Part shown: positions 1 through 64,000 of the stretch, in pieces
How the letters are laid out: every line of letters starts with the position of its first letter
Numbering within the stretch: position 1 is the stretch's first letter
Source: an uncultured Eudoraea sp.
GTDB taxonomy: Bacteria > Bacteroidota > Bacteroidia > Flavobacteriales > Flavobacteriaceae
NCBI RefSeq assembly: GCF_947258525.1
Contig: NZ_CAMYIP010000200.1
Location: 1 to 64,000 of the forward strand
Direction: 5' to 3'
Length of the DNA stretch: 64,000 bases
Position numbers and translations under genes: made by a program
Notes under the pieces: generated by a model
What the model was told of the DNA's origin: nothing
Database searches by the model: none
Seen by the model: the letters and a program-made list of their open reading frames with translations, nothing else

Positions 1-26
1 ACGGGCAGCACGTGGTTCTTAATTTG

Positions 27-99
27 AGCGAAAAACGGGATTCGAACCCGCGACCTCCACCTTGGCAAGGTGGCGCTCTACCAACTGAGCTATTTTCGC
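27..99 (-). tRNA. tRNA-Gly (anticodon GCC)
   Basis: Read on the minus strand this folds as a complete cloverleaf. The acceptor strands are GCGAAAA and TTTTCGC, the D arm starts AGCTCAGTTGGTAGAGC, and the anticodon arm is CCACC-TTGCCAA-GGTGG. The T arm is GCGGGTTCGAACCCG. The anticodon is GCC, so it decodes glycine GGC/GGU. The discriminator base is U at position 27, and CCA is not encoded. The region upstream of its 5' end holds two decayed copies of the same gene. Confidence 0.95.
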
Positions 100-105
100 G
101 TATTT

Positions 106-193
106 AGAAAATAGCCCTTCAGTTTTTGAACTCTAATTGCTGTGTGGCAATATGGCGCTCAACTCCCGATAACTATCGGGAAGCTATTTTCGC
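106..193 (-). pseudogene. decayed tandem copy of tRNA-Gly (copy 1)
   Basis: This segment aligns with the intact tRNA. It keeps the 5' end (AGCTATTTTCGC on the plus strand), the TGGCGCTC stretch, the TGGCAA anticodon-loop core and a TTTGAAC T-loop remnant. The anticodon stem no longer pairs, and the D arm carries an inserted inverted repeat (CCCGAT..ATCGGG). It lies head to tail with the real gene: 5' ends fall at 99 and 193. Bases 88-144 are identical to 182-238. Its remnant 3' acceptor strand is complementary to the 5' end of the functional tRNA. I infer a non-functional duplicate. Confidence 0.6.
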
Positions 194-199
194 GTATTT

Positions 200-284
200 A
201 GAAAATAGCCCTTCAGTTTTTGAACTCTAATTGCTGTGGCAATTTGGGCTCAACTCTCGATATCTAATGGGAAGCTATTTTCGC
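200..284 (-). pseudogene. decayed tandem copy of tRNA-Gly (copy 2)
   Basis: This is a second degenerate unit with the same layout as the copy at 106-193 but more divergent. The inserted inverted repeat has become CTCGAT..ATGGG, and TGGCGCTC has become TGGGCTC. Its 5' end (AGCTATTTTCGC) falls at 284, 91 bp from the previous copy. The anticodon stem cannot form, so a functional tRNA is unlikely. Confidence 0.55.
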
Positions 285-454
285 ATATTCTAAAGAACGT
301 GGCACCTTAAAAAGGGATGCGGACGCAAATTTAATACAATTCTATAGAAAGCAAAGAACTTTTAACCAAAAAGAATATGATGATGCGCAATAAAAGTAAT
401 TTTTTTTATCCAGGATTATGGTACCCTGGATGAGGACTAATTAGCCTGCTTAAA
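285..454. other. intergenic region between tRNA remnants and mutS
   Basis: I see no coding region here. The only structure is an inverted repeat at 408-431 (ATCCAGG..CCTGGAT) next to a T-run on the plus strand. For the minus-strand mutS transcript this would give a hairpin followed by A residues, so it is not a standard intrinsic terminator. Confidence 0.4.
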
Positions 455-3076
455 TCAGGAAGTAGCCTTTTTATTCTTAGTGAGCATTCGTTTAATTTCG
501 TTAAGTTTCATCAGCGCCTCAACAGGTGTTAATGTGTTGATGTCTAAATGAATTAATTCCTCCTTAATTCGTTCCAATAAAGGATCATCAAGATTAAAAA
601 AACTGAGTTGCATTTCATTTTGTGCCGCTTGCAGATTATCCGTGAGTTCTTCACTGGAATGGGATTTTTCCAATTTTTTTAAGATCTTCTCGGCCTTATG
701 GATAACTTGCTGGGGCATTCCTGCCATTTTTGCCACATAGATTCCAAAACTGTGTTCACTCCCGCCGGGCACAAGCTTCCTTAAAAACAGTACAGTATCC
801 TTTAACTCTTTTACAGCTACATTGTAATTCTTTATCCGCTCAAAGGTGGTTGCCATTTCATTTAGTTCATGATAATGGGTCGCAAAGAGGGTCTTTGCCC
901 TGGCCGGATGTTCATGCAGGTATTCAGAAATTGCCCAGGCAATGGAAATCCCGTCATAGGTGCTGGTGCCCCTTCCAATTTCATCAAGCAGGATAAGGCT
1001 TCTGTCTGAAAGATTGTTGAGGATAGATGCCGTTTCATTCATTTCTACCATAAAAGTAGATTCTCCAAGAGATATATTATCACTGGCGCCAACTCGTGTA
1101 AAAATCTTGTCAACATAACCTATCTGGGCCGCTTCCGCCGGAACATAACTTCCCATCTGTGCCAGTAAAACAATGAGGGCAGTTTGTCTCAATATAGCCG
1201 ATTTGCCGCTCATATTTGGCCCTGTAATCATAATAATTTGTTGAGATTCCCTGTTTAAAACCAGGTCATTGGGTATATAGGACTCGCCCAAAGGCAGTTG
1301 CTTTTCTATAACAGGATGCCGGCCATTCTTAATGGATATTTCGGTGCTGTCATTTAAGGCGGGGGCCACATAATTGTTTTCTTTTGCAAGTTGTGTAAAA
1401 CCACACAGGCAATCCAGCCTGGCAATCTGATGGGCATTTTGTTGAACAGGTGCAATATATTCCTGTAACCATACGACTAATTGCGAGAACAACTGTTGTT
1501 CCAGACTTAAAATGCGTTCCTCAGCTCCTAAGATCTTAGCTTCGTATTCCTTTAATTCCTCCGTAATATACCGTTCTGCGTTTACAAGGGTTTGCTTTCG
1601 TATCCATTCTTCAGGAACTTTGTCCTTGTGTGTGTTGCGTACTTCAATATAGTAGCCGAAAACATTATTTGAGGCAATTTTCAGGGAGCTGATCCCAGTG
1701 CGTTTCGTTTCTCTTATCAGCATCTGATCCAGATGGTCCTTCCCGCTGAAGGCCAAATCCTTTAGCTCATCAAGCTCAGCAGAATATCCTTTTGCTATAA
1801 CATTGCCTTTAAGAACATTAACTGGAGCATCTTCCTGTAACAGCTTTTTTATTTTTTCACGGACGGCATCACAATTATCCAATTTGTCTCCTATGAGTCT
1901 TAAGGATTCATTTTCACTTTGAGTAATTAATTGTTTTATGGGTACAATAGCTTCTAATGAATTTTTTAATTGTACCGTTTCCCTGGGGTTCACTTTTCCG
2001 GTAGCGACTTTTGAAATTAGCCGTTCAAGATCTGCTATATGTTTAATTCCATACTGCAGTTTTTGGAGTGAACCTTCATTTTCAAGGAAATAAGAAATTA
2101 CGTCATGCCTGCGCCTTATTTTTTCAATATTCTTAAGGGGCAGTGCCAGCCAGCGTTTTAATAGGCGCCCGCCCATAGAAGAAATAGTCTTATCAATAAC
2201 GTCTATAAGGGTAACAGCATTTTCATTATGCGAATGGTATAATTCCAGGTTTTTTATAGTAAATCTATCCATCCAGATATATTCCTCTTCGGCTATTCTT
2301 TGGATCTTACTGATATGCTGCAATTGATTATGCCGGGTATCAGAAAGATAATGCAATGCTGCACCTGAAGCTATTATTCCATACTTCAAATGAGCTATGC
2401 CAAAACCTTTTAAGGTTGTGGTTCTAAAATGGTTGGTAAGGGTCTCTTGGGCATAATCCTCCTGAAAGATCCAGTCTTCCAGATAGAAGGTATGGAAACG
2501 GGTACCAAAAGCTTCCTTAAAATCTGTCTTATGTGCTTTTGAAACAAGAACTTCATTAGGGGCAAAATTTTGAAGCAATTTGTCTATTTGTTCTAACTTA
2601 CCCTCTGCGGTTAGGAATTCACCCGTAGAGATGTCTAAAAAAGAAACCCCATGTATCTTAACCCCGAAATGAACAGCACAAAGAAAATTATTGGATTTAG
2701 CACTTAATATATCATCATTTAGCGCTACTCCCGGTGTTACTAACTCTGTAACGCCTCTTTTAACTATGGTCTTGGTTAATTTAGGGTCTTCTAATTGATC
2801 ACAAATGGCAACCCGCTGACCTGCCTTAACCAGTTTAGGGAGATAAGTATTTAGCGAATGATGTGGAAAACCTGCCAGTTCTGTCCTGTCGCCCCCATTA
2901 TTTCTGTGGGTAAGTACAATCCCCAGAATTCCTGCTGCTTTTACGGCATCTTCCCCAAAAGTTTCATAGAAGTCACCTACCCTGAATAGCAAAAGTGCAT
3001 CAGGATATTTCGTCTTGATGGTATTGTACTGCCTCATCAGAGGCGTCACTTTCTTTATTTTATCGGAATTGGCCAA
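455..3076 (-). CDS. mutS: DNA mismatch repair protein MutS
   Basis: MutS recognises mismatches and small insertion/deletion loops and recruits MutL to start repair. At 873 aa it is full length for the family. The N-terminal mismatch-recognition motif F-x-E is at residues 36-38 (GDFYETF). The C-terminal ABC-type ATPase carries the Walker A sequence GPNMSGKS near residue 620, Walker B with [10 protein letters not shown], and a FATHYHEL motif. The start ATG at 3076 gives a conventional N-terminus ([17 protein letters not shown]) matching the family just before domain I. It is divergent from the trmH-like gene, with about 150 bp between them. Confidence 0.97.
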
Positions 3077-3230
3077 AGTAGTTTATTCCCCTATTTTTGT
3101 CAACCAGGGAGTAAACGAAAATACTATTTTTCCCAGGGATTGTAACCCCTTGTTGATATTTTCGGATAACTTAGTACAAGTTCATTTAATAGAAGGTTTA
3201 CTCCTTAGATTTAGAAATCTTAGTCTTTAT

Positions 3231-3767
3231 ATGCGAAAACTTAAAAATAGTGAGTTAGACCGGCTGGATGTTATTCAGTTCAAAAAAGCACAAAAAACAC
3301 CTATAGTCCTTGTTTTGGACAATATCCGGAGTTTAAACAATATTGGTTCCGTCTTTAGAACCGCAGATGCTTTCCTGATTGAAAAGATTTATTTATGCGG
3401 GATAACTGCTTCTCCGCCCCACAAGGATATCCACAAAACAGCATTGGGAGCTACCGAAAGCGTTGCCTGGGAGTACAGAAAAAACACCGTAGGTTTAATT
3501 AAGGAACTTCAGAAAGACTATTCTTGCCTGGCGGTTGAGCAAACAGAAAATGCCATTCCCCTCAATCAGTTTGTTCCTAAAAGGTCAACAAAGTACGCCC
3601 TGATTTTTGGAAATGAAGTAAAAGGGGTTTCTCAGGAAGTAGTAGATATTTGCCAGGGTGTTTTAGAAATACCTCAGTATGGAACTAAGCATTCGTTGAA
3701 TATTTCTGTAAGTGCCGGAGTAGTCATTTGGGATCTTTGGTCTAAACTGCAGCCTGCTTCAAAATAG
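3231..3767 (+). CDS. TrmH/SpoU-family RNA 2'-O-methyltransferase
   Basis: This 178-aa SPOUT-class enzyme is predicted to methylate a ribose 2'-OH in tRNA or rRNA using SAM. All three SpoU motifs are visible: motif 1 N-x-G..R at 37-43 (NIGSVFR), motif 2 with FGNE at 126-129, and motif 3 with N157 in KHSLNISVSAG. The reading frame stays open upstream to 3015, into mutS. I chose the ATG at 3231 because the protein then begins just before the SpoU domain with no unlikely N-terminal tail. It has no substrate-binding extension, so the exact RNA target cannot be read from sequence. Confidence 0.88.
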   Translation: MRKLKNSELDRLDVIQFKKAQKTPIVLVLDNIRSLNNIGSVFRTADAFLIEKIYLCGITASPPHKDIHKTALGATESVAWEYRKNTVGLIKELQKDYSCLAVEQTENAIPLNQFVPKRSTKYALIFGNEVKGVSQEVVDICQGVLEIPQYGTKHSLNISVSAGVVIWDLWSKLQPASK

Positions 3768-3811
3768 AATAAATTACCTTTAGTCTTTTAGCCTGTAAAA
3801 GGCTAAAAAAT

Positions 3812-3841
3812 AAAAACCCTGACAGCAATGTCAGGGTTTTT
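3812..3841. terminator. bidirectional intrinsic terminator
   Basis: The stem AAAAACCCTGACA / TGTCAGGGTTTTT has a four-base loop (GCAA) and runs of T on both strands. It sits between the convergent SpoU methyltransferase and folK-dNK genes and can serve both. A second hairpin, TTTTAGCC/GGCTAAAA, lies just before it at 3786-3808. Confidence 0.85.
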
Positions 3842-3980
3842 GGATATATAGTTTGAGTTAGTTAGTTTCTCAAAATTGGATGTGCAAGAAAGTAATTCCT
3901 TTTCAACTATGCAAGAAAAATGCTAAATAAGTGTTAAAATGTAATGGCGTTTTCCTAAATAAAGCTTGTAGACAAAGGCC

Positions 3981-5120
3981 TTAGTCCGTAAGTGACTGCT
4001 CAAGAATTTTATCTATTATTAATTCGAAATCAGTGGTATTTTCCACAAAATCGAGATCTGCAATATCAATTATCAGGCTTTTACGATGAGGAAAACCCTT
4101 TAAAAAATCAAAATAGCCACGATTAATTTTCTCCAGGTATTCCTTATCTATTCCTTGTTCATATGAACGTCCTCTTTTTTTAATATTTTCTAACAAACGT
4201 TCGGTGCTCTGGTAAAGGAAGATATAGATATCGGGTTTTTTCACTTCTTTATACATAAAATTAAACATTTTACGATATAGCTTAAACTCCTCTTTTTGGA
4301 GCGTTATTTGTGCAAAAATCAAAGACTTATAGATATCATAATCACTTACCATAAAATTTTTAAAAAGATCAAGTTGAGTTGTATCATCTGTAAACTGCTG
4401 GTATCTGTCGGCCAAAAAGGACATTTCTAATGGAAAGGCGTATCTGCTTTGATCATTGTAGAACTTCGGTAAAAACGGGTTGTCCGCAAATCGTTCCAAT
4501 ACAAGTTTGGCATTATGCTCGTCGGCTATTTTTCTGGCCAGGGTAGTTTTACCTGCGCCAATGTTACCTTCAATAGCTACCAAATGCAGTTGGGAAAAGA
4601 GTAATTCCCTGCTTGGGTATAATTTATGCGGGGTTTGTTCCAGACTAGTCTTGTCTTTACATTCCTGCAACAAGTTTCTGGTATCTTTCCCTAGTATAGG
4701 ATGATAGTATTGAGGAGCAATATCTGCAAGAGGTTTTAGAACAAATCTTCTTAATTGCATTTGGGGGTGGGGTACCGTGAGTTCATCTGTTTTAATTATT
4801 TCAGAGTTGTAGTACAACAGATCAATATCAATATTTCTGGACTGATAACCTGCCCCTTCAGAGCGCTGACGGCCCATTTCCTGTTCAACTTTTAATAGTA
4901 TTTCCAGTACTTCTGAAGGTGTTTTATCTGTTTCTAGCGATAAACATGCATTTAAGAAGTCTTCCCCATCAAAACCCCACGAAGGGCTTTTATACACCCC
5001 GGAAATTTTAAGAATAGGACCAAGCTCTTTTTGCAAGAGTATGACGGCACGCTGCAAATTGAAAAGTCTGTTTCCAAGGTTACTTCCAAGCGAAAGATAT
5101 ATAGTTTTAGCTTCCTTCAT
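3981..5120 (-). CDS. folK: FolK-deoxynucleoside kinase fusion protein
   Basis: The N-terminal half (about residues 1-145) is 6-hydroxymethyl-7,8-dihydropterin pyrophosphokinase, a folate biosynthesis enzyme. It shows SLGSNLG at 10-16, the signature RSEGAGYQSRNIDIDLLYY, and metal ligands D98/D100. After a linker, a deoxynucleoside-kinase-like domain begins near 178 with P-loop GNIGAGKTT (185-193), a LER/NP motif and the lid RGRSYE. The DR-[ST] motif expected between P-loop and lid is not seen; the corresponding stretch reads SDYDIYKS. I use the ATG at 5120; an in-frame TTG at 5129 is less likely. Fusions of these two domains occur in Bacteroidota. Kinase activity of the second half is doubtful. 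A separate dNK lies at 43812-44426. Confidence 0.93.
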   Translation of the reverse strand: MKEAKTIYLSLGSNLGNRLFNLQRAVILLQKELGPILKISGVYKSPSWGFDGEDFLNACLSLETDKTPSEVLEILLKVEQEMGRQRSEGAGYQSRNIDIDLLYYNSEIIKTDELTVPHPQMQLRRFVLKPLADIAPQYYHPILGKDTRNLLQECKDKTSLEQTPHKLYPSRELLFSQLHLVAIEGNIGAGKTTLARKIADEHNAKLVLERFADNPFLPKFYNDQSRYAFPLEMSFLADRYQQFTDDTTQLDLFKNFMVSDYDIYKSLIFAQITLQKEEFKLYRKMFNFMYKEVKKPDIYIFLYQSTERLLENIKKRGRSYEQGIDKEYLEKINRGYFDFLKGFPHRKSLIIDIADLDFVENTTDFELIIDKILEQSLTD

Positions 5121-5260
5121 AGTGTACAAACAAAGGTAAGCCAGATGACGACTAAATTACAATAAAGAGACTCTATTTATTAAGCGCCTATTGGTTTAAT
5201 TACTCAGGTTGAATTATATCGAAGTAAAAAATAACTTCATGGCATCATCTTAAGTTTGGT

Positions 5261-5268
5261 TATCTTTG
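5261..5268 (+). promoter_or_regulatory. Bacteroidota -7 promoter element for sppA
   Basis: TATCTTTG fits the TAnnTTTG -7 consensus and lies 23 bp before the sppA start codon. No convincing -33 TTG at standard spacing was found. Confidence 0.5.
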
Positions 5269-5291
5269 ACAACTATTAAGTATAGAATTGT

Positions 5292-7049
5292 ATGAATTTT
5301 TTAAGAAACCTCCTTGCTGCGATAATAGGCACTTTGATAGCATTTGGTATAATGTTCTTCATGTTTATGATTTTTATAAGTCTTATTAATACTGAAGAAA
5401 CGGTAACAGTTAAGAAGAACTCCGTATTGGAGTTACAAATGAAATACCCTATTAATGATTATACCGGGAATAAAGAGGGAGATCCTTTTGATGTTCTTTT
5501 TGAGAAGGCGCAGGGGCTAGATGAAATTCTACATGCAATAAAGGTAGCAAAAGAGGATAACGATATTAAAGGGATCAGTATTAATAACAATTATATATCT
5601 GCCGGAATTTCCTCAACTCAGGCCATAAGAAATGCCCTGACTGATTTTAAAGAAAGCGGAAAATTTATATACGCATTCGGAGATTTTTATATGCAAAAAG
5701 ACTACTATTTGGCAAGCGTTGCAGATAGTATTTTTTTAAACCCGGTTGGGGCAATGGATTTTAAAGGACTTGCTGCGGAAGTATTATTTTTTAAAGACTT
5801 ACAGGATAAGACCGGTGTAAAAATGGAAGTCGTAAGGCACGGTAAATACAAAAGTGCCGTGGAGCCTTTTCTATCTAATGAGATGAGTGAGGAAAACAGA
5901 ACTCAAATCAAAGAACTTCTAAATTCAATTTGGAATACCATTGTTTCTGAAATTGCCTTAGACAGATCAATGTCAGAAGAGAATATTAATATTATAGCTG
6001 ACACTCTTGGTGGCAGAAAGCCAGAGTATGCAAAAGCTTCAGGATTGCTTGATGATGTTATTTACTACGATGAATATAAAAAACGATTAAAACAGGCTAT
6101 AGGTATTAGCGCGGACGATAAACTCAACACTATTTCACTTGAAGATTATACTAAGATTTCACGAAAAAAGAAATTAGGTGGTGGGAAAGATAAAATTGCA
6201 ATCATTTTTGCACAGGGTGAAATTCTCTATGGAGAGGGCGGACCGAATTATATTGGACAGGGAATTATTAACAAGGCTATTATTAAAGCCCGGGACGACA
6301 AGTCAGTTAAAGCAATTGTTTTAAGGGTTAACTCCCCGGGAGGTAGTGCGCTTACATCTGATATTATATGGCGTGAACTGGAAATGGCAAAAGAGAAAAA
6401 ACCTATTGTGGTATCTATGGGTGATGTTGCTGCTTCCGGTGGATATTATATTTCAGTAGGGGCAGATAAAATTTATGCCGAACCTACTACAATAACAGGA
6501 TCTATTGGCGTCTTTGGAACAATTCCTAATATAAATGAATTGGCAGCTAATATTGGAATCAATGCGGAGCAGGTAGGAACCAATAAAAACTCTGTTGACT
6601 ATTCGTTTTTTGAACCTATGAGTGATGAGTTTAGAGCTTTTGTTAAAGAAGGTATAGAGACTACCTACCAGACTTTTCTGAGTAAAGTATCTGAAGGTAG
6701 AAATATTACTATGGCCCGGGCAGATAGCCTTGCTCAGGGACGGGTTTGGAGTGGAACCGAAGCCAAAGAACTGGGACTGGTAGATGAGTTGGGTGGTCTT
6801 GAGGATGCAATTGAAGAGGCAGCCGTACTGGCCAATTTGGATTCTTACTCAATCAGGAAATACCCGAAATATAAAACCAGTTTTGAACGTTTTATGGAAG
6901 ATTTTGGAGGGGCAAGTATACTTAACAAGGAACAAATAATCCGAAAAGAGATTGGCGATGAGATTTACGGACTTTATAGAGAAGTCAAATCTGTAATGGA
7001 ACAAAAAGGAATTCAGGCGCGTTTGCCCTTTACCTTAACCATTAAATAG
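5292..7049 (+). CDS. sppA: signal peptide peptidase SppA, 67K type
   Basis: This is a membrane-anchored serine protease thought to degrade cleaved signal peptides. At 585 aa it is the long, two-domain form. Residues about 5-32 form one hydrophobic transmembrane segment. The Ser/Lys dyad is visible: K187 in GKYKSAVEPF in the N-terminal repeat and S382 in GDVAASGGYY in the C-terminal repeat. The queuosine-precursor transporter gene starts four bases after its stop, suggesting co-transcription. Confidence 0.95.
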   Translation: MNFLRNLLAAIIGTLIAFGIMFFMFMIFISLINTEETVTVKKNSVLELQMKYPINDYTGNKEGDPFDVLFEKAQGLDEILHAIKVAKEDNDIKGISINNNYISAGISSTQAIRNALTDFKESGKFIYAFGDFYMQKDYYLASVADSIFLNPVGAMDFKGLAAEVLFFKDLQDKTGVKMEVVRHGKYKSAVEPFLSNEMSEENRTQIKELLNSIWNTIVSEIALDRSMSEENINIIADTLGGRKPEYAKASGLLDDVIYYDEYKKRLKQAIGISADDKLNTISLEDYTKISRKKKLGGGKDKIAIIFAQGEILYGEGGPNYIGQGIINKAIIKARDDKSVKAIVLRVNSPGGSALTSDIIWRELEMAKEKKPIVVSMGDVAASGGYYISVGADKIYAEPTTITGSIGVFGTIPNINELAANIGINAEQVGTNKNSVDYSFFEPMSDEFRAFVKEGIETTYQTFLSKVSEGRNITMARADSLAQGRVWSGTEAKELGLVDELGGLEDAIEEAAVLANLDSYSIRKYPKYKTSFERFMEDFGGASILNKEQIIRKEIGDEIYGLYREVKSVMEQKGIQARLPFTLTIK

Positions 7050-7053
7050 CTTA

Positions 7054-7764
7054 ATGACTCCCAAAAATAGAAAACAAGCATATCGCATATACATATACCT
7101 GGGGGCCCTTTTTATTACTTCTTTGGTGGTTTCCAATTTAATTTTCCAAAAATTCTTTTTTTGGTATCCTTTTGGTGATGTAACTGTTTTTGGAGCACCT
7201 TTATTTGAAATTTCGGTTGGGGTCTTACCATATCCCATTACCTTTTTAATAACGGACCTTATTTCCGAAATATTTGGAAGGAAGAAAGCCAATCAGGTGG
7301 TTACCACAGGTATTTTTGCCTCCTTTTTTTCCATGGGGATTATTCTGATTTCAGACTTTGCGCCTGCTATTCCTTCATCTCCCGTGGACGATGCTGTTTT
7401 CAGGAGCGTTTTTGCATTATCTCCTTTAGCTGTGCTTGCCTCAATGCTGGCCTACCTGAGCGCACAATACGTGGACATTGCTATCTATCATTTCTGGAAA
7501 CGCCTCACTAAAGGCAAATTATTATGGCTTCGCAATAATTTCTCCACTTTTTCTTCGCAAATTATAGATACCACTACTGTAGTGGGTCTGCTTTGCATTT
7601 TTGGGGTTATACCCTGGAGTATGTTCCGTGGGTTGGTTATAAGCGGTGTTATTTTTAAAATATTTATCGCTTTTCTGGACACCCCATTTCTGTATTTGTT
7701 CGTATATATCTTCAGAAAGAGATTTAAATTGGCCGTGGGTGAAGAAATTAACCTTGATGCCTGA
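7054..7764 (+). CDS. queuosine precursor transporter, YhhQ/VUT family
   Basis: This is a 236-aa integral membrane protein with about six hydrophobic segments. It carries the family pattern of a short polar N-terminus, a VVSNLIFQK first helix, then GDVTVFGAPLFEISVGVLPYPITFLITD and EIFGRKKAN. YhhQ-family proteins import 7-cyano/7-aminomethyl-deazaguanine for tRNA queuosine modification. The family assignment is from recognition; the substrate is inferred. It follows sppA by four bases. A near-perfect inverted repeat at 7773-7800 (AGTAGCA..TGCTACT), without a T-tract, follows it. Confidence 0.88.
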   Translation: MTPKNRKQAYRIYIYLGALFITSLVVSNLIFQKFFFWYPFGDVTVFGAPLFEISVGVLPYPITFLITDLISEIFGRKKANQVVTTGIFASFFSMGIILISDFAPAIPSSPVDDAVFRSVFALSPLAVLASMLAYLSAQYVDIAIYHFWKRLTKGKLLWLRNNFSTFSSQIIDTTTVVGLLCIFGVIPWSMFRGLVISGVIFKIFIAFLDTPFLYLFVYIFRKRFKLAVGEEINLDA

Positions 7765-7893
7765 AATTGATTAGTAGCATAGAATCTATTCTTTGCTACT
7801 TATATTAAGTTCCTTTTTATTTTTTAAGTTTTCGATAAAAGGTATACTAATATCAAATATTTTTAGTTCTAAACGGACTGAGCTTCATACATT

Positions 7894-10647
7894 ATGAAAA
7901 AGAGAATATTAAAAATAACCGGAATACTGTTGTTAGTTGTTTTGGGGGTACTTATTGCCGTCCCTTTTTTCCTAGAGGCTAAGATTGGCGATCTAATTAA
8001 AAACAATGTCAATAAGAACATTAATGCTACTTTAGATTTCTCAGAAGTAGATCTTAGTCTACTTCGAAGCTTTCCTAAAGCGGAACTTCAACTTCATGAT
8101 TTAGCTTTGCTTACAAAAGGTTCGTTTGAAGGCGACACCCTCTTTAAGGCTAAATCTATTGCATTGGAAATGGGTATTAAGGAACTCCTGAAGGGTGCTG
8201 ACGAACCTATTCTAATAAATAGCCTTATCCTGGACAAAGCAGTTTTGAAACTCAAAACAGATAAACAACAAAATGCAAATTACGATATAACTAAAGAGGA
8301 AGAATCCAATTCTAAAAATGAATCAGACGCAAGTAGTTTTAATTTAGGTCTGGAATTTTTTCAATTAAAGGATTCTGAAATAGTCTATGAAGATTTCAAT
8401 TCCGGAGTGTTGCTTGATTTGAAAAATCTGGAACACATAGGAAAAGGAGACCTTTCTTTGGAACTAAGTGAACTTCAAACACAAACCAGGGCTAATGTTT
8501 CATTTGATTTAGATAGTACCCGATATCTTGAAAATACTTTGGTGAGGCTGGATGCGTTAATTGGGGTTGATCTTAAAACCGGCACTTATTCCTTTTTAAA
8601 GAACGAGGGTTTTATAAACAATCTTCCCTTGGTTTTTGAGGGATTTGTGAAGACTCGAGAAGAAAAACAAGAAGTGGATATTAAATTCAGAACTCCTTCA
8701 TCAGAGTTTCATAATTTCTTGGCGGTAATTCCTGAAGTATATACTCAAAACATAAAAGATGTAAAAACGACCGGGAATTTCAATGTCGATGGCGAGATAA
8801 CAGGTATTATAGATGATGAACATATCCCGAATTTTAATATCCAGATTGATGCCAGGGATGCTTCAATAAAGTATCCCGATTTGCCAAGGGCGATAAAGAA
8901 CATCAATATGGACATCAGTATTAAAAATTCTTCTGGCTTGGCAGAAGATACTTATATAGATATTGACAATGCCTCCTTCGCGATCGAAAATGACCGTTTC
9001 GAATTAAGCTCTAGGCTCACACAATTAATGGGTAATACCAAAGTGCAGTCGCATATCGTATGTAATATGAATCTTGCAAATATTTCCAGTGCTTACCCCA
9101 TGCCCCAAGCCCTGGATATGAAAGGGCAACTCGATGCCGATATTACTACTTCTTTTGATATGGAATCCATAGAAAAGAAGAGATATGAAAATACAGAACT
9201 GAATGGTCATTTAAAGGTAAATGAACTGAGATACATATCTGATGAATTATCCGGTCCTCTCGCTATACATAGTGCTGGCATGGAATTTTCACCGGCTGCT
9301 GTAATGCTCAACAATATGAATGGCCAAATAGGGAAAACAGATTTTAATATAGACGGAACCATTAAAAACCTGCTAGGTTTTTTGTTTAATGATGAGAAAG
9401 TAACAGGTAGTTTTAAAATGAATTCAGATACTTTTCATCTGGGCGATTTTATGTCGAAGGAAGAAATAGCAGATTCCAAAAAAGATGATACAGCAAAAAG
9501 CAAGGAAGGATCAGAACTTAAAACAGAAAAAATTCAAATCCCGGCCTTCCTTGATTGTATAATTGACGCCAGGGCCGGTTCGGTCGTTTATGACAACCTG
9601 ATTCTGCGAAATGTAAAAGGACGATTAAGAATTGTTGATCAAAGAGCCGAGCTCTCAAATTTTGAGTCTTCATTATTTGATGGGAACCTGAACTTAAATG
9701 GGTTTACAAGTACTAAAGGGGAAACGGCTGATTTTCAGATGCAGCTGGGGATGAACAATTTAAATTTAGCAGATACCTTTAAGTCTCTGGAGTTATTCAG
9801 GACACTTGCCCCTATGGCAGCATCCCTGGAAGGAAAGTTAAATTCCGCCATAAATATAACTGGTAGGCTTAATGATGATTTTACGCCAGATCTCAATACC
9901 ATATCCGGAACGGTAAATACGGAACTGCTGGCCATAAAATTAAATCCGGAAAACAGTAAAATAGTAAATGCGCTGAATTCACAATTGAATTTCATTGAAG
10001 CGGACAAATTTAATCTTAATACCTTAAAAACTGTACTTTCATTCAAAGATGGCGTAGTTAATGTTAAGCCATTTACAATAAACTATGGCGATATCGCTAT
10101 CGCGGTGGATGGCAGCCATTCTTTTGATAGTAAGCTGAATTATAATTTAAACATTGAAGTTCCTCGAAAATATTTGGGTAAAGAGATTAATTCACTAATC
10201 GCCCAGATTGATGAAAAGGAATTGGATAATTTGACACTTCCGGTAAAGGCCGGTGTTGGGGGCTTTTATGATGCACCAAAGATTAATACTGATCTAAGCG
10301 CGGGTATAAAAGATTTAACTTCAAGATTACTTGCTGTTCAGAAGCAAAAAATTATTAATAAGGGCACTGAGAAAGCAGGGGAACTGATAGGAGGTATTTT
10401 ATCATCAAAGGCTAGTGAGAAAGACTCTTTGGGCGAGGCAAGTCCAGAAAATGTAAAATTAAATGAAGTTTTAGGAGGTGTACTGGCAGAACAGGCAAAA
10501 AATAAGGATACTTCCAATATAAATAGAGACACGATGTCTACTGAAGACCCTGTAACAAAAGCAGCAAAAGGAATTCTCGGAGGAATTTTAGGCGGAAAGA
10601 AAAAAAGTAAAAACGGCTCAAAGGATGCGGAAGATTCGATTAATTAA
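7894..10647 (+). CDS. AsmA-like envelope protein
   Basis: This 917-aa protein has one N-terminal hydrophobic anchor (residues about 5-27) followed by a long beta-rich region. The start reads like the AsmA family: an anchor, then a segment describing layered beta strands (NATLDFSEVDLSLLRSFP). AsmA-like proteins span the periplasm and are linked to outer-membrane assembly and lipid transport. The C-terminal 130 residues are low-complexity and rich in Gly, Lys and Ser, with repeated GGIL/GGVL blocks and a basic GGKKKSKNG tail. It ends in an 8-bp convergent overlap with the DUF2797 gene. Confidence 0.85.
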   Translation: MKKRILKITGILLLVVLGVLIAVPFFLEAKIGDLIKNNVNKNINATLDFSEVDLSLLRSFPKAELQLHDLALLTKGSFEGDTLFKAKSIALEMGIKELLKGADEPILINSLILDKAVLKLKTDKQQNANYDITKEEESNSKNESDASSFNLGLEFFQLKDSEIVYEDFNSGVLLDLKNLEHIGKGDLSLELSELQTQTRANVSFDLDSTRYLENTLVRLDALIGVDLKTGTYSFLKNEGFINNLPLVFEGFVKTREEKQEVDIKFRTPSSEFHNFLAVIPEVYTQNIKDVKTTGNFNVDGEITGIIDDEHIPNFNIQIDARDASIKYPDLPRAIKNINMDISIKNSSGLAEDTYIDIDNASFAIENDRFELSSRLTQLMGNTKVQSHIVCNMNLANISSAYPMPQALDMKGQLDADITTSFDMESIEKKRYENTELNGHLKVNELRYISDELSGPLAIHSAGMEFSPAAVMLNNMNGQIGKTDFNIDGTIKNLLGFLFNDEKVTGSFKMNSDTFHLGDFMSKEEIADSKKDDTAKSKEGSELKTEKIQIPAFLDCIIDARAGSVVYDNLILRNVKGRLRIVDQRAELSNFESSLFDGNLNLNGFTSTKGETADFQMQLGMNNLNLADTFKSLELFRTLAPMAASLEGKLNSAINITGRLNDDFTPDLNTISGTVNTELLAIKLNPENSKIVNALNSQLNFIEADKFNLNTLKTVLSFKDGVVNVKPFTINYGDIAIAVDGSHSFDSKLNYNLNIEVPRKYLGKEINSLIAQIDEKELDNLTLPVKAGVGGFYDAPKINTDLSAGIKDLTSRLLAVQKQKIINKGTEKAGELIGGILSSKASEKDSLGEASPENVKLNEVLGGVLAEQAKNKDTSNINRDTMSTEDPVTKAAKGILGGILGGKKKSKNGSKDAEDSIN

Positions 10648-11434
10648 TTCCCAGACCAACATACAAACCCTCATTCCCCCGAATATTAAACACGGTATTA
10701 TCTTCAAAAATTAAGTATTGGCCCTTTATTCCTTTAAGCACGCCCTTAAAGGTTGTTGTTTTTTGAAGATTTAGGCTTTTTACTTTTACAGGATATTGTA
10801 GAACAGGAAACTCCATATGGGTTTCCTGATTGTTTTCTATATAATAGGCAACAGCTTCATCCGGGATGTATTGGCTTAACTTATTTCGCCATTGAATCAA
10901 ATCTACGTCTTCTATTGTATTTGTGAGCATTTTGCGCCAATTGGTTTTGTCGCTGACATGTTCTTTTAAGGCGAGTTCTGTTATACCGGCCAAATAGCGG
11001 TTGGGGACTTCAACAATTTCAATAGCTTCATGCGCTCCCTGATCAATCCATCTGGTTGGGATCTGAGATTTCCTTGTGACACCTACTTTCACATTACTCG
11101 AATTTGCAAGGTATACAATGTGAGGTTGTAGTTGCACTTTCTTTTCATATTCCAAATCGCGGTCTTCTTTGTCTAAATGTGCTGTACTAAGTTCTGGTCT
11201 CATTATCCAATCACCGGCAGCAGGAGTTTCAAAAAAACATGTTTGACAATATCCCTGCCTGAAAATGGGCCTGTCTTCTCCGCAATTCAGGCATTGGTAT
11301 TTTATAAAACTTATTTGTAATTCTTTGTCCAGTACCTGGTTGACATTTAAGAAGTCTTCATTAAATATCAAATAATACTGAATAGGTTGGCCCAATTCAG
11401 ATTGCATCTTGCGCAAAACACCCTCGTAACGCAT
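10640..11434 (-). CDS. DUF2797 protein with zinc ribbon and GIY-YIG-like region
   Basis: This 264-aa protein of unknown function belongs to the DUF2797 family. A four-cysteine zinc ribbon is visible: C48/C51 and C63/C66. Downstream, VYLANSSNVKVGVTR (107-121), R128 and E153 are spaced like the GIY, YIG, Arg and Glu positions of a GIY-YIG nuclease fold. That suggests a nuclease-like or nucleic-acid-binding role, but this is inference from motif spacing. Its 3' end overlaps the AsmA-like gene by 8 bp. Confidence 0.85.
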   Translation of the reverse strand: MRYEGVLRKMQSELGQPIQYYLIFNEDFLNVNQVLDKELQISFIKYQCLNCGEDRPIFRQGYCQTCFFETPAAGDWIMRPELSTAHLDKEDRDLEYEKKVQLQPHIVYLANSSNVKVGVTRKSQIPTRWIDQGAHEAIEIVEVPNRYLAGITELALKEHVSDKTNWRKMLTNTIEDVDLIQWRNKLSQYIPDEAVAYYIENNQETHMEFPVLQYPVKVKSLNLQKTTTFKGVLKGIKGQYLIFEDNTVFNIRGNEGLYVGLGIN

Positions 11435-11514
11435 GAATCGCGATTTTTGTTAAAAATTCATTTGAAAATACTAACTTTATCCGTTAGGTTTAAGCCATTA
11501 AAGATACCCAAAAA

Positions 11515-13029
11515 ATGCCGATACCTTTATTTAATTCTATTGCTTCATGGCTTTTGAAAAAGCGCTATCACCAGATAGAACTTTTTCTGAAGTACCCTGC
11601 AGAAGTACAGGAGGAAGTTTTGTTTCAATTATTGGGAATTGCTGAAGACACAAAGATCGGCAGGGAACACGAATTTAGCTCAATTACAAGTTATAAGACT
11701 TTTGCTGAGCGGATTCCTATCGGGTCCTATGAGGAAATAGAACCCTTAATAGAGCGTACCAGAAGAGGAGAACAAAATATTTTTTGGCCAACAACAATTA
11801 AGTGGTTTGCAAAAAGTAGTGGAACAACCAATGCCAAAAGTAAATTTATTCCGGTAAGTGCTGAGGCTTTAGAAGATTGCCACTATAAATCGGGTAAAGA
11901 TTTATTGTGTCTCTATTTAAATAATAATGAGAATTCTCAGTTGTTTACAGGTAAAAGTCTTCGCCTTGGAGGTAGTAAGGAGTTATATGAAGATAACGGC
12001 ACATTTTTTGGTGATCTTTCAGCCATTTTAATAGATAATATGCCTTTCTGGGCAGAGTTGAGCAGTACCCCAAGCAGCAGGGTTTCTCTTATGAGTGAAT
12101 GGGAAACTAAAATGAATGCTATTATACAGGAAAGCATTCAGGAAAATGTTACCAGTTTAGCCGGTGTTCCATCCTGGATGTTGGTTCTCTTAAATAAAGT
12201 ACTGGAAGAAACGGGTAAGAATAACTTGTTTGAGGTATGGGAAAATCTTGAAGTCTATTTCCATGGCGGTGTAAGTTTTAACCCATATTTGGAGCAATAC
12301 CATAACCTGCTACCAAAGATGAATTTCAACTACTATGAGATTTATAATGCCTCTGAAGGATTTTTTGCTATTCAGGACCGGAATAATGCAGATGATTTAT
12401 TATTAATGCTTGATTATGGGATTTTTTACGAATTCATTCCAATGGAATCCTATGGTCTTCCAGATCAGAAAGTACTTCCGCTATGGGAGGTTGAGGAGAA
12501 TCAGAATTACGCCATTATCATTACGACAAATTCAGGACTTTGGCGTTATTCCATAGGCGATACCATTCGTTTTACCTCTACCAACCCATATAGGATAAAG
12601 GTTACCGGCAGAACAAAACACCATATCAATGCATTTGGCGAGGAGCTCATCATTGAAAATGCCGAAGAGGCACTAAAAAATAGTTGTCAGAAGACCGGTG
12701 CTGAAATAATGGATTATACGGCCGCACCAATTTTTATGTCACAAAAGGAAAAAGGGGCCCACGAATGGATTATTGAATTCCGTAAGGCTCCTGAAGAAAT
12801 TCAATACTTTACAGAAGTATTGGACAATGCTCTTAAATCATTAAATTCTGATTATGAGGCAAAGAGGTACAATAGTATGACATTAAAAATGCCTAAAGTT
12901 CATATGGCAAGGAAAAACCTCTTCTATGATTGGTTAAAGTCTAAAGGAAAACTGGGTGGCCAGCATAAGATTCCGCGATTATCCAATGAGAGGATTTATA
13001 TAGATGAATTGTTGGAAATGAACAGCTAA
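11515..13029 (+). CDS. GH3-family acyl-acid amido synthetase-like protein
   Basis: This 504-aa protein belongs to the GH3 superfamily, first known from plant enzymes that adenylate carboxylic acids and join them to amino acids. Three adenylation motifs can be seen: KSSGTTNAKSKF near residue 101, NASEGFFA near 278 and WRYSIGDTIRF near 343, followed by GRTKHHINAFGEEL. Bacterial members are common in Flavobacteriaceae, with no settled substrate. It stands alone, divergent from the DUF2797 gene. No biosynthetic neighbour suggests a substrate. Confidence 0.88.
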   Translation: MPIPLFNSIASWLLKKRYHQIELFLKYPAEVQEEVLFQLLGIAEDTKIGREHEFSSITSYKTFAERIPIGSYEEIEPLIERTRRGEQNIFWPTTIKWFAKSSGTTNAKSKFIPVSAEALEDCHYKSGKDLLCLYLNNNENSQLFTGKSLRLGGSKELYEDNGTFFGDLSAILIDNMPFWAELSSTPSSRVSLMSEWETKMNAIIQESIQENVTSLAGVPSWMLVLLNKVLEETGKNNLFEVWENLEVYFHGGVSFNPYLEQYHNLLPKMNFNYYEIYNASEGFFAIQDRNNADDLLLMLDYGIFYEFIPMESYGLPDQKVLPLWEVEENQNYAIIITTNSGLWRYSIGDTIRFTSTNPYRIKVTGRTKHHINAFGEELIIENAEEALKNSCQKTGAEIMDYTAAPIFMSQKEKGAHEWIIEFRKAPEEIQYFTEVLDNALKSLNSDYEAKRYNSMTLKMPKVHMARKNLFYDWLKSKGKLGGQHKIPRLSNERIYIDELLEMNS

Positions 13030-13188
13030 AACCATTCATTTTTATAGCTGTCCTTGCTTAATGACACTACTGATTAAGCTACTATATCGATGAAATGCAC
13101 CAATTAATCCAAAAAATTCTGGGAATAGTTAATTAATAGTCACATTGCAGGTCCTAACTTAACCCGATTATTAATAAACATCACATTT

Positions 13189-13755
13189 ATGGCAGAACGA
13201 CTGGTTGTTTTATCCGATATGTGGGGCGCAAAAAAAGGACTATGGATAACTTCGTATTTAGGCTATTTGCAACAATATTTTGACATAGTTTTTTATGATA
13301 GCCTTCAGCTTTCCGATATAAAACTTGATAACTATACAGCTGAAAACGTCTGTGAAGCGTTCAATAGAGGAGGCATGAATACGGCATTAGCTCAGCTATT
13401 AACAAAAGAAAGAGAAGAAAGTCATTACCTTACTTTTTGTGCAGGTGGTACAATTGCCTGGAATGCTGCATTAAGTGGTCTGCCCATTAAATCGATAACC
13501 GCAGTTTCTCCGTTAAATCTTCACTTGCAAACTGAAAAACCTGACTGTAAGATTAATTTGCTTTACGGTGAATATCAGGATGATAAACCTACTGCCAAAT
13601 GGGCATCCGAAATGGATGTGAATATGGAAATTGTCCCAAAGTTCGGCAGGGAATTATATAGTGATGACAAAATAATCCAAAAGGTAAGTTTGAATTTGCT
13701 GCAGGGCCTATTAAAAAATACGCTTAGTTTTAAGAAACTGCCTTTAGTTTCTTGA
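13189..13755 (+). CDS. small alpha/beta-hydrolase-like protein with Cys at the nucleophile position
   Basis: This is a 188-aa protein with an alpha/beta-hydrolase-like pattern. The nucleophile-elbow region reads [12 protein letters not shown], where a serine in a GxSxGG setting is usual; here C84 takes that place. Later segments ([14 protein letters not shown], then a late basic region) could supply the acid. Function is unknown. The 3' end overlaps the convergent clpX coding region by 26 bp, so the two C-termini are encoded on opposite strands of the same DNA. Confidence 0.7.
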
Positions 13756-14965
13756 TAGTTTCAAAGGACAATTTATTCTCTGCATAAGGTTTGGTAACCT
13801 TAAATTCTGTTTCTTCACTGCTTGGAAGCTCGAACATTGCATCGGTAAAGACAGCTTCGCATAAAGATCGTAAACCTCTGGCTCCTAATTTGTATTCAAC
13901 TGCTTTTTCTACAATATAATCCAAAGCCTGGTCAGTAATTTTAAAGCTAATGCCATCCATGGCAAATAGTTTTTCATACTGTTTTATTATTGCATTTTTA
14001 GGTTCAGTTAAAATAGCTCTCAGTGTTTTTTCATCCAGAGGATTCATATGTGTCAGGACTGGCAGTCTTCCAATTATTTCCGGAATCAATCCAAATTCTT
14101 TCAGATCCTTTGGTATGATATATTGAAGTACGTTTGAATTATCCAAACTTTCTTCTTTTTTAGCAGCACTATAACCAATAGCCTGCATATTTAATCTTTT
14201 AGTAATAATCCGTTCTATACCATCAAATGCTCCACCGGCGATAAACAGGATATTTTCCGTATTTACTTCTATAAATTTTTGATCTGGGTGTTTTCTCCCA
14301 CCTTTTGGCGGTACATTCACCATGGTTCCCTCTAATAATTTAAGCAATCCCTGTTGTACACCTTCCCCGGAAACGTCTCGTGTAATGGAAGGGTTATCAC
14401 TTTTACGGGCAATTTTATCAAGCTCGTCTATAAAAACAATACCTCTCTCCGCTTTTTCCAGATTGTAATCTGCAGCTTGCAAAAGACGCGTGAGGATACT
14501 TTCAACATCTTCACCTACATATCCTGCCTCAGTTAATACTGTTGCATCAACAATAGCTAGTGGGACATTAAGCATTTTTGCAATGGTTTTGGCCATAAGA
14601 GTTTTACCGGTACCGGTTTGCCCAACCATCACAATGTTACTTTTTTGAATCTCTATATCATCCTCTTTGGAGTGAGGTTGCAATAGTCTTTTGTAGTGAT
14701 TATAAACTGCTACTGATAGTACTTTCTTAGTGCGTTCCTGTCCAATGACATAGGCGTCCAGAAAACCTTTAATTTCAAGAGGTTTCTTTAGGATAAGTTC
14801 AGAAGACAGGTCATCATTCTTTGATTGCTTCGATTCTTCTGCCACTATACCGTGTGCCTGTTCTATACATCTATCACATATATGTGCATCTAAACCTGCT
14901 ATCAAGAGATTTGTCTCAGGTTTTTTTCTTCCGCAAAAAGAACATTCTAGATTTTCCTTAGCCAT
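13730..14965 (-). CDS. clpX: ClpX, ATPase subunit of Clp protease
   Basis: ClpX is the AAA+ unfoldase that recognises tagged substrates and feeds them to ClpP. The 411-aa protein has the N-terminal C4 zinc-binding domain (C8, C11, C30, C33), Walker A GQTGTGKT at 115-122, pore loop GYVGED near 148, Walker [10 protein letters not shown] near 176 and a C-terminal small domain ([10 protein letters not shown]). clpP lies 96 bp upstream and tig further upstream, the common tig-clpP-clpX order. Confidence 0.97.
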
Positions 14966-15061
14966 AACTTATACTAGATTTCTAAACAATAACGAAACAA
15001 AAGCTATTTTGGTTCATTAAAACATACCCATAACACCAGAAATATGGGTATTTTGTCGAAA

Positions 15062-15742
15062 TTAATCTTTATCCCTTTCTAATATTTCATCAATCATACC
15101 ATAATCCATGGCTTCTTTAGCCTTCATCCAATAATCCCGGTCACTGTCTTCATAGACCTTGTCAAATTTTTGCCCTGAGTGTTTAGATATAATATGGTAT
15201 AATTCATCCTTAATTTTGAGTACTTCAATAGCAGCAATCTCTATATCACTTGCCTGCCCCTGTGCTCCGGACATCGGTTGGTGTATCATTACCCTGGAAT
15301 GTGTTAAACCACTGCGTTTACCTTTTTCGCCGGCGCACAAAAGAACTGCAGCCATAGAAGCAGCCATTCCTGTGCAGATTGTAGCCACATCAGGTTTAAT
15401 AAATTGCATGGTGTCATAGATACCGAGACCCGCATAGACGCTACCTCCCGGAGAGTTAATATAAATCTGAATATCTTTTGATGAATCTGCACTGGCCAGA
15501 AAAAGTAATTGTGCCTGCACAATATTGGCCACCTGGTCATTAATTCCTGTCCCCATAAAAATAATACGATCCATCATAAGTCTGGAGAAAACATCCATTG
15601 CAATTGCATTGAGTTGTCTTTCCTCAATAATGTTTGGTGTCATGTTAACCGGATACATACTACTAATAATACGCTCATAGTACATGCTGTTAATGCCCCG
15701 GTCTTTAATGGCATAATTTTGAAATTCTTTTCCGAAATCCAT
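15062..15742 (-). CDS. clpP: ClpP, proteolytic subunit of Clp protease
   Basis: ClpP forms the tetradecameric peptidase chamber used by ClpX. The catalytic triad is visible: S129 in GMAASMAAV, H154 in RVMIHQP and D203 in DRDYWM. The length of 226 aa includes an N-terminal extension or propeptide of about 30 residues before the conserved VNMTPNIIEER. A strong terminator separates it from tig upstream, so it probably has its own promoter or depends on read-through. Confidence 0.97.
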   Translation of the reverse strand: MDFGKEFQNYAIKDRGINSMYYERIISSMYPVNMTPNIIEERQLNAIAMDVFSRLMMDRIIFMGTGINDQVANIVQAQLLFLASADSSKDIQIYINSPGGSVYAGLGIYDTMQFIKPDVATICTGMAASMAAVLLCAGEKGKRSGLTHSRVMIHQPMSGAQGQASDIEIAAIEVLKIKDELYHIISKHSGQKFDKVYEDSDRDYWMKAKEAMDYGMIDEILERDKD

Positions 15743-15763
15743 ATAAATAATAATAGTTTTTTT

Positions 15764-15799
15764 AAAAAAAAAGGTGCCGAAATTACTGCTTTCGGCACC
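15764..15799 (-). terminator. intrinsic terminator between tig and clpP
   Basis: On the minus strand a perfect 10-bp stem GGTGCCGAAA/TTTCGGCACC with a 7-base loop is followed at once by nine T residues. It lies after the tig stop and before the clpP start, so it should end most tig transcripts before clpPX. Confidence 0.88.
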
Positions 15800-15827
15800 G
15801 TAAAGATACTTAATTTATTTTTGAATT

Positions 15828-17150
15828 CTAACCGTAAACTTCTTTCACAAAATTGTCATAGGTAACTTCTTTCTTCTTCAAATTAGCCTTTTCCTTGTAA
15901 AGGGTAAGCAACTTTTGACTCATCAACTGCTCGGATAGTCTTTTTACTTCTTCCTGATTGCTCAGAACCCTGGTGGCAATAGTGTCTAATTCTTCTTCCT
16001 GCGGATTTAACTGCCCGTATTGTGCCATTTGAGACTTAATAAAACCTTTTGCAAATTCTTTTAATTCATCAAACTGAATTTCTATTCCGTTATCTTTAAT
16101 GATTCTGCCTTCAATTAATTGATAGCGTAATCCTTTTTCAGACTTTTCATATTCATCATTGGCCTCTTCTTCAGTAATGGCCTTTTCTCCTGTAGTCTGA
16201 ATCCATTTTTTAAGAAATCCGGCCGGTAGATCAAATTTTATTGTTTCAATTAATCGTTCAGTAATATCATTTAATAATTTCTGATCTGCCTGTTGTTCAA
16301 ATTGCTTTTCCGAATCTTCCTTAATTCTATCTCTCAGATCTTTTTCTGATTTAATAACATCTTTACCAAATAACTTGTCAAACAATTCCTGATCTAAATC
16401 GGCAGACTCCCTCTCATTTATTTCCTCTATAGTAAAACTTACTTCTATATTCAGTTTTTCAACCTGGTCTCTTTGAATTCCTAAAGCTCCGGATAATAAA
16501 TAGTCTTCTTCAAAAAGACCTTTTGTTTTCAAAATTACAATGTCACCAGCTTTTTTACCGATAAGACTATTAATGGCTTTTTTATTTTTCAATTTAGACA
16601 TTTCAAGGGTAGACTTATTGTCTATTTCCTCTTCTTCATTACTGAAAGTACCGGTAAGTTCATCATTCTTCCCTACTTCAGATTTGCTAATAAGTTTTCC
16701 GTATTGTTTTCTAATACGCTCTACCTGCTCATCTATCATCTTCTTATCGGCCACAATTTTATAATGTGTGACCGGCTTTTTTGTCTTTAGGGATACTTCA
16801 AAATTAGGTGCGAGACCCAATTCAAATTCAAAAGAAAAATCTTCCGCTTCCCAATCAAAATTATCTTGTTGTTTCGGAAGTGGATTTCCAAGTACATCTA
16901 ATTTTTCTTCGGTAAGATATTTGTTGAGGTTATCCTGTAAAAGTTTATTTACTTCGTCAACCAATACGGCTTTACCGTATTGTTTCTTGATTAAACCCAT
17001 GGGAACCTGACCTTTCCTGAACCCCGGAATATTAGCCTGTTTTTTATAATCTTTAAGAATTTTATCTACCTTATCACTATAGTCATCTTTAGTTATAGCT
17101 ACTTTAACAATAGCATTTAACTCGTCTATCTGCTCTTTCTGAATATTCAT
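15828..17150 (-). CDS. tig: trigger factor
   Basis: Trigger factor is the ribosome-associated chaperone that meets nascent chains. The N-terminal ribosome-docking signature GFRKGQVP is at residues 43-50. The 440-aa length fits the three-domain layout. The middle segment matching the FKBP-like peptidyl-prolyl isomerase domain (from about KNDELTGTF) is divergent and rich in Glu and Lys, so isomerase activity may be reduced. The C-terminal half is helical and highly charged, typical of the chaperone arms. It is the first gene of the tig-clpP-clpX series. Confidence 0.95.
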   Translation of the reverse strand: MNIQKEQIDELNAIVKVAITKDDYSDKVDKILKDYKKQANIPGFRKGQVPMGLIKKQYGKAVLVDEVNKLLQDNLNKYLTEEKLDVLGNPLPKQQDNFDWEAEDFSFEFELGLAPNFEVSLKTKKPVTHYKIVADKKMIDEQVERIRKQYGKLISKSEVGKNDELTGTFSNEEEEIDNKSTLEMSKLKNKKAINSLIGKKAGDIVILKTKGLFEEDYLLSGALGIQRDQVEKLNIEVSFTIEEINERESADLDQELFDKLFGKDVIKSEKDLRDRIKEDSEKQFEQQADQKLLNDITERLIETIKFDLPAGFLKKWIQTTGEKAITEEEANDEYEKSEKGLRYQLIEGRIIKDNGIEIQFDELKEFAKGFIKSQMAQYGQLNPQEEELDTIATRVLSNQEEVKRLSEQLMSQKLLTLYKEKANLKKKEVTYDNFVKEVYG

Positions 17151-17254
17151 CTATATCTCTTATTTGCTTTCTAAAATGGGATGCAAAAATAGAATATTTT
17201 ATGAACCGGGACAAGTTTTTAAATAGCTGATTATCAATTCCTGAATCAGGAAAT

Positions 17255-17596
17255 TTAATCCTCCTTTAAAAATGAGAAAAAGATAGATTCCAGGAAGGTC
17301 AAAAGCAGACTGAATAGTAGTGCCCACCAAATAGTATCCACAGTAAAACCGGATACAAACTTATCCGCAAGCAGAATAATCAGGGCGTTAATAATTAGTA
17401 AGAAAAGACCCAACGTTAGTATTGTTATGGGCAAGGTAAGTATTACCAGAATAGGCTTTATAATAAAATTCAGAAGGCCTAATACAATAGCCACGATAAT
17501 CGCAGTAGTATAAGAGTCTACGCCCACACCCGGTAGTATATTTGCGAGTATTACTACGGCAAGTGCGCTCAATAATATTCGAATAATTAGTTTCAT
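17255..17596 (-). CDS. small membrane protein, phage holin family 4 (YvlD-like)
   Basis: This 113-aa protein is almost entirely hydrophobic, with four predicted membrane segments. It contains the family pattern GLLNFIIKPILVILTLPITI followed by LGLFLLIINALIILLADK. Despite the holin family name, these proteins are widespread chromosomal membrane proteins of unknown role. There are no phage genes nearby, so I do not read it as a prophage remnant. Confidence 0.85.
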   Translation of the reverse strand: MKLIIRILLSALAVVILANILPGVGVDSYTTAIIVAIVLGLLNFIIKPILVILTLPITILTLGLFLLIINALIILLADKFVSGFTVDTIWWALLFSLLLTFLESIFFSFLKED

Positions 17597-17729
17597 TTGG
17601 TTAGGTCTTTAGTATTAATATAGAGTACCAACAATAATTAGCTTCCTTAAAAGTAACTATTTTTTTTAATAGACAATATTAGAAGTTTTATAAACAAATG
17701 TGGCCAACCCAGGCGGCTTGCCCCTTTTT

Positions 17730-18500
17730 TTACGAATTCAGAAAAACCATAGATTTTTCAATAAACTGTTGTGGGTTTTCAGCATGTAGCCAATGTCCTG
17801 AATCATCGATGGTTTCCAACTGGGCACTCGGAAAATGATTCCTAATTTCAGACATGTCTTCATTAGCAATGTACTCTGATCTGCTGCCTCTTAGAAATAA
17901 GGTCGGACCGGTAAAATATTCTGTATGGCCCAGGGATTCCCCAATTTCTTCCATTTTTTGCGATAAGACGTCGAGGTTAAAACGAAAGGCTAATTTCCCT
18001 TTTTCTACCCAATGAAGACTTTTTAACAAAAACTGCCTAATTCCCCAATCATGAAGGTGTTCCGCAAGCAAAAAATCGGCCTGACTTCGGGAGGTAATTT
18101 CTTCCATGGGTAAAGTTTTTAAGGCATCAATAATATACTGATGATGAGGAGGGTAAAATTTTGGAGCAATGTCGGCAACTATTAATTTATCTACTGAATC
18201 GTGATACTTGCACGCAAATGTCATTGCGGTTTTACCACCCATTGAATGACCAAGGATAGAGGCACTTCTAAACTTATGATAGTTTAAGTAGTGATTTAAA
18301 TCATCTGCAAGAATTGTATAATTAAATTCGTCCGACCAGAAGCTCTTACCATGATTTCGCTGATCGATAAGATGAACCTCATACCCATGCTGGGCATATT
18401 GCGTTCCCAAAGTTTTCCAATTATCTGACATTCCCAAAAAGCCGTGCAATATCATCAGCGGTTTGCCTTTGCCTATTATGTTTGAATGTAGTAAAGTCAT
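17730..18500 (-). CDS. alpha/beta-fold hydrolase, YbfF-like esterase
   Basis: This 256-aa serine hydrolase has nucleophile S86 in GHSMGGKT, an oxyanion-side motif HGFLGMSDNW near 19-28 and a C-terminal catalytic histidine in DDSGHWLHAENP. The overall pattern resembles short-chain acyl esterases of the YbfF type. Substrate is unknown. Its ATG shares one base with the pdxJ stop codon (TAATG), indicating translational coupling. Confidence 0.88.
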   Translation of the reverse strand: MTLLHSNIIGKGKPLMILHGFLGMSDNWKTLGTQYAQHGYEVHLIDQRNHGKSFWSDEFNYTILADDLNHYLNYHKFRSASILGHSMGGKTAMTFACKYHDSVDKLIVADIAPKFYPPHHQYIIDALKTLPMEEITSRSQADFLLAEHLHDWGIRQFLLKSLHWVEKGKLAFRFNLDVLSQKMEEIGESLGHTEYFTGPTLFLRGSRSEYIANEDMSEIRNHFPSAQLETIDDSGHWLHAENPQQFIEKSMVFLNS

Positions 18501-19213
18501 TATTTCAATCGGTGTAAATACATATTAATTACATTCTCAAGTCCCAGATAGAGCGATTCACAGATCAGGGCGTGCCCAATGGAAACTTCCAGAAGATTTG
18601 AAATATTATCCTTGAAATACTTTATATTATTGAGGCTTAAATCGTGTCCTGCATTAATTCCCAAACCTAATTCATGAGCAGTTTTTGCAGCTTCAATAAA
18701 AGGCTGAATTCCATTCATTTTCCCTGCTTCATAATCTCTGGCATATTGCTCAGTATAGAGCTCAATTCTGTCTGCACCCGTTTTGGCAGCTCCGGTAACC
18801 ATACTTATTTCAGGATCTACAAAAATTGAAGTACGGATATTTTTTTCTTTAAATATCCCAATGACATCTTTTAAAAAGTCTTTGTGCTTTATAGTGTCCC
18901 AACCGGCATTAGAGGTAATAGCATCTACTGCGTCTGGCACCAGGGTTACCTGAGCAGGTTGTACCTCCAGTACCAAATCAATAAACTTCTCAACAGGATT
19001 CCCCTCAATATTTAATTCTGTAGTTACAATATTCCGAAGCTTACGGGCGTCATCATATTTTATGTGTCTTTCGTCGGGTCTTGGATGAATGGTGATTCCT
19101 TGTGCGCCAAAATCTTCTATGTCAGCTACTACTTTTAAGAGGTTTGGAACGTTTCCTCCTCGCGAATTCCTCAGAGTGGCTATTTTGTTAACATTAACAC
19201 TAAGTTTTGTCAT
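18500..19213 (-). CDS. pdxJ: pyridoxine 5'-phosphate synthase PdxJ
   Basis: PdxJ condenses 1-deoxyxylulose 5-phosphate with 3-amino-2-oxopropyl phosphate to make pyridoxine 5'-phosphate, the last ring-forming step of the DXP-dependent vitamin B6 route. The TIM-barrel protein begins LSVNVNKIATLRNSRGG and contains TIHPRPDERHI, QVTLVPD, ELYTEQYA and GINAGHDL, all family hallmarks. I chose the ATG at 19213 (237 aa), not the in-frame TTG at 19243, because MTKLSVNVNK is the usual start. It overlaps the esterase start by one base. Confidence 0.95.
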   Translation of the reverse strand: MTKLSVNVNKIATLRNSRGGNVPNLLKVVADIEDFGAQGITIHPRPDERHIKYDDARKLRNIVTTELNIEGNPVEKFIDLVLEVQPAQVTLVPDAVDAITSNAGWDTIKHKDFLKDVIGIFKEKNIRTSIFVDPEISMVTGAAKTGADRIELYTEQYARDYEAGKMNGIQPFIEAAKTAHELGLGINAGHDLSLNNIKYFKDNISNLLEVSIGHALICESLYLGLENVINMYLHRLK

Positions 19214-19306
19214 TTTGCGATATTTACATTTTTCAGGGCTCAAAAATACAAATTAGGCATGCCTTTTGATATTTAAAATTAGTATTTTGCATAAGATTTT
19301 AAGGAC

Positions 19307-19963
19307 ATGGAGATTCAATCTCATATAATCAATACAATTCCGGTTTTCAATTTGGAAGGAACACTTAAGGAGGTTATTCACTTTTTTAAGCATTCCACCT
19401 ATTCTCATGTGGCTATTGTTGAGAATAATATTTTTTTGGGAGTCTTATCCGAAAATGATCTTGAGACCTTTGAGAGCACCAAAAAAATAGAAGACTATAA
19501 ATATAATCTTGAATCCTTTTTTGCCTTAAAAAGCACCTCCTGGCTTGATGTTCTTGAAAAATTTGCCAGAAACGAATGCAACTTGTTACCTGTTTTGGAT
19601 GATGAAAATCAGGTACTTGGTTATTATGATCTTAATGATATTGTAGGGGTCTTTATAGATACTCCTTTTTTTACAGAACCAGGCGGAGTACTGGTATTGA
19701 CAAAAAGTGCAAAAGACTATTCTTTTAGTGAAATAGCTCAGATCGTTGAAAGCAATAATACCAAGTTACTTGGAGCATTTGTTACGGATATTCAAAATGA
19801 TATTGTTCAAATTACGATAAAAATCAGTACTGGTAATTTTAGTGAAGTAGTCCATACCTTTAGGCGATATGACTACAATATACTCTTTGGTAACAAGGAT
19901 GATCAGTTTATTGAGAATTTAAAGGAAAGATCGGATTATCTTGATAAATACCTTAACGTTTAA
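19307..19963 (+). CDS. CBS-domain protein
   Basis: This 218-aa protein has two CBS motifs in the first 120 residues (HSTYSHVAIVENNIFLGVLS and NECNLLPVLDDENQVLGYYD). A C-terminal regulatory-like region follows. CBS pairs usually bind adenosine nucleotides or SAM and control a partner. The partner is unknown. It lies between pdxJ (opposite strand) and nadK (same strand), so regulation connected with NAD or envelope genes is possible but unproven. Confidence 0.82.
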   Translation: MEIQSHIINTIPVFNLEGTLKEVIHFFKHSTYSHVAIVENNIFLGVLSENDLETFESTKKIEDYKYNLESFFALKSTSWLDVLEKFARNECNLLPVLDDENQVLGYYDLNDIVGVFIDTPFFTEPGGVLVLTKSAKDYSFSEIAQIVESNNTKLLGAFVTDIQNDIVQITIKISTGNFSEVVHTFRRYDYNILFGNKDDQFIENLKERSDYLDKYLNV

Positions 19964-20050
19964 ATTCTATGTGGGGAAGTATTCTGAAAATAATGATTGT
20001 ACCCTCATTATCTTCCCTGTTTAAAGGTTAATTTCATAAAACTTTGCACT

Positions 20051-20932
20051 ATGAAAATTGCAATATATGCTCAAATATACCAGAGCGAGGCCTTCGATTA
20101 CGTTATTGAATTATTGGATGAATGCAAGAATGTTAGTGCAGAAGTATGTATTGAATCAGATTTTTATGCCCAATTGTCCGCAGAAAGACAAATATCTGAA
20201 TATACTACTTTCAATCGTGAAGCTGGGTTGGACTCGTCTTTTGAAATGTTTGTAAGCTTTGGAGGGGATGGTACAATTTTAAGAGCTATCACCTATATCC
20301 GGGATCTGGGTATTCCAATAGTTGGAGTAAATACAGGAAGACTTGGGTTCTTATCAACAATAAAAAAGGAGGAAGTCAGAAGAGTTGTAACCGAATTTAT
20401 TTCGGGAGCCTATTCAATAGATGAGCGAAGTTTAGTGCAAGTGAATGCGGATTTTGACATCCCTGAATTTAAGGATATGAATTATGCCTTAAATGAAGTA
20501 TCTGTAAGTAGAAAGGATACGACTTCTATGATAACCGTGGAAACTCATCTAAATGATGAATATTTGACCTCATATTGGGCAGATGGGCTTATTGTTGCAA
20601 CGCCAACAGGATCTACTGGCTATTCCTTGAGTTGTGGCGGTCCTGTAATAATGCCGGGCGTACAATCTCTGGTAATTACCCCAATTGCTCCACATAACTT
20701 AAATGCAAGACCCCTTGTTATCTCAGACGATACCATAATCCGATTAAAAGTTTCCGGACGCGAAGAAAATCACCTTGTTTCTTTAGATTCGCGAATTGCT
20801 ACTATAGAAAATGGTAAAGAAATTACGATTAACAAGGTCCCATTTAAAGTAAAAATGATTGCTTATACTTCTGAGAGCTTTTTGGAAACCATAAGAAACA
20901 AGTTGCTCTGGGGACAGGATAAGCGGAATTAG
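20051..20932 (+). CDS. nadK: NAD kinase
   Basis: NadK phosphorylates NAD to NADP. The 293-aa protein shows the kinase motif GGDGT at 71-75, VNTGRLGFL after it, an NE/S motif (YALNEVSVSR) and the glycine-rich DGLIVATPTGSTGYSLSCGGP. I use the ATG at 20051; the frame is open to 19997, but the upstream residues are not family-like. It is followed by DUF6089, uppS and bamA on the same strand. Confidence 0.95.
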   Translation: MKIAIYAQIYQSEAFDYVIELLDECKNVSAEVCIESDFYAQLSAERQISEYTTFNREAGLDSSFEMFVSFGGDGTILRAITYIRDLGIPIVGVNTGRLGFLSTIKKEEVRRVVTEFISGAYSIDERSLVQVNADFDIPEFKDMNYALNEVSVSRKDTTSMITVETHLNDEYLTSYWADGLIVATPTGSTGYSLSCGGPVIMPGVQSLVITPIAPHNLNARPLVISDDTIIRLKVSGREENHLVSLDSRIATIENGKEITINKVPFKVKMIAYTSESFLETIRNKLLWGQDKRN

Positions 20933-21022
20933 ATGCTTCTTTAAAACAATAAATAACTGCAAATCCTGTTTATCAAAAGTAAATAAGGGTATAAGATCAT
21001 AGGTGTAACCTGCCATATTAAT

Positions 21023-21030
21023 TATATTTG
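21023..21030 (+). promoter_or_regulatory. -7 promoter element before the DUF6089 gene
   Basis: TATATTTG matches TAnnTTTG and lies 16 bp upstream of the ATG at 21047, so the 5' leader would be very short. The -33 element is not clear. Confidence 0.4.
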
Positions 21031-21046
21031 CAAACTTTTGAGTTTA

Positions 21047-21733
21047 ATGAGAGCGTTTATTGTTGTTATTCTTTTACTTGGCTTTGGCTTAATAAATGCC
21101 CAAACTAATGAAATTGGGATTTATGCGGGAGGTGTCAATAATATTGGAGATGTTGGAAGAATGAACTATATAGCGCCTTCAGGCCCTGCTTTTGGGGGTA
21201 TTTTTAAATGGAACAAAAGTAAGCGCTATGCCTGGAGGGCTAGCATTATATATGGAGAATTTACAGCAGATGATAGCAAATCAAGTATTTCTTCAAGAAG
21301 ACAAAGAGCCTATACTATGGATAATTCCGTACTAGAGGTCTCTGCAGGTCTGGAATTTAATTTTGTTGAATATAATTTGCATAAATTAGGGCCCGCATTT
21401 ACACCATATTTGTATACTGGGATTACTTATTTCAGATATGAGTACAAATATTTTGATGCAGGGCAAATACAGGATTTAGACCAAAAAGACGGTTCTTTTG
21501 CTATTCCTATGACCATTGGAGCAAAAGCAAGGTTAACACAGTTTTTAGTTATTGGGGCGGAAATAGGAGCTCGATTGACTTTTACTGACAATTTGGATGG
21601 CAGTAATCCTGAAGGATCTAATTTTGAACAATTTAGATTCGGAAATATTTTTAGTGATGATTGGTACGTTTTCTCAGGAATTACATTAACTTATACCTTT
21701 GGCAGAAAACCATGTTCCGATTGTTTTGAGTAA
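21047..21733 (+). CDS. DUF6089-family outer-membrane beta-barrel protein
   Basis: This 228-aa protein has a signal peptide (MRAFIVVILLLGFGLINAQ, cleavage after NAQ). Alternating beta-strand segments follow (EIGIYAGGVNNIGD, FTPYLYTGITYFRYEY, WYVFSGITLTYTFGRK). A C-terminal CSDCFE tail carries two cysteines. Flavobacteria usually keep this porin-like family just upstream of uppS and bamA, and that is the case here, with 8 bp to uppS. The role is unknown; an outer-membrane assembly link is inferred from position. I start at the ATG at 21047, not the upstream TTG. Confidence 0.85.
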   Translation: MRAFIVVILLLGFGLINAQTNEIGIYAGGVNNIGDVGRMNYIAPSGPAFGGIFKWNKSKRYAWRASIIYGEFTADDSKSSISSRRQRAYTMDNSVLEVSAGLEFNFVEYNLHKLGPAFTPYLYTGITYFRYEYKYFDAGQIQDLDQKDGSFAIPMTIGAKARLTQFLVIGAEIGARLTFTDNLDGSNPEGSNFEQFRFGNIFSDDWYVFSGITLTYTFGRKPCSDCFE

Positions 21734-21741
21734 CACTTATT

Positions 21742-22482
21742 ATGAACACTATTGATGAAATAAAAAACGGGAAGCTTCCAAAGCATCTGGCTATTATAAT
21801 GGACGGTAACGGCAGATGGGCTAAGCAAAAAGGGAGACTGCGTGTTTTTGGTCATGAACATGGTGTTAAGGCAGTGCGTGATGTTGCTGTAAATTGTTCT
21901 AAACTTGGAATCAAGTATCTTACCCTGTATGCATTTTCTACAGAAAACTGGAAGCGACCTAAGTTAGAAGTTGATACCCTAATGAAATTACTGGTATCTT
22001 CTTTAAAAAAAGAACTTCACACCCTCAACGAGAATAACATAAAATTGAATGCAATTGGCAATATTCAGTCTCTCCCTCCAAGGGCTTTGGCAGAACTTAA
22101 AGAAGTAATGGCCAGGACTAGTCAGAATAAAACAATGACGCTGACTCTTGCTTTAAGTTATGGTTCAAGAGAAGAGATTAAAAATGCAATTCAAAGCATT
22201 AGTGCCAAAGTTAAAAATAATATAATTTCTCCCGAAAATATTGATGAAACCATTATTAATAACCATCTTTACACGCGAAATTTACCAGACGTAGACTTGC
22301 TAATCCGCACCAGTGGTGAACACAGGATTAGCAATTTTTTACTTTGGCAGATAGCATACGCTGAATTATATTTTATTGATGTATTTTGGCCCGATTTTAA
22401 AGAGCATCATTTGTTAGAGGCTTTAGAGAATTATCAGCACAGAGAACGAAGATTTGGAAAAACTAGCGAACAACTCAACTAG
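21742..22482 (+). CDS. uppS: undecaprenyl diphosphate synthase (isoprenyl transferase)
   Basis: UppS makes the C55 lipid carrier for peptidoglycan and surface glycans. The cis-prenyltransferase motifs are present: IMDGNGRWAKQKG with catalytic D21, FSTENWKRP, and LIRTSGEHRISNFLLWQ. The length of 246 aa is typical. It ends four bases before the bamA ATG, so it is probably co-transcribed with bamA. Confidence 0.96.
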   Translation: MNTIDEIKNGKLPKHLAIIMDGNGRWAKQKGRLRVFGHEHGVKAVRDVAVNCSKLGIKYLTLYAFSTENWKRPKLEVDTLMKLLVSSLKKELHTLNENNIKLNAIGNIQSLPPRALAELKEVMARTSQNKTMTLTLALSYGSREEIKNAIQSISAKVKNNIISPENIDETIINNHLYTRNLPDVDLLIRTSGEHRISNFLLWQIAYAELYFIDVFWPDFKEHHLLEALENYQHRERRFGKTSEQLN

Positions 22483-22486
22483 CGAT

Positions 22487-25093
22487 ATGAACAAGTTCAT
22501 ATCACTTGAACTTCTGATTTTATTTTTACTACTCCTTTTTACTACTTTCAGTTCTGCCCAGGAAACGACCTATGGTAGTGGTAAAAAATATATACTCGGT
22601 GGGATTGAAGTTAAAGGCTTGCAAAGTTATAATGAGCAAACGGTGAAAACATTTACCGGACTCAGGGAAGGGCAGCCTATAACAGTGCCCGGGGATCAAA
22701 TCAGCGCGGTAATCAAAAAGCTTTGGGATCTCGAATTGTTCAGTGATATTAATTTTTATATCTCAAACATTGAAGGTGACAAGGTTTATCTGGAACTTGA
22801 TATCGTGGAAAGACCAACACTATCAAAGGTTACGGTTTATGGTATTAAGAAGAAAAAAATAGATGAAATAATAAAAGAAACAGACCTTAAAAAAGGCAAA
22901 AAGGTAACGGAGAGTTTTATTTCAAATACAAGAAACTATATTGAAAATAAATATAAGAAAGACGGTTATCTAAATGCCAAGGTTACAATTGCTACTGCTG
23001 TGGATACCTCAGACACAAATGCAGAGAGCATGGTAGTTAATATTAAGACCGGAGACAAAGTAAAGATTAAAAAAATTACCATTGAAGGAAACAAAATGCT
23101 TTCGGATAAACAGCTTCGCAAAGCACTTAAGAATACGAAGAAACAACAATTTGGAAGGGTTTGGAAGAAATCCAAATATATTGAAGCTGACTATAAGGAA
23201 GACCTCGCAGCAATGATCGATAAATATGCTGAGAAAGGGTATAGGGATGCCAGAGTGCTTTCAGATTCTATTTCTATACTCAATGACAGTAAAATAAATA
23301 TAGACATTAAAGTAGAGGAGGGGAATAAGTACTACTTCGGGAATATAGATTTTGTTGGGAATTCAGTTTATACGGATCGTCAGTTAAATCAGGTTTTAGG
23401 GATTAAAAAAGGAGATACTTATAATGGCGTTCTTCTGAGGGAACGAATTGCCGATGATAGTAAGCCCGATGCAGAAGATATCACAAACCTGTATCAAAAT
23501 AATGGCTATTTGTTTTCACAAATAAATCCGGTTGAAGTATCCGCCCAGAATGATACCATAAATTTTGAGATCAGGATTATTGAAGGAAAAGAAACTTTTT
23601 TAAATCATGTCTATGTTGAGGGGAATGACAAAACCAATGATCATGTAATATTCAGAGAATTAAGAACTCGTCCCGGACAGAAATATAGTAAAGACAACAT
23701 TGTTCGAAGTGTAAGGGAATTAGGGCAGCTTGGCTTTTTTGATGCCGAACAAATAAAACCCGATATTTTAAACCCGGACCCCAATGCTGGTACGGTTGAT
23801 TTAAAATACAGCCTTGTGGAGTCAGGATCCAGTCAGATAGAGTTGCAAGGAGGTTATGGTGGAGGTGGATTTATAGGCACCCTTGGTTTGTCTTTTAATA
23901 ACTTTTCTATAAAAAACATCTTTAATGGTAAGGCCTATAAACCGGTCCCAATGGGAGATGGCCAAACATTTGCACTGCGTTTGCAAGCCAGTAGAACTTT
24001 TAGGGTTTATAGTCTGAACTTTTCAGAACCCTGGTTAGGGGGTAAAAAGCCAGTAAGGTTTAATATGTCGTTTTCCAGGACTCAGCAATTCTTGGCATCC
24101 TTTGATAATTCCGGTAGGATTCAGGTAAATAAAGATCAGCAATTTTCCATAACAGGCATTTCTGTTGGACTAGCCAAAAGATTGCAATGGCCGGATGACT
24201 TTTTTACAATATCTCATGCATTGGGATATCAATTTTATGATTTTCAGAACTACAATTCCGGTCTTTTTCAATTTGGTAATGGTTCATCTAATTCCCTCAC
24301 CTATACTTTGGGATTATCAAGGAGTTCAGCAGGCCCGGGAAGAATTTTTCCGTTATCCGGGTCTATTTTTGAAGTTACTGCCAAGTTAACACCTCCTTAT
24401 TCTCTCTTTAGCAATACGGATTATGCGGCATTACAGGAAAGGACTACCGAGCTTGGTTTAATCGGTCAGGAGCGTCCTTTGACACAGGATGAAATCCTGG
24501 AACTGGAGACAATTCAGCAGCAGAGGTTTGAATGGTTAGAGTATTTTAAAATAAAGTTTAAAGGAGATTGGTATACCCGTATAGTAGGTAAGCTAGTCTT
24601 GCGTACTAATGTTGAATTTGGGTTTCTGGGAAGTTATAACAGTGATCTGGGTAAGGTGCCTTTTGAACGTTTCTTTATGGGTGGAGATGGTCTTGCAGGT
24701 AATTTTACATTAGATGGAAGAGAGACCATACAATTAAGAGGATACGAGAATAACTCCATTACACCAATTGATCCCCTTACCGGGCAGCAAGAAGGTGGAA
24801 TAGTATTTAATAAATATTCGCTGGAACTTCGATATCCATTAACATTAAAGCCTTCTGCATCTATTTATGCCCTATCTTTTTTAGAGGCAGGAAATAATTT
24901 CAACAATTTTCAGGAATATAATCCGTTTCTTTTAAAACGATCGGCCGGAGTGGGTGTCCGGATATTTATGCCGGCCTTTGGTTTATTGGGGATTGACTTT
25001 GGTTATGGTTTCGATGAAGATAGCCGTCCACAGTCTGCAGGCAGCGGTCCAAGCGGATGGCAAACGCACTTTATTATAGGACAACAGTTCTAA
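22487..25093 (+). CDS. bamA: outer membrane protein assembly factor BamA
   Basis: BamA inserts beta-barrel proteins into the outer membrane. The 868-aa protein has a signal peptide ending near FSSAQ, then POTRA repeats over about residues 30-420 (GGIEVKGLQSYNEQTVK, VTVYGIKKKKIDEII, ITIEGNKMLSDKQLRKAL, IDFVGNSVYTDRQLNQ, VYVEGNDKTNDHVIFREL). A C-terminal 16-strand-type barrel follows with the surface-antigen FFMGGDGLAGNF/ENNSITP region and a terminal aromatic residue (F). I start at the ATG at 22487 instead of extending into uppS. Confidence 0.96.
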   Translation: MNKFISLELLILFLLLLFTTFSSAQETTYGSGKKYILGGIEVKGLQSYNEQTVKTFTGLREGQPITVPGDQISAVIKKLWDLELFSDINFYISNIEGDKVYLELDIVERPTLSKVTVYGIKKKKIDEIIKETDLKKGKKVTESFISNTRNYIENKYKKDGYLNAKVTIATAVDTSDTNAESMVVNIKTGDKVKIKKITIEGNKMLSDKQLRKALKNTKKQQFGRVWKKSKYIEADYKEDLAAMIDKYAEKGYRDARVLSDSISILNDSKINIDIKVEEGNKYYFGNIDFVGNSVYTDRQLNQVLGIKKGDTYNGVLLRERIADDSKPDAEDITNLYQNNGYLFSQINPVEVSAQNDTINFEIRIIEGKETFLNHVYVEGNDKTNDHVIFRELRTRPGQKYSKDNIVRSVRELGQLGFFDAEQIKPDILNPDPNAGTVDLKYSLVESGSSQIELQGGYGGGGFIGTLGLSFNNFSIKNIFNGKAYKPVPMGDGQTFALRLQASRTFRVYSLNFSEPWLGGKKPVRFNMSFSRTQQFLASFDNSGRIQVNKDQQFSITGISVGLAKRLQWPDDFFTISHALGYQFYDFQNYNSGLFQFGNGSSNSLTYTLGLSRSSAGPGRIFPLSGSIFEVTAKLTPPYSLFSNTDYAALQERTTELGLIGQERPLTQDEILELETIQQQRFEWLEYFKIKFKGDWYTRIVGKLVLRTNVEFGFLGSYNSDLGKVPFERFFMGGDGLAGNFTLDGRETIQLRGYENNSITPIDPLTGQQEGGIVFNKYSLELRYPLTLKPSASIYALSFLEAGNNFNNFQEYNPFLLKRSAGVGVRIFMPAFGLLGIDFGYGFDEDSRPQSAGSGPSGWQTHFIIGQQF

Positions 25094-25149
25094 CTAAGCA
25101 ATTTTTCCAATAATACTTTAGGTTAATCCACTCATTTTAAAATAATTAG

Positions 25150-25157
25150 TAATTTTG
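25150..25157 (+). promoter_or_regulatory. -7 promoter element before ompH genes
   Basis: TAATTTTG matches TAnnTTTG and lies 33 bp upstream of the first OmpH-like start, suggesting transcription independent of bamA. Confidence 0.4.
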
Positions 25158-25190
25158 GCACGATATTTTCTATGTAATAAAACGTATTAA

Positions 25191-26021
25191 ATGATGAAGA
25201 CAAAAGTTCTTTTAGTAATTGTTGGTTTGTTGCTTTGGTCTAACGCATTTTCGCAACGGGGCGTAAGAATTGGTTATGTGGATATGGAGTATATTCTTGA
25301 AAATGTAGAAGAATATCGTGATGCCAGCGAACAATTGGAAAACAAAGTTCAGCGGTGGAAAATTGAAGTAGAACAGAAGCAGAGTGAAGTGGATCAAATG
25401 AAGAAAGACTTGATGGCAGAAAAGGTTTTATTGACAAATGAACTAATACTAGAACGAGAAGAGGAAATTCAGATTTTGGAAAAGGAAATGATTGAATATC
25501 AGCAAAATCGATTTGGACCTAATGGGGATTTGGTTCTCCAAAGGAAAAGATTAATTCAGCCTATACAAGATCAGGTTTTTAATGAAGTACAAAAAATTGG
25601 ATCAAATAAAAAGTACGATTTTATTTTTGATAAATCTGCGGATGTCGTAATGTTGTACTCCCAAAAAAGACATGATATAAGCGAATTGGTGTTAAGGGGT
25701 ATAGCGAGGACCAGGAAAGTTAGTGCACCAAAAGCAAAGGCAAAGGCCAAAAGCCAGTTAGAAAACTTTGAAGGTGATCCGGAAGAAGAGGAAATTAGTG
25801 ATGCTCTACGAGAAAGACAGGAAATGGCAAAGCAGGCAGAAGAGACAAGAATCAAAACTGCTGAGGAACGAAGGGCAGAACAACTAAGAATAAGGGAAGA
25901 GCGCAAGAAAGCTTATGAAGCAAGAAGAAAGAAATTATTAGAAGAGAGGGAAGCAAAGAAAAAAGAAAAAGAAGAACAAAGAAAAGAAATAATAGAAAAC
26001 AAGGAAGACACTAAAAACTAA
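25191..26021 (+). CDS. Skp/OmpH-family periplasmic chaperone, long form
   Basis: This 276-aa protein has a signal peptide (ends near SNAFSQ), then the OmpH pattern RIGYVDMEYILENV and a coiled-coil arm with alternating Glu and Lys. The last 90 residues are extremely rich in Glu, Lys and Arg (repeats of EERRAEQ/RKKAYEARRKK) and extend beyond the roughly 165-residue Skp core. Skp-like trimers hold unfolded outer-membrane proteins for BamA. It is followed 48 bp later by a second, short paralogue. Confidence 0.9.
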   Translation: MMKTKVLLVIVGLLLWSNAFSQRGVRIGYVDMEYILENVEEYRDASEQLENKVQRWKIEVEQKQSEVDQMKKDLMAEKVLLTNELILEREEEIQILEKEMIEYQQNRFGPNGDLVLQRKRLIQPIQDQVFNEVQKIGSNKKYDFIFDKSADVVMLYSQKRHDISELVLRGIARTRKVSAPKAKAKAKSQLENFEGDPEEEEISDALRERQEMAKQAEETRIKTAEERRAEQLRIREERKKAYEARRKKLLEEREAKKKEKEEQRKEIIENKEDTKN

Positions 26022-26069
26022 AATTCAAAATTTATTTTAATTAACACTCAAATAGTAAATATCAAAATC

Positions 26070-26579
26070 ATGAAACAGTTTAAAAATGTAGCAATAGCCA
26101 TAGTTTTATTAGTAGCCGCTACTAGTTTTGCACAAGCACAAAGCAAAATCGCCCATATCAATGTTACCGAATTATTAGGCGAGATGCCGGAAATGAAAGC
26201 CGCACAGGCAGAACTAAAAAAACTACAGGAAACTTACCGGGCAGATATCGAAAGTTCTATGACAGAGCTAAAGAATAAATATACCCAGTACTCTAACGAA
26301 GCTACTTCCAAATCTGAAGAAGAAAATCAAAAAAGAGCTCAGGAACTTCAGGGTTTTGAAAAAAACATTGGAGACGCACAACAGGCGGCACAACAAGAAT
26401 TAGCCAAGAAACAAGCGGAATTGTTTGAACCCATTTCTATAAAGGCCAAAGCAGCTATAGAGAAAGTTGCTGCTGCTCAAGGCTATGATTATGTGATAGA
26501 TGCCACTCAGGGTGGGGGCTTAATTGTTGCAAAAGGAAAAGATTTGTTAGCTGAAGTTAAACAGGAATTAGGATTTTAA
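26070..26579 (+). CDS. Skp/OmpH-family periplasmic chaperone, short form
   Basis: This 169-aa standard-length OmpH protein has a signal peptide ending FAQAQS, then KIAHINVTELLGEMPEM, a helical coiled coil (about 45-120) and the C-terminal core YDYVIDATQGGGLIVAKG. It is a probable holdase for outer-membrane proteins, paired with the longer paralogue just upstream. A terminator follows. Confidence 0.93.
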   Translation: MKQFKNVAIAIVLLVAATSFAQAQSKIAHINVTELLGEMPEMKAAQAELKKLQETYRADIESSMTELKNKYTQYSNEATSKSEEENQKRAQELQGFEKNIGDAQQAAQQELAKKQAELFEPISIKAKAAIEKVAAAQGYDYVIDATQGGGLIVAKGKDLLAEVKQELGF

Positions 26580-26601
26580 TTTTTCTAAAGTCAAATCATA
26601 T

Positions 26602-26630
26602 AAAAACTGCCCTAAATGGGCAGTTTTTTT
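26602..26630 (+). terminator. intrinsic terminator after ompH
   Basis: The stem AAAACTGCCC/GGGCAGTTTT with a five-base loop is followed by a T-run, 22 bp after the OmpH stop codon. Confidence 0.88.
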
Positions 26631-26754
26631 GTTTATATTTTTAAAGAGAACCAGACCGTCTTTCGTTCATAACTACTTGCGCCAGATTGTTGCCCCATGA
26701 ATAACTGCTAGCATAATATCTTATTAAGAATTACAGGCTTGTTTTAGGAATGTA

Positions 26755-26762
26755 TAACTTTG
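26755..26762 (+). promoter_or_regulatory. -7 promoter element before murI
   Basis: TAACTTTG fits TAnnTTTG and lies 35 bp upstream of the murI start, after the ompH terminator. Confidence 0.45.
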
Positions 26763-26797
26763 TTTTTAAGAATCATTTGTAGTAAACCACATTTTAC

Positions 26798-27586
26798 ATG
26801 AATGTAAAACCCATAGGTATTTTTGATTCGGGGGTAGGAGGTACCTCCATATGGAAAGAGATACATGCGCTAATGCCCCATGAGGATACTATTTATTTGG
26901 CAGATAGTAAAAATGCACCCTATGGTCAAAAAACCAGAGAAGAAATAATTAATTTGAGTGTAAAGAACACTGAACTTTTGTTGGCAAGAGGCTGCAAACT
27001 CATAGTAGTGGCCTGTAATACAGCTACAACAAATGCCATTTCGCATTTACGAGAAAATTATGGTGTTCCATTTATAGGCATTGAGCCCGCTATTAAACCT
27101 GCAGCCCTAAATTCGGGAACGGGAACAGTAGGAGTATTGGCAACAAAAGGAACTTTAAGTAGTAATCTCTTTTTAAAAACTTCAAAAGATCATGCTAGCG
27201 CGATAAAGATTGTAGAACGGGAAGGTGTTGGTCTTGTGCCACTAATTGAAGCTGGAAAAATAAATTCTACTGAGACCAGGCAATTATTGATCAGGTATAT
27301 TACGCCTATGCTCGAAGCAAACATGGATCACATTGTTTTAGGATGTACGCATTACCCTTATTTAATACCGGTCTTAAGGGAAATACTCCCGCCTCATGTG
27401 AACATAATCGATTGCGGTGCGGCCGTAGCAAAGCAAACCCTGGCAGTTCTTAAAAAATTCAATCTCCAAAATCTCAAAAAGTCTTCTGGAAATGCACAGT
27501 TCTACACCAATACGGATATCGAGGTATTGACTTTATTTCTGGAAGATGTTGACAATACTAAACAAATTTCATATCTAAACTTTTAA
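26798..27586 (+). CDS. murI: glutamate racemase
   Basis: MurI makes D-glutamate for peptidoglycan. Both catalytic cysteines are visible: C73 in VACNTATTNA and C183 in LGCTHYPYL. The substrate motif FDSGVGG is at 9-15 and ADSKNAPYG near 35-43. At 262 aa it is of usual length. It is convergent with the folA-2TM pair. Confidence 0.96.
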   Translation: MNVKPIGIFDSGVGGTSIWKEIHALMPHEDTIYLADSKNAPYGQKTREEIINLSVKNTELLLARGCKLIVVACNTATTNAISHLRENYGVPFIGIEPAIKPAALNSGTGTVGVLATKGTLSSNLFLKTSKDHASAIKIVEREGVGLVPLIEAGKINSTETRQLLIRYITPMLEANMDHIVLGCTHYPYLIPVLREILPPHVNIIDCGAAVAKQTLAVLKKFNLQNLKKSSGNAQFYTNTDIEVLTLFLEDVDNTKQISYLNF

Positions 27587-27660
27587 AAAGCTTCTAACAA
27601 AATACGCCTAATCCTTGATAGGTAATATTGTCAATTGAAGGTCATAAATGGAAATTTCAG

Positions 27661-28167
27661 TCATTTCTTAGGGCTAATTCTTTGGTAAGTGAGATAGGTA
27701 AAGTCGTATTTATGTCTTTCATCAATTGGGTGATATTCCTCTTTGGCAAGTGCCCATATTTTTTCATCTATTTTCGGAAAATAGGTATCGGCGTCAAAAG
27801 ACTCATTGATTCTTGTTACTTCTAAAATGTCTGCATAAGGCATCCCCAAATCATAGATTTCTCCTCCACCAATTATATAGGATTTGTCATCATCCTTGAT
27901 CAATTTCAATGCTTCTTCTATGGAATGAACCACAATGCAGGAAGGCATAGCAGGATTGTAATTGGGGTCTCGGGTAATAATTATATGGGTGCGATTTGGA
28001 AGCGGTTTTGGAAAACTTTCAAACGTTTTTCTGCCCATAATAATTTTGTGCCCGGTTGTTAATTGTTTAAAACGTTTAAAATCATCCGGAAGGTGCCACA
28101 GCAGATCATTATCCTTACCCAGGGCATTATTTTTTCCTATGGCGGCAATCATAATAATTTTACCCAC
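27661..28167 (-). CDS. folA: dihydrofolate reductase
   Basis: FolA reduces dihydrofolate to tetrahydrofolate with NADPH and restores the cofactor used by ThyA (encoded at 32622-33446). The 168-aa protein shows IAAIGKNNALGKDNDLLWHLPDD with the active-site Asp, IIMGRKTFES, and YIIGGGEIY. The start is GTG at 28167. Its first base overlaps the stop of the upstream 2TM gene (TAGTG), and a later ATG at 28152 would remove the first beta strand, so GTG is preferred. Confidence 0.95.
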   Translation of the reverse strand: MGKIIMIAAIGKNNALGKDNDLLWHLPDDFKRFKQLTTGHKIIMGRKTFESFPKPLPNRTHIIITRDPNYNPAMPSCIVVHSIEEALKLIKDDDKSYIIGGGEIYDLGMPYADILEVTRINESFDADTYFPKIDEKIWALAKEEYHPIDERHKYDFTYLTYQRISPKK

Positions 28168-28550
28168 TAATCTTTTTTTTTATAATTAGCCATTGGAAAA
28201 TCTGTTTCAATTTCCTTTTGGAGTTCCCTGATTCGCTGCCTTTGTTTTTCAACTAATTTTTCGCGTTGTTTACGTTCCCAATCAAGTCCCATAAATTTTT
28301 GAGTAACAAAGACATTTACCAAATGGACTACAAATAAGAATGCCCAAAATGTAATTGCCCATATGAACCAGTTATATTCTTCGCCATATTTCAAAATTTT
28401 ATTGATCAATACAAGGAATATGCTCCCGACCAGAAAAAGTACAAAATGGACGTAAAGATTCTTTTTCTGTCTAATTCGTTTATGCGCATACTCCAGCTGT
28501 TCATGCTGTTCATTGTCTATACTTGGCTCACTTTTATTCTCGGATGACAT
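28167..28550 (-). CDS. 2TM domain protein
   Basis: This 127-aa protein is of unknown function. A charged N-terminus (EYAHKRIRQKKNLYVHF) leads into two transmembrane helices (about 40-60 and 70-90), then a highly charged coiled C-terminus (DWERKQREKLVEKQRQRIRELQKEIE). This matches the 2TM domain family, often seen next to histidine kinases or alone in flavobacteria. The ATG at 28550 is favoured over an upstream in-frame start. It overlaps folA by one base. Confidence 0.85.
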   Translation of the reverse strand: MSSENKSEPSIDNEQHEQLEYAHKRIRQKKNLYVHFVLFLVGSIFLVLINKILKYGEEYNWFIWAITFWAFLFVVHLVNVFVTQKFMGLDWERKQREKLVEKQRQRIRELQKEIETDFPMANYKKKD

Positions 28551-28608
28551 CCTAATAGTTATCTTTAGATACAAAGATACAGCAAATCAAAAATTTCAAT
28601 AACAATCA

Positions 28609-29697
28609 ATGATGCAAAAATATAGAAAGTCATATCCTGTTCTTAGCCATACTATATATGCAAATACAGCGGCATATGGTCTATTAAGCGAGGAGCTTTT
28701 GGAGTGGCGCCAAAATCACGATTTGGATTATCTCATTGGAGGTAGTTCTATGAAAATTGATAGTTTGGGGCTTATAAGTGGGGCAAGAGTAATGGTTGGG
28801 GAATTTTTTAAGTGTAATAAGGATCTGGTTGCTTTGCTTCCAAATTTTTCTTTGGGACTAAATATCTTGCTTGAAGGATTAGGTAGTAAGGAACATATAC
28901 TGCTGCTAGAAAATGATTATCCTTCAGTTAATTGGCCTTTTGAAAGTAGAGGTTTTCAAATTTCTTATGCTAAAATTGACGAAAATTTAGAAGAGAATAT
29001 TATAGAAAAAGTTAAGACGGGTTCAGTATCGGTGCTTGCTCTTAGTCTGGTTCAATGGATAAACGGAATACGTGTAGAGCTTGACTTCCTGAAATCTTTG
29101 AAAGAAGAATTCCCACATCTTCTTATCATAGCAGACGGCACTCAATTTTGTGGGGCTTTTGATATTGATTTTGAGAACTCAGGCATTGACGTGCTAGGGG
29201 CAAGTGGCTATAAATGGCTTTTGGCAGGAACCGGTAACGGATTTATGCTATTCAAAGATTTGGCCAAAAGCAGATTCAAAATAAAAACCACAGGATTCAA
29301 TTCCGCTAATGCTGTTCTCACTGCCAAGAATACAATACCTTTTAATAAGCATTTTGAGCCTGGGCATCTGGATAGTCTGAATATAGGAAGCCTGAAACGT
29401 GCGCTGGAGATACTGAAAGATATTGGAATGAAGGAAATCACAGCTCACAACGAGAATTTAAGTGCCAGGGCTATTAAGGGTTTTAGCGAATTAGGGTTAT
29501 TAAATAATGAAGTTCTCCATAGGCACCAGCACAGCACCATTTTTAATATTAAGGGAAATGACCTGTTATTTAACCATTTAATGGAAGCAAATGTAGTCTG
29601 TTCAAGGCGTGGAAAAGGTATTCGGATTAGTTTTCACTATTACAATTCGTTTGAAGATATAGATTCTATTTTGGAGATCATTAGAAAAAAGTTGTAG
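28609..29697 (+). CDS. class V aminotransferase-fold PLP enzyme
   Basis: This 362-aa PLP-dependent enzyme of the cysteine desulfurase-like fold has ANTAAYGLLS near the start, IADGTQFCGAFDIDF with the PLP-binding Asp, and the Schiff-base lysine in GASGYKWLLAGTGNGF (about residue 202). The C-terminus contains SRRGKGIRISFHYYNSFEDID, typical of the family. Substrate is unknown: desulfurase, C-S lyase or transaminase are all possible. The egtB-egtD block begins 500 bp downstream on the opposite strand, so a role in the C-S lyase step is possible but unsupported. Confidence 0.83.
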   Translation: MMQKYRKSYPVLSHTIYANTAAYGLLSEELLEWRQNHDLDYLIGGSSMKIDSLGLISGARVMVGEFFKCNKDLVALLPNFSLGLNILLEGLGSKEHILLLENDYPSVNWPFESRGFQISYAKIDENLEENIIEKVKTGSVSVLALSLVQWINGIRVELDFLKSLKEEFPHLLIIADGTQFCGAFDIDFENSGIDVLGASGYKWLLAGTGNGFMLFKDLAKSRFKIKTTGFNSANAVLTAKNTIPFNKHFEPGHLDSLNIGSLKRALEILKDIGMKEITAHNENLSARAIKGFSELGLLNNEVLHRHQHSTIFNIKGNDLLFNHLMEANVVCSRRGKGIRISFHYYNSFEDIDSILEIIRKKL

Positions 29698-29792
29698 GAA
29701 TTACCTACTTGAAAAAAGAACCCCCCTCTTTTTACTAAAGTGAACTAAAAGACATTAATATTTTAAGAAATTAATAAATATGATATTATTCA

Positions 29793-29824
29793 TTGTAAAT
29801 GAGGGATTTAATGTATTATTTTTG
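29793..29824 (+). promoter_or_regulatory. Bacteroidota promoter (-33 TTG, -7 TATTTTTG)
   Basis: TTG at 29793-29795 and TATTTTTG at 29817-29824 are separated by 21 bp, the expected spacing for the primary flavobacterial sigma factor. The start codon of the CBM48 gene follows 26 bp later. Confidence 0.65.
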
Positions 29825-29850
29825 CACCGTAATCACAAAAATTAATTATC

Positions 29851-30147
29851 ATGTCAATCGCAAAACAATATTTAAAAACAAAACCAATTTGCAAGGTAAC
29901 TTTTACAGTCCCTGCTGAGGATGCAAAAAAAGTTGCTGTAGTTGGAGATTTCAATAATTGGAATCCAAAAGGCAGCATGTTGAAAAAACTTAAAAACGGA
30001 ACTTTTAAAGGAACGTTTGATTTGCCAAAAGAAAGTACTTACGAGTTTAGATATCTCGTAGATGGCAATTATGTTAATGAAACAGAGGCAGACCGTTACC
30101 AGTGGAATGACTTCGCTGGTTCAGAAAACGCTGTTTTAGAATTGTAA
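29851..30147 (+). CDS. stand-alone glycogen-binding (CBM48 / isoamylase early-set) domain protein
   Basis: This 98-aa protein consists of a single early-set beta-sandwich: VTFTVPAEDAKKVAVVGDFNNWNPKG, then FKGTFDLPKESTYEFRYLVDGNYVNE. This is the carbohydrate-binding module of glycogen-branching enzymes and AMPK beta subunits, here with no catalytic partner. Such free modules are common in flavobacteria. The role is unknown; polysaccharide binding or partner targeting is inferred. It has its own promoter and terminator. Confidence 0.88.
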   Translation: MSIAKQYLKTKPICKVTFTVPAEDAKKVAVVGDFNNWNPKGSMLKKLKNGTFKGTFDLPKESTYEFRYLVDGNYVNETEADRYQWNDFAGSENAVLEL

Positions 30148-30168
30148 TTAACAATCAGGTTTAACTAG

Positions 30169-30200
30169 ACCGGGATGTTCAATGAACATCCCGGTTTTTT
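30169..30200. terminator. intrinsic terminator after the CBM48 gene
   Basis: The perfect 12-bp stem ACCGGGATGTTC/GAACATCCCGGT with a three-base loop (AAT) is followed by a T-run. It separates the CBM48 gene from the convergent DUF427-egtD-egtB block. Confidence 0.9.
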
Positions 30201-30481
30201 TATTCAACAATTTCTACTCCTTTCCAAAAGGCAACGGAACCTTTAATTTGTTTTGCAAGCTCGCTGATCTCAGGATAATACCAGGCGGCATCTTTGTTTT
30301 CCATGCCGTTAACTTCCAGGGTATAATATGAAGCTACACCTTTCCACGGGCATGTACTATGTGTAGTGCTGGGTTTGAAATATTCTTTTTTAATGCTTTC
30401 AGCTGGAAAGTAATGATTATTCTCAACAATAATTGTATTGTCACTCTCAGCAATAACGGTATTATTCCATATAGCTTTCAT
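30200..30481 (-). CDS. DUF427 domain protein
   Basis: This 93-aa single-domain protein carries the DUF427 pattern: MKAIWNNTVIAESDNTIIVENNHYFP, then STTHSTCPWKGVASYYTLEVNG and AAWYYPEI. Function is unknown. Its ATG lies two bases after the egtD stop, so it belongs to the same operon as egtB-egtD and may support that pathway, for example in sulfur or redox handling. Confidence 0.9.
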   Translation of the reverse strand: MKAIWNNTVIAESDNTIIVENNHYFPAESIKKEYFKPSTTHSTCPWKGVASYYTLEVNGMENKDAAWYYPEISELAKQIKGSVAFWKGVEIVE

Positions 30482-30483
30482 AT

Positions 30484-31452
30484 CTATTTTTTTAAAATAT
30501 AGTTTTTGTAAAATCTATTTTCGGCACTAAAAATTCTGCTTATCCGCAATCCAGCCTTATCAGCTAACCAAGAGACTACATTGTCGTCATATTTTTGTGA
30601 AATTTCAGTATGTATCGTTTCCCATGCTTCAAAAGACACGGTAAGATCAAGCCCGTTAATATGAACTTTCTGATTTTCCTTAGCAACCAAATAGCTTTTG
30701 GCGGTACCTGTTTCCGGGTCGTATACTTCCCAATGCAAGAATTTGTCGAGATCAAAATCAGCATCTAATTCATTGTTTATCCTGGCTAGCAAATTCTTAT
30801 TAAATCTCTCGGTAATACCTGCATTATCATTATAGGCATTAAGGATGGTTTGTGGATCTTTTTTTTGATCAAAACCAATAAAGAAAATATCATCCTTATT
30901 CATAAGCTCTTGTATACTCGTTAAAAATTCTATGGCTTGAGGATGAAGCAAATTGCCAATATTTGAGCCAAGGAACATAATAACCTTTTTCTTGTTTTGC
31001 ATTTTGCAGAGCTGTTCCAGTGTTTCAAAATAGGTTCCCTGTAATGATTTAACCTTTACAGATGGAAGTTCGTTATTTATAGACGACTCAAGTTCATTCA
31101 ATGCATTCTCACTAATATCAATAGGGATATACTGAAAAGGAATCCCTTCTGAAGAAAGGTGCCTTAACAGAATCTTTGTTTTCTTTCCATCTCCTGCTCC
31201 CAGTTCAACAAGGTCGAATTCCTGTGCGTCTTTGAAAAATACACGGCATATTTCATCTTTAAACTTGTCTAGAATTTTATACTCGCTATTAGTCAGATAA
31301 TATTCCGGCATATCCATTATTTCCTGAAACAGCTTATCCCCTTTTGCATCATAGAAATATTTTGAAGATAAATGTTTAGGAAAATCAGTAAGCCCGGTAT
31401 AGACGTCTTTATGGAATTGAGACGTTGAAATTAAAGTAGTTTTTTCTTGCAT
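30484..31452 (-). CDS. egtD: EgtD-like L-histidine N-alpha-methyltransferase
   Basis: EgtD trimethylates histidine to hercynine with SAM, the first step of ergothioneine synthesis. The 322-aa protein has the family pattern MPEYYLTNSEYKIL, the SAM-binding motif LVELGAGDGKKT (81-92) and VIMFLGSNIGNL. It lies 16 bp downstream of egtB and 2 bp before DUF427. The pairing of these two genes supports the assignment. Confidence 0.92.
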   Translation of the reverse strand: MQEKTTLISTSQFHKDVYTGLTDFPKHLSSKYFYDAKGDKLFQEIMDMPEYYLTNSEYKILDKFKDEICRVFFKDAQEFDLVELGAGDGKKTKILLRHLSSEGIPFQYIPIDISENALNELESSINNELPSVKVKSLQGTYFETLEQLCKMQNKKKVIMFLGSNIGNLLHPQAIEFLTSIQELMNKDDIFFIGFDQKKDPQTILNAYNDNAGITERFNKNLLARINNELDADFDLDKFLHWEVYDPETGTAKSYLVAKENQKVHINGLDLTVSFEAWETIHTEISQKYDDNVVSWLADKAGLRISRIFSAENRFYKNYILKK

Positions 31453-31468
31453 GCTGCTTTTGTCGGAA

Positions 31469-32563
31469 TTATTTGGCTAACCTTAATCCGGTATACTGCC
31501 ATCTTAAATGAGGGTGAAAAAAATTACGGTATGTAGGGCGAGTATGGTTAGCTGGCGTGGCGAAAGATCCTCCACGCAGTACTTTCTGATTTACCATAAA
31601 TTTGCCATTATACTCACCCAAGGCGCCATCTTCCTTTTGATATCCGGGGTAAGGCAGGTAGGCACTTTCCGTCCATTCCCATCTGTCACCCCACGGGAAA
31701 TATTCCTGTGCTGCTTCCCACTCAAATTCAGTTGGCAAGCGATAGCCTTTCCATTGTGCAAAAGCAAAGGCCTCAAAATAGGAAAGATGAGTAATTGGAG
31801 TATTTCCATTAATTTTTTGTAGTCCTTCAAGGGTATAGCTAAACCATTCTCCATCAATTTCATGCCAGTAAAGAGGAGACGAAATCTGGTTTTTGCAAAT
31901 CCAGTCCCAACCTTCAGCATGCCACAATTCAAATGAACTATAACCGCCATCATTCATGAATTCTAAATATTCGCTATTCGTAATAAGTTTATTTGAAATT
32001 TCGTAAGCCTGTAAGTAAACCTTATGCCTTCCCTGCTCATTATCAAAACAAAATGAATCCTGGTCGTGGCCAATTTCATATATGCCGGCGTCCATTGAAA
32101 TCCAATCCTGCTGATGGCTTTCTTCTCTGTTTTCATTTATAGAATTTGTATAGGCAGGTAAAAGCGGATTATTTCCTAAGATGTATTTAATATCTGTTAC
32201 CAGCAGTTCCTGATGCTGTTTTTCATGGTGTATACCAATTTCCAATAATTGTAACAGTTTCTTATCTCGTACTTTCTCTAAAAGTATTTTAATAGCGTTG
32301 GTGACATATTGTCTGTAGGCATATACTTTTTGCACGGAAGGTCTTGATAGATTGCCCCGGTCTGAACGGATGACTCTTTTCCTTACAGTTTCATGATAGC
32401 TGTTAAATACAAAGGAAAAATCCTCATCGAGATGCCATTTAGGTGGGGAAACATCTTCTACGGGCTGAACCACATAGTCCTCAATTTCCAGAGGAGAGCA
32501 TATGGTTTCACTTTCTTTTCTGGTACTGAAGAATGTATCTAAGAGTGTTTCAGTAAGAAGCAT
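31469..32563 (-). CDS. egtB: EgtB-like iron-dependent sulfoxide synthase
   Basis: EgtB is a mononuclear non-heme iron enzyme joining hercynine to a thiol to form the sulfoxide intermediate of ergothioneine. The 364-aa protein has the DinB-like N-terminus with the three-His iron site (H44 in PKWHL, H113 and H117 in HHEKQH). A C-terminal formylglycine-generating-enzyme-like domain follows (YRLPTEFEWEAAQEYFPWGDRWEWTES, then VLRGGSF and a terminal YTGLRLAK). No gamma-glutamylcysteine ligase (egtA) or egtC is nearby, so cysteine may be the direct sulfur donor, as described for some bacterial EgtB types. Confidence 0.92.
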   Translation of the reverse strand: MLLTETLLDTFFSTRKESETICSPLEIEDYVVQPVEDVSPPKWHLDEDFSFVFNSYHETVRKRVIRSDRGNLSRPSVQKVYAYRQYVTNAIKILLEKVRDKKLLQLLEIGIHHEKQHQELLVTDIKYILGNNPLLPAYTNSINENREESHQQDWISMDAGIYEIGHDQDSFCFDNEQGRHKVYLQAYEISNKLITNSEYLEFMNDGGYSSFELWHAEGWDWICKNQISSPLYWHEIDGEWFSYTLEGLQKINGNTPITHLSYFEAFAFAQWKGYRLPTEFEWEAAQEYFPWGDRWEWTESAYLPYPGYQKEDGALGEYNGKFMVNQKVLRGGSFATPANHTRPTYRNFFHPHLRWQYTGLRLAK

Positions 32564-32621
32564 AACACAATTTTTCCTTTAAATATAGGAATTTATGTGC
32601 GGAGATAAAAAGAGCAGTCAA

Positions 32622-33446
32622 TTACACGGCTACCGTACCTTTAATATGCGGATACGGATCATAATACATCAATTTAAAATCCTCAAATTTAAAATCAAAG
32701 ATGTTCTTGACTTCTGGATTTAGTTCCATTTTTGGCAATGGTCTGGGTTCTCTGCTTAGTTGTAACTCTATTTGCTCCAGGTGGTTGTTGTATATATGTG
32801 CATCACCAAAAGTATGGATAAATTCTCCGGGAGCATAGCCACATACCTGGGCCATCATCATAGTAAATAGAGCATATGAGGCAATATTAAATGGTACGCC
32901 TAAAAAGATATCTGCACTTCGTTGATATAACTGACATGATAATTTTCCATCAGAAACATAAAACTGGAAAAAAGCATGGCAGGGGGGTAAAGCTGCTTTT
33001 CCATCTGCCACATTTTGCGAAAATGATTTTGAAGTATCTGGCAATACACTGGGGTTCCATGCAGATACGAGCATTCTGCGGCTATCCGGATTTTCCTTCA
33101 AAGTTTTAATGACATCGGATATCTGGTCTATATGCTCGCCATTCCAATTGCGCCACTGATGACCATATACAGGCCCTAATTCACCATTTTCATCAGCCCA
33201 TTCATTCCAGATCCTAACTCCGTTTTCCTGCAGGTAACTAACGTTAGTATCACCTTTTAAAAACCAAAGTAATTCATAAATAATAGATTTTAAATGCAAT
33301 TTTTTGGTGGTTACCATAGGGAATCCTTCACTTAGGTCAAATCGCATTTGGTAGCCAAAGACGCTATAAGTTCCTGTACCGGTCCTGTCTGATTTTTGAG
33401 CGCCTGTTTCGAGAACATGCTTTAATAGATCATGGTATTGTTTCAT
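32622..33446 (-). CDS. thyA: thymidylate synthase
   Basis: ThyA converts dUMP to dTMP using methylenetetrahydrofolate. The 274-aa protein has R21-T-G-T near the start, catalytic C156 in [12 protein letters not shown], the [20 protein letters not shown] block and the carboxy-terminal HIKGTVAV. It is followed downstream by egtBD and preceded by the nucleoside transporter gene on the same strand. folA lies 4.5 kb away. Confidence 0.97.
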
Positions 33447-33558
33447 AAAAAAAATATACTTTCGAAGACGAATTTAATGAAAGATAGATTGTATTGGATT
33501 TTGAGTTTTAAAAACTTATTAACCAGTCAGAATCTGCTAATAGCTTTTCAAAAGGGTC

Positions 33559-35022
33559 CTAACCTAAAATCAACCCTGCAATAGTGGCTGATAGCAAAGA
33601 TGCCAGCGTCCCACCCAAGACGGCTCGCATACCAAATTCAGAGAGTGTTTTTCGCTGACCCGGGGCCAAGGACCCTATTCCGCCAATTTGAATGCCTATT
33701 GAAGCAAAATTTGCAAAACCACATAACATATAAGTACCCATTATTATAGATTTATTAAAGGAAAAATGGGTAGGGTTAAGGACATTTTTTAATTCAGCTA
33801 ATTGAATATAGCCAACAAACTCACTGGCGGCCAATTTGATTCCCAATAATTGCCCCATAAGCATTATATCTGCTGTATTTACACCAATAAGCCACATTAA
33901 TGGAGCAAAGACAGCCCCCAGAATTGCTTCAAGTGAAAAGGAATCGTAAACGGTGTTTGAAGAAATCCATTCATTTAGGGAAGTAAAGTCACCAAACCAA
34001 CCTAAAATACCATTAATCATAGCTATAAAGGCAATAAAGACTAATAACATAGCACCCACATTTACAGCCAGTTTTAATCCTTCAGTAGTGCCGTTGGCAA
34101 TAGCATCCAGTAGATTTGAGCCAATTTTTTCGTTAGATATCTGTATTTCTTTATTAATTGCCTCAGTTTGTGGATAGAGTATTTTAGATATTACAATTGC
34201 CCCGGGAGCAGCCATGACGGATGCTGCTAATAAGTGGCGTGCAAATTCTAATCGAAGTAACGGATCAGTGCCTCCCAGAAAACCGATATAAGCCGCCAAA
34301 ACTCCTCCGGCAACAGTAGCCATCCCGCCGATCATGACTAAAAGGATTTCTGAACGGTTCATTTTTTCCAAATATGCCTTGATAAGCAAAGGTGCTTCAG
34401 TTTGTCCTAAAAATATATTACCCGCAACAGAAAGACCCTCAGCACCGGAAATACCTAACGTTTTTGTGAGCAACCAGGCTAGTGCTTTGACAATCTTTTG
34501 GATAATTCCCAAATAAAACAGAACAGAGGTGAGTGCAGAAAAGAAAATGATTGTAGGTAAAATCTGAAACGCAAAGACATACCCAATGTTTGGATTGTCT
34601 ACATTTAATAGGTTGCCCAGCAAAAATTCACTTCCGGCAAGAGTATAATCAAGAATATTTACAAAAAACTGGCCGGCGGCTCTGAAAATAGTTTGAATAA
34701 AGGGAACCTTTAAGATCCCTATAGCCAGAATTAGTTGACCCCCAACGCCAATACCAACTGTTCTCCAATTAATTCCATTTCGGTTCGCACTAAAGATATA
34801 GGATATTAGGATTAGTACAAACATGCCTAAAGCACCTCTCCAAAGGGAGTTAAATGAGAATCCCTGATTAGGAGTTATAATGTCAGCAGTCTGGGTGGCA
34901 ATGTCATTTATAGTGGTGGTATCTATTGTAATAGAAACAGAATCCGCTATCTGGTTTAGCTGAGCTTCTGCAGGAAATGAAAAAATTAATAAAAATAAAA
35001 GAATCCAAAACCTGAGGTTCAT
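33559..35022 (-). CDS. concentrative nucleoside transporter (CNT/NupC family)
   Basis: This 487-aa membrane protein begins with a cleavable-type signal (ends SFPAEAQ), a short periplasmic linker and then about 10-11 membrane segments. The CNT core is recognisable: GQTEAPLLIKAYLEKMNRSE, TVAGGVLAAYIGFLGG, AAPGAIVISKILYPQTE and CGFANFASIGIQIGGIGSLAPGQR. It imports nucleosides with Na+ or H+. Its place just upstream of thyA fits nucleoside salvage and thymidylate supply. Confidence 0.92.
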   Translation of the reverse strand: MNLRFWILLFLLIFSFPAEAQLNQIADSVSITIDTTTINDIATQTADIITPNQGFSFNSLWRGALGMFVLILISYIFSANRNGINWRTVGIGVGGQLILAIGILKVPFIQTIFRAAGQFFVNILDYTLAGSEFLLGNLLNVDNPNIGYVFAFQILPTIIFFSALTSVLFYLGIIQKIVKALAWLLTKTLGISGAEGLSVAGNIFLGQTEAPLLIKAYLEKMNRSEILLVMIGGMATVAGGVLAAYIGFLGGTDPLLRLEFARHLLAASVMAAPGAIVISKILYPQTEAINKEIQISNEKIGSNLLDAIANGTTEGLKLAVNVGAMLLVFIAFIAMINGILGWFGDFTSLNEWISSNTVYDSFSLEAILGAVFAPLMWLIGVNTADIMLMGQLLGIKLAASEFVGYIQLAELKNVLNPTHFSFNKSIIMGTYMLCGFANFASIGIQIGGIGSLAPGQRKTLSEFGMRAVLGGTLASLLSATIAGLILG

Positions 35023-35040
35023 AGAAGAGATGCTATATTA

Positions 35041-35670
35041 TCAATTGCGTTTAGATATTTCATCCCTCAGTTTCGCAGCTTTTTCATAATCTTCATTGGC
35101 CACGGCTTTGGCCAATTCCTTATTGAGTTCCTCGAGGCTTAATTCCTTGTATGGTGTTGTTGTGCCCGGATCTATTTCAACAGTTTCACCCTCCTGTAAA
35201 ATTTCATCAACCACAATACTGTCGTCTCCCTCTGCTTTTTCTTTATCCTTTGAGGAAAATTTCAGGAAGATACCCGCTTTGTCCAGAATAGTTTTATAAG
35301 TAAAAATCGGTGCATTAAAGCGAAGTGCAAGAGCAATAGCATCACTTGTTCTAGCATCTATTATTTCTTCAATTTTATCACGCTCACAAATAATACTCGA
35401 GTAAAAGACTCCATCAACTAATTTATGGATAATAACCTGTTTTACTACAATGTCAAACCGATCCGAAAAATTTTTAAAAAGATCATGCGTGAGGGGTCTC
35501 GGAGGTTTTATTTCTTTTTCCAGGGCAATGGCAATGGACTGTGCTTCGAACGCTCCAATGACTATAGGCAGTTTTCTGTCACCATCTACTTCATTTAAAA
35601 TAAGGGCATAAGCCCCATTTTGAGTCTGGCTATAGGAAATACCTTTTATTTTTAACCTTACTAAGCTCAT
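35041..35670 (-). CDS. bifunctional nuclease family protein (DUF151 plus UVR motif)
   Basis: This 209-aa protein has an N-terminal DUF151 domain (about 1-130; DGDRKLPIVIGAFEAQSIAIALE, ARTSDAIALALRFNAPI). The last 35 residues form a UVR-like motif (LNKELAKAVANEDYEKAAKLRDEISKR) as found in UvrB and UvrC. The family includes plant nucleases active on RNA and DNA. The bacterial role is unclear. It lies 19 bp upstream of the CNT gene. Confidence 0.9.
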   Translation of the reverse strand: MSLVRLKIKGISYSQTQNGAYALILNEVDGDRKLPIVIGAFEAQSIAIALEKEIKPPRPLTHDLFKNFSDRFDIVVKQVIIHKLVDGVFYSSIICERDKIEEIIDARTSDAIALALRFNAPIFTYKTILDKAGIFLKFSSKDKEKAEGDDSIVVDEILQEGETVEIDPGTTTPYKELSLEELNKELAKAVANEDYEKAAKLRDEISKRN

Positions 35671-35755
35671 ATTTATAAGTATACCACTCAGTGCTGTTTA
35701 AATAAGGGTTGTCTTGATATTTAAACAGTACTTTAGGGGCACAAATTAACAAAAA

Positions 35756-36724
35756 TTAAGCGTTTTGGGCCTTAAATTCTTTTAATTTTTCGGTGAGTTT
35801 GGGTACGACTTCAAAGGCATCACCTATAATGCCATAATCTGCAGCCTTAAAAAACGGTGCTTCGGGATCCGTATTGATTACTACTTTAACTTTAGAAGCA
35901 TTAATACCGGCCAGATGTTGAATTGCTCCAGAAATACCAATGGCTATATAAAGATTGCTTGCAACGGGTTTACCTGTTTGTCCAACATGCTCGCTATGCG
36001 AACGCCAGCCCATATCTGAAACCGGTTTAGAACAGGCCGTGGCAGCTCCCAGAACGTCTGCCAATTCTTCGATCATACCCCAATTTTCAGGACCTTTTAA
36101 ACCTCTTCCTCCAGATACTACGATATCTGCATCGGCTATTGTTGCTTTACCGACTACTTTGTCAATATTCAATGATTGCACAGAGAAATCGGGATCATTT
36201 AAGTTGGGTTCAAAGTTTTCTACTTCGGGGCTTACGCTGTTTTCGAATATTCCGTAGGCATTATTAGATACTCCAATAATATTTGTAGTAGTCTTATATT
36301 GTGTATGTGCAAAGCCTTTATTGCTAAAGGCCGTTCTTTTTACAATGAGTGGATTAGTGCTTATTGGCGGAGCAACGACATTAGTGCAATATCCGGCATT
36401 CAGGATTCCGGCCAGAATACCAGCCATATACTTGGTATCAGTGCTCGAACTAACGACAATGGTACTTGCACCTTCATTTTCCACAGCCTGTGCGATAACC
36501 GCTGCATAAGCCTTTGCATTAAAAATGGAAAGTTTATCACTGGTAACTTTCAATATTTTTGAAACTCCGTAAGTTCCGATTACTTCGGAATCTGCCACAT
36601 TTATTGTTATTGCCGTAACTGAAGTGCCTAATTGTTCAGCTAACTTATGCGCGTAGGAGGCAGTCTCCAGGGCATTTTTTTTAAATTTACCGTTATCGGA
36701 CTCCGTGTATACAAGTACTGACAT
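35756..36724 (-). CDS. etfA: electron transfer flavoprotein, alpha subunit
   Basis: EtfA with EtfB carries electrons from acyl-CoA dehydrogenases to the quinone pool through ETF dehydrogenase. The 322-aa protein has a C-terminal FAD domain with VVSGGRGLKGPENW, GQTGKPVASNLYIAIGISGAIQHLAGI and INTDPEAPFFKAADYGIIGD. It lies 59 bp downstream of etfB on the same strand. It probably serves fatty-acid beta-oxidation or branched-chain acid breakdown; no acyl-CoA dehydrogenase is in this window. Confidence 0.96.
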   Translation of the reverse strand: MSVLVYTESDNGKFKKNALETASYAHKLAEQLGTSVTAITINVADSEVIGTYGVSKILKVTSDKLSIFNAKAYAAVIAQAVENEGASTIVVSSSTDTKYMAGILAGILNAGYCTNVVAPPISTNPLIVKRTAFSNKGFAHTQYKTTTNIIGVSNNAYGIFENSVSPEVENFEPNLNDPDFSVQSLNIDKVVGKATIADADIVVSGGRGLKGPENWGMIEELADVLGAATACSKPVSDMGWRSHSEHVGQTGKPVASNLYIAIGISGAIQHLAGINASKVKVVINTDPEAPFFKAADYGIIGDAFEVVPKLTEKLKEFKAQNA

Positions 36725-36783
36725 AATTTTCTTTTAAGGATTAGGTTAAAAGTTTCAGTCAACTCTGAAACCTGATTTAATAA

Positions 36784-37530
36784 TTAGATGACCTTTGCTT
36801 CATTATGCAACAGGTCTATTAATTCCGAAATATTATCTGATTCCACCAATTTTACTGCTCCTTTCGCAGCTGGTTTTTCAAATTTAATGTCTTCGGTTCC
36901 AAAACTGGCATCTACCGGCTCCAGTACATTTAGTTTTTTCTGACGAGCCATCATTATACCCCTCATATTTGGAATACGGAGATCACTTTCCTCTACCAGG
37001 CCTTTTTGACCTCCAATAATAAGGGGAAGTGTCGTAGAAATTTTTTCCTTTCCACCATCAATTTCCCGAATGGCAGTAGCAGTATTGCCCTCAATCTCCA
37101 GCCCAATGCATGTATTTATAAAATTATAATTTAACATGGCGGAAATCATACCAGGAACCATACCTCCATTATAATCTATTGATTCTCTCCCTGCAATGAT
37201 AAGATCATAACCACCTGTTTTAATAACTTCAGCGAGCTGATGAGCAACAAAAAGGCCATCCGTTGGTTCCGCATTTATTCGAACTGCCTCATCTGCACCA
37301 ATGGCCAGGGCCTTTCTAATTGTGGGTTCAACGGCAGGGCCCCCTACAGTTGCCACATGAATAGTTGCTCCTTGCTTTTCCTTAAACCACATAGCACGGG
37401 TTAAACCAAATTCATCATTTGGGTTAATTACAAATTGAACACCATTGGTGTCAAATTTTGTATCTCCTTCCGTAAAATTGATTTTGGAAGTAGTATCCGG
37501 TACGTTACTGATACAAACTAATATCTTCAT
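36784..37530 (-). CDS. etfB: electron transfer flavoprotein, beta subunit
   Basis: This 248-aa beta subunit begins MKILVCISNVPDTTSKINF. It has FVINPNDEFGLTRA, ADEAVRI and the nucleotide-binding LIIAGRESIDYNGGMVPGMISAML. The ATG at 37530 is used; the frame is open to 37569, but that would add a non-family tail (MQLLFECTKRKIS). The promoter and a 28-bp palindrome lie directly upstream. Confidence 0.95.
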   Translation of the reverse strand: MKILVCISNVPDTTSKINFTEGDTKFDTNGVQFVINPNDEFGLTRAMWFKEKQGATIHVATVGGPAVEPTIRKALAIGADEAVRINAEPTDGLFVAHQLAEVIKTGGYDLIIAGRESIDYNGGMVPGMISAMLNYNFINTCIGLEIEGNTATAIREIDGGKEKISTTLPLIIGGQKGLVEESDLRIPNMRGIMMARQKKLNVLEPVDASFGTEDIKFEKPAAKGAVKLVESDNISELIDLLHNEAKVI

Positions 37531-37566
37531 ACTTATTTTGCGTTTTGTGCATTCAAAAAGTAGCTG

Positions 37567-37574
37567 CAAAGATA
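37567..37574 (-). promoter_or_regulatory. -7 promoter element of etfBA
   Basis: TATCTTTG on the minus strand matches TAnnTTTG and lies 36 bp upstream of the etfB ATG. The -33 region would fall inside the palindrome at 37588-37615. Confidence 0.6.
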
Positions 37575-37587
37575 GCTATTAATTTTC

Positions 37588-37615
37588 AAATTTACTATGC
37601 ATGCATAGTAAATTT
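37588..37615. promoter_or_regulatory. 28-bp perfect palindrome, probable repressor operator of etfBA
   Basis: The core ACTATGCATGCATAGT is extended on both sides to a perfect 28-bp dyad with AAATTT ends. It covers the place where the -33 element of the etfBA promoter should be, the usual position for a repressor site. A dimeric MarR- or TetR-type regulator of fatty-acid oxidation is a reasonable guess, because ETF serves acyl-CoA dehydrogenases. The regulator gene is not in the window. Confidence 0.7.
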
Positions 37616-37663
37616 TGTATCTTTTTTTAATTAACTGGGAGCGCTAATTGGTAGATATTTTCC

Positions 37664-37671
37664 TATTTTTG
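37664..37671 (+). promoter_or_regulatory. -7 promoter element of pdhB
   Basis: TATTTTTG matches TAnnTTTG, 45 bp upstream of the pdhB ATG. It is divergent from the etfBA promoter and about 50 bp from the palindrome. Confidence 0.45.
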
Positions 37672-37716
37672 TTGGCATTTTAAAGTGAATTATTTAAAAA
37701 GGGGGACCACAATTAG

Positions 37717-38694
37717 ATGAAGACCATACAATTTAGGCAAGCTATTGCTGAGGCAATGACAGAAGAAATGCGAAGAGATGAATCTATTTATTTAATGGGT
37801 GAAGAAGTCGCGGAATATAATGGTGCCTACAAGGCATCAAAAGGAATGTTAGATGAATTTGGTCCGGATCGTGTTCTAGACACACCAATTTCTGAATTAG
37901 GCTTTGCGGGAATAGGAGTAGGATCTGCTATGAACGGTAACAGACCTATAATCGAATTTATGACCTTCAATTTTGCACTTGTGGGTATAGACCAGATAAT
38001 AAATAACGCAGCCAAAATCAGACAGATGTCCGGGGGACAGTTTAATTGTCCAATTGTTTTTCGTGGACCTACAGGTTCTGCAGGGCAGCTGGCTGCAACA
38101 CACTCACAGGCATTTGAAAGCTGGTTTGCCAATTGTCCGGGTTTAAAAGTTGTTGTGCCATCTAACCCCAATGATGCCAAGGGACTTTTAAAATCTGCGA
38201 TTCGGGATGATGATCCGGTAATTTTTATGGAGTCTGAACAAATGTATGGGGATAAGGGTGAAGTACCCGAGGGAGAATATACTATTCCCCTGGGAGTTGC
38301 AGAAATCAAAAGGGAAGGTAAAGATGTTACTATAGTTTCTTTCGGTAAAATAATAAAAGAGGCCTATAAAGCTGCTGACGAATTGGAGAAAGAAGGCATA
38401 AGCTGCGAAATAATTGACCTCCGCACGGTTAAGCCTATGGATCGTAAAAAGATATTAAAATCAGTCAAGAAAACAAACAGATTAGTTATACTTGAGGAGG
38501 CATGGCCCTTTGGGAACGTGGCAACTGAGATTACTTATATGGTTCAATCAGAGGCCTTTGATTATTTGGATGCTCCTGTTGTAAAAATAAACACTGCAGA
38601 TACTCCTGCACCTTATTCTCCGGTATTGCTGGAAGAATGGATACCCAATTATAAAGACGTTATTAAGGCTGTTAAGAAAGTGTTATATAAATAA
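37717..38694 (+). CDS. pdhB: pyruvate dehydrogenase E1 component, beta subunit
   Basis: This 325-aa E1-beta subunit of a 2-oxo-acid dehydrogenase complex works with E1-alpha and thiamine diphosphate. Family segments are MTEEMRRDESIYLMGEEVAEYNGAYKASKGML, RVLDTPISELGFAGIGVGSAMNG, GPTGSAGQLAATHSQAFESWFANCPGLKVVVPS and ISCEIIDLRTVKPMD. The EYNGAYK pattern fits the pyruvate branch. E1-alpha and E2 genes are not adjacent. A terminator follows. Confidence 0.94.
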   Translation: MKTIQFRQAIAEAMTEEMRRDESIYLMGEEVAEYNGAYKASKGMLDEFGPDRVLDTPISELGFAGIGVGSAMNGNRPIIEFMTFNFALVGIDQIINNAAKIRQMSGGQFNCPIVFRGPTGSAGQLAATHSQAFESWFANCPGLKVVVPSNPNDAKGLLKSAIRDDDPVIFMESEQMYGDKGEVPEGEYTIPLGVAEIKREGKDVTIVSFGKIIKEAYKAADELEKEGISCEIIDLRTVKPMDRKKILKSVKKTNRLVILEEAWPFGNVATEITYMVQSEAFDYLDAPVVKINTADTPAPYSPVLLEEWIPNYKDVIKAVKKVLYK

Positions 38695-38719
38695 GTTAAA
38701 TGATTATGTAAAGGTATCT

Positions 38720-38754
38720 TAGCTTCGTCGACCAAGGTTGGGCGAAGCTTTTTT
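38720..38754 (+). terminator. intrinsic terminator after pdhB
   Basis: Arms AGCTTCG/CGAAGCT with a partly self-pairing 15-base loop precede a six-base T-run, 26 bp after the pdhB stop. Confidence 0.75.
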
Positions 38755-38853
38755 ATCAAAGGAATTCTATTCGAAGGTAATTTACCCTAAACCATAGCTA
38801 CAATTATTGTGTATTCGATTACTTTGGATCGAGTATTGCAATATCTAATACTT

Positions 38854-39912
38854 ATGAAAAGATTCCTGCTATTCTTTCTTCTATTAACTCCTTTGTTTAT
38901 TTTGTCTCAGACCAAAGCCGGCGGGATTGTGGTTGACGAGGAGGGGGAGCCTGTGGCATTCGCCAATGTTATATTTAAAGGCTCTACAGAAGGTGCTATC
39001 ACCAATGAAGATGGATTATTCTATTTAGAATCTTCAAAAAAATTCAACGCACTCACCATATCGTTCATCGGATATAAAACAGAAGAATTAAAATTATCAC
39101 AACGGGTAAACTACAATCTTAAAGTTGTTTTGCTGCAAGGGGAGCAGTTAGATGAGGTTGTTGTGTATATGGGGAAACAGTCCAAAAAGAATAATCCGGC
39201 AATAGATATCCTAAAAAAAATATGGGCAAAAAAGAAGATCAATGGTCTCCGCATGTTTAAACAATATCAATATGATAAATATGAAAAAGTAGAATTTGAC
39301 CTTAATTCTATAGATAGTGCCATGATGCAGAGTAAGCTTTTTAAAGGAATGGAGTTTGTTTTTCAGGATCTTGATACTTCCAGAATTACAGGGAAAACCT
39401 ATTTGCCAATATTTTTGAATGAAACCTCGAGTAAAGTGTATGGGGATAACATTTTAAATCAGACCAAAGAGGATGTATTAGGAAATAAAAATTCCGGTTT
39501 TAGTAATAATCAGGCGATAATCGGATTTGTAAAGGATCTTTATTCGGAATATGATATTTATGATAAGTATTTAAAGTTTTTTGATAAGAGTTTTCCCAGT
39601 CCGGTTTCTGAAGCAGGTATTGATGCCTATAATTATGTACTTTCAGATAGCGCTTATATAGACAGCAAATGGTGCTACCATATCATTTATTATCCAAGGA
39701 GAAAAAATGAACTAACATTTAAAGGGGATTTTTGGGTTAATGATTCAACTTTCGCAATTAAAAAAATTAATCTGGAGGTTACAAAAAGTGCCAATATAAA
39801 TTGGGTTAAGGAAATTTATATAGAGCAGGAATACGAAGTACTCAACGATTCAGTTTTTTTGTTAAAAAGAGACTATATGCTGAGTGATTTTAGCCTCTTT
39901 ACAGTTCTATAA
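38854..39912 (+). pseudogene. DUF5686 outer-membrane protein, N-terminal fragment
   Basis: The fragment has a signal peptide (MKRFLLFFLLLTPLFILSQ), then a carboxypeptidase-regulatory-like beta domain (about 20-105; GGIVVDEEGEPVAFANVIFKG). The first part of a DUF5686 domain follows and stops abruptly after SDFSLFTVL. The family is usually about 800 aa or more and ends in a beta-barrel, which here is encoded in another frame from 39884. The break suggests a frameshift, probably with a short deletion. I use the ATG at 38854, which starts at the signal peptide. The fragment alone would export a protein with no barrel. Confidence 0.82.
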
Positions 39913-41266
39913 AAACAAAACCGATCCTTTTAACCCGATCACATTTGAAAGAGACAGTATATTTTGGGAAAATAACAGATTGGAATCCCTTAATAAAGAC
40001 GAACAAGGTATATACGATCTTTTAGATACATTAAAGACAGTACCTCGTTTTAACACAGCTTATGACATTGCCAGTATTTTGGCGTCGGGTTATATAGAAA
40101 TTGATAGATGGAATATAGATTTAGGAAGTATCTACAGTGGTTTTGGGTATAATGAAGCCGAAGGGATTAGATTAAGAGGAGGTGCCCGAACCTATTTTGG
40201 GCAAAATGATCCATGGCGAATTGAGGGATACATGGCATATGGGTTTAAAGATGAAAAATTTAAACATGGTATTTCAGGTAAATGGCTTTTAGATCAAAAA
40301 ACAAGATTAATACTATCCGGTGGGCACCGAAGAGATATAGAGCAATTGGGTATTAACCTTACGCAAACGACTGATGTACTTGGCAGAAGTGTAGCCTCTT
40401 CAGCAATTTTTACGGTTGGAGCCAATAACAGGCTTACTAATATTAATCTAACCACCTTCAATACGGATATTGAACCAATTACCAATTTTAGGGTTCGGTT
40501 TGGGAGTTCATATCGCACATTAAGTTCAGCATTACCCGACGCGTTTAGTTTGGATTATTTAGATCCTGAGTCCCCAACAGGCATATCTTCTGAGATTAAT
40601 CAGTTTGAACTAAATACCATACTCCTGTATACTCCCGGTAAAAAAACCATAGGTAACGGTGTGGAACGAAGAAACGTTAATGACAATTACAGCACTCTTT
40701 TATTAAATTATACAAAGGGGTTAAAAGGTTTTTTTCAAAGTGATTTTGAATTTGATAAAATTCAATTTTCGTATACACAACCCTGGCAGATTGGAGGCTT
40801 TGGAAGACTGTTAAGTACTGTTGAAGCCGGTAAAACATTCGGATCTGTTCCCCTTGGCCTTTTAAGTGTAATACCTGGAAACCAGACCTTATGGACCATA
40901 TATAATACTTTTCCAAATTTAAATTTTTACGAGTTTGTTACCGATACCTATGTCACCGTTCATTTAGAGCATAATTTTAATGGCCGGATTTTTTCCAGGA
41001 TTCCAATTATTCGAAATTGGAATTTAAGGGAAATTGTCGGTTTAAGAGGAGCGTGGGGTACCTTAACTGACGAAAATATTATACTAAGCAGCCCAACAAA
41101 TATTCCTCTAATTGCTCCTTCTGAACAGATTTATTGGGAATACTCTTTTGGTATTGGTAATATCTTCAAAGTTTTTAGAATCGACTTTAATTTCAGGGGT
41201 AATTATTTGGAGAATCCGGATGCCCGTCCTTTTAGTATTAAGGGAACATTTGGTTTTAGTTTTTAA
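39884..41266 (+). pseudogene. DUF5686 outer-membrane protein, C-terminal barrel fragment
   Basis: This open frame begins inside the N-terminal fragment and continues the DUF5686 family sequence from QFYKNKTDPFNPITFERDSIFWENNRLESLNKDEQGIYDLLD. It then runs through many beta-strand segments to a C-terminal phenylalanine. It has no start of its own: the first in-frame initiator is a GTG within the upstream coding region, with no signal peptide. It is therefore likely a non-expressed or non-exported remnant of one gene spanning 38854-41266, unless the frameshift is a sequencing error. Confidence 0.8.
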
Positions 41267-41312
41267 ATCCTCCAGAGAAAATATTTAGCTTTTTTATTCT
41301 AATCCATTTTAC

Positions 41313-41320
41313 TACTTTTG
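41313..41320 (+). promoter_or_regulatory. -7 promoter element of hppA
   Basis: TACTTTTG matches TAnnTTTG, 32 bp upstream of the hppA start. Confidence 0.5.
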
Positions 41321-41352
41321 CACCCGTTTTAAACAGCAAATAACTAACAAAT

Positions 41353-43743
41353 ATGGAATTAATCGTAAACATTTTACCTGCTTTTGGTGTTTTAGCACTA
41401 CTTTTTGTCTTAATAAAAAATATTTGGGTTTCCAAGCAAGAAGTGGGCGATGCTAAGATGGCGCGGATTGCCAAAAATATTTCGGATGGAGCAATGTCCT
41501 TTCTGAAGGCGGAATACAAAATCCTTTCAATTTTTGTAATAGCTGTAGCTATCTTATTGTATTTCAAAGGGTCTGCTGAAGAGGGATCCAATGGAATGGT
41601 CGCACTTTCTTTTGTAGTAGGTGCCATATGTTCTGCATTGGCCGGATTTATTGGAATGCGTGTTGCAACAAAAGCAAATGTAAGAACAACACAAGCTGCC
41701 AGACAGTCTTTAGGTAAGGCTTTGGAAGTAGCTTTTGCAGGTGGTTCTGTAATGGGATTAGGGGTTGTTGGCCTGGGTGTTCTTGGATTGAGTGGGTTAT
41801 TTATGATTTACCAAATGATTTGGCCTGGATCTGAAAATATTCCTATGGTATTAAATGTACTTTCCGGATTTTCCCTGGGGGCTTCATCTATAGCATTATT
41901 TGCTCGTGTTGGTGGAGGAATTTATACAAAAGCGGCAGATGTTGGTGCAGATTTGGTGGGTAAAGTTGAAGCCGGTATTCCCGAAGATCATCCTTTGAAT
42001 CCGGCAACTATTGCAGATAATGTAGGAGATAATGTAGGAGATGTTGCAGGTATGGGAGCCGATTTATTTGAATCTTTTGTTGGTTCAATTATTGGTACGA
42101 TGGTATTAGGGGCATTTATTTTTACGCCTGAATTCGGAGGTCTGGGTGCAGTTTACCTACCCTTGGTTTTGGCTGCTGTAGGAATCGTGATGTCTATAAT
42201 TGGTACTTTCTTTGTCAAGGTTAAGGATGGTGGAAGCCCCCATAGAGCATTAAATTTGGGCGAATTCGGATCTGGCTTTTTGATGATAATTGCTTCCTAT
42301 TTTATTATAACATCCATGTTGCCTGAAACTATTGAAGGCTTGCCTTCTGGGGCAATGGGTGTTTTTTATGCCACACTTGCCGGTTTAATTGCCGGGTTTG
42401 GGGTTGGTAAAATAACAGAGTATTATACAGGAACAGGAACAAAACCTGTTAGTTCAATAGTAAGGCAATCTAATACGGGAGCAGCTACTAATATTATAGC
42501 TGGCCTGGGAGTTGGAATGATGTCTACAGCAGTGCCTATCATATTAATAGCAAGTGCTATTTTAGTTTCACATCACTTTGCAGGTTTATACGGGATTGCA
42601 ATTGCTGCAGTTGGAATGTTGGCAAATACAGGGATTCAATTGGCCGTTGATGCTTATGGTCCTATTTCTGATAATGCCGGGGGGATAGCAGAAATGGCGG
42701 AATTACCTAAAGAAGTTCGTGAACGTACAGACAAATTAGATGCTGTTGGAAATACTACAGCGGCCATTGGAAAAGGTTTTGCTATAGCCTCTGCTGCTTT
42801 GACTGCGTTGGCATTGTTTGCAGCCTTTATGAAAGTGGCTAATGTTACTGCCATAGACGTATCAAGACCTGATATTATGGCTGGCTTACTAGTAGGAGGG
42901 ATGCTTCCATTTGTGTTCTCTGCCTTATCTATGAATGCAGTGGGCCGTGCAGCCATGGCCATGATCGAGGAAGTTCGCAGGCAGTTCAGGGACATTCCGG
43001 AATTGCATGCTGCATTGGAAGTTATGAGAAAGTATGACTCTGATATGACTAAGGCAACTGCAGAGGACAGAAAAATATTTGATGCTGCAGACGGGGTTGC
43101 TGAATATGATAAATGTGTAGACATATCAACAAAAGCTTCTATTAAAGAAATGGTATTGCCAGGTTTATTGGCGATTGCTGTACCTGTTGCAGTTGGGTTT
43201 ATTGGTGGTGCAGAAATGCTTGGAGGACTTTTAGCTGGTGTAACTACCTGTGGCGTGCTTATGGCAATATTTCAATCTAATGCCGGTGGTGCATGGGATA
43301 ATGCCAAAAAAATGATTGAAGCAGACGGTGGTAAAGGTACAGACGCTCATAAAGCGGCTGTAGTAGGAGATACCGTTGGAGATCCTTTTAAGGATACCTC
43401 AGGTCCTTCGTTGAACATTCTTTTAAAACTTATGTCTGTTGTAGCTTTGGTGATAGCACCAAGTATCGCTATTTCTTCAGATACCTTAACTGCGTATAAT
43501 ACTGAAAATGGCAACATAGAAGTTAAAAAAGAGATTCAGGTTGAGATGAAAAAGAACGATGAAGGTCTAGTAAAAGCGGTTGTAACTATAACTACTTTGG
43601 AAAATGGCGCTGAGAATAGCCGTGAAATTATTTTTGAAGGCAGTGAAGAAGAAGTAAAAGCGCAGATAGACGCATTAAATGAAGTTAATTCTAATGCAAA
43701 AATTCGAATAGAAAAAATAGTAAAAGAAGTAACGGAGGAATAG
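41353..43743 (+). CDS. hppA: ion-translocating membrane pyrophosphatase
   Basis: This protein couples pyrophosphate hydrolysis to Na+ and/or H+ pumping. The 796-aa protein has about 16 membrane helices and the substrate motifs [20 protein letters not shown] (near 195) and DNVGDNVGD (near 222), with a third acidic site in [15 protein letters not shown] near 675. GNTTAA near 465 has alanine at the position that is lysine in K+-independent enzymes, so a K+-dependent subtype is predicted. Bacteroidota members are often Na+ pumps, but I cannot prove the ion here. The last 75 residues (from about [13 protein letters not shown]) form a hydrophilic extension after the final helix. Confidence 0.94.
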
Positions 43744-43767
43744 TAACTGTTGTTTCGAAGCTTAAAA

Positions 43768-43800
43768 AAAATCCCCAGGCTGTGCTTGGGGATTTTTTTT
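43768..43800. terminator. intrinsic terminator between hppA and dNK
   Basis: The stem AAATCCCCA..TTGGGGATTT with a loop and T-runs on both strands lies between convergent hppA and the deoxynucleoside kinase gene. Confidence 0.85.
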
Positions 43801-43811
43801 AGTAATTATCT

Positions 43812-44426
43812 TTAGAAGAGTCCATGTATTTCGGCATCTATCTTATTTATTACTTCACCCAGATGTTCGGGATTGTCGACGAAATCTAATTGATCCACAT
43901 CAATAACCAACAAATTGCCTTTTTCATAGCCATGGGCCCATGCTTCATAACGTTCGTTCAATCGACTTAAATAATCTATAGATATAGAATTCTCGTAATC
44001 TCTGCCTCTTTTGTGTATTTGATTTACCAAATTGGGGATGGAACTTCTAAGGTAAATTAGCAGATCTGGGGGTTGTACCAGGCTTTCCATGAGATCAAAA
44101 AGACTGGAGTAATTGCTGAAATCTCTGTTGGTCATAAGACCCATAGCATGCAGATTAGGAGCAAAAATGTGCGCATCTTCGTAAATGGTCCTGTCCTGAA
44201 TTATATTTTTTCCAGATTGGCGGATCTTTAATATTTGTCTATATCTGCTATTTAAGAAATAGATCTGAAGATTAAAACTCCAGCGTTCCATCTGATTGTA
44301 AAAATCATCCAAATAGGGATTGTCTACTACATCTTCGAAATGAGCCTCCCATCTGTAATGTTTCGATAAAAGCCGGGTTAGGGTAGTTTTTCCGGCTCCT
44401 ATATTTCCAGCTACGGCAATGTGCAT
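43812..44426 (-). CDS. deoxynucleoside kinase
   Basis: This 204-aa kinase phosphorylates deoxynucleosides for DNA precursor salvage. P-loop GNIGAGKTT is at 7-15, the base E31 and DNPYL pair follows, the catalytic DRT is at 78-80, and the lid RGRDYE is near 150. All expected catalytic elements are present, unlike the kinase half of the FolK fusion at 3981-5120. Substrate (dA, dG or other) cannot be fixed from sequence alone. Confidence 0.92.
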   Translation of the reverse strand: MHIAVAGNIGAGKTTLTRLLSKHYRWEAHFEDVVDNPYLDDFYNQMERWSFNLQIYFLNSRYRQILKIRQSGKNIIQDRTIYEDAHIFAPNLHAMGLMTNRDFSNYSSLFDLMESLVQPPDLLIYLRSSIPNLVNQIHKRGRDYENSISIDYLSRLNERYEAWAHGYEKGNLLVIDVDQLDFVDNPEHLGEVINKIDAEIHGLF

Positions 44427-44567
44427 ATAGTGTTTTAATTTATGGTTGGTGTCTTAAATATAAGAGGAACACAATATACAAAGTATCTGCTGGAAGAGAA
44501 AAAATAGTTGTTGAAATACTAGAGATAATTTTGTCTTCTCAAAATTTTTATTTCAATAGCAATTATG

Positions 44568-44575
44568 TATTTTTG
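44568..44575 (+). promoter_or_regulatory. -7 promoter element of metK
   Basis: TATTTTTG matches TAnnTTTG. Transcription would begin near 44582, just before the first stem of the riboswitch at 44587, which supports both calls. Confidence 0.6.
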
Positions 44576-44586
44576 ACAACGTTATA

Positions 44587-44705
44587 TAAGAGGAGGGATT
44601 TGACTGATTGCAACCTCTTAAGCAGGACATATTTTTTGGATACGTTTAAACGCTATTTAAAGATCATTAAGATTCTGCAAAAGAAAAAATGCTAAAGCAG
44701 TTTCT
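44587..44705 (+). ncRNA. probable SAM-II riboswitch, long-loop type, upstream of metK
   Basis: The 353-bp gap before metK contains a 7-bp stem TAAGAGG/CCTCTTA (44587-44620). It encloses GGATTTGACTGATTGCAA, which matches the SAM-II conserved pattern (ATTTnA...ATTGCAA). The downstream conserved GCTAAA is at 44691-44696, with ACTG in the loop (44603-44606) complementary to CAGT (44698-44701), fitting the H-type pseudoknot. About 70 bases separate the halves, as in the long-loop variants. Function is inferred: SAM would repress metK. No other gene is visible in the gap. Confidence 0.72.
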
Positions 44706-44779
44706 ACAGAGTAATCTGAGTTGTAAACTTCTTTTCCAGCAACCGTCAAATCAATTTTAATTTTAAAAAGTAAGTTTTT

Positions 44780-46036
44780 ATGGCCTATTTGTTTACTTCA
44801 GAATCTGTTAGTGAAGGACACCCGGATAAGATTGCCGATCAGATTAGTGATGCTTTATTAGATAATTTTTTAGCTTTTGACCCTGAAAGTAAGGTAGCCT
44901 GTGAAACCTTGGTAACCACTGGGCAGGTAATTTTAGCGGGTGAAGTAAAAAGTCACACCTACGTAGATCTCCAACAAATAGCGCGCGATGTTATAAATAA
45001 AATTGGATATACTAAAGGTGCATATCAGTTTAGTGGTGATTCATGTGGAGTCATATCTTTGATTCACGAGCAGTCTAAAGATATAAATCAGGGTGTTGAA
45101 CGAGAAAAAAAGGAAGACCAAGGCGCTGGTGATCAGGGCATGATGTTCGGTTATGCGACTAACGAAAGTGAAAACTATATGCCATTGGCATTAGACATTT
45201 CTCATCGAATACTTAAGGAACTATCCTTAATAAGAAGAGAAAATAAAGAAATACCTTATCTAAGACCTGATGCCAAAGCACAGGTTACTATTGAATATTC
45301 GGATGATAACAAACCTCTTAGAATTGATACAATAGTAATATCTACGCAGCATGATGAGTTTGACAAGGATGATGATAAAATGCTGGCAAAAATCAAAGAA
45401 GACCTTATTAATTTTTTAATCCCAAGAGTAATAGCAAAATTACCCCAGCGTACACAGGGCTTGTTTAATGATAAGATTACATACCATATTAATCCTACAG
45501 GTAAATTTGTGATTGGAGGGCCACATGGGGATACCGGATTAACCGGAAGAAAAATAATTGTAGATACTTATGGAGGTAAAGGTGCACACGGTGGGGGCGC
45601 TTTCAGTGGAAAGGATCCTAGTAAAGTAGACCGGAGCGCCGCTTATGCAGCAAGACACGCGGCAAAAAATTTGGTTGCGGCAGGAGTTAGTGATGAAATA
45701 TTGGTACAGGTAAGTTATGCTATTGGATTGGCCGAACCTACTTCTATTTTAGTAGACACTTATGGAACTTCAAAAGTGGCTATGAGCGATGGTGAAATTG
45801 CCCGTAAAGTGGCAGAACTTTTTAAAATGAGGCCTTTTGATATAGAAAACCGTCTTAAATTAAGAAATCCCATTTACCTGGAAACTGCCGCTTATGGACA
45901 TTTTGGGAAGGAACCTAGAATGGTGTCAAAAGTATTTGAATCTCCCTATAATGGCAGGGTTGAAAAAGAAGTGGAGTTATTCACATGGGAAAAATTAAAT
46001 ATGGTAGATAAGGTAAAATTGGCATTCAATTTGTAA
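44780..46036 (+). CDS. metK: S-adenosylmethionine synthetase
   Basis: MetK makes SAM from methionine and ATP. The 418-aa protein has SEGHPDKIADQISDALLD (about 10-27), the GAGDQGMMFGYA signature near 116 and GGGAFSGKDPSKVDRSAAYAAR near 272. Its expression is probably controlled by product through the riboswitch in its leader. It heads the methionine-related region that runs to 62.9 kb. Confidence 0.97.
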   Translation: MAYLFTSESVSEGHPDKIADQISDALLDNFLAFDPESKVACETLVTTGQVILAGEVKSHTYVDLQQIARDVINKIGYTKGAYQFSGDSCGVISLIHEQSKDINQGVEREKKEDQGAGDQGMMFGYATNESENYMPLALDISHRILKELSLIRRENKEIPYLRPDAKAQVTIEYSDDNKPLRIDTIVISTQHDEFDKDDDKMLAKIKEDLINFLIPRVIAKLPQRTQGLFNDKITYHINPTGKFVIGGPHGDTGLTGRKIIVDTYGGKGAHGGGAFSGKDPSKVDRSAAYAARHAAKNLVAAGVSDEILVQVSYAIGLAEPTSILVDTYGTSKVAMSDGEIARKVAELFKMRPFDIENRLKLRNPIYLETAAYGHFGKEPRMVSKVFESPYNGRVEKEVELFTWEKLNMVDKVKLAFNL

Positions 46037-46050
46037 TTTTTTGTACAAAT

Positions 46051-46063
46051 AATAGGAATATCC
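46051..46063 (+). promoter_or_regulatory. ATAGGAAT-type half-site before the metY riboswitch
   Basis: AATAGGAATATCC matches the left half and centre of the 20-bp palindrome upstream of the Rrf2-family gene (52397-52416). It lies in the -33 region of the metY promoter. I infer a second, imperfect site for the same regulator. Confidence 0.35.
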
Positions 46064-46076
46064 GTTTTTCCATACC

Positions 46077-46084
46077 TATATTTG
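46077..46084 (+). promoter_or_regulatory. -7 promoter element of the metY operon
   Basis: TATATTTG matches TAnnTTTG and lies 30 bp before the SAM-I aptamer, as expected for a leader-controlled gene. Confidence 0.55.
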
Positions 46085-46113
46085 CTTTTACAAAGTTCAA
46101 TCACTTGTTGAAA

Positions 46114-46221
46114 AGTTATCAAGAAAGGTGGAGGGAATAGACCCTTTGAAACCTTAGCAACCCTTTGTTTCAAATACAAAGAAGGTGCTAAATTCTATCA
46201 CATGTATATGTGACAGATAAC
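46114..46221 (+). ncRNA. SAM-I (S-box) riboswitch upstream of metY
   Basis: S-box elements are in order: P1 GTTATC, AAGAAAGGTGGAGGGA, AGACCCTTTGAAACCTTAGCAACC, then AAGGTGCTAAATTCTA, a CACAT/ATGTG stem and closing GATAAC. P1 (46115-46120 with 46216-46221) pairs perfectly. A competing pairing of GATAA with TTATC at 46231-46235 may form the switch. It fills the 368-bp gap between metK and metY. SAM binding should lower expression of the downstream genes. Confidence 0.92.
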
Positions 46222-46404
46222 AATAAAGAATTATCCCTTGTAATTCGTCTTTCTATATAACATTTTAATATTTCCCGATTGCTCAGCGCAGCACTTAGGT
46301 TTGGATTGTACTGAAATGGATGTATAAAAATGATCCTAAAGTAGTTTTGAAAACAAATTGAATTAAGAACCAGTATTCATATTGAATACAAAGAAACAAA
46401 CGTT

Positions 46405-47697
46405 ATGAGTGAACACAAATTTTCTACAAATGCCTTGCACGCCGGACACGACCCAAGCACTAATGCCGGTACACGGGCAGTACCTATCTATCAAAGTACC
46501 GCCTATGTTTTTAATGATTCTGAACACGCGGCTAATTTATTTTCCTTAGCTGAGTTTGGAAATATTTACACCAGGATTAATAATCCTACGAATGATATTT
46601 TAGAACAAAGGCTTGCAGCCCTTGAAGGAGGTATTGCCTCAGTGGTTACCTCGTCAGGAACCGGAGCTATTAATACCGCGCTATTGGTTCTGTTGAAGAC
46701 CGGAGATCATATTGTAGCTTCTAATAGTTTATATGGGGGCACTTATAATTTGTTGAGTGTTACCCTTCCCCGTCTTGGGATTACTACAACATTTGTTGAT
46801 CCCTCAGATGCTTCTAATTTCGGAAAAGCAGTAAAGGAGAATACAAGGGCTATTTTTGTAGAGTCGCTGGGAAACCCAAAATTGGATGTTCTTGATCTGA
46901 AAGCTATCTCAGCTGAAGCAAAGGCGGCTAAAATTCCATTTATTGTTGACAACACTGTAGCTACACCTGCCTTGTTGAATCCGATTGAGCATGGAGCCAA
47001 TATTGTAATTCATTCTCTTACCAAATATATCAATGGAAACGGTACTGCGCTAGGTGGAGTGGTAATTGATGCCGGAACTTTTGATTGGGCCAACGGAAAA
47101 TTTCCGGAATTTACTGAACCTTCACCGGGATACCATGGTTTGGTATACCATGATGCCTTGGGACCAGCTGCATTTATCGCTAAAGTGCGTATTGAAGGCT
47201 TAAGAGATCATGGTGCCTGTTTGAGCCCGTTTAATGCATTTCAAATAATACAGGGTCTGGAAACGCTTGAAGTACGGATGCAAAAACATAGTGAAAATGC
47301 CCTTGAACTGGCAGAATGGCTTGAAAACAGGGATGAGGTTACCTGGGTGAACTATCCGGGCTTAAAAAGCAGTAAATATTTTGCTGAGGCCGAAGCTTAT
47401 TTGCCAAAAGGACAAAGCGGATTAATAACTTTTGGAGTTAAAGGTGGATTCGATTCAGCTAAGAAAATTGCCGATGGAACCCAAATCTTCTCATTATTGG
47501 CTAATATAGGTGATACTAAATCTTTGATTATTCATCCGGCGAGTACTACGCATCAACAATTAGATGAGGCGGCCCAGGAATCAACAGGAGTAACTAAAGA
47601 TCTAATACGTTTATCTGTCGGATTGGAGAATCTGGATGATCTTAAAGCAGATCTGGAACAAGCTTTTAAGACAATTGATAAATCTGTTCCGGCTTAG
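46405..47697 (+). CDS. metY: O-acetylhomoserine sulfhydrylase
   Basis: MetY joins sulfide to O-acetylhomoserine to make homocysteine. The 430-aa enzyme belongs to the Cys/Met-metabolism PLP family. The start HAGHDPSTNAGTRAVPIYQSTAYVFND, the PLP lysine in SLTKYINGNGTALGG and the long insertion FPEFTEPSPGYHGLVYHDALGP are the features separating MetY from cystathionine enzymes. It follows a SAM-I riboswitch and precedes the MetX fusion that makes its substrate. Confidence 0.94.
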   Translation: MSEHKFSTNALHAGHDPSTNAGTRAVPIYQSTAYVFNDSEHAANLFSLAEFGNIYTRINNPTNDILEQRLAALEGGIASVVTSSGTGAINTALLVLLKTGDHIVASNSLYGGTYNLLSVTLPRLGITTTFVDPSDASNFGKAVKENTRAIFVESLGNPKLDVLDLKAISAEAKAAKIPFIVDNTVATPALLNPIEHGANIVIHSLTKYINGNGTALGGVVIDAGTFDWANGKFPEFTEPSPGYHGLVYHDALGPAAFIAKVRIEGLRDHGACLSPFNAFQIIQGLETLEVRMQKHSENALELAEWLENRDEVTWVNYPGLKSSKYFAEAEAYLPKGQSGLITFGVKGGFDSAKKIADGTQIFSLLANIGDTKSLIIHPASTTHQQLDEAAQESTGVTKDLIRLSVGLENLDDLKADLEQAFKTIDKSVPA

Positions 47698-47784
47698 ATA
47701 TAATAACAATACTGATATTAACTGAGTAGAGAGTTCAACTTGAATTAGAATTACATCTGCTCAGTTATAATTCATATTACTTGC

Positions 47785-50700
47785 ATGAAAGAATTGGATA
47801 CCATACTTCAAAAATTAGATATCCCTCAGTTTAAAACCTTTGGAGGTGTTGTTCAGGATATTGAGCTATCCTATCAATTGTTTGGCAAGGACTTGCACTC
47901 TGCACCGATAGTAGTAGTAAATCATGCCCTTACGGGTAATTCAAATGTCGCCGGGGATGATGGCTGGTGGGCATCATTGATTGGAGATGACAAATGTATT
48001 GACACTACAAAATATACTGTGTTAGCCTTCAATATACCGGGAAACGGTTATGACGGTTTTGTCGTGGATAATTACAAAGATTTTGTTGCAGGTGATATTG
48101 CAAGGATATTTCTTCTGGGATTAAAAGAACTTAATATAGATCGCATTTATGCGCTGATTGGGGGTTCATTGGGAGGTGGAATTGCGTGGGAAATGGCTGC
48201 AATAAATCCAATGCTTACAGAACATTTGATCCCAGTGGCCGCTGATTGGAAGTCAACAGATTGGCTTATTGCAAATTGTCAGATTCAGGAACAGTTCCTT
48301 GTCAATTCAAAGCAACCCGTTCACGATGCCAGGATGCACGCTATGCTATGCTATAGAACTCCCCAGTCTTTTAAAGCAAGATTTCAAAGAAGCACCAATG
48401 AAGAATTACAGGTTTTTAATGTTGAAAGCTGGCTTACACATCATGGAAAAAAATTGAATGAAAGGTTTCAGCTTTCAGCATATAAATTAGCCAACCAATT
48501 ATTAAAAACCATAGATATTACGAGAGATGGGGAGGAGGCATTTAATAATCTTCAAAACAGTAACACTAATATCCACATTATAGGAGTAGATTCTGATCTT
48601 TTTTTTACAGCAAATGAGAATAAGGATACCTTTAAACAGTTAGCTCAGGCCAAAAGTAATGTTACCTATGGTGAAATACAGTCATTGCACGGGCATGATG
48701 CATTTTTGATTGAATTTGAACAAATGCAGCAGTTGCTCAAAGGAGTTTTTGATACCAATGGGAAATCTGCGAGAATAAAAATATTAAAATTTGGAGGTAA
48801 GTCACTTTCCAATGGAGAAGGTTTGGGAAGGGTATTGGATATTATATCCGGCAAAGTCGAAAATGGGGAAAATATCGCTGTAGTTTTATCAGCACGTGAA
48901 AAAGCAACAGATCAGTTGGAAGAGATATTAGATAAAGCCGCAAAGGGATTAGATTATAGGAAAGATTTTGAAGATTTTGAAAGATACCAGAAACACACCT
49001 TTAAAAATATCAGTCTTTCAGAGGAATTCCTGGAATTAGTAAAATTGTTTGAAGGAGTTACTTTGCTTGGCGATTATAGTCCTAAAATTAAGGATCAGGT
49101 TCTGGCTTATGGGGAGTTAATATCCGGTAAGCTAATCACAAAATTACTTATTGGAAATGGCATCAATGCAAAACTACTTGATAGTCGCCGACTAATAAAA
49201 ACCGACGATACTTATGGAGATGCAAAATTGCTCGAAGATGTTTCAAGGGAAAATGTAATCCATGAATTTTCAAAATTGAAACCAGATGAGGTGCCTGTGA
49301 TCACCGGTTTTATAGCTTCTACCGAAGCAGATGAAACTACAACATTAGGACGCAATGGCAGCAATTATACAGCTTCTCTTATCGCAAATTTTCTGGACGC
49401 CGAAGAATTGCAAAATTATACTCATGTGGATGGTATTTTCACTGCTAATCCTGAATTTGTTTCTGAAGCCCAAAGAATTGAACAATTGTCATATAGTGAG
49501 GCAAATGAACTTGCTAATTTTGGCGCAACCATTTTACACGCAAAGACTATCATCCCCTTAATTGAAAAGAATATTCCACTGAGGATACTCAATACTTTTA
49601 ATGATGATAATGAGGGAACACTTATCAGCGCCAGATCCAGCAAAGAAGGAATAAAATCATTGTCTGTAATAGAGAACGAGGCTCTAATTAACCTGGAAGG
49701 TAGGGGCTTATTAGGGAAAGTGGGAATTGATGCACGTATTTTCAGGACCCTCAGCCAAAATAATATAAGCGTAAGTATCATTTCCCAGGGTTCTTCGGAG
49801 AGAGGAATTGGTTTGGTTGTAAACTCAGAGAAAGCACATTTGGCAAAAAGGGCTCTGGAAATGGAATTTGAGAGTGATTTTCAATCCCGTGATATTAATA
49901 CAATAACAATTGTAGACGAAGTTTCGGTCATTTCTATCGTGGGTCAGGATCTTAGTACTTTTCACAAACCATACAACGCTCTGATCAAGAATCAAATAGT
50001 CCCCCTATTGTTTAATAATACAATTTCAGGAAAAAATGTGAGCTTGGTGGTTAAGAAATCAGACCTGCACAAAGCACTTAACGTAATGCACGGTCAAATT
50101 TTTGGCATTAGCAAAAAAATTAATCTGGCCATTTTTGGACATGGAAATGTGGGAGGTACCTTAGTAGATCAGATATTGGATTCTAAGAAGGGAATTGAGG
50201 AAAGAAAAGGGATCAATCTTAATGTATTTGCCCTGGCAAATTCTAAAAATATACTTTTAAACAAAAATGGAATTTCTAAAAAATGGGAGGAGGAGATTAA
50301 TGAAAAAGGCGTTCCCTATACTGTGGAGGATATTTTTAATTATGCCAGAATACATCATCTTGAAAATTTAATAGCCATTGATAATACCGCAAGCCAGAAT
50401 TTTGTGGCCAATTATTTTGAATTTATCGAAAATGGATTTGATCTGGTGTCTTCAAATAAAATTGCAAATACCCTTGGATTTGACTACTACAAATTGATTA
50501 GAGAGGAGTTGGCAAAAAAACAAAAACGATATCTATATGAAACTAATGTTGGTGCAGGATTACCATTAATAGATACCATAAAACTTTTGCATCTATCGGG
50601 TGAAAATATTACACGCATTAAGGGTGTTTTCTCTGGGTCTTTGAGTTTTATTTTTAATACTTTTTCCGAAAAGGACGTGTCCTTTTCAGAAATTTTAAAC

Positions 50701-51189
50701 AAAGCCATTTCAAATGGTTTTACTGAACCCGATCCAAGAGAAGATTTATCCGGGAATGATGTGGGTAGAAAGTTGTTGATATTAGCGCGGGAATTGGAGC
50801 TCGAAAATGAATTTGATGATATTTCAATTCAGAATCTTATACCGGTATCCCTGCGCAAGGGAAGTGTAGAGGAATTTTTAAGTGAACTTGAAGTACTAGA
50901 TGATTTTTTTAGTAAAATTAAAGAAAACCAGGAACCAAATCATGTGCTCCGATATATTGGCGATTTATATGGTGATTTGCAGAAGGAAAAGGGAAAACTG
51001 GATGTAAAACTGATATCTGTCCCTAAGGAGAGTGCCCTGGGCCAGGTTAAGGGTTCAGATTCCATTATTGAGATTTATACTGAATCGTACGGGGAGCATC
51101 CTTTAGTGATTCAAGGAGCAGGAGCAGGAGCTGCCGTAACCGCTCGTGGTGTTTTTGGGGATATATTACGCATTGCTGAAAAAATATGA
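47785..51189 (+). CDS. thrA: MetX-aspartokinase-homoserine dehydrogenase triple fusion
   Basis: This 1134-aa protein contains three enzymes. Residues 1-325 are a homoserine O-acetyltransferase-like alpha/beta hydrolase: HALTGNSN, S128 in GGSLGGG, D271 and a His in LHGHDAFL. Residues about 330-770 are aspartokinase (KFGGKSLSNGEGL, then TGFIASTEADETTTLGRNGSNYTAS) with two ACT-type regulatory repeats. Residues about 776-1134 are homoserine dehydrogenase (AIFGHGNVGGTL, SSNKIAN, GAGLPLIDTI, KGVFSGSLSFIFN, TEPDPREDLSGNDVGRK). One chain thus covers the first and third steps from aspartate to homoserine plus activation of homoserine for MetY; only the aspartate-semialdehyde dehydrogenase step is missing. 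It lies 88 bp after metY. Confidence 0.95.
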   Translation: MKELDTILQKLDIPQFKTFGGVVQDIELSYQLFGKDLHSAPIVVVNHALTGNSNVAGDDGWWASLIGDDKCIDTTKYTVLAFNIPGNGYDGFVVDNYKDFVAGDIARIFLLGLKELNIDRIYALIGGSLGGGIAWEMAAINPMLTEHLIPVAADWKSTDWLIANCQIQEQFLVNSKQPVHDARMHAMLCYRTPQSFKARFQRSTNEELQVFNVESWLTHHGKKLNERFQLSAYKLANQLLKTIDITRDGEEAFNNLQNSNTNIHIIGVDSDLFFTANENKDTFKQLAQAKSNVTYGEIQSLHGHDAFLIEFEQMQQLLKGVFDTNGKSARIKILKFGGKSLSNGEGLGRVLDIISGKVENGENIAVVLSAREKATDQLEEILDKAAKGLDYRKDFEDFERYQKHTFKNISLSEEFLELVKLFEGVTLLGDYSPKIKDQVLAYGELISGKLITKLLIGNGINAKLLDSRRLIKTDDTYGDAKLLEDVSRENVIHEFSKLKPDEVPVITGFIASTEADETTTLGRNGSNYTASLIANFLDAEELQNYTHVDGIFTANPEFVSEAQRIEQLSYSEANELANFGATILHAKTIIPLIEKNIPLRILNTFNDDNEGTLISARSSKEGIKSLSVIENEALINLEGRGLLGKVGIDARIFRTLSQNNISVSIISQGSSERGIGLVVNSEKAHLAKRALEMEFESDFQSRDINTITIVDEVSVISIVGQDLSTFHKPYNALIKNQIVPLLFNNTISGKNVSLVVKKSDLHKALNVMHGQIFGISKKINLAIFGHGNVGGTLVDQILDSKKGIEERKGINLNVFALANSKNILLNKNGISKKWEEEINEKGVPYTVEDIFNYARIHHLENLIAIDNTASQNFVANYFEFIENGFDLVSSNKIANTLGFDYYKLIREELAKKQKRYLYETNVGAGLPLIDTIKLLHLSGENITRIKGVFSGSLSFIFNTFSEKDVSFSEILNKAISNGFTEPDPREDLSGNDVGRKLLILARELELENEFDDISIQNLIPVSLRKGSVEEFLSELEVLDDFFSKIKENQEPNHVLRYIGDLYGDLQKEKGKLDVKLISVPKESALGQVKGSDSIIEIYTESYGEHPLVIQGAGAGAAVTARGVFGDILRIAEKI

Positions 51190-51222
51190 TTGGGTTTTGA
51201 TTAATCTTGATTATAGTAAAAG

Positions 51223-52395
51223 ATGAAGAAAAAAAAGTTTGAGACCGAGGCCATACGTACCCAAATGGAACGTTCCGGATTTTTGGAACATTCCAGTGCC
51301 ATGTATCTTACTTCGAGTTTTATTTTTGAGGATAGTGAAGATATGAGGGCTTCCTTTGCAGAAGAAAAGGATCGGAATATTTATTCAAGATATTCGAACC
51401 CAAATACATCAGAATTTATTGAAAAAGTATGTAAAATGGAAAGCGCAGAGGATGGATTTGCCTTCTCCTCAGGGATGTCTGCCGTTTTTTCAACCTTTGC
51501 AGCCTTGTTGAACAGCGGTGATCACATAATTTCAGCACGAAGTATTTTTGGTTCAACCCATAGCCTTTTCACTCAGGTTTTCCCAAAATGGAATATTAGC
51601 CATAGCTATTTTAAGATTGACGAATTAGATGAATTAGAAAAACTAATTACATCAAAAACCAAAATACTCTATGCAGAATCACCTACAAATCCTGGTGTAG
51701 ACATTCTGGATCTGGAGGCACTGGGCCGGTTTTCAAAAAAGCATAAACTCATAATGATTGTCGATAACTGCTTTGCTTCTCCCTATCTTCAACAGCCTAT
51801 AAAATTTGGTGCGGATCTGGTAATTCATTCCGGCACAAAACTTATGGACGGACAGGGTAGGGTCTTGGCAGGCATTACGGTTGGCAAAAGAGCTTTAATA
51901 GACCAGATTTATCGGTATTCCAGAATTACAGGACCTGCCTTATCTCCATTTAATGCTTGGGTTCTATCTAAAAGTCTAGAGACATTAGGCGTAAGAGTAG
52001 ACCGTCATTGTGAGAATGCGCTAAAAGTGGCCGAATTTTTAGAAGGTAATAAAAGTGTCAATTGGGTAAAATATCCATTTCTTAAATCGCACCCTCAATA
52101 CAAGCTTGCCAGGAGACAGATGAAGGCTGGTGGATGTGTAGTTGCATTCGAGTTAAAGGGAGGCCTAAATGCGGGTAAGAAATTTTTTGACTCCATTGAT
52201 ATGTTGTCACTATCTGCAAATTTGGGTGATACCCGAAGTATTGTTACACATCCCGCATCTACAACACACAGCAAGTTGTCTGCAGAAGAAAGATTGGAAT
52301 GTGGAATTACCGATGGAATGGTGCGAATATCAGTTGGTCTTGAGCATACAGATGATATTATTAACGACATAGGACAGGCCTTAGGTAGGATATGA
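51223..52395 (+). CDS. trans-sulfuration family PLP enzyme (MetZ / cystathionine gamma-synthase type)
   Basis: This 390-aa Cys/Met-metabolism enzyme is a paralogue of metY. Key segments are FETEAIRTQMERSGFLEHSSAMYLTSSF, AEEKDRNIYSRYSNPNT, PLP lysine in HSGTKLMDGQGRVLAG, and NLGDTRSIVTHPASTTHS. It has no MetY insertion. The likely reaction is direct sulfhydrylation of an O-acylhomoserine, or cystathionine formation. It starts 34 bp after the MetX-ThrA gene, so it is probably in the same transcript. Confidence 0.88.
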   Translation: MKKKKFETEAIRTQMERSGFLEHSSAMYLTSSFIFEDSEDMRASFAEEKDRNIYSRYSNPNTSEFIEKVCKMESAEDGFAFSSGMSAVFSTFAALLNSGDHIISARSIFGSTHSLFTQVFPKWNISHSYFKIDELDELEKLITSKTKILYAESPTNPGVDILDLEALGRFSKKHKLIMIVDNCFASPYLQQPIKFGADLVIHSGTKLMDGQGRVLAGITVGKRALIDQIYRYSRITGPALSPFNAWVLSKSLETLGVRVDRHCENALKVAEFLEGNKSVNWVKYPFLKSHPQYKLARRQMKAGGCVVAFELKGGLNAGKKFFDSIDMLSLSANLGDTRSIVTHPASTTHSKLSAEERLECGITDGMVRISVGLEHTDDIINDIGQALGRI

Positions 52396-52396
52396 G

Positions 52397-52416
52397 AAAT
52401 AGGAATATTCCTATTT
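52397..52416. promoter_or_regulatory. 20-bp perfect palindrome before the Rrf2-family gene
   Basis: AAATAGGAATATTCCTATTT is a perfect dyad 17 bp before the start codon of the Rrf2 regulator and overlaps the intergenic space after metZ. Rrf2 regulators bind such dyads as dimers, so autoregulation is a fair inference. Confidence 0.65.
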
Positions 52417-52432
52417 TGACTATCTTCGCATA

Positions 52433-52846
52433 ATGCTTTCTAAAAAGACAAAATACGGGATAAAGGCCCTTACTTATTTGGCATCTCAAAGCAAACAGGA
52501 TCCGGTTCAAATTTCGGAAATTGCCCGGCACGAGAATATTCCTCAAAAGTTTTTGGAAAGTATTTTACTCACTTTGCGAAATACAGGATTTTTAGGATCA
52601 AAAAAGGGAAAAGGAGGGGGTTATTATTTACTCAAAGATCCTGGTGAAATTCCCATGACAACCGTTATTCGTGTGTTGGAAGGCCCAATTGCCATGGTGC
52701 CTTGTGTAAGCCTTAACTTTTACGAAAAGTGTGACGACTGTCCGGATGAAAATAAATGCACTGTACACAAATTAATGCTTCAGGTACGCGACAGCGTTCT
52801 GGAGGTTTACAGAAATAATACGCTTGCCGATCTTATTTCGGCATAA
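52433..52846 (+). CDS. Rrf2-family transcriptional regulator
   Basis: This 137-aa winged-helix regulator of the IscR/CymR family shows KTKYGIKALTYLA, VQISEIARHENIPQKFLESILLTLRNTGFLGSKKGKGGGYYL, then a cysteine cluster at C91, C100, C103 and C109. The cysteines could bind an iron-sulfur cluster or sense redox state. Its position between methionine and sulfite-reduction genes suggests control of sulfur assimilation. Confidence 0.92.
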   Translation: MLSKKTKYGIKALTYLASQSKQDPVQISEIARHENIPQKFLESILLTLRNTGFLGSKKGKGGGYYLLKDPGEIPMTTVIRVLEGPIAMVPCVSLNFYEKCDDCPDENKCTVHKLMLQVRDSVLEVYRNNTLADLISA

Positions 52847-52912
52847 AAAATCTTCAGAATCTTTGACATTACAATGAATCATTCATAATAATTACCTGAT
52901 TTTTTAATTAAT

Positions 52913-52927
52913 CTATTAAAACTATAG
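52913..52927. promoter_or_regulatory. 15-bp dyad box 1 (CTATTAAAACTATAG)
   Basis: This is an inverted repeat with CTAT/ATAG arms, upstream of the DUF2061-cysH genes. It has the pattern CTATTWAANNYATAG shared with two further copies in this region. Confidence 0.5.
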
Positions 52928-52992
52928 GGTAAACATAATATTGATGAAAATTTAACGTCTTACTTTGAAATATTATTCTATTTTTGATTACT

Positions 52993-53007
52993 CTATTAAA
53001 TCCATAG
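52993..53007. promoter_or_regulatory. 15-bp dyad box 2 (CTATTAAATCCATAG)
   Basis: This second copy of the box lies exactly 80 bp after box 1 and 17 bp before the DUF2061 start codon. It is a candidate operator for the nearby Rrf2 regulator. Confidence 0.5.
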
Positions 53008-53024
53008 GATAAATTTATTCCAAA

Positions 53025-53288
53025 ATGATTGCAGACCGAATTTTGATTAATAGGAGATCTGCGAATAGCAGTTATCAAACAGATAGAGTTTCCGAGCAGC
53101 CAAAAAGAAGCATAGCAAAGTCAATAAGCTGGCGAGCTATCGGGACATTAGACACAATAATTATATCATGGATCATTACCGGAACTCTTTCATTGGCATT
53201 TTCTATTGGTTTAGTAGAATTGGTCACAAAGATGGTCCTGTATTTTTTACATGAACGAATGTGGAACACCATTAAATGGGGAAGGTAA
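53025..53288 (+). CDS. DUF2061 membrane protein
   Basis: This is an 87-aa protein with a polar N-terminus and two hydrophobic segments. It carries the DUF2061 pattern KRSIAKSISWRAIGTLDTIIISWIITG and FLHERMWNTIKWG. DUF2061 proteins commonly lie next to sulfate-assimilation genes in Bacteroidota, as here, 23 bp before cysH. Function is not known; a membrane helper in sulfur metabolism is inferred only from neighbours. Confidence 0.9.
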   Translation: MIADRILINRRSANSSYQTDRVSEQPKRSIAKSISWRAIGTLDTIIISWIITGTLSLAFSIGLVELVTKMVLYFLHERMWNTIKWGR

Positions 53289-53311
53289 TTTTAACTTTAA
53301 ATATATAAGAT

Positions 53312-53935
53312 ATGAGCTTGTCAACACAGGATATAGAACATTTAAATAATCACTTCAGAGGGATTCCTCCGGAAGAGATAATTTCATGGGCAATTCTATA
53401 TGGTTCCAAATCTGTGGTTACTACTAATTTCAGACCATATGAAGTAGCTATATTAAACGCGGTTACGGAGGTTAAATCAGATATACCTGTAATATGGTGC
53501 GATACCGGATACAACACCCGCAATACCTATAAACACGCCGAAGAATTGATCTCAGGTTTAAATTTAAATATAAAATTGTATGTTCCCACGCAGACAACTG
53601 CACACAGAGATGCCGTGATGGGTATACCGGATATTGATGACCCCAGGCATAAAGAATTTACGGAACAAGTTAAACTAGAACCTTTCAGAAGGGCAATGGC
53701 TGAATACAAACCAGATGTTTGGTTTACTAACCTAAGAAAAGGCCAGACTGCTCTAAGAGATAAACTAAATATTTTAAGCTTAAGTGAAGAGGGAGTGCTA
53801 AAAGTAAGTCCGTTTTACCATTGGAATGATACACGCCTCGACGCCTATTTAAATGCACGGGGCCTTCCTAACGAGCACAATTATTTTGATCCAACGAAGG
53901 TTCTCGAAAACAGGGAGTGCGGTTTACACACCTAG
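53312..53935 (+). CDS. cysH: phosphoadenosine phosphosulfate reductase family protein CysH
   Basis: CysH reduces activated sulfate to sulfite with thioredoxin. The 207-aa protein has SWAILYGSKSVVTTNF, VIWCDTGYNTRNTYKHAEEL, WFTNLRKGQTALR and the C-terminal catalytic motif ECGLHT. It lacks the paired CC motifs of iron-sulfur APS reductases, so PAPS is the more likely substrate. No cysD, cysN or cysC genes for making PAPS are in this window; the next gene downstream is sulfite reductase. Confidence 0.9.
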   Translation: MSLSTQDIEHLNNHFRGIPPEEIISWAILYGSKSVVTTNFRPYEVAILNAVTEVKSDIPVIWCDTGYNTRNTYKHAEELISGLNLNIKLYVPTQTTAHRDAVMGIPDIDDPRHKEFTEQVKLEPFRRAMAEYKPDVWFTNLRKGQTALRDKLNILSLSEEGVLKVSPFYHWNDTRLDAYLNARGLPNEHNYFDPTKVLENRECGLHT

Positions 53936-54015
53936 GATCCACAAAGGATTAGCTTGCTAGAGGACTAAAGGATATTTAGAGATATCATAATTAAGACCTA
54001 TTCATTTTAATAAAT

Positions 54016-54030
54016 CTATTTAATACATAG
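54016..54030. promoter_or_regulatory. 15-bp dyad box 3 (CTATTTAATACATAG)
   Basis: This third copy of the CTATTWAANNYATAG box lies 15 bp before the sulfite reductase start. The gap from 53936 to 54045 holds nothing else recognisable. Confidence 0.5.
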
Positions 54031-54045
54031 ACTAAGTAGAATATT

Positions 54046-56136
54046 ATGCAAAGTTTTAGAACTGAAATAGAAAATCCCATAGTAGAAAAAGACATTATTG
54101 AGCTGGAGAAAAAAATCAGGGAGTTCAAAGGTGGAACTATTGATAAGGAAAAATTCAGGAGTCTGCGCCTGGCCCGAGGGGTTTATGGACAAAGACAGCC
54201 TGGTGTTCAAATGATTCGTATAAAATTACCCTATGGAAAAGTGAGCTCAAGGCAACTGCATAGGATTTCGGATGTAGCAGATGAATATTCCACCGGAAGA
54301 CTGCACATTACAACACGGCAGGACATTCAGATACATTATGTAGACCTGGAACGTACCCCTGAACTTTGGGCCAAACTGGAAAAGAATGAGGTAACACTTA
54401 GAGAAGCGTGTGGCAATACCGTAAGAAATGTTACCGCAAGTGAAACATCTGGGATAGACAGTGATGAACCGTTTGATGTATCACCATATGCTCAGGCCGT
54501 TTTCGAATATTTTTTGAGAAATCCAGTTGGTCAGGAAATGGGCCGTAAGTTCAAAGTTTCATTTTCTTGTAGTGATACAGATACCGGACTATCTTATATG
54601 CATGATCTGGGTTTTATAGCCAAAATTCAAGAGGGTGTAAAAGGTTTTAAAGTAATGCTGGGAGGAGGTTTGGGTTCACAACCTCGTCATGCAGATGAAC
54701 TATTTTCATTTCTTCCAAGCGATGAAATAATTCCTATGATGGAAACTGTTGTTCGTGTTTTTGACAGATATGGTGAAAGAAAGAGCAGAGCTAAAGCAAG
54801 ACTGAAGTTTTTATTAAAGGATTTAGGCTTGGAAGCCTTTAGAGAATTATTAATTGCAGAAAAGAAAGCGATACCTTACAAACGGTACCCCATTGATGTA
54901 AGCTCTTATCCTAAGGTGGTTATTTCAGATGCGCAGGTTCAGCCAGTAATTATTGAAGATACGGGTGCTTTTGAACAATGGAAAGCAACCAATCTGGTTA
55001 GACAAAAACAATCCGGATATGTTGCTATTGGAATAAAGGTAATGCTAGGAGATTTTTATACAGATAAAGCCAGATTGCTGGCGGAGTTGGTTGAAAGGTA
55101 TGCGGCAGGTGAAATTCGCTTAACCCTAAGACAGAATATCCTAATTCCCTATGTAAAAGAATCACTGATTCCTTTTTTCTATACTGAACTTAAAAAACTT
55201 GGGTTTGCAGATGCGGGCTATAACAAGGCAATAGATATTACAGCTTGTCCGGGCACTGACACCTGCAACCTAGGAATTGCAAGCAGTACGGGAATAGCTT
55301 CGGAATTAGAACGCGTTATAAAAACAGAATACCCGCAATATGTAAATAATGCAGATGTAGTCATTAAAATTAGTGGTTGTATGAATGCTTGCGGTCAGCA
55401 TTCTATGGCTAATATTGGTTTTCAGGGCATGTCAATACGAACTAAGGAAAAGTTGGTTGCACCTGCTTTGCAAGTATTGCTTGGAGGGGGCAATTTAGGA
55501 GATGGACAGGGCTTATTTGCTGATAAAGTAATTAAGATTCCAAGTAAAAAAGGGCCGGCAGCTCTTAGAAAGATATTAGACGATTTTGAGATTAATGGTA
55601 AAGACGCATCTTATGAATCTTATTATGCAGAAAAAGGCGAGTATTATTTTTATGAACTTCTTAAGCCATTAGCGGATATTGAAAATTTAGCTCCTGAAGA
55701 TTATTTGGATTGGGGAAGTAACAAGAGATATCAGAAGGCAATTGGAATAGGAGAGTGCGCCGGGGTGGTAATAGATTTAATTGCCACATTGTTATTTGAA
55801 AGTGAAGAAAAGATACACAATGCTAAAGAAGCTATTACTGAAGAGAAATGGGCTGCAAGTATTTATTATTCCTATTCTTCTATGGTAAATACGGCCAAGG
55901 CACTTCTGACTGCCGAAAAAACCAAAACAAATACCCACAACAGCATAATAAAGGATTTCGACACCTATTTTGTTGCAAACAGCAGAATAGAACTGAATTG
56001 CTCATTCGAAGATTTGGTTTTGCAATTGAATAAAAATGAACCTGAGCAGAACTTCGCTAAAAACTATCTCGCTAATGCTGAGGAGTTCTTAAACAAGGTG
56101 GAAGCCTATAGAAAACAGGAATTGATTCATGCATAA
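54046..56136 (+). CDS. siroheme sulfite/nitrite reductase with C-terminal HEPN-like domain
   Basis: This 696-aa protein reduces sulfite to sulfide (or nitrite to ammonia) with siroheme and a [4Fe-4S] cluster. The repeats contain RLHITTRQDIQIHYV and RLTLRQNILIPYV. The cluster cysteines are in DITACPGTDTCNLG (about 400) and KISGCMNACGQHSM (about 444). After about residue 555 the protein gains a helical HEPN-like tail (KRYQKAIGIGECAGVVIDLI, EEKWAASIYYSYSSMVNTAKALL). The neighbours cysH, cobA and a siroheme synthase favour sulfite reduction. The cobA start overlaps its end by 8 bp. Confidence 0.92.
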   Translation: MQSFRTEIENPIVEKDIIELEKKIREFKGGTIDKEKFRSLRLARGVYGQRQPGVQMIRIKLPYGKVSSRQLHRISDVADEYSTGRLHITTRQDIQIHYVDLERTPELWAKLEKNEVTLREACGNTVRNVTASETSGIDSDEPFDVSPYAQAVFEYFLRNPVGQEMGRKFKVSFSCSDTDTGLSYMHDLGFIAKIQEGVKGFKVMLGGGLGSQPRHADELFSFLPSDEIIPMMETVVRVFDRYGERKSRAKARLKFLLKDLGLEAFRELLIAEKKAIPYKRYPIDVSSYPKVVISDAQVQPVIIEDTGAFEQWKATNLVRQKQSGYVAIGIKVMLGDFYTDKARLLAELVERYAAGEIRLTLRQNILIPYVKESLIPFFYTELKKLGFADAGYNKAIDITACPGTDTCNLGIASSTGIASELERVIKTEYPQYVNNADVVIKISGCMNACGQHSMANIGFQGMSIRTKEKLVAPALQVLLGGGNLGDGQGLFADKVIKIPSKKGPAALRKILDDFEINGKDASYESYYAEKGEYYFYELLKPLADIENLAPEDYLDWGSNKRYQKAIGIGECAGVVIDLIATLLFESEEKIHNAKEAITEEKWAASIYYSYSSMVNTAKALLTAEKTKTNTHNSIIKDFDTYFVANSRIELNCSFEDLVLQLNKNEPEQNFAKNYLANAEEFLNKVEAYRKQELIHA

Positions 56137-56893
56137 AAAAGGAAAATTAACAGTCGTTGGGGCAGGTCCGGGAGATTTAGAACTAATCACAGTAAAAGCA
56201 ATTAAAGCTTTACAGGATGCGGATGTGGTTCTTTACGATGCCCTTGTAGACAAATCTTTATTGGAATATGCTGATAAGGCAGAGCATATTTTTGTTGGCA
56301 AGCGGAAAGGATGTTATGCCTTTCATCAAGATCAGATCAATGAATTAATCGTGCAAAGAGTACAAAGCAGGGGTCATGTGGTACGATTAAAAGGTGGTGA
56401 TCCTTTTGTTTTTGGTCGTGGGGCCGAGGAAATGGCTTATGCGGCAGGCTATGGCCTTGAAGTGGCAATAGTTCCTGGTATTTCATCATGCATCTCCGTT
56501 CCGGCATCTCAGAATATCCCGGTTACCAAAAGAGGCGCTGCAGAGAGTTTCTGGGTAATTACCGGAACCACTAAAGAACATAAACTCTCTTCAGACATTC
56601 ACCTTGCTGCTAAATCAAATGCTACGGTAGTCATATTAATGGGGATGTCTAAACTCTCGGCCATCGTAGAGCTATTTGCTAAAGAGAACAAAACCGATAC
56701 GCCCGTTGCAATTATTCAAAATGGCACAAAAGAAGAAGAACGAATTGGAGTTGGAACAATTAATACAATAAAAAGTATAGTTGAAAAACAAAAATTAAGC
56801 AACCCGGCTATAATTATTATAGGAGAAGTGGTAAAACACCGACGCCAAATTATTCAAATTGGCCGCCAGTACGAATATCAAATTACAGAATAA
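56129..56893 (+). CDS. cobA: uroporphyrinogen-III C-methyltransferase
   Basis: This enzyme makes precorrin-2 from uroporphyrinogen III with two SAM, the first siroheme step. The 254-aa protein shows VGAGPGDLELITVKA, YDALVD, VVRLKGGDPFVFGRGAEE, PGISSCISVPA and PVTKRGAAESFWVITG. It overlaps the sulfite reductase gene by 8 bp and the next gene by one base, a tightly coupled siroheme cluster. Confidence 0.94.
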   Translation: MHKKGKLTVVGAGPGDLELITVKAIKALQDADVVLYDALVDKSLLEYADKAEHIFVGKRKGCYAFHQDQINELIVQRVQSRGHVVRLKGGDPFVFGRGAEEMAYAAGYGLEVAIVPGISSCISVPASQNIPVTKRGAAESFWVITGTTKEHKLSSDIHLAAKSNATVVILMGMSKLSAIVELFAKENKTDTPVAIIQNGTKEEERIGVGTINTIKSIVEKQKLSNPAIIIIGEVVKHRRQIIQIGRQYEYQITE

Positions 56894-57477
56894 TGGAAAG
56901 GAATAATTTATATCCGATTTTTCTAAAGACAAAGTCGCTTCATATTTTGATAGTTGGAGGGGGTAATGTAGCGGAAGAAAAATTATCCTTTTTAACTAAA
57001 TCCAGTCCGGATGCTAAAATTACCATGGTAGCCTCTATGTTTAGAGAAAACACTTTTAATCTGGCCAGAATTTTTGATGTTGAGCTTATTAAATCAGCTT
57101 ACAGTATTGATTTTCTAAAAGGGAAACACATCGTTATTGCTACCACAGACTTACCTGAAGTAAACATGCAAGTATACAATGACTGCAGAAGTATGAATAA
57201 ATTAGTGAATGTTGCAGACAATCCTCCTTACTGTGATTTTTATATGGGAGGTATTGTAACCAAAGGGAACGTAAAAATAGCTATATCTACTAACGGGAAG
57301 TCCCCAACAACTGCTAAGAGATTGAGGCAATTTTTTGAAGATGTGATACCTGAAGATATTAGCAGGATGGTTCAGAATCTAAATAGATATAGAAGAACAA
57401 TAAAAGGAGATTTTGAGCAGAAGGTTAACGCAATGAACGAAGTAACAGAAATACTGGTTTCAAATACTAATGATTAG
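56893..57477 (+). CDS. precorrin-2 dehydrogenase / sirohydrochlorin ferrochelatase
   Basis: This protein of the CysG N-terminal (Met8p-like) type oxidises precorrin-2 and inserts iron to make siroheme. The 194-aa protein has the Rossmann motif ILIVGGGNVAEEKLSFL, VIATTDLPEVNMQVYNDC, NVADNPPYCDFYMGGIVTKGNVKIAISTNGKSPTTAKRLR and a helical C-terminus. Its ATG overlaps the cobA stop (TAATG). Siroheme is needed by the upstream reductase. Confidence 0.92.
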   Translation: MERNNLYPIFLKTKSLHILIVGGGNVAEEKLSFLTKSSPDAKITMVASMFRENTFNLARIFDVELIKSAYSIDFLKGKHIVIATTDLPEVNMQVYNDCRSMNKLVNVADNPPYCDFYMGGIVTKGNVKIAISTNGKSPTTAKRLRQFFEDVIPEDISRMVQNLNRYRRTIKGDFEQKVNAMNEVTEILVSNTND

Positions 57478-57676
57478 CTTTGTTTCCGATTAATTTGTTA
57501 AACACCAATTAAGGTACCACTAAAAGTGACGAACTGAAGCAAATAAAAAGAAAGCTCTTCTTTACAATAAATTCACTGAATTCGATAATTAGCATTAAGT
57601 AATCTTTGTAACTAAAAAGAAATATCTCAATAGGTTTGCAGATAATCGTAAGAAAGGCAAAAATAGTCTATTTTAC

Positions 57677-57707
57677 TTGTTTTTAAATGGCACGTGGCGT
57701 TTCTTTG
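57677..57707 (+). promoter_or_regulatory. promoter of the metH operon (-33 TTG, -7 TTTCTTTG)
   Basis: TTG at 57677-57679 and TTTCTTTG at 57700-57707, a one-base deviation from TAnnTTTG, have 20 bp between them. The SAM-I aptamer starts 26 bp later. Confidence 0.45.
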
Positions 57708-57732
57708 TGCCAGTTCATTACAACATTGACAT

Positions 57733-57852
57733 TGTTATCAAGAAAGGTGGAGGGACTAGACCTGTTGAAACCTTAGCAACCCTTTAACTATAGAGAAGGT
57801 GCTACATTCTACCACTAGGCTGCTTTTATATTGCAACTAAGGCTAGATAACA
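57733..57852 (+). ncRNA. SAM-I (S-box) riboswitch upstream of metH
   Basis: P1 TGTTATC (57733-57739) pairs perfectly with GATAACA (57846-57852). Between them are AAGAAAGGTGGAGGGA, AGACCTGTTGAAACCTTAGCAACCC and GAAGGTGCTACATTCTACC, the conserved S-box core. A longer P4 arm follows. A hairpin GTAAAG/CTTTAC begins shortly after P1 and may be part of the switch. It occupies the 539-bp gap before metH; no other gene is seen there. Confidence 0.92.
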
Positions 57853-58016
57853 CGGAGTAAAGGTTATTTGTCTTTACCTACTTTTACTTGATAATATTAT
57901 TGAATAGTCCGACAGTTACATCCAACAAACAATTGTAGATATATCGTTACTAAGTTTAAATGGTCAGTCTGGACAAAAAATAAAGTTGTTACAATGTAAT
58001 TCCTAAAAAAAGATAT

Positions 58017-59036
58017 ATGAAGATGATACAGAATATATTGGAGGAACGGATTATGATACTGGATGGTGCCATGGGTACTATGCTTCAACGGTATAAATTT
58101 ACCGAGTCTGACTTTAGGGGGAACCGTTTTAAAGACTGGCCTTATCCTTTGCAGGGCAATAACGACTTACTTTCGCTAACCCAGCCTGAAGCCATAGCCG
58201 AAGTTCATGCAAAATATTTTGAGGCAGGAGCTGATATAGTGGAAACAAATACATTCTCCAGCACTTCTATAGCCATGGCGGATTATCATATGGAAGATTT
58301 GGTTTATGAACTTAATTTTGAGTCAGCCAAAATAGCAAAGCGGGTAGCCCGGGAATTTACCCAAAGAGAACCAAATAAACCAAGGTTTGTAGTGGGAAGT
58401 ATTGGGCCAACAAATAAAACGGCAAGTATGTCGCCCGATGTAAATGACCCTGGATTCAGGGCAGTTTCATTTGAGGCATTGCGATTAGCTTATAAACAGC
58501 AGGTTGAGGCTCTTTTGGATGGTGGCGTGGATATACTGATGGTAGAAACTGTTTTTGACACTCTTAATGCTAAAGCTGCGCTATTTGCGATTGAAGAGGT
58601 AAAACAGGCTCGTAACATACAAACACCAGTTATGGTTAGCGGGACCATTACCGATGCTTCAGGACGTACCTTATCTGGCCAGACCGCAGAGGCCTTTTTA
58701 ATATCTGTAGGCCATATTCCGTTGTTATCAGTTGGATTTAATTGCGCTTTGGGAGCAAAGCAGTTAGTGCCGCATTTGGATGCTATTGCAGATAGAACGG
58801 AAGCAGCCGTTTCAGCACATCCCAACGCGGGTTTACCCAATGCCTTTGGGGACTATGATCAAACACCAGATCAGATGGCCGAACAAATTAAGGAATATCT
58901 TGATAGGGGCCTGGTGAATATAATTGGTGGATGCTGTGGATCAACACCTGAACATATAAGAGCTATTGCTGAATTGACAAAGGATTATAAACCCAGAAAA
59001 TTTATTTTTTCTGATATAGAAAGGGTTCAATTGTAA
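58017..59036 (+). CDS. metH: MetH N-terminal part: homocysteine S-methyltransferase domain
   Basis: This 339-aa protein is the homocysteine-binding zinc domain of cobalamin-dependent methionine synthase as a separate polypeptide. It shows [26 protein letters not shown] and zinc ligands C243 (GFNCALGAK), C306 and C307 ([12 protein letters not shown]). The rest of MetH is encoded by the next gene, two bases downstream. Control by the SAM-I riboswitch is expected. Confidence 0.95.
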
Positions 59037-59038
59037 TA

Positions 59039-61807
59039 ATGAAAAATGTAGCCAACATACAGTTGAATTCAGGTAATGAGCAGGAGATTGATATCAATTC
59101 CCTTCCAAAACCAAGATTTCTTAAACTCTCTGGTTTAGAACCACTGGTTATTACTCCTGAAAGTAATTTCATAAATGTAGGGGAAAGAACTAATGTTGCT
59201 GGTTCAAAAAAGTTTCTGCGATTAATTAAAGAAGAACAATATGAGGAAGCTCTCGAAATAGCCCGGCACCAGGTAGAAGGAGGAGCCCAAATTATTGACA
59301 TAAATATGGACGATGGCCTGATTGATGGAAAGCAAGCCATGATCAGGTTTTTGAATTTAATTATGGCTGAACCAGACATAGCCCGCGTTCCTATTATGAT
59401 AGACAGCTCTAAATGGGAGATAATTGAGGCCGGTTTACAATTAGTGCAGGGTAAATGTGTTGTTAATTCAATTAGTTTAAAGGAAGGAGAAGAAGAATTT
59501 ATTCGTCAGGCTAAATTAATACGACTTTATGGAGCTGCGGTAATTATAATGGCTTTTGACGAAAAGGGCCAGGCAGATAATTATGAGAGGCGAATTGAAA
59601 TCGCAAAAAGATCATATGATATTTTAGTAAATAAGGTAAATTTCCCTCCTGAGGATATCATTTTTGATCTTAATATTTTCCCTGTTGCTACAGGAATGGA
59701 GGAACACAATAGGAATTCAGTCGATTTTATTGAAGCTACCACCTGGGTTCGTAAAAACCTTCCACATTGCCATGTTAGCGGAGGTGTCAGTAATGTTTCT
59801 TTTTCGTTTAGGGGTAATACGCCGGTTCGCGAGGCAATGCATTCGGTTTTCTTATATCATGCTATACAGGCCGGGATGAACATGGGAATTGTAAATCCTG
59901 CTATCCTTGAAGTCTATGACGATATTCCAAAAGATTTGCTGGAAAGGGTGGAAGATGTGATTTTAAACAGAAGGGATGATGCTACAGAACGCCTCCTTGA
60001 ATTTGCTGAAACTGTAGTTGGTAAAGCAAAGGAAAAGATATCAGATGATTCATGGCGTAAAGATCCACTGCAGGAAAGAATTACCCGGGCTTTGGTAAAA
60101 GGAATAGATCAATACATTGTAGCAGATGTGGAGGAAGCAAGATTAGCTGTTAATAAGCCAATCGAGGTTATTGAAGGCCATTTAATGAATGGTATGAATG
60201 TGGTTGGGGATCTTTTTGGAAGTGGGAAAATGTTTCTGCCACAAGTAGTTAAATCTGCAAGGGTTATGAAAAAGGCAGTTGCCTATTTATTGCCTTTTAT
60301 TGAAGAAGATAAGAACAATGTAAGGCAGACTGCAGGTAAAATCTTAATGGCTACCGTAAAAGGTGATGTACATGATATTGGCAAAAATATAGTAAGTGTG
60401 GTGCTGGCTTGTAATAACTATGAAATTATTGATTTGGGTGTTATGGTACCTCCTGAAAAAATAATTCAAAAAGCCAGAGAAGAACAAGTAGATGTAATTG
60501 GGCTAAGCGGCCTTATTACCCCTTCTTTGGATGAAATGGTTCATCTTGCCAAAGAAATGGAACGCCAGGGATTTAAAATACCCTTATTAATAGGCGGGGC
60601 TACAACCAGTAGAGCACATACTGCAGTAAAGATAGATCCACAGTACAGTGCATCAGTTGTGCATGTAAATGATGCCTCACGGGCCGTTACAGTGTTGAGT
60701 GACCTCTTACAGGAAGACTCCGCAGATACATACAAAGCTTTAGTTAAAACGGATTATTCTTCCTTCAGGGAGAAATTTATTAATCGCGGTAAACAAAAAG
60801 AATACCTTAGTCTTAAAGATGCGAGGAAGAATAAGTTTCATATAGACTGGGATGTTTCTGATATTGCAAAGCCCAGCAAATTGGGCATAGAAGTGATTGG
60901 CGAAATGAATCTACAGCTTTTGGAGGAATTTATAGATTGGACACCTTTTTTCAGAAGTTGGGACTTACATGGAAAATACCCTGATATTTTAAATGATGAA
61001 ATTGTTGGGGAACAGGCTTCTGAGTTATATAAAGATGCTCGAGCTATGCTGAAAAAGATATTCGAGGAGAAATTATTAACTGCAAAAGCGGTATTCGGAC
61101 TTTTTCCGGCCAATACTATTAATGATGACGATATTGAAGTAATTACTCAACTCGAAAATACAGATATCGCGGGTGAAAATGAGGAAAATAATCATTATGT
61201 TTTTAGGACTCTTCGTCAGCAATCCAGAAAAAGACAAGGTATTCCCAATATTGCTCTGGCAGATTTCATAGCCCCAAAGGAAACAGGAATTCAGGATTAT
61301 ATTGGCTGTTTTTGTGTAACAGCAGGATTTGGAACCAGTGAGCTGGCAGAAACTTATGAAAAAGACCTGGATGATTACAGTGCTATTATGATTAAAGCAT
61401 TGGCTGACAGGTTAGCAGAGGCCTTTGCTGAATATTTACATAAAGAAGTACGAATTAAATATTGGGGATACGCTAAAAAGGAACAACTCTCCAATGAAAA
61501 TTTAATTCGGGAAAAATACAGGGGAATAAGGCCGGCACCCGGATACCCGGCTTGTCCGGATCATACCGAAAAATTGACAATTTGGGAATTGCTGGACGTA
61601 CAAAATCAAATTGGAGTAAAATTGACAGATAATCTCGCTATGTATCCGGCAGCCAGTGTTAGTGGATATTATTTTGCGCATCCTAAAGCTAAATATTTTG
61701 GGTTGGGAAAGATTACCAAAGACCAGATTGCCGATTATGCCATGAGGAAAGAAATAGAATTAGATAATGCCAGAAAATGGCTTGCCCCAAATATGGTTGA
61801 TGATTAG
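59039..61807 (+). CDS. metH: MetH C-terminal part: methyl-THF-, cobalamin- and SAM-binding domains
   Basis: This 922-aa protein completes cobalamin-dependent methionine synthase. Domains in order are pterin-binding (from [16 protein letters not shown], about 42; [14 protein letters not shown]), the cobalamin-binding helical cap, a B12 domain with the axial histidine motif DVHDIG (H445), and the reactivation domain ending in [15 protein letters not shown] and [23 protein letters not shown]. It has no homocysteine domain, which is in the upstream gene. All other parts are intact. Confidence 0.96.
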
Positions 61808-61899
61808 TTAAAATTTCCTGATGAACTTAAACCGGAGCAAAAGCCTATTTATATTAAAAAATGAGAAGAACGAAAAATATTGACAAGTAGTAAGTTTAA

Positions 61900-62853
61900 A
61901 TGAAAGTTACCGAACATATAGAAAATGCCAAAGGGAATACACTATTCTCTTTTGAAATAATTCCTCCTGTTAAAGGTAGAAATATAAAGGAATTATACGA
62001 TAATATAGATCCTTTAATGGAATTCAACCCTCCTTTTATAGACGTAACCACTTCAAGGGAAGAGTATATCTATATTGATAAAAATGGACTTCTGGATAAG
62101 AAACTTACACGCATGAGGCCGGGTACAGTTGGCATTTGTGCTTCAATAAAACATAAGTATGATGTAGATACCATTCCGCATGTTCTATGCGGCGGGTTTA
62201 CAAAGGAAGAAACGGAATATTTACTGGTAGATTGTCATTATCTGGGGATAGACAATATCATGGCACTTAGAGGAGATGCTATGAAAGAAGAAAAGTATTT
62301 TGAACCTTCCGAGGGGGGGCATGTATACGCATCAGAACTTGTAGAACAGATACATAATCTAAATTGTGGGCAGTATTTACATGAGGTGGTGGAAACGGAC
62401 TACTGTGCAGATTTTTGTATTGGTATTGCCGGCTATCCAGAGAAACACATGGAAGCTCCTTCTTTAAAATCGGACTTAAAGTGGCTAAAGAAAAAAGTTG
62501 AGCTTGGCGCTCATTATGTGGTAACACAAATGTTTTTTGATAATAAAAAGTATTTTGATTTTGTAAAAGCTGCCAGGGAAATGGGTATTAATGTACCAAT
62601 AATTCCGGGTATAAAGCCTATTGCAGTCAAGAGGCATTTGCAATTGTTGCCTCAGGTATTCAGAATAGACCTTCCTCAGGATTTGATTGATGCGGTAGAG
62701 AATTGTAATGACAACAAAGAAGTAAGACAAGTTGGGGTTGAATGGGCTATTGCCCAGTCGAAGGAATTAAAAGCGGCTGGTGTTCCGGTCTTGCATTACT
62801 ATTCCATGGGCAAGTCGGATAATATTAAAGCCATAGCCGAAGCAGTATTTTAA
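61900..62853 (+). CDS. metF: 5,10-methylenetetrahydrofolate reductase
   Basis: MetF makes 5-methyl-THF, the methyl donor of MetH. The 317-aa TIM-barrel flavoprotein begins FSFEIIPPVKGRNIKELYDNI and has VDVTTSREE-type, DNIMALRGD, CIGIAGYPEKHMEAPS and VTQMFFDNKKYFDFV segments. It lies 92 bp downstream of metH and is probably co-transcribed and under the same SAM-I control. Confidence 0.95.
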   Translation: MKVTEHIENAKGNTLFSFEIIPPVKGRNIKELYDNIDPLMEFNPPFIDVTTSREEYIYIDKNGLLDKKLTRMRPGTVGICASIKHKYDVDTIPHVLCGGFTKEETEYLLVDCHYLGIDNIMALRGDAMKEEKYFEPSEGGHVYASELVEQIHNLNCGQYLHEVVETDYCADFCIGIAGYPEKHMEAPSLKSDLKWLKKKVELGAHYVVTQMFFDNKKYFDFVKAAREMGINVPIIPGIKPIAVKRHLQLLPQVFRIDLPQDLIDAVENCNDNKEVRQVGVEWAIAQSKELKAAGVPVLHYYSMGKSDNIKAIAEAVF

Positions 62854-63024
62854 TTGAAAATAAATCGCTTATAATTTCATTAACCTAAGAAGCAAAATAA
62901 CTTAGCTGGCAGAAGATAGGATTAGATTACAATATTTTCCTTAAATTACTTTCCTTCAATCTCCCGAATATAACCCTTCAAATTCAGATTTATTTACTGG
63001 TATTATTTGCTATTTTTACACCCA

Positions 63025-64000
63025 ATGGACACCCGATTTTTTTATGTATGCCTACTTAGTTGTCTATCGTGTTTTTCGCAAAAAGAAACACCTAAGAAGT
63101 TTACTATAGATGCCAATCCTTATTATGGTTCTATAATGCTTCATAACACGGATATTTCTCACTTAATCAATGCACATCCTGCCGGATTTATTCTTGGGTT
63201 CAATAAAAAGAATTATGGATCTAAGGAATGGCATCAGGAATATAACTATCCTGATACCGGAATCTCATTTGTTTATCAGGATATGAATGATGATATCCTG
63301 GGTAAAAATTACAGTTTGTACGCACATTATAATTTTTATTTCTTCAAACGAAACATGCAGTTCAGAATCGGACAAGGCTTAGCTTATAACACCAATCCAT
63401 ACGATAAGAATGAAAATTTCAGGGGTAATGCCTATGGGTCACATATTATGAGTTCCACTTTTATTATGCTTAATTATCATAAGGAACAACTATTTAAAGG
63501 TTTGGGTATTAAGGCAGGAATTTCTATAATTCATTATAGCAATGCAAATGTAAAAGCTCCTAACACTTCTACTAATACGTTTGCTTTTAATGCAGGACTT
63601 GTCTATGATTTAAATAGAAATGAAGAAATTTTCTATGTCAGGAACTTCGAAATGAAAAAAATAACAGAACCCATTAAGGCCAATCTGGTTTTTAGAACCG
63701 GAATTAATGAGAGTGATGTAATTAACTCGGGCCAGTTTCCATTTTATATTTTCTCGGCTTATGCGGACAAACGTCTATCCCGAAAAAGCGGAATACAGCT
63801 TGGAGCAGAAGTGTTTTTTTCAAATTTCCTGAAAGAATTAATTCGTTATCAGTCAATTGCTTTACCGGAGCTGAATGTTGACCCCGATACAGATTATAAA
63901 CGAGTAGGCATGTTTCTGGGATACGAACTTTATATTTCTAGATTAAGTGCTATCGCTCAGCTGGGTTATTATGTTTATTTTCCTTTTGATTTTGAAGGAG
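63025..64000 (+). CDS. acyloxyacyl hydrolase (PagL-like lipid A deacylase), 3'-truncated by window end
   Basis: An open frame runs from the ATG at 63025 to the end of the window without a stop (325 codons). The product has a signal peptide (MDTRFFYVCLLSCLSCFSQ, with a possible lipobox cysteine) and beta-barrel segments. A HYSNANVKAPNTSTN motif near residue 171 has the His-x-Ser-Asn pattern of the PagL active site. Such proteins remove an acyl chain from lipid A in the outer membrane. The C-terminal end is missing. Confidence 0.75.
   Translation, partial: MDTRFFYVCLLSCLSCFSQKETPKKFTIDANPYYGSIMLHNTDISHLINAHPAGFILGFNKKNYGSKEWHQEYNYPDTGISFVYQDMNDDILGKNYSLYAHYNFYFFKRNMQFRIGQGLAYNTNPYDKNENFRGNAYGSHIMSSTFIMLNYHKEQLFKGLGIKAGISIIHYSNANVKAPNTSTNTFAFNAGLVYDLNRNEEIFYVRNFEMKKITEPIKANLVFRTGINESDVINSGQFPFYIFSAYADKRLSRKSGIQLGAEVFFSNFLKELIRYQSIALPELNVDPDTDYKRVGMFLGYELYISRLSAIAQLGYYVYFPFDFEG

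Follow-up and report, generated by a model that had tools for sequence, protein, structure and literature searches.

The window, which is the whole 64,000-nt stretch of DNA that was analyzed, encodes S-adenosylmethionine synthetase (metK) behind a SAM-II aptamer and a probable promoter (Table 1). TAnnTTTG is the -7 consensus of Bacteroidota, and it was found no more than 45 nt before the aptamer stem P1 in 211 of the 219 loci parsed, compared to 16.1 in shuffled sequences, at a median distance of 13 nt. The probable -7 element of the window, 11 nt before P1, agrees with the sequence-only reading, in which the aptamer begins just after a predicted transcription start. The metK AUG follows 74 nt past the end of the Rfam match and 78 nt past the end of strand B, the 3' half of the pseudoknot. 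A SAM-I match (RF00162, 46113-46223, 79.7 bits) begins 1,407 nt beyond the SAM-II aptamer, and the gene 3' of it, at 46405, encodes a Cys/Met-metabolism PLP enzyme by Pfam, which bears out the claim that a SAM-I element 1.4 kb away serves the next operon. RF00162 has two matches in the whole genome, 46113-46223 and 57732-57853, both in the window with the sole SAM-II match. The second precedes a gene (58017) whose product reads by eye as a homocysteine methyltransferase. Moreover, the 1134-aa open reading frame at 47785-51189 presumably fuses a homoserine acetyltransferase-like part to an aspartokinase-homoserine dehydrogenase, as judged by eye.

Table 1. Features of the metK leader and gene, in window coordinates
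Feature	Position	Strand	Basis
Probable -7 promoter element TATTTTTG (TAnnTTTG)	44568..44575	+	Sequence; 11 nt before P1
SAM-II aptamer, RF01726 long-loop form	44584..44705	+	55.3 bits, cut-off 44
P1 5' strand UAAGAGG, partner 44614-44620	44587..44593	+	Sequence; outer pairs not conserved
Strand A GAUUUGAC, aptamer core, target of the anti-aptamer	44597..44604	+	Pairing with 44745-44752 predicted at p 0.96 in the ensemble without constraints
P1 3' strand CCUCUUA	44614..44620	+	Sequence
Hairpin insert ("long loop") 3' of P1 and 5' of the distal strand	44622..44678	+	MFE -12.5, z -2.9
Strand B AUGCUAAAGCAGU, 3' half of the SAM-II pseudoknot, starts with AUG1	44689..44701	+	Rfam alignment, complementarity
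23-codon upstream ORF from AUG1, judged nonfunctional as a peptide	44689..44760	+	Peptide and frame vary
Strand C AAACUUCUUU, pairs with B segment AAAGCAGUUU (44694-44703), 9/10 pairs, SAM-free fold	44725..44734	+	p 0.90
Strand D GCAA..GUCAAAUC, anti-aptamer to UUGC (44608-44611) and GAUUUGAC (44597-44604)	44739..44752	+	p 0.91, 0.96
metK, S-adenosylmethionine synthetase, 418 aa	44780..46036	+	Pfam PF00438, PF02772, PF02773

There is very probably a true SAM-II riboswitch upstream of metK. When the 64-kb window was searched by cmscan with the RNA family models of Rfam release 15, RF01726 (SAM-II long loop) matched on the forward strand with an E value of 7e-8. Rescanning a 2.1-kb stretch gave an E value of 2.3e-9 and aligned model positions 1 to 60 of 60, with the extra bases falling in the loop that joins P1 to the distal strand. 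SAM-V was absent among the matches with an E of <=1 in 44300-46420, and genome-wide the window aptamer was the single RF01726 match at an E of <=0.001. Thus, the SAM-II long-loop element that had been proposed before metK passed the check proposed with it, scoring against SAM-II models (55.3 bits against a gathering cut-off of 44), and the next gene has the domains of metK. The aptamer would presumably bind SAM.

The aptamer is not unusual among relatives. RF01726 was found at an E of <=0.001 in 283 of 299 genomes sampled from the Flavobacteriaceae (275 over the cut-off), and thus the aptamer itself is of an already known kind and ordinary in the family. Matches at the same threshold were found in 63 of 395 genomes sampled across the phylum (57 over the cut-off), and RF01726 was found in 111 of 121 genomes of a second family of the same class (92 over the cut-off, 19 of the 111 matching genomes having no match over it). 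The nearest named relatives of the metK gene are from Flagellimonas flava (83%), whose genus belongs to the Flavobacteriaceae, and Euzebyella saccharophila (82%), and RF01726 exceeded the cut-off in 13 of the 20 named loci scanned, which overlap the sampled genomes and were not counted as a replicate. "SAM-II long loops" are entered in Table 1 of Weinberg 2010 (PMC2864571) as a cis-regulatory RNA and switch of Bacteroidetes and marine samples, and the window shares with RF01726 the aptamer sequence, P1 and the pseudoknot, the long loop, and the phylum, such that no difference is seen in the aptamer. SAM-I was found in 234 of 298 family genomes, and at least about 217 would have both classes, provided that both samples comprise the same genomes. 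A 2007 survey reports both SAM-I and SAM-II in no species (PMC2258182).

The anatomy of the aptamer follows the SAM-II layout. The 7-bp stem and the ATTTGA..ATTGCAA loop described by the sequence-only reading are found in the sequence, and the expanded loop is found in the Rfam alignment. In relatives, the outermost P1 pair was kept in 65 of 166 sequences compared to 55.2 after permutation, and pairs 2 to 4 were kept in 44, 55, and 64 compared to 64.0, 62.4, and 62.6. Thus, the outer pairs are hardly kept beyond chance, and conservation covers less than the full 7-bp stem. Three loci outside the counts (L137, L162, and L202) carry a compensatory P1 variant in which AGGG/CCCU replaces GAGG/CCUC, and by eye an anti-aptamer-like word is also present in their leaders. 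Loop L1 (AGGGAUUUGACUGAUUGCAA) contains AUUUGA...AUUGCAA and is complementary to the GCUAAAGCAG strand as expected for the pseudoknot, with ACUG (44603-44606) facing CAGU (44698-44701) and GCA (44610-44612) facing UGC (44690-44692). One P2 base, the U of AUG1, keeps a standard pair with its L1 partner in 205 of the 219 loci, including G-C in two and U-A in one. Finally, a helix was predicted in 73 of the 74 loops of at least 19 nt among relatives (mean z of -4.0), and thus the "long loop" is, in the predicted folds, an inserted hairpin.

How the aptamer might act on metK is suggested by the leader between them. By eye, metK leaders 3' of the aptamer frequently contain GUCAAAUC(CUUCC), the complement of the aptamer sequence (GGAAG)GAUUUGAC, as well as CUUUAGC-like words that complement GCUAAAG. 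In the window, GUCAAAUC at 44745-44752 complements the 5' core of the aptamer, and strand C is predicted to pair with strand B in two blocks (44694-44697 with 44731-44734 and 44699-44703 with 44725-44729). The pairing probabilities quoted for the window (0.96, 0.91, and 0.90) were computed with exact coordinates, and by them its predicted SAM-free fold is clear. The helix of A with D in the window alone is not significant, as 2 of 20 shuffled leaders equalled it, and the case therefore rests on the family.

Family comparisons were made with 228 loci (L001 to L228), comprising the full set of 63 phylum-sample matches, 136 further matches of the family sample taken with top scores first, and 29 lower-scoring matches. 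The 228 loci are a nonrandom draw and the tests share loci, and thus the tests are not independent. Parsing succeeded for 219, leaving out L080, L087 to L091, L137, L162, and L202, and an aptamer-like element before metK is present in the sequences of all nine. A metK gene was found for 211 of the parsed loci, the window included, and 210 metK leaders remained, again with the window, once eight loci without a nearby metK and L028, in which metK is too distant, were set aside. The aptamer start was placed approximately 3 nt late in 9 of the 210, including the window and L208.

Complementarity between leader and aptamer far exceeds that of shuffled leaders across the family. Seven-mers like GUCAAAUC occur in 78 of 210 leaders compared to 3.6 in dinucleotide shuffles, and the best A:D helix reaches a score of at least 20 in 101 compared to 9.5. 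In the folding ensemble, eight or more pairs between A and the leader were predicted in 199 of 210 leaders compared to 88.4 when leaders were shuffled, pairing of B (the UGCUAAAG strand) with the leader reached 0.5 or more in 129 compared to 28.6, and both pairings were predicted together in 123 compared to 6.4. Pairing of B was measured by ensemble, replacing a contiguous helix score that underestimates it in the window and in the clade with GGCAG because a C-U mismatch interrupts the helix. Moreover, the mean probability of P1 in the same fold was 0.02 in the 210 leaders compared to 0.23 in shuffled leaders.

The aptamer core and the anti-aptamer also change together. Covariation was scored with the core as an anchor and at the flanking positions alone, such that the helix was not picked by its fit, in 111 of the 210 loci (85 distinct rows; 93 had no core, 5 ran into an edge, and 1 lacked AUUUG). 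Watson-Crick pairs at the flanking positions numbered 327 in the 85 rows compared to 283.8 (standard deviation of 6.6) after permutation, a count reached by 0 of 2,000 permutations. The signal lies at positions -1, -2, +1, and +2, with 53 pairs compared to 34.1 at position -2, and counts at -3, -4, and +3 did not exceed chance by permutation. When phylogenetically independent contrasts were drawn on the metK tree, the two loci of a contrast both had a Watson-Crick pair at position -2 in 8 of 14 cases, with 4 more containing one G:U, and at position -1 in 5 of 10; double changes were few at -3 (2 of 19), +1 (1 of 9), and +2 (1 of 6). In L208, which belongs to the genus of the window, UUUGGCUGAU pairs with AUCAGCCAAA where the window has GAUUUGAC with GUCAAAUC, and the aptamer base differs. 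That contrast was scored as not kept, as a different core was taken as the anchor in L208. We conclude that the competing fold is well supported as a conserved and covarying feature of the family, and that as a regulatory mechanism it is putative.

What the competing fold would do to metK was modeled by blocking the aptamer strands, which is only a proxy for SAM binding; ViennaRNA cannot form the pseudoknot. With the strands blocked in the 210 leaders, positions -15 to -1 before metK close by 0.08 to 0.13 and positions -35 to -16, a frequent site of the anti-aptamer, open by 0.11 to 0.26, compared to shifts of -0.02 to -0.04 in shuffled leaders. Counting changes of more than 0.05, 107 leaders close and 16 open between -12 and +3, and 64 close and 36 open between -20 and +15. 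Closing is limited to about -15 to +4, and +5 to +19 opens slightly, as it does in shuffles. In the window, the change is slight and varies with the stretch chosen (+0.105 for -12 to +3, 0.49 to 0.46 for -15 to +3, and -0.008 for -20 to +15), and the SAM-state helices that touch the metK start and first codons have probabilities of 0.28 to 0.43, with none above 0.43. A strong hairpin onto the start region (C:E, score of at least 20) was found in 25 of 210 leaders compared to 2.1 expected, for example in L043 and L049, and in these leaders the partner strand of GCUAAAG pairs as well with the bases right before the AUG. The B:C and C:E strands overlap in 19 of 210 compared to 4.6. A start-sequestering C:E hairpin was considered as a universal part of the platform and was rejected, being clear in the subset of 25 only.

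We propose that when SAM is scarce, leader strand D would take the 5' core of the aptamer (A) and strand C would take the 3' strand (B), P1 and the pseudoknot would be undone, and the bases just before the metK AUG would lie open, such that metK could be translated. When SAM is present, the aptamer, being transcribed first, would lock, C and D would stay free, and the start region would tend into other pairs with less translation of metK. Both folds and the change in accessibility are predicted, and we infer the OFF direction, the cotranscriptional choice, and the pairs that hide the start in the window. It is likely that the SAM-II aptamer controls metK translation at a distance through the competing fold, as a translational OFF switch. 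With less assurance, we lean toward the broader view that across the Flavobacteriaceae the metK SAM-II is an indirect translational switch, of neither the direct-occlusion nor the terminator type, in which two coevolving leader strands separately disarm the two halves of the pseudoknot and gate the start codon. One reason for caution is that a published SAM-II study (PMC9373788) draws an alternative fold without SAM.

SAM-II is usually described as acting by direct occlusion or by control of a terminator, and neither fits the leader of the window. A 2024 review (PMC10907184) classes SAM-II and SAM-V as direct-occlusion riboswitches whose P2 contains the ribosome binding site. A metK ribosome binding site inside P2, as in the metX type, was not found in the window, where P2 ends at 44701 and the AUG is at 44780. 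Occlusion might instead act close to AUG1, on a standby or entry site for ribosomes (A-rich AAAAAAUG). SAM would close the pseudoknot over this site, from which metK, 74 nt downstream, would be served, as reported for Sinorhizobium meliloti metA (PMC9373788). Besides that precedent, AUG1 is AUG, GUG, or UUG in 204 of 219 loci (189, 8, and 7, respectively) and lies a median of 78 nt from the metK AUG in the 210, but it is AAG, GAG, or ACG in the other 15, and its frame relative to metK is not fixed (62 in frame and 89 and 59 in the other two). Moreover, S. meliloti uses a Shine-Dalgarno sequence and none is evident by eye in the window leader, and occlusion leaves the covarying anti-aptamer unexplained. 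We consider direct occlusion of this sort unlikely. Attenuation, in which SAM binding would permit a terminator before metK, is known from proteobacterial SAM-II, where terminators are common (PMC2258182 and PMC1273637). No terminator-like site was found between P2 and metK in the window, however, and terminator-like hairpins occurred in 1 of 210 leaders compared to 4.2 in shuffled ones, by a search blind to terminators without a U-tail. Terminator control was rejected as highly improbable.

The conserved AUGCUAAAGCAG, which reads M-L-K-Q, suggested that a regulatory peptide might be made from AUG1 (MLKQ...) and coupled to translation of metK. An open reading frame of 23 codons starts there in the window, and AUG is retained in most loci, but the frame is shifted by GGCAG/GGACAG variants, the length ranges from 4 to 100 codons, no likeness is seen by eye beyond residue 4, and the U of the AUG is the conserved pseudoknot base described above. 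The peptide was rejected as varying in frame, length, and sequence, and we give it very little chance. It is equally hard to credit that the leader complements the aptamer only to help folding, or by chance in AT-rich sequence, with no regulatory role. The window alone does not exceed its own shuffles, as such an account would have it, but the shuffle, permutation, and contrast tests over the 210 loci argue against it.

The competing fold received partial support outside the family. Among 95 loci of the second family, A pairing was found in 62 compared to 36.2 in shuffles, weaker than in the Flavobacteriaceae, and B pairing, in 26 compared to 17.0, was not clearly higher (p of 0.72 for the means). 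Positions -15 to -1 shift in the same direction by a smaller amount (0.012 compared to -0.058 in shuffles), and opening of -35 to -16 in the 95 loci was no greater than in shuffles. Thus, the anti-aptamer platform should be claimed for the Flavobacteriaceae only.

What is new beyond the known aptamer is the conserved competing fold, well supported as a fold of the family, which would be a variant expression platform for SAM-II. The available text of PMC2864571 gives no expression platform for RF01726 and cites Additional File 1 instead. A search of open-license literature, which stopped short of the PMC2864571 supplement, the likeliest place, turned up no earlier account of such a platform for SAM-II of Bacteroidota. 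The metX SAM-II (PMC10907184 and PMC6061858) shares the aptamer class and a translational OFF model but has its ribosome binding site in P2, whereas in the window the metK start is 74 nt downstream and anti-aptamer strands intervene. The nearest layout is that of S. meliloti metA (PMC9373788), with AUG1 at the aptamer, the real start, AUG2, 74 nt downstream, translation controlled at a distance, and an alternative SAM-free fold predicted in Figure 1B of that study. There, however, the downstream start needs the Shine-Dalgarno sequence of the riboswitch, and a terminator predicted to be unresponsive to SAM lies between AUG1 and AUG2. Purine and other riboswitches (PMC2258182 and PMC3723493) likewise have ligand-free folds that pair aptamer strands with the expression platform, but in the window each half of an H-type pseudoknot aptamer would be captured by a leader strand of its own. 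SAM-II is used to illustrate how a ribosome binding site can be occluded directly (PMC10907184).

If the anti-aptamer platform is correct, a whole bacterial family operates this aptamer indirectly, by a logic other than occlusion, and has a SAM-free state with a defined fold that compensatory mutation could test. Bacteroidota hardly use Shine-Dalgarno pairing, and the metK leader is a candidate case of translation control by a riboswitch where such pairing is little used.

Some genomes of the family have more than one SAM-II element. Seven have two matches (G397, G443, G472, G619, G661, G670, and G678; loci L034, L055, L094, L096, L111, L112, and L116), with SAM-I matches in none of the seven, completeness of 66 to 93%, and one of the G661 matches below the cut-off. 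The extra copies, which are not before metK, are followed by a metY-like gene at L055 and L116 and, by eye, by a queF-like gene at L094, L096, and L112 and a DUF6580-like gene at L111. At L034, downstream of position 1560, the extra SAM-II is followed by queF, a gene for a DUF6580 membrane protein, and metH, recognized by Pfam through its homocysteine methyltransferase domain. This run of genes, DUF6580 included, is probably SAM controlled, and the run suggests that DUF6580 might transport a related nutrient. In seven other genomes (G531, G610, G654, G492, G577, G445, and G488), SAM-I and SAM-II are back-to-back neighbors encoded on opposite strands, approximately 126 to 151 nt apart.

A variant of the aptamer carries a hairpin insert in L1 instead. 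In the second family, it was seen in 58 of 99 parsed loci, which were chosen partly for length, with a mean MFE of -6.0 compared to -3.5 in shuffled sequences. Loci with the variant are L261 to L309, L030, L071, L080, L084, L087 to L091, and L339 (Pedobacter). As judged by eye, most of them lack the CAGU strand of P2a, as if the local hairpin substitutes for that part of the pseudoknot.
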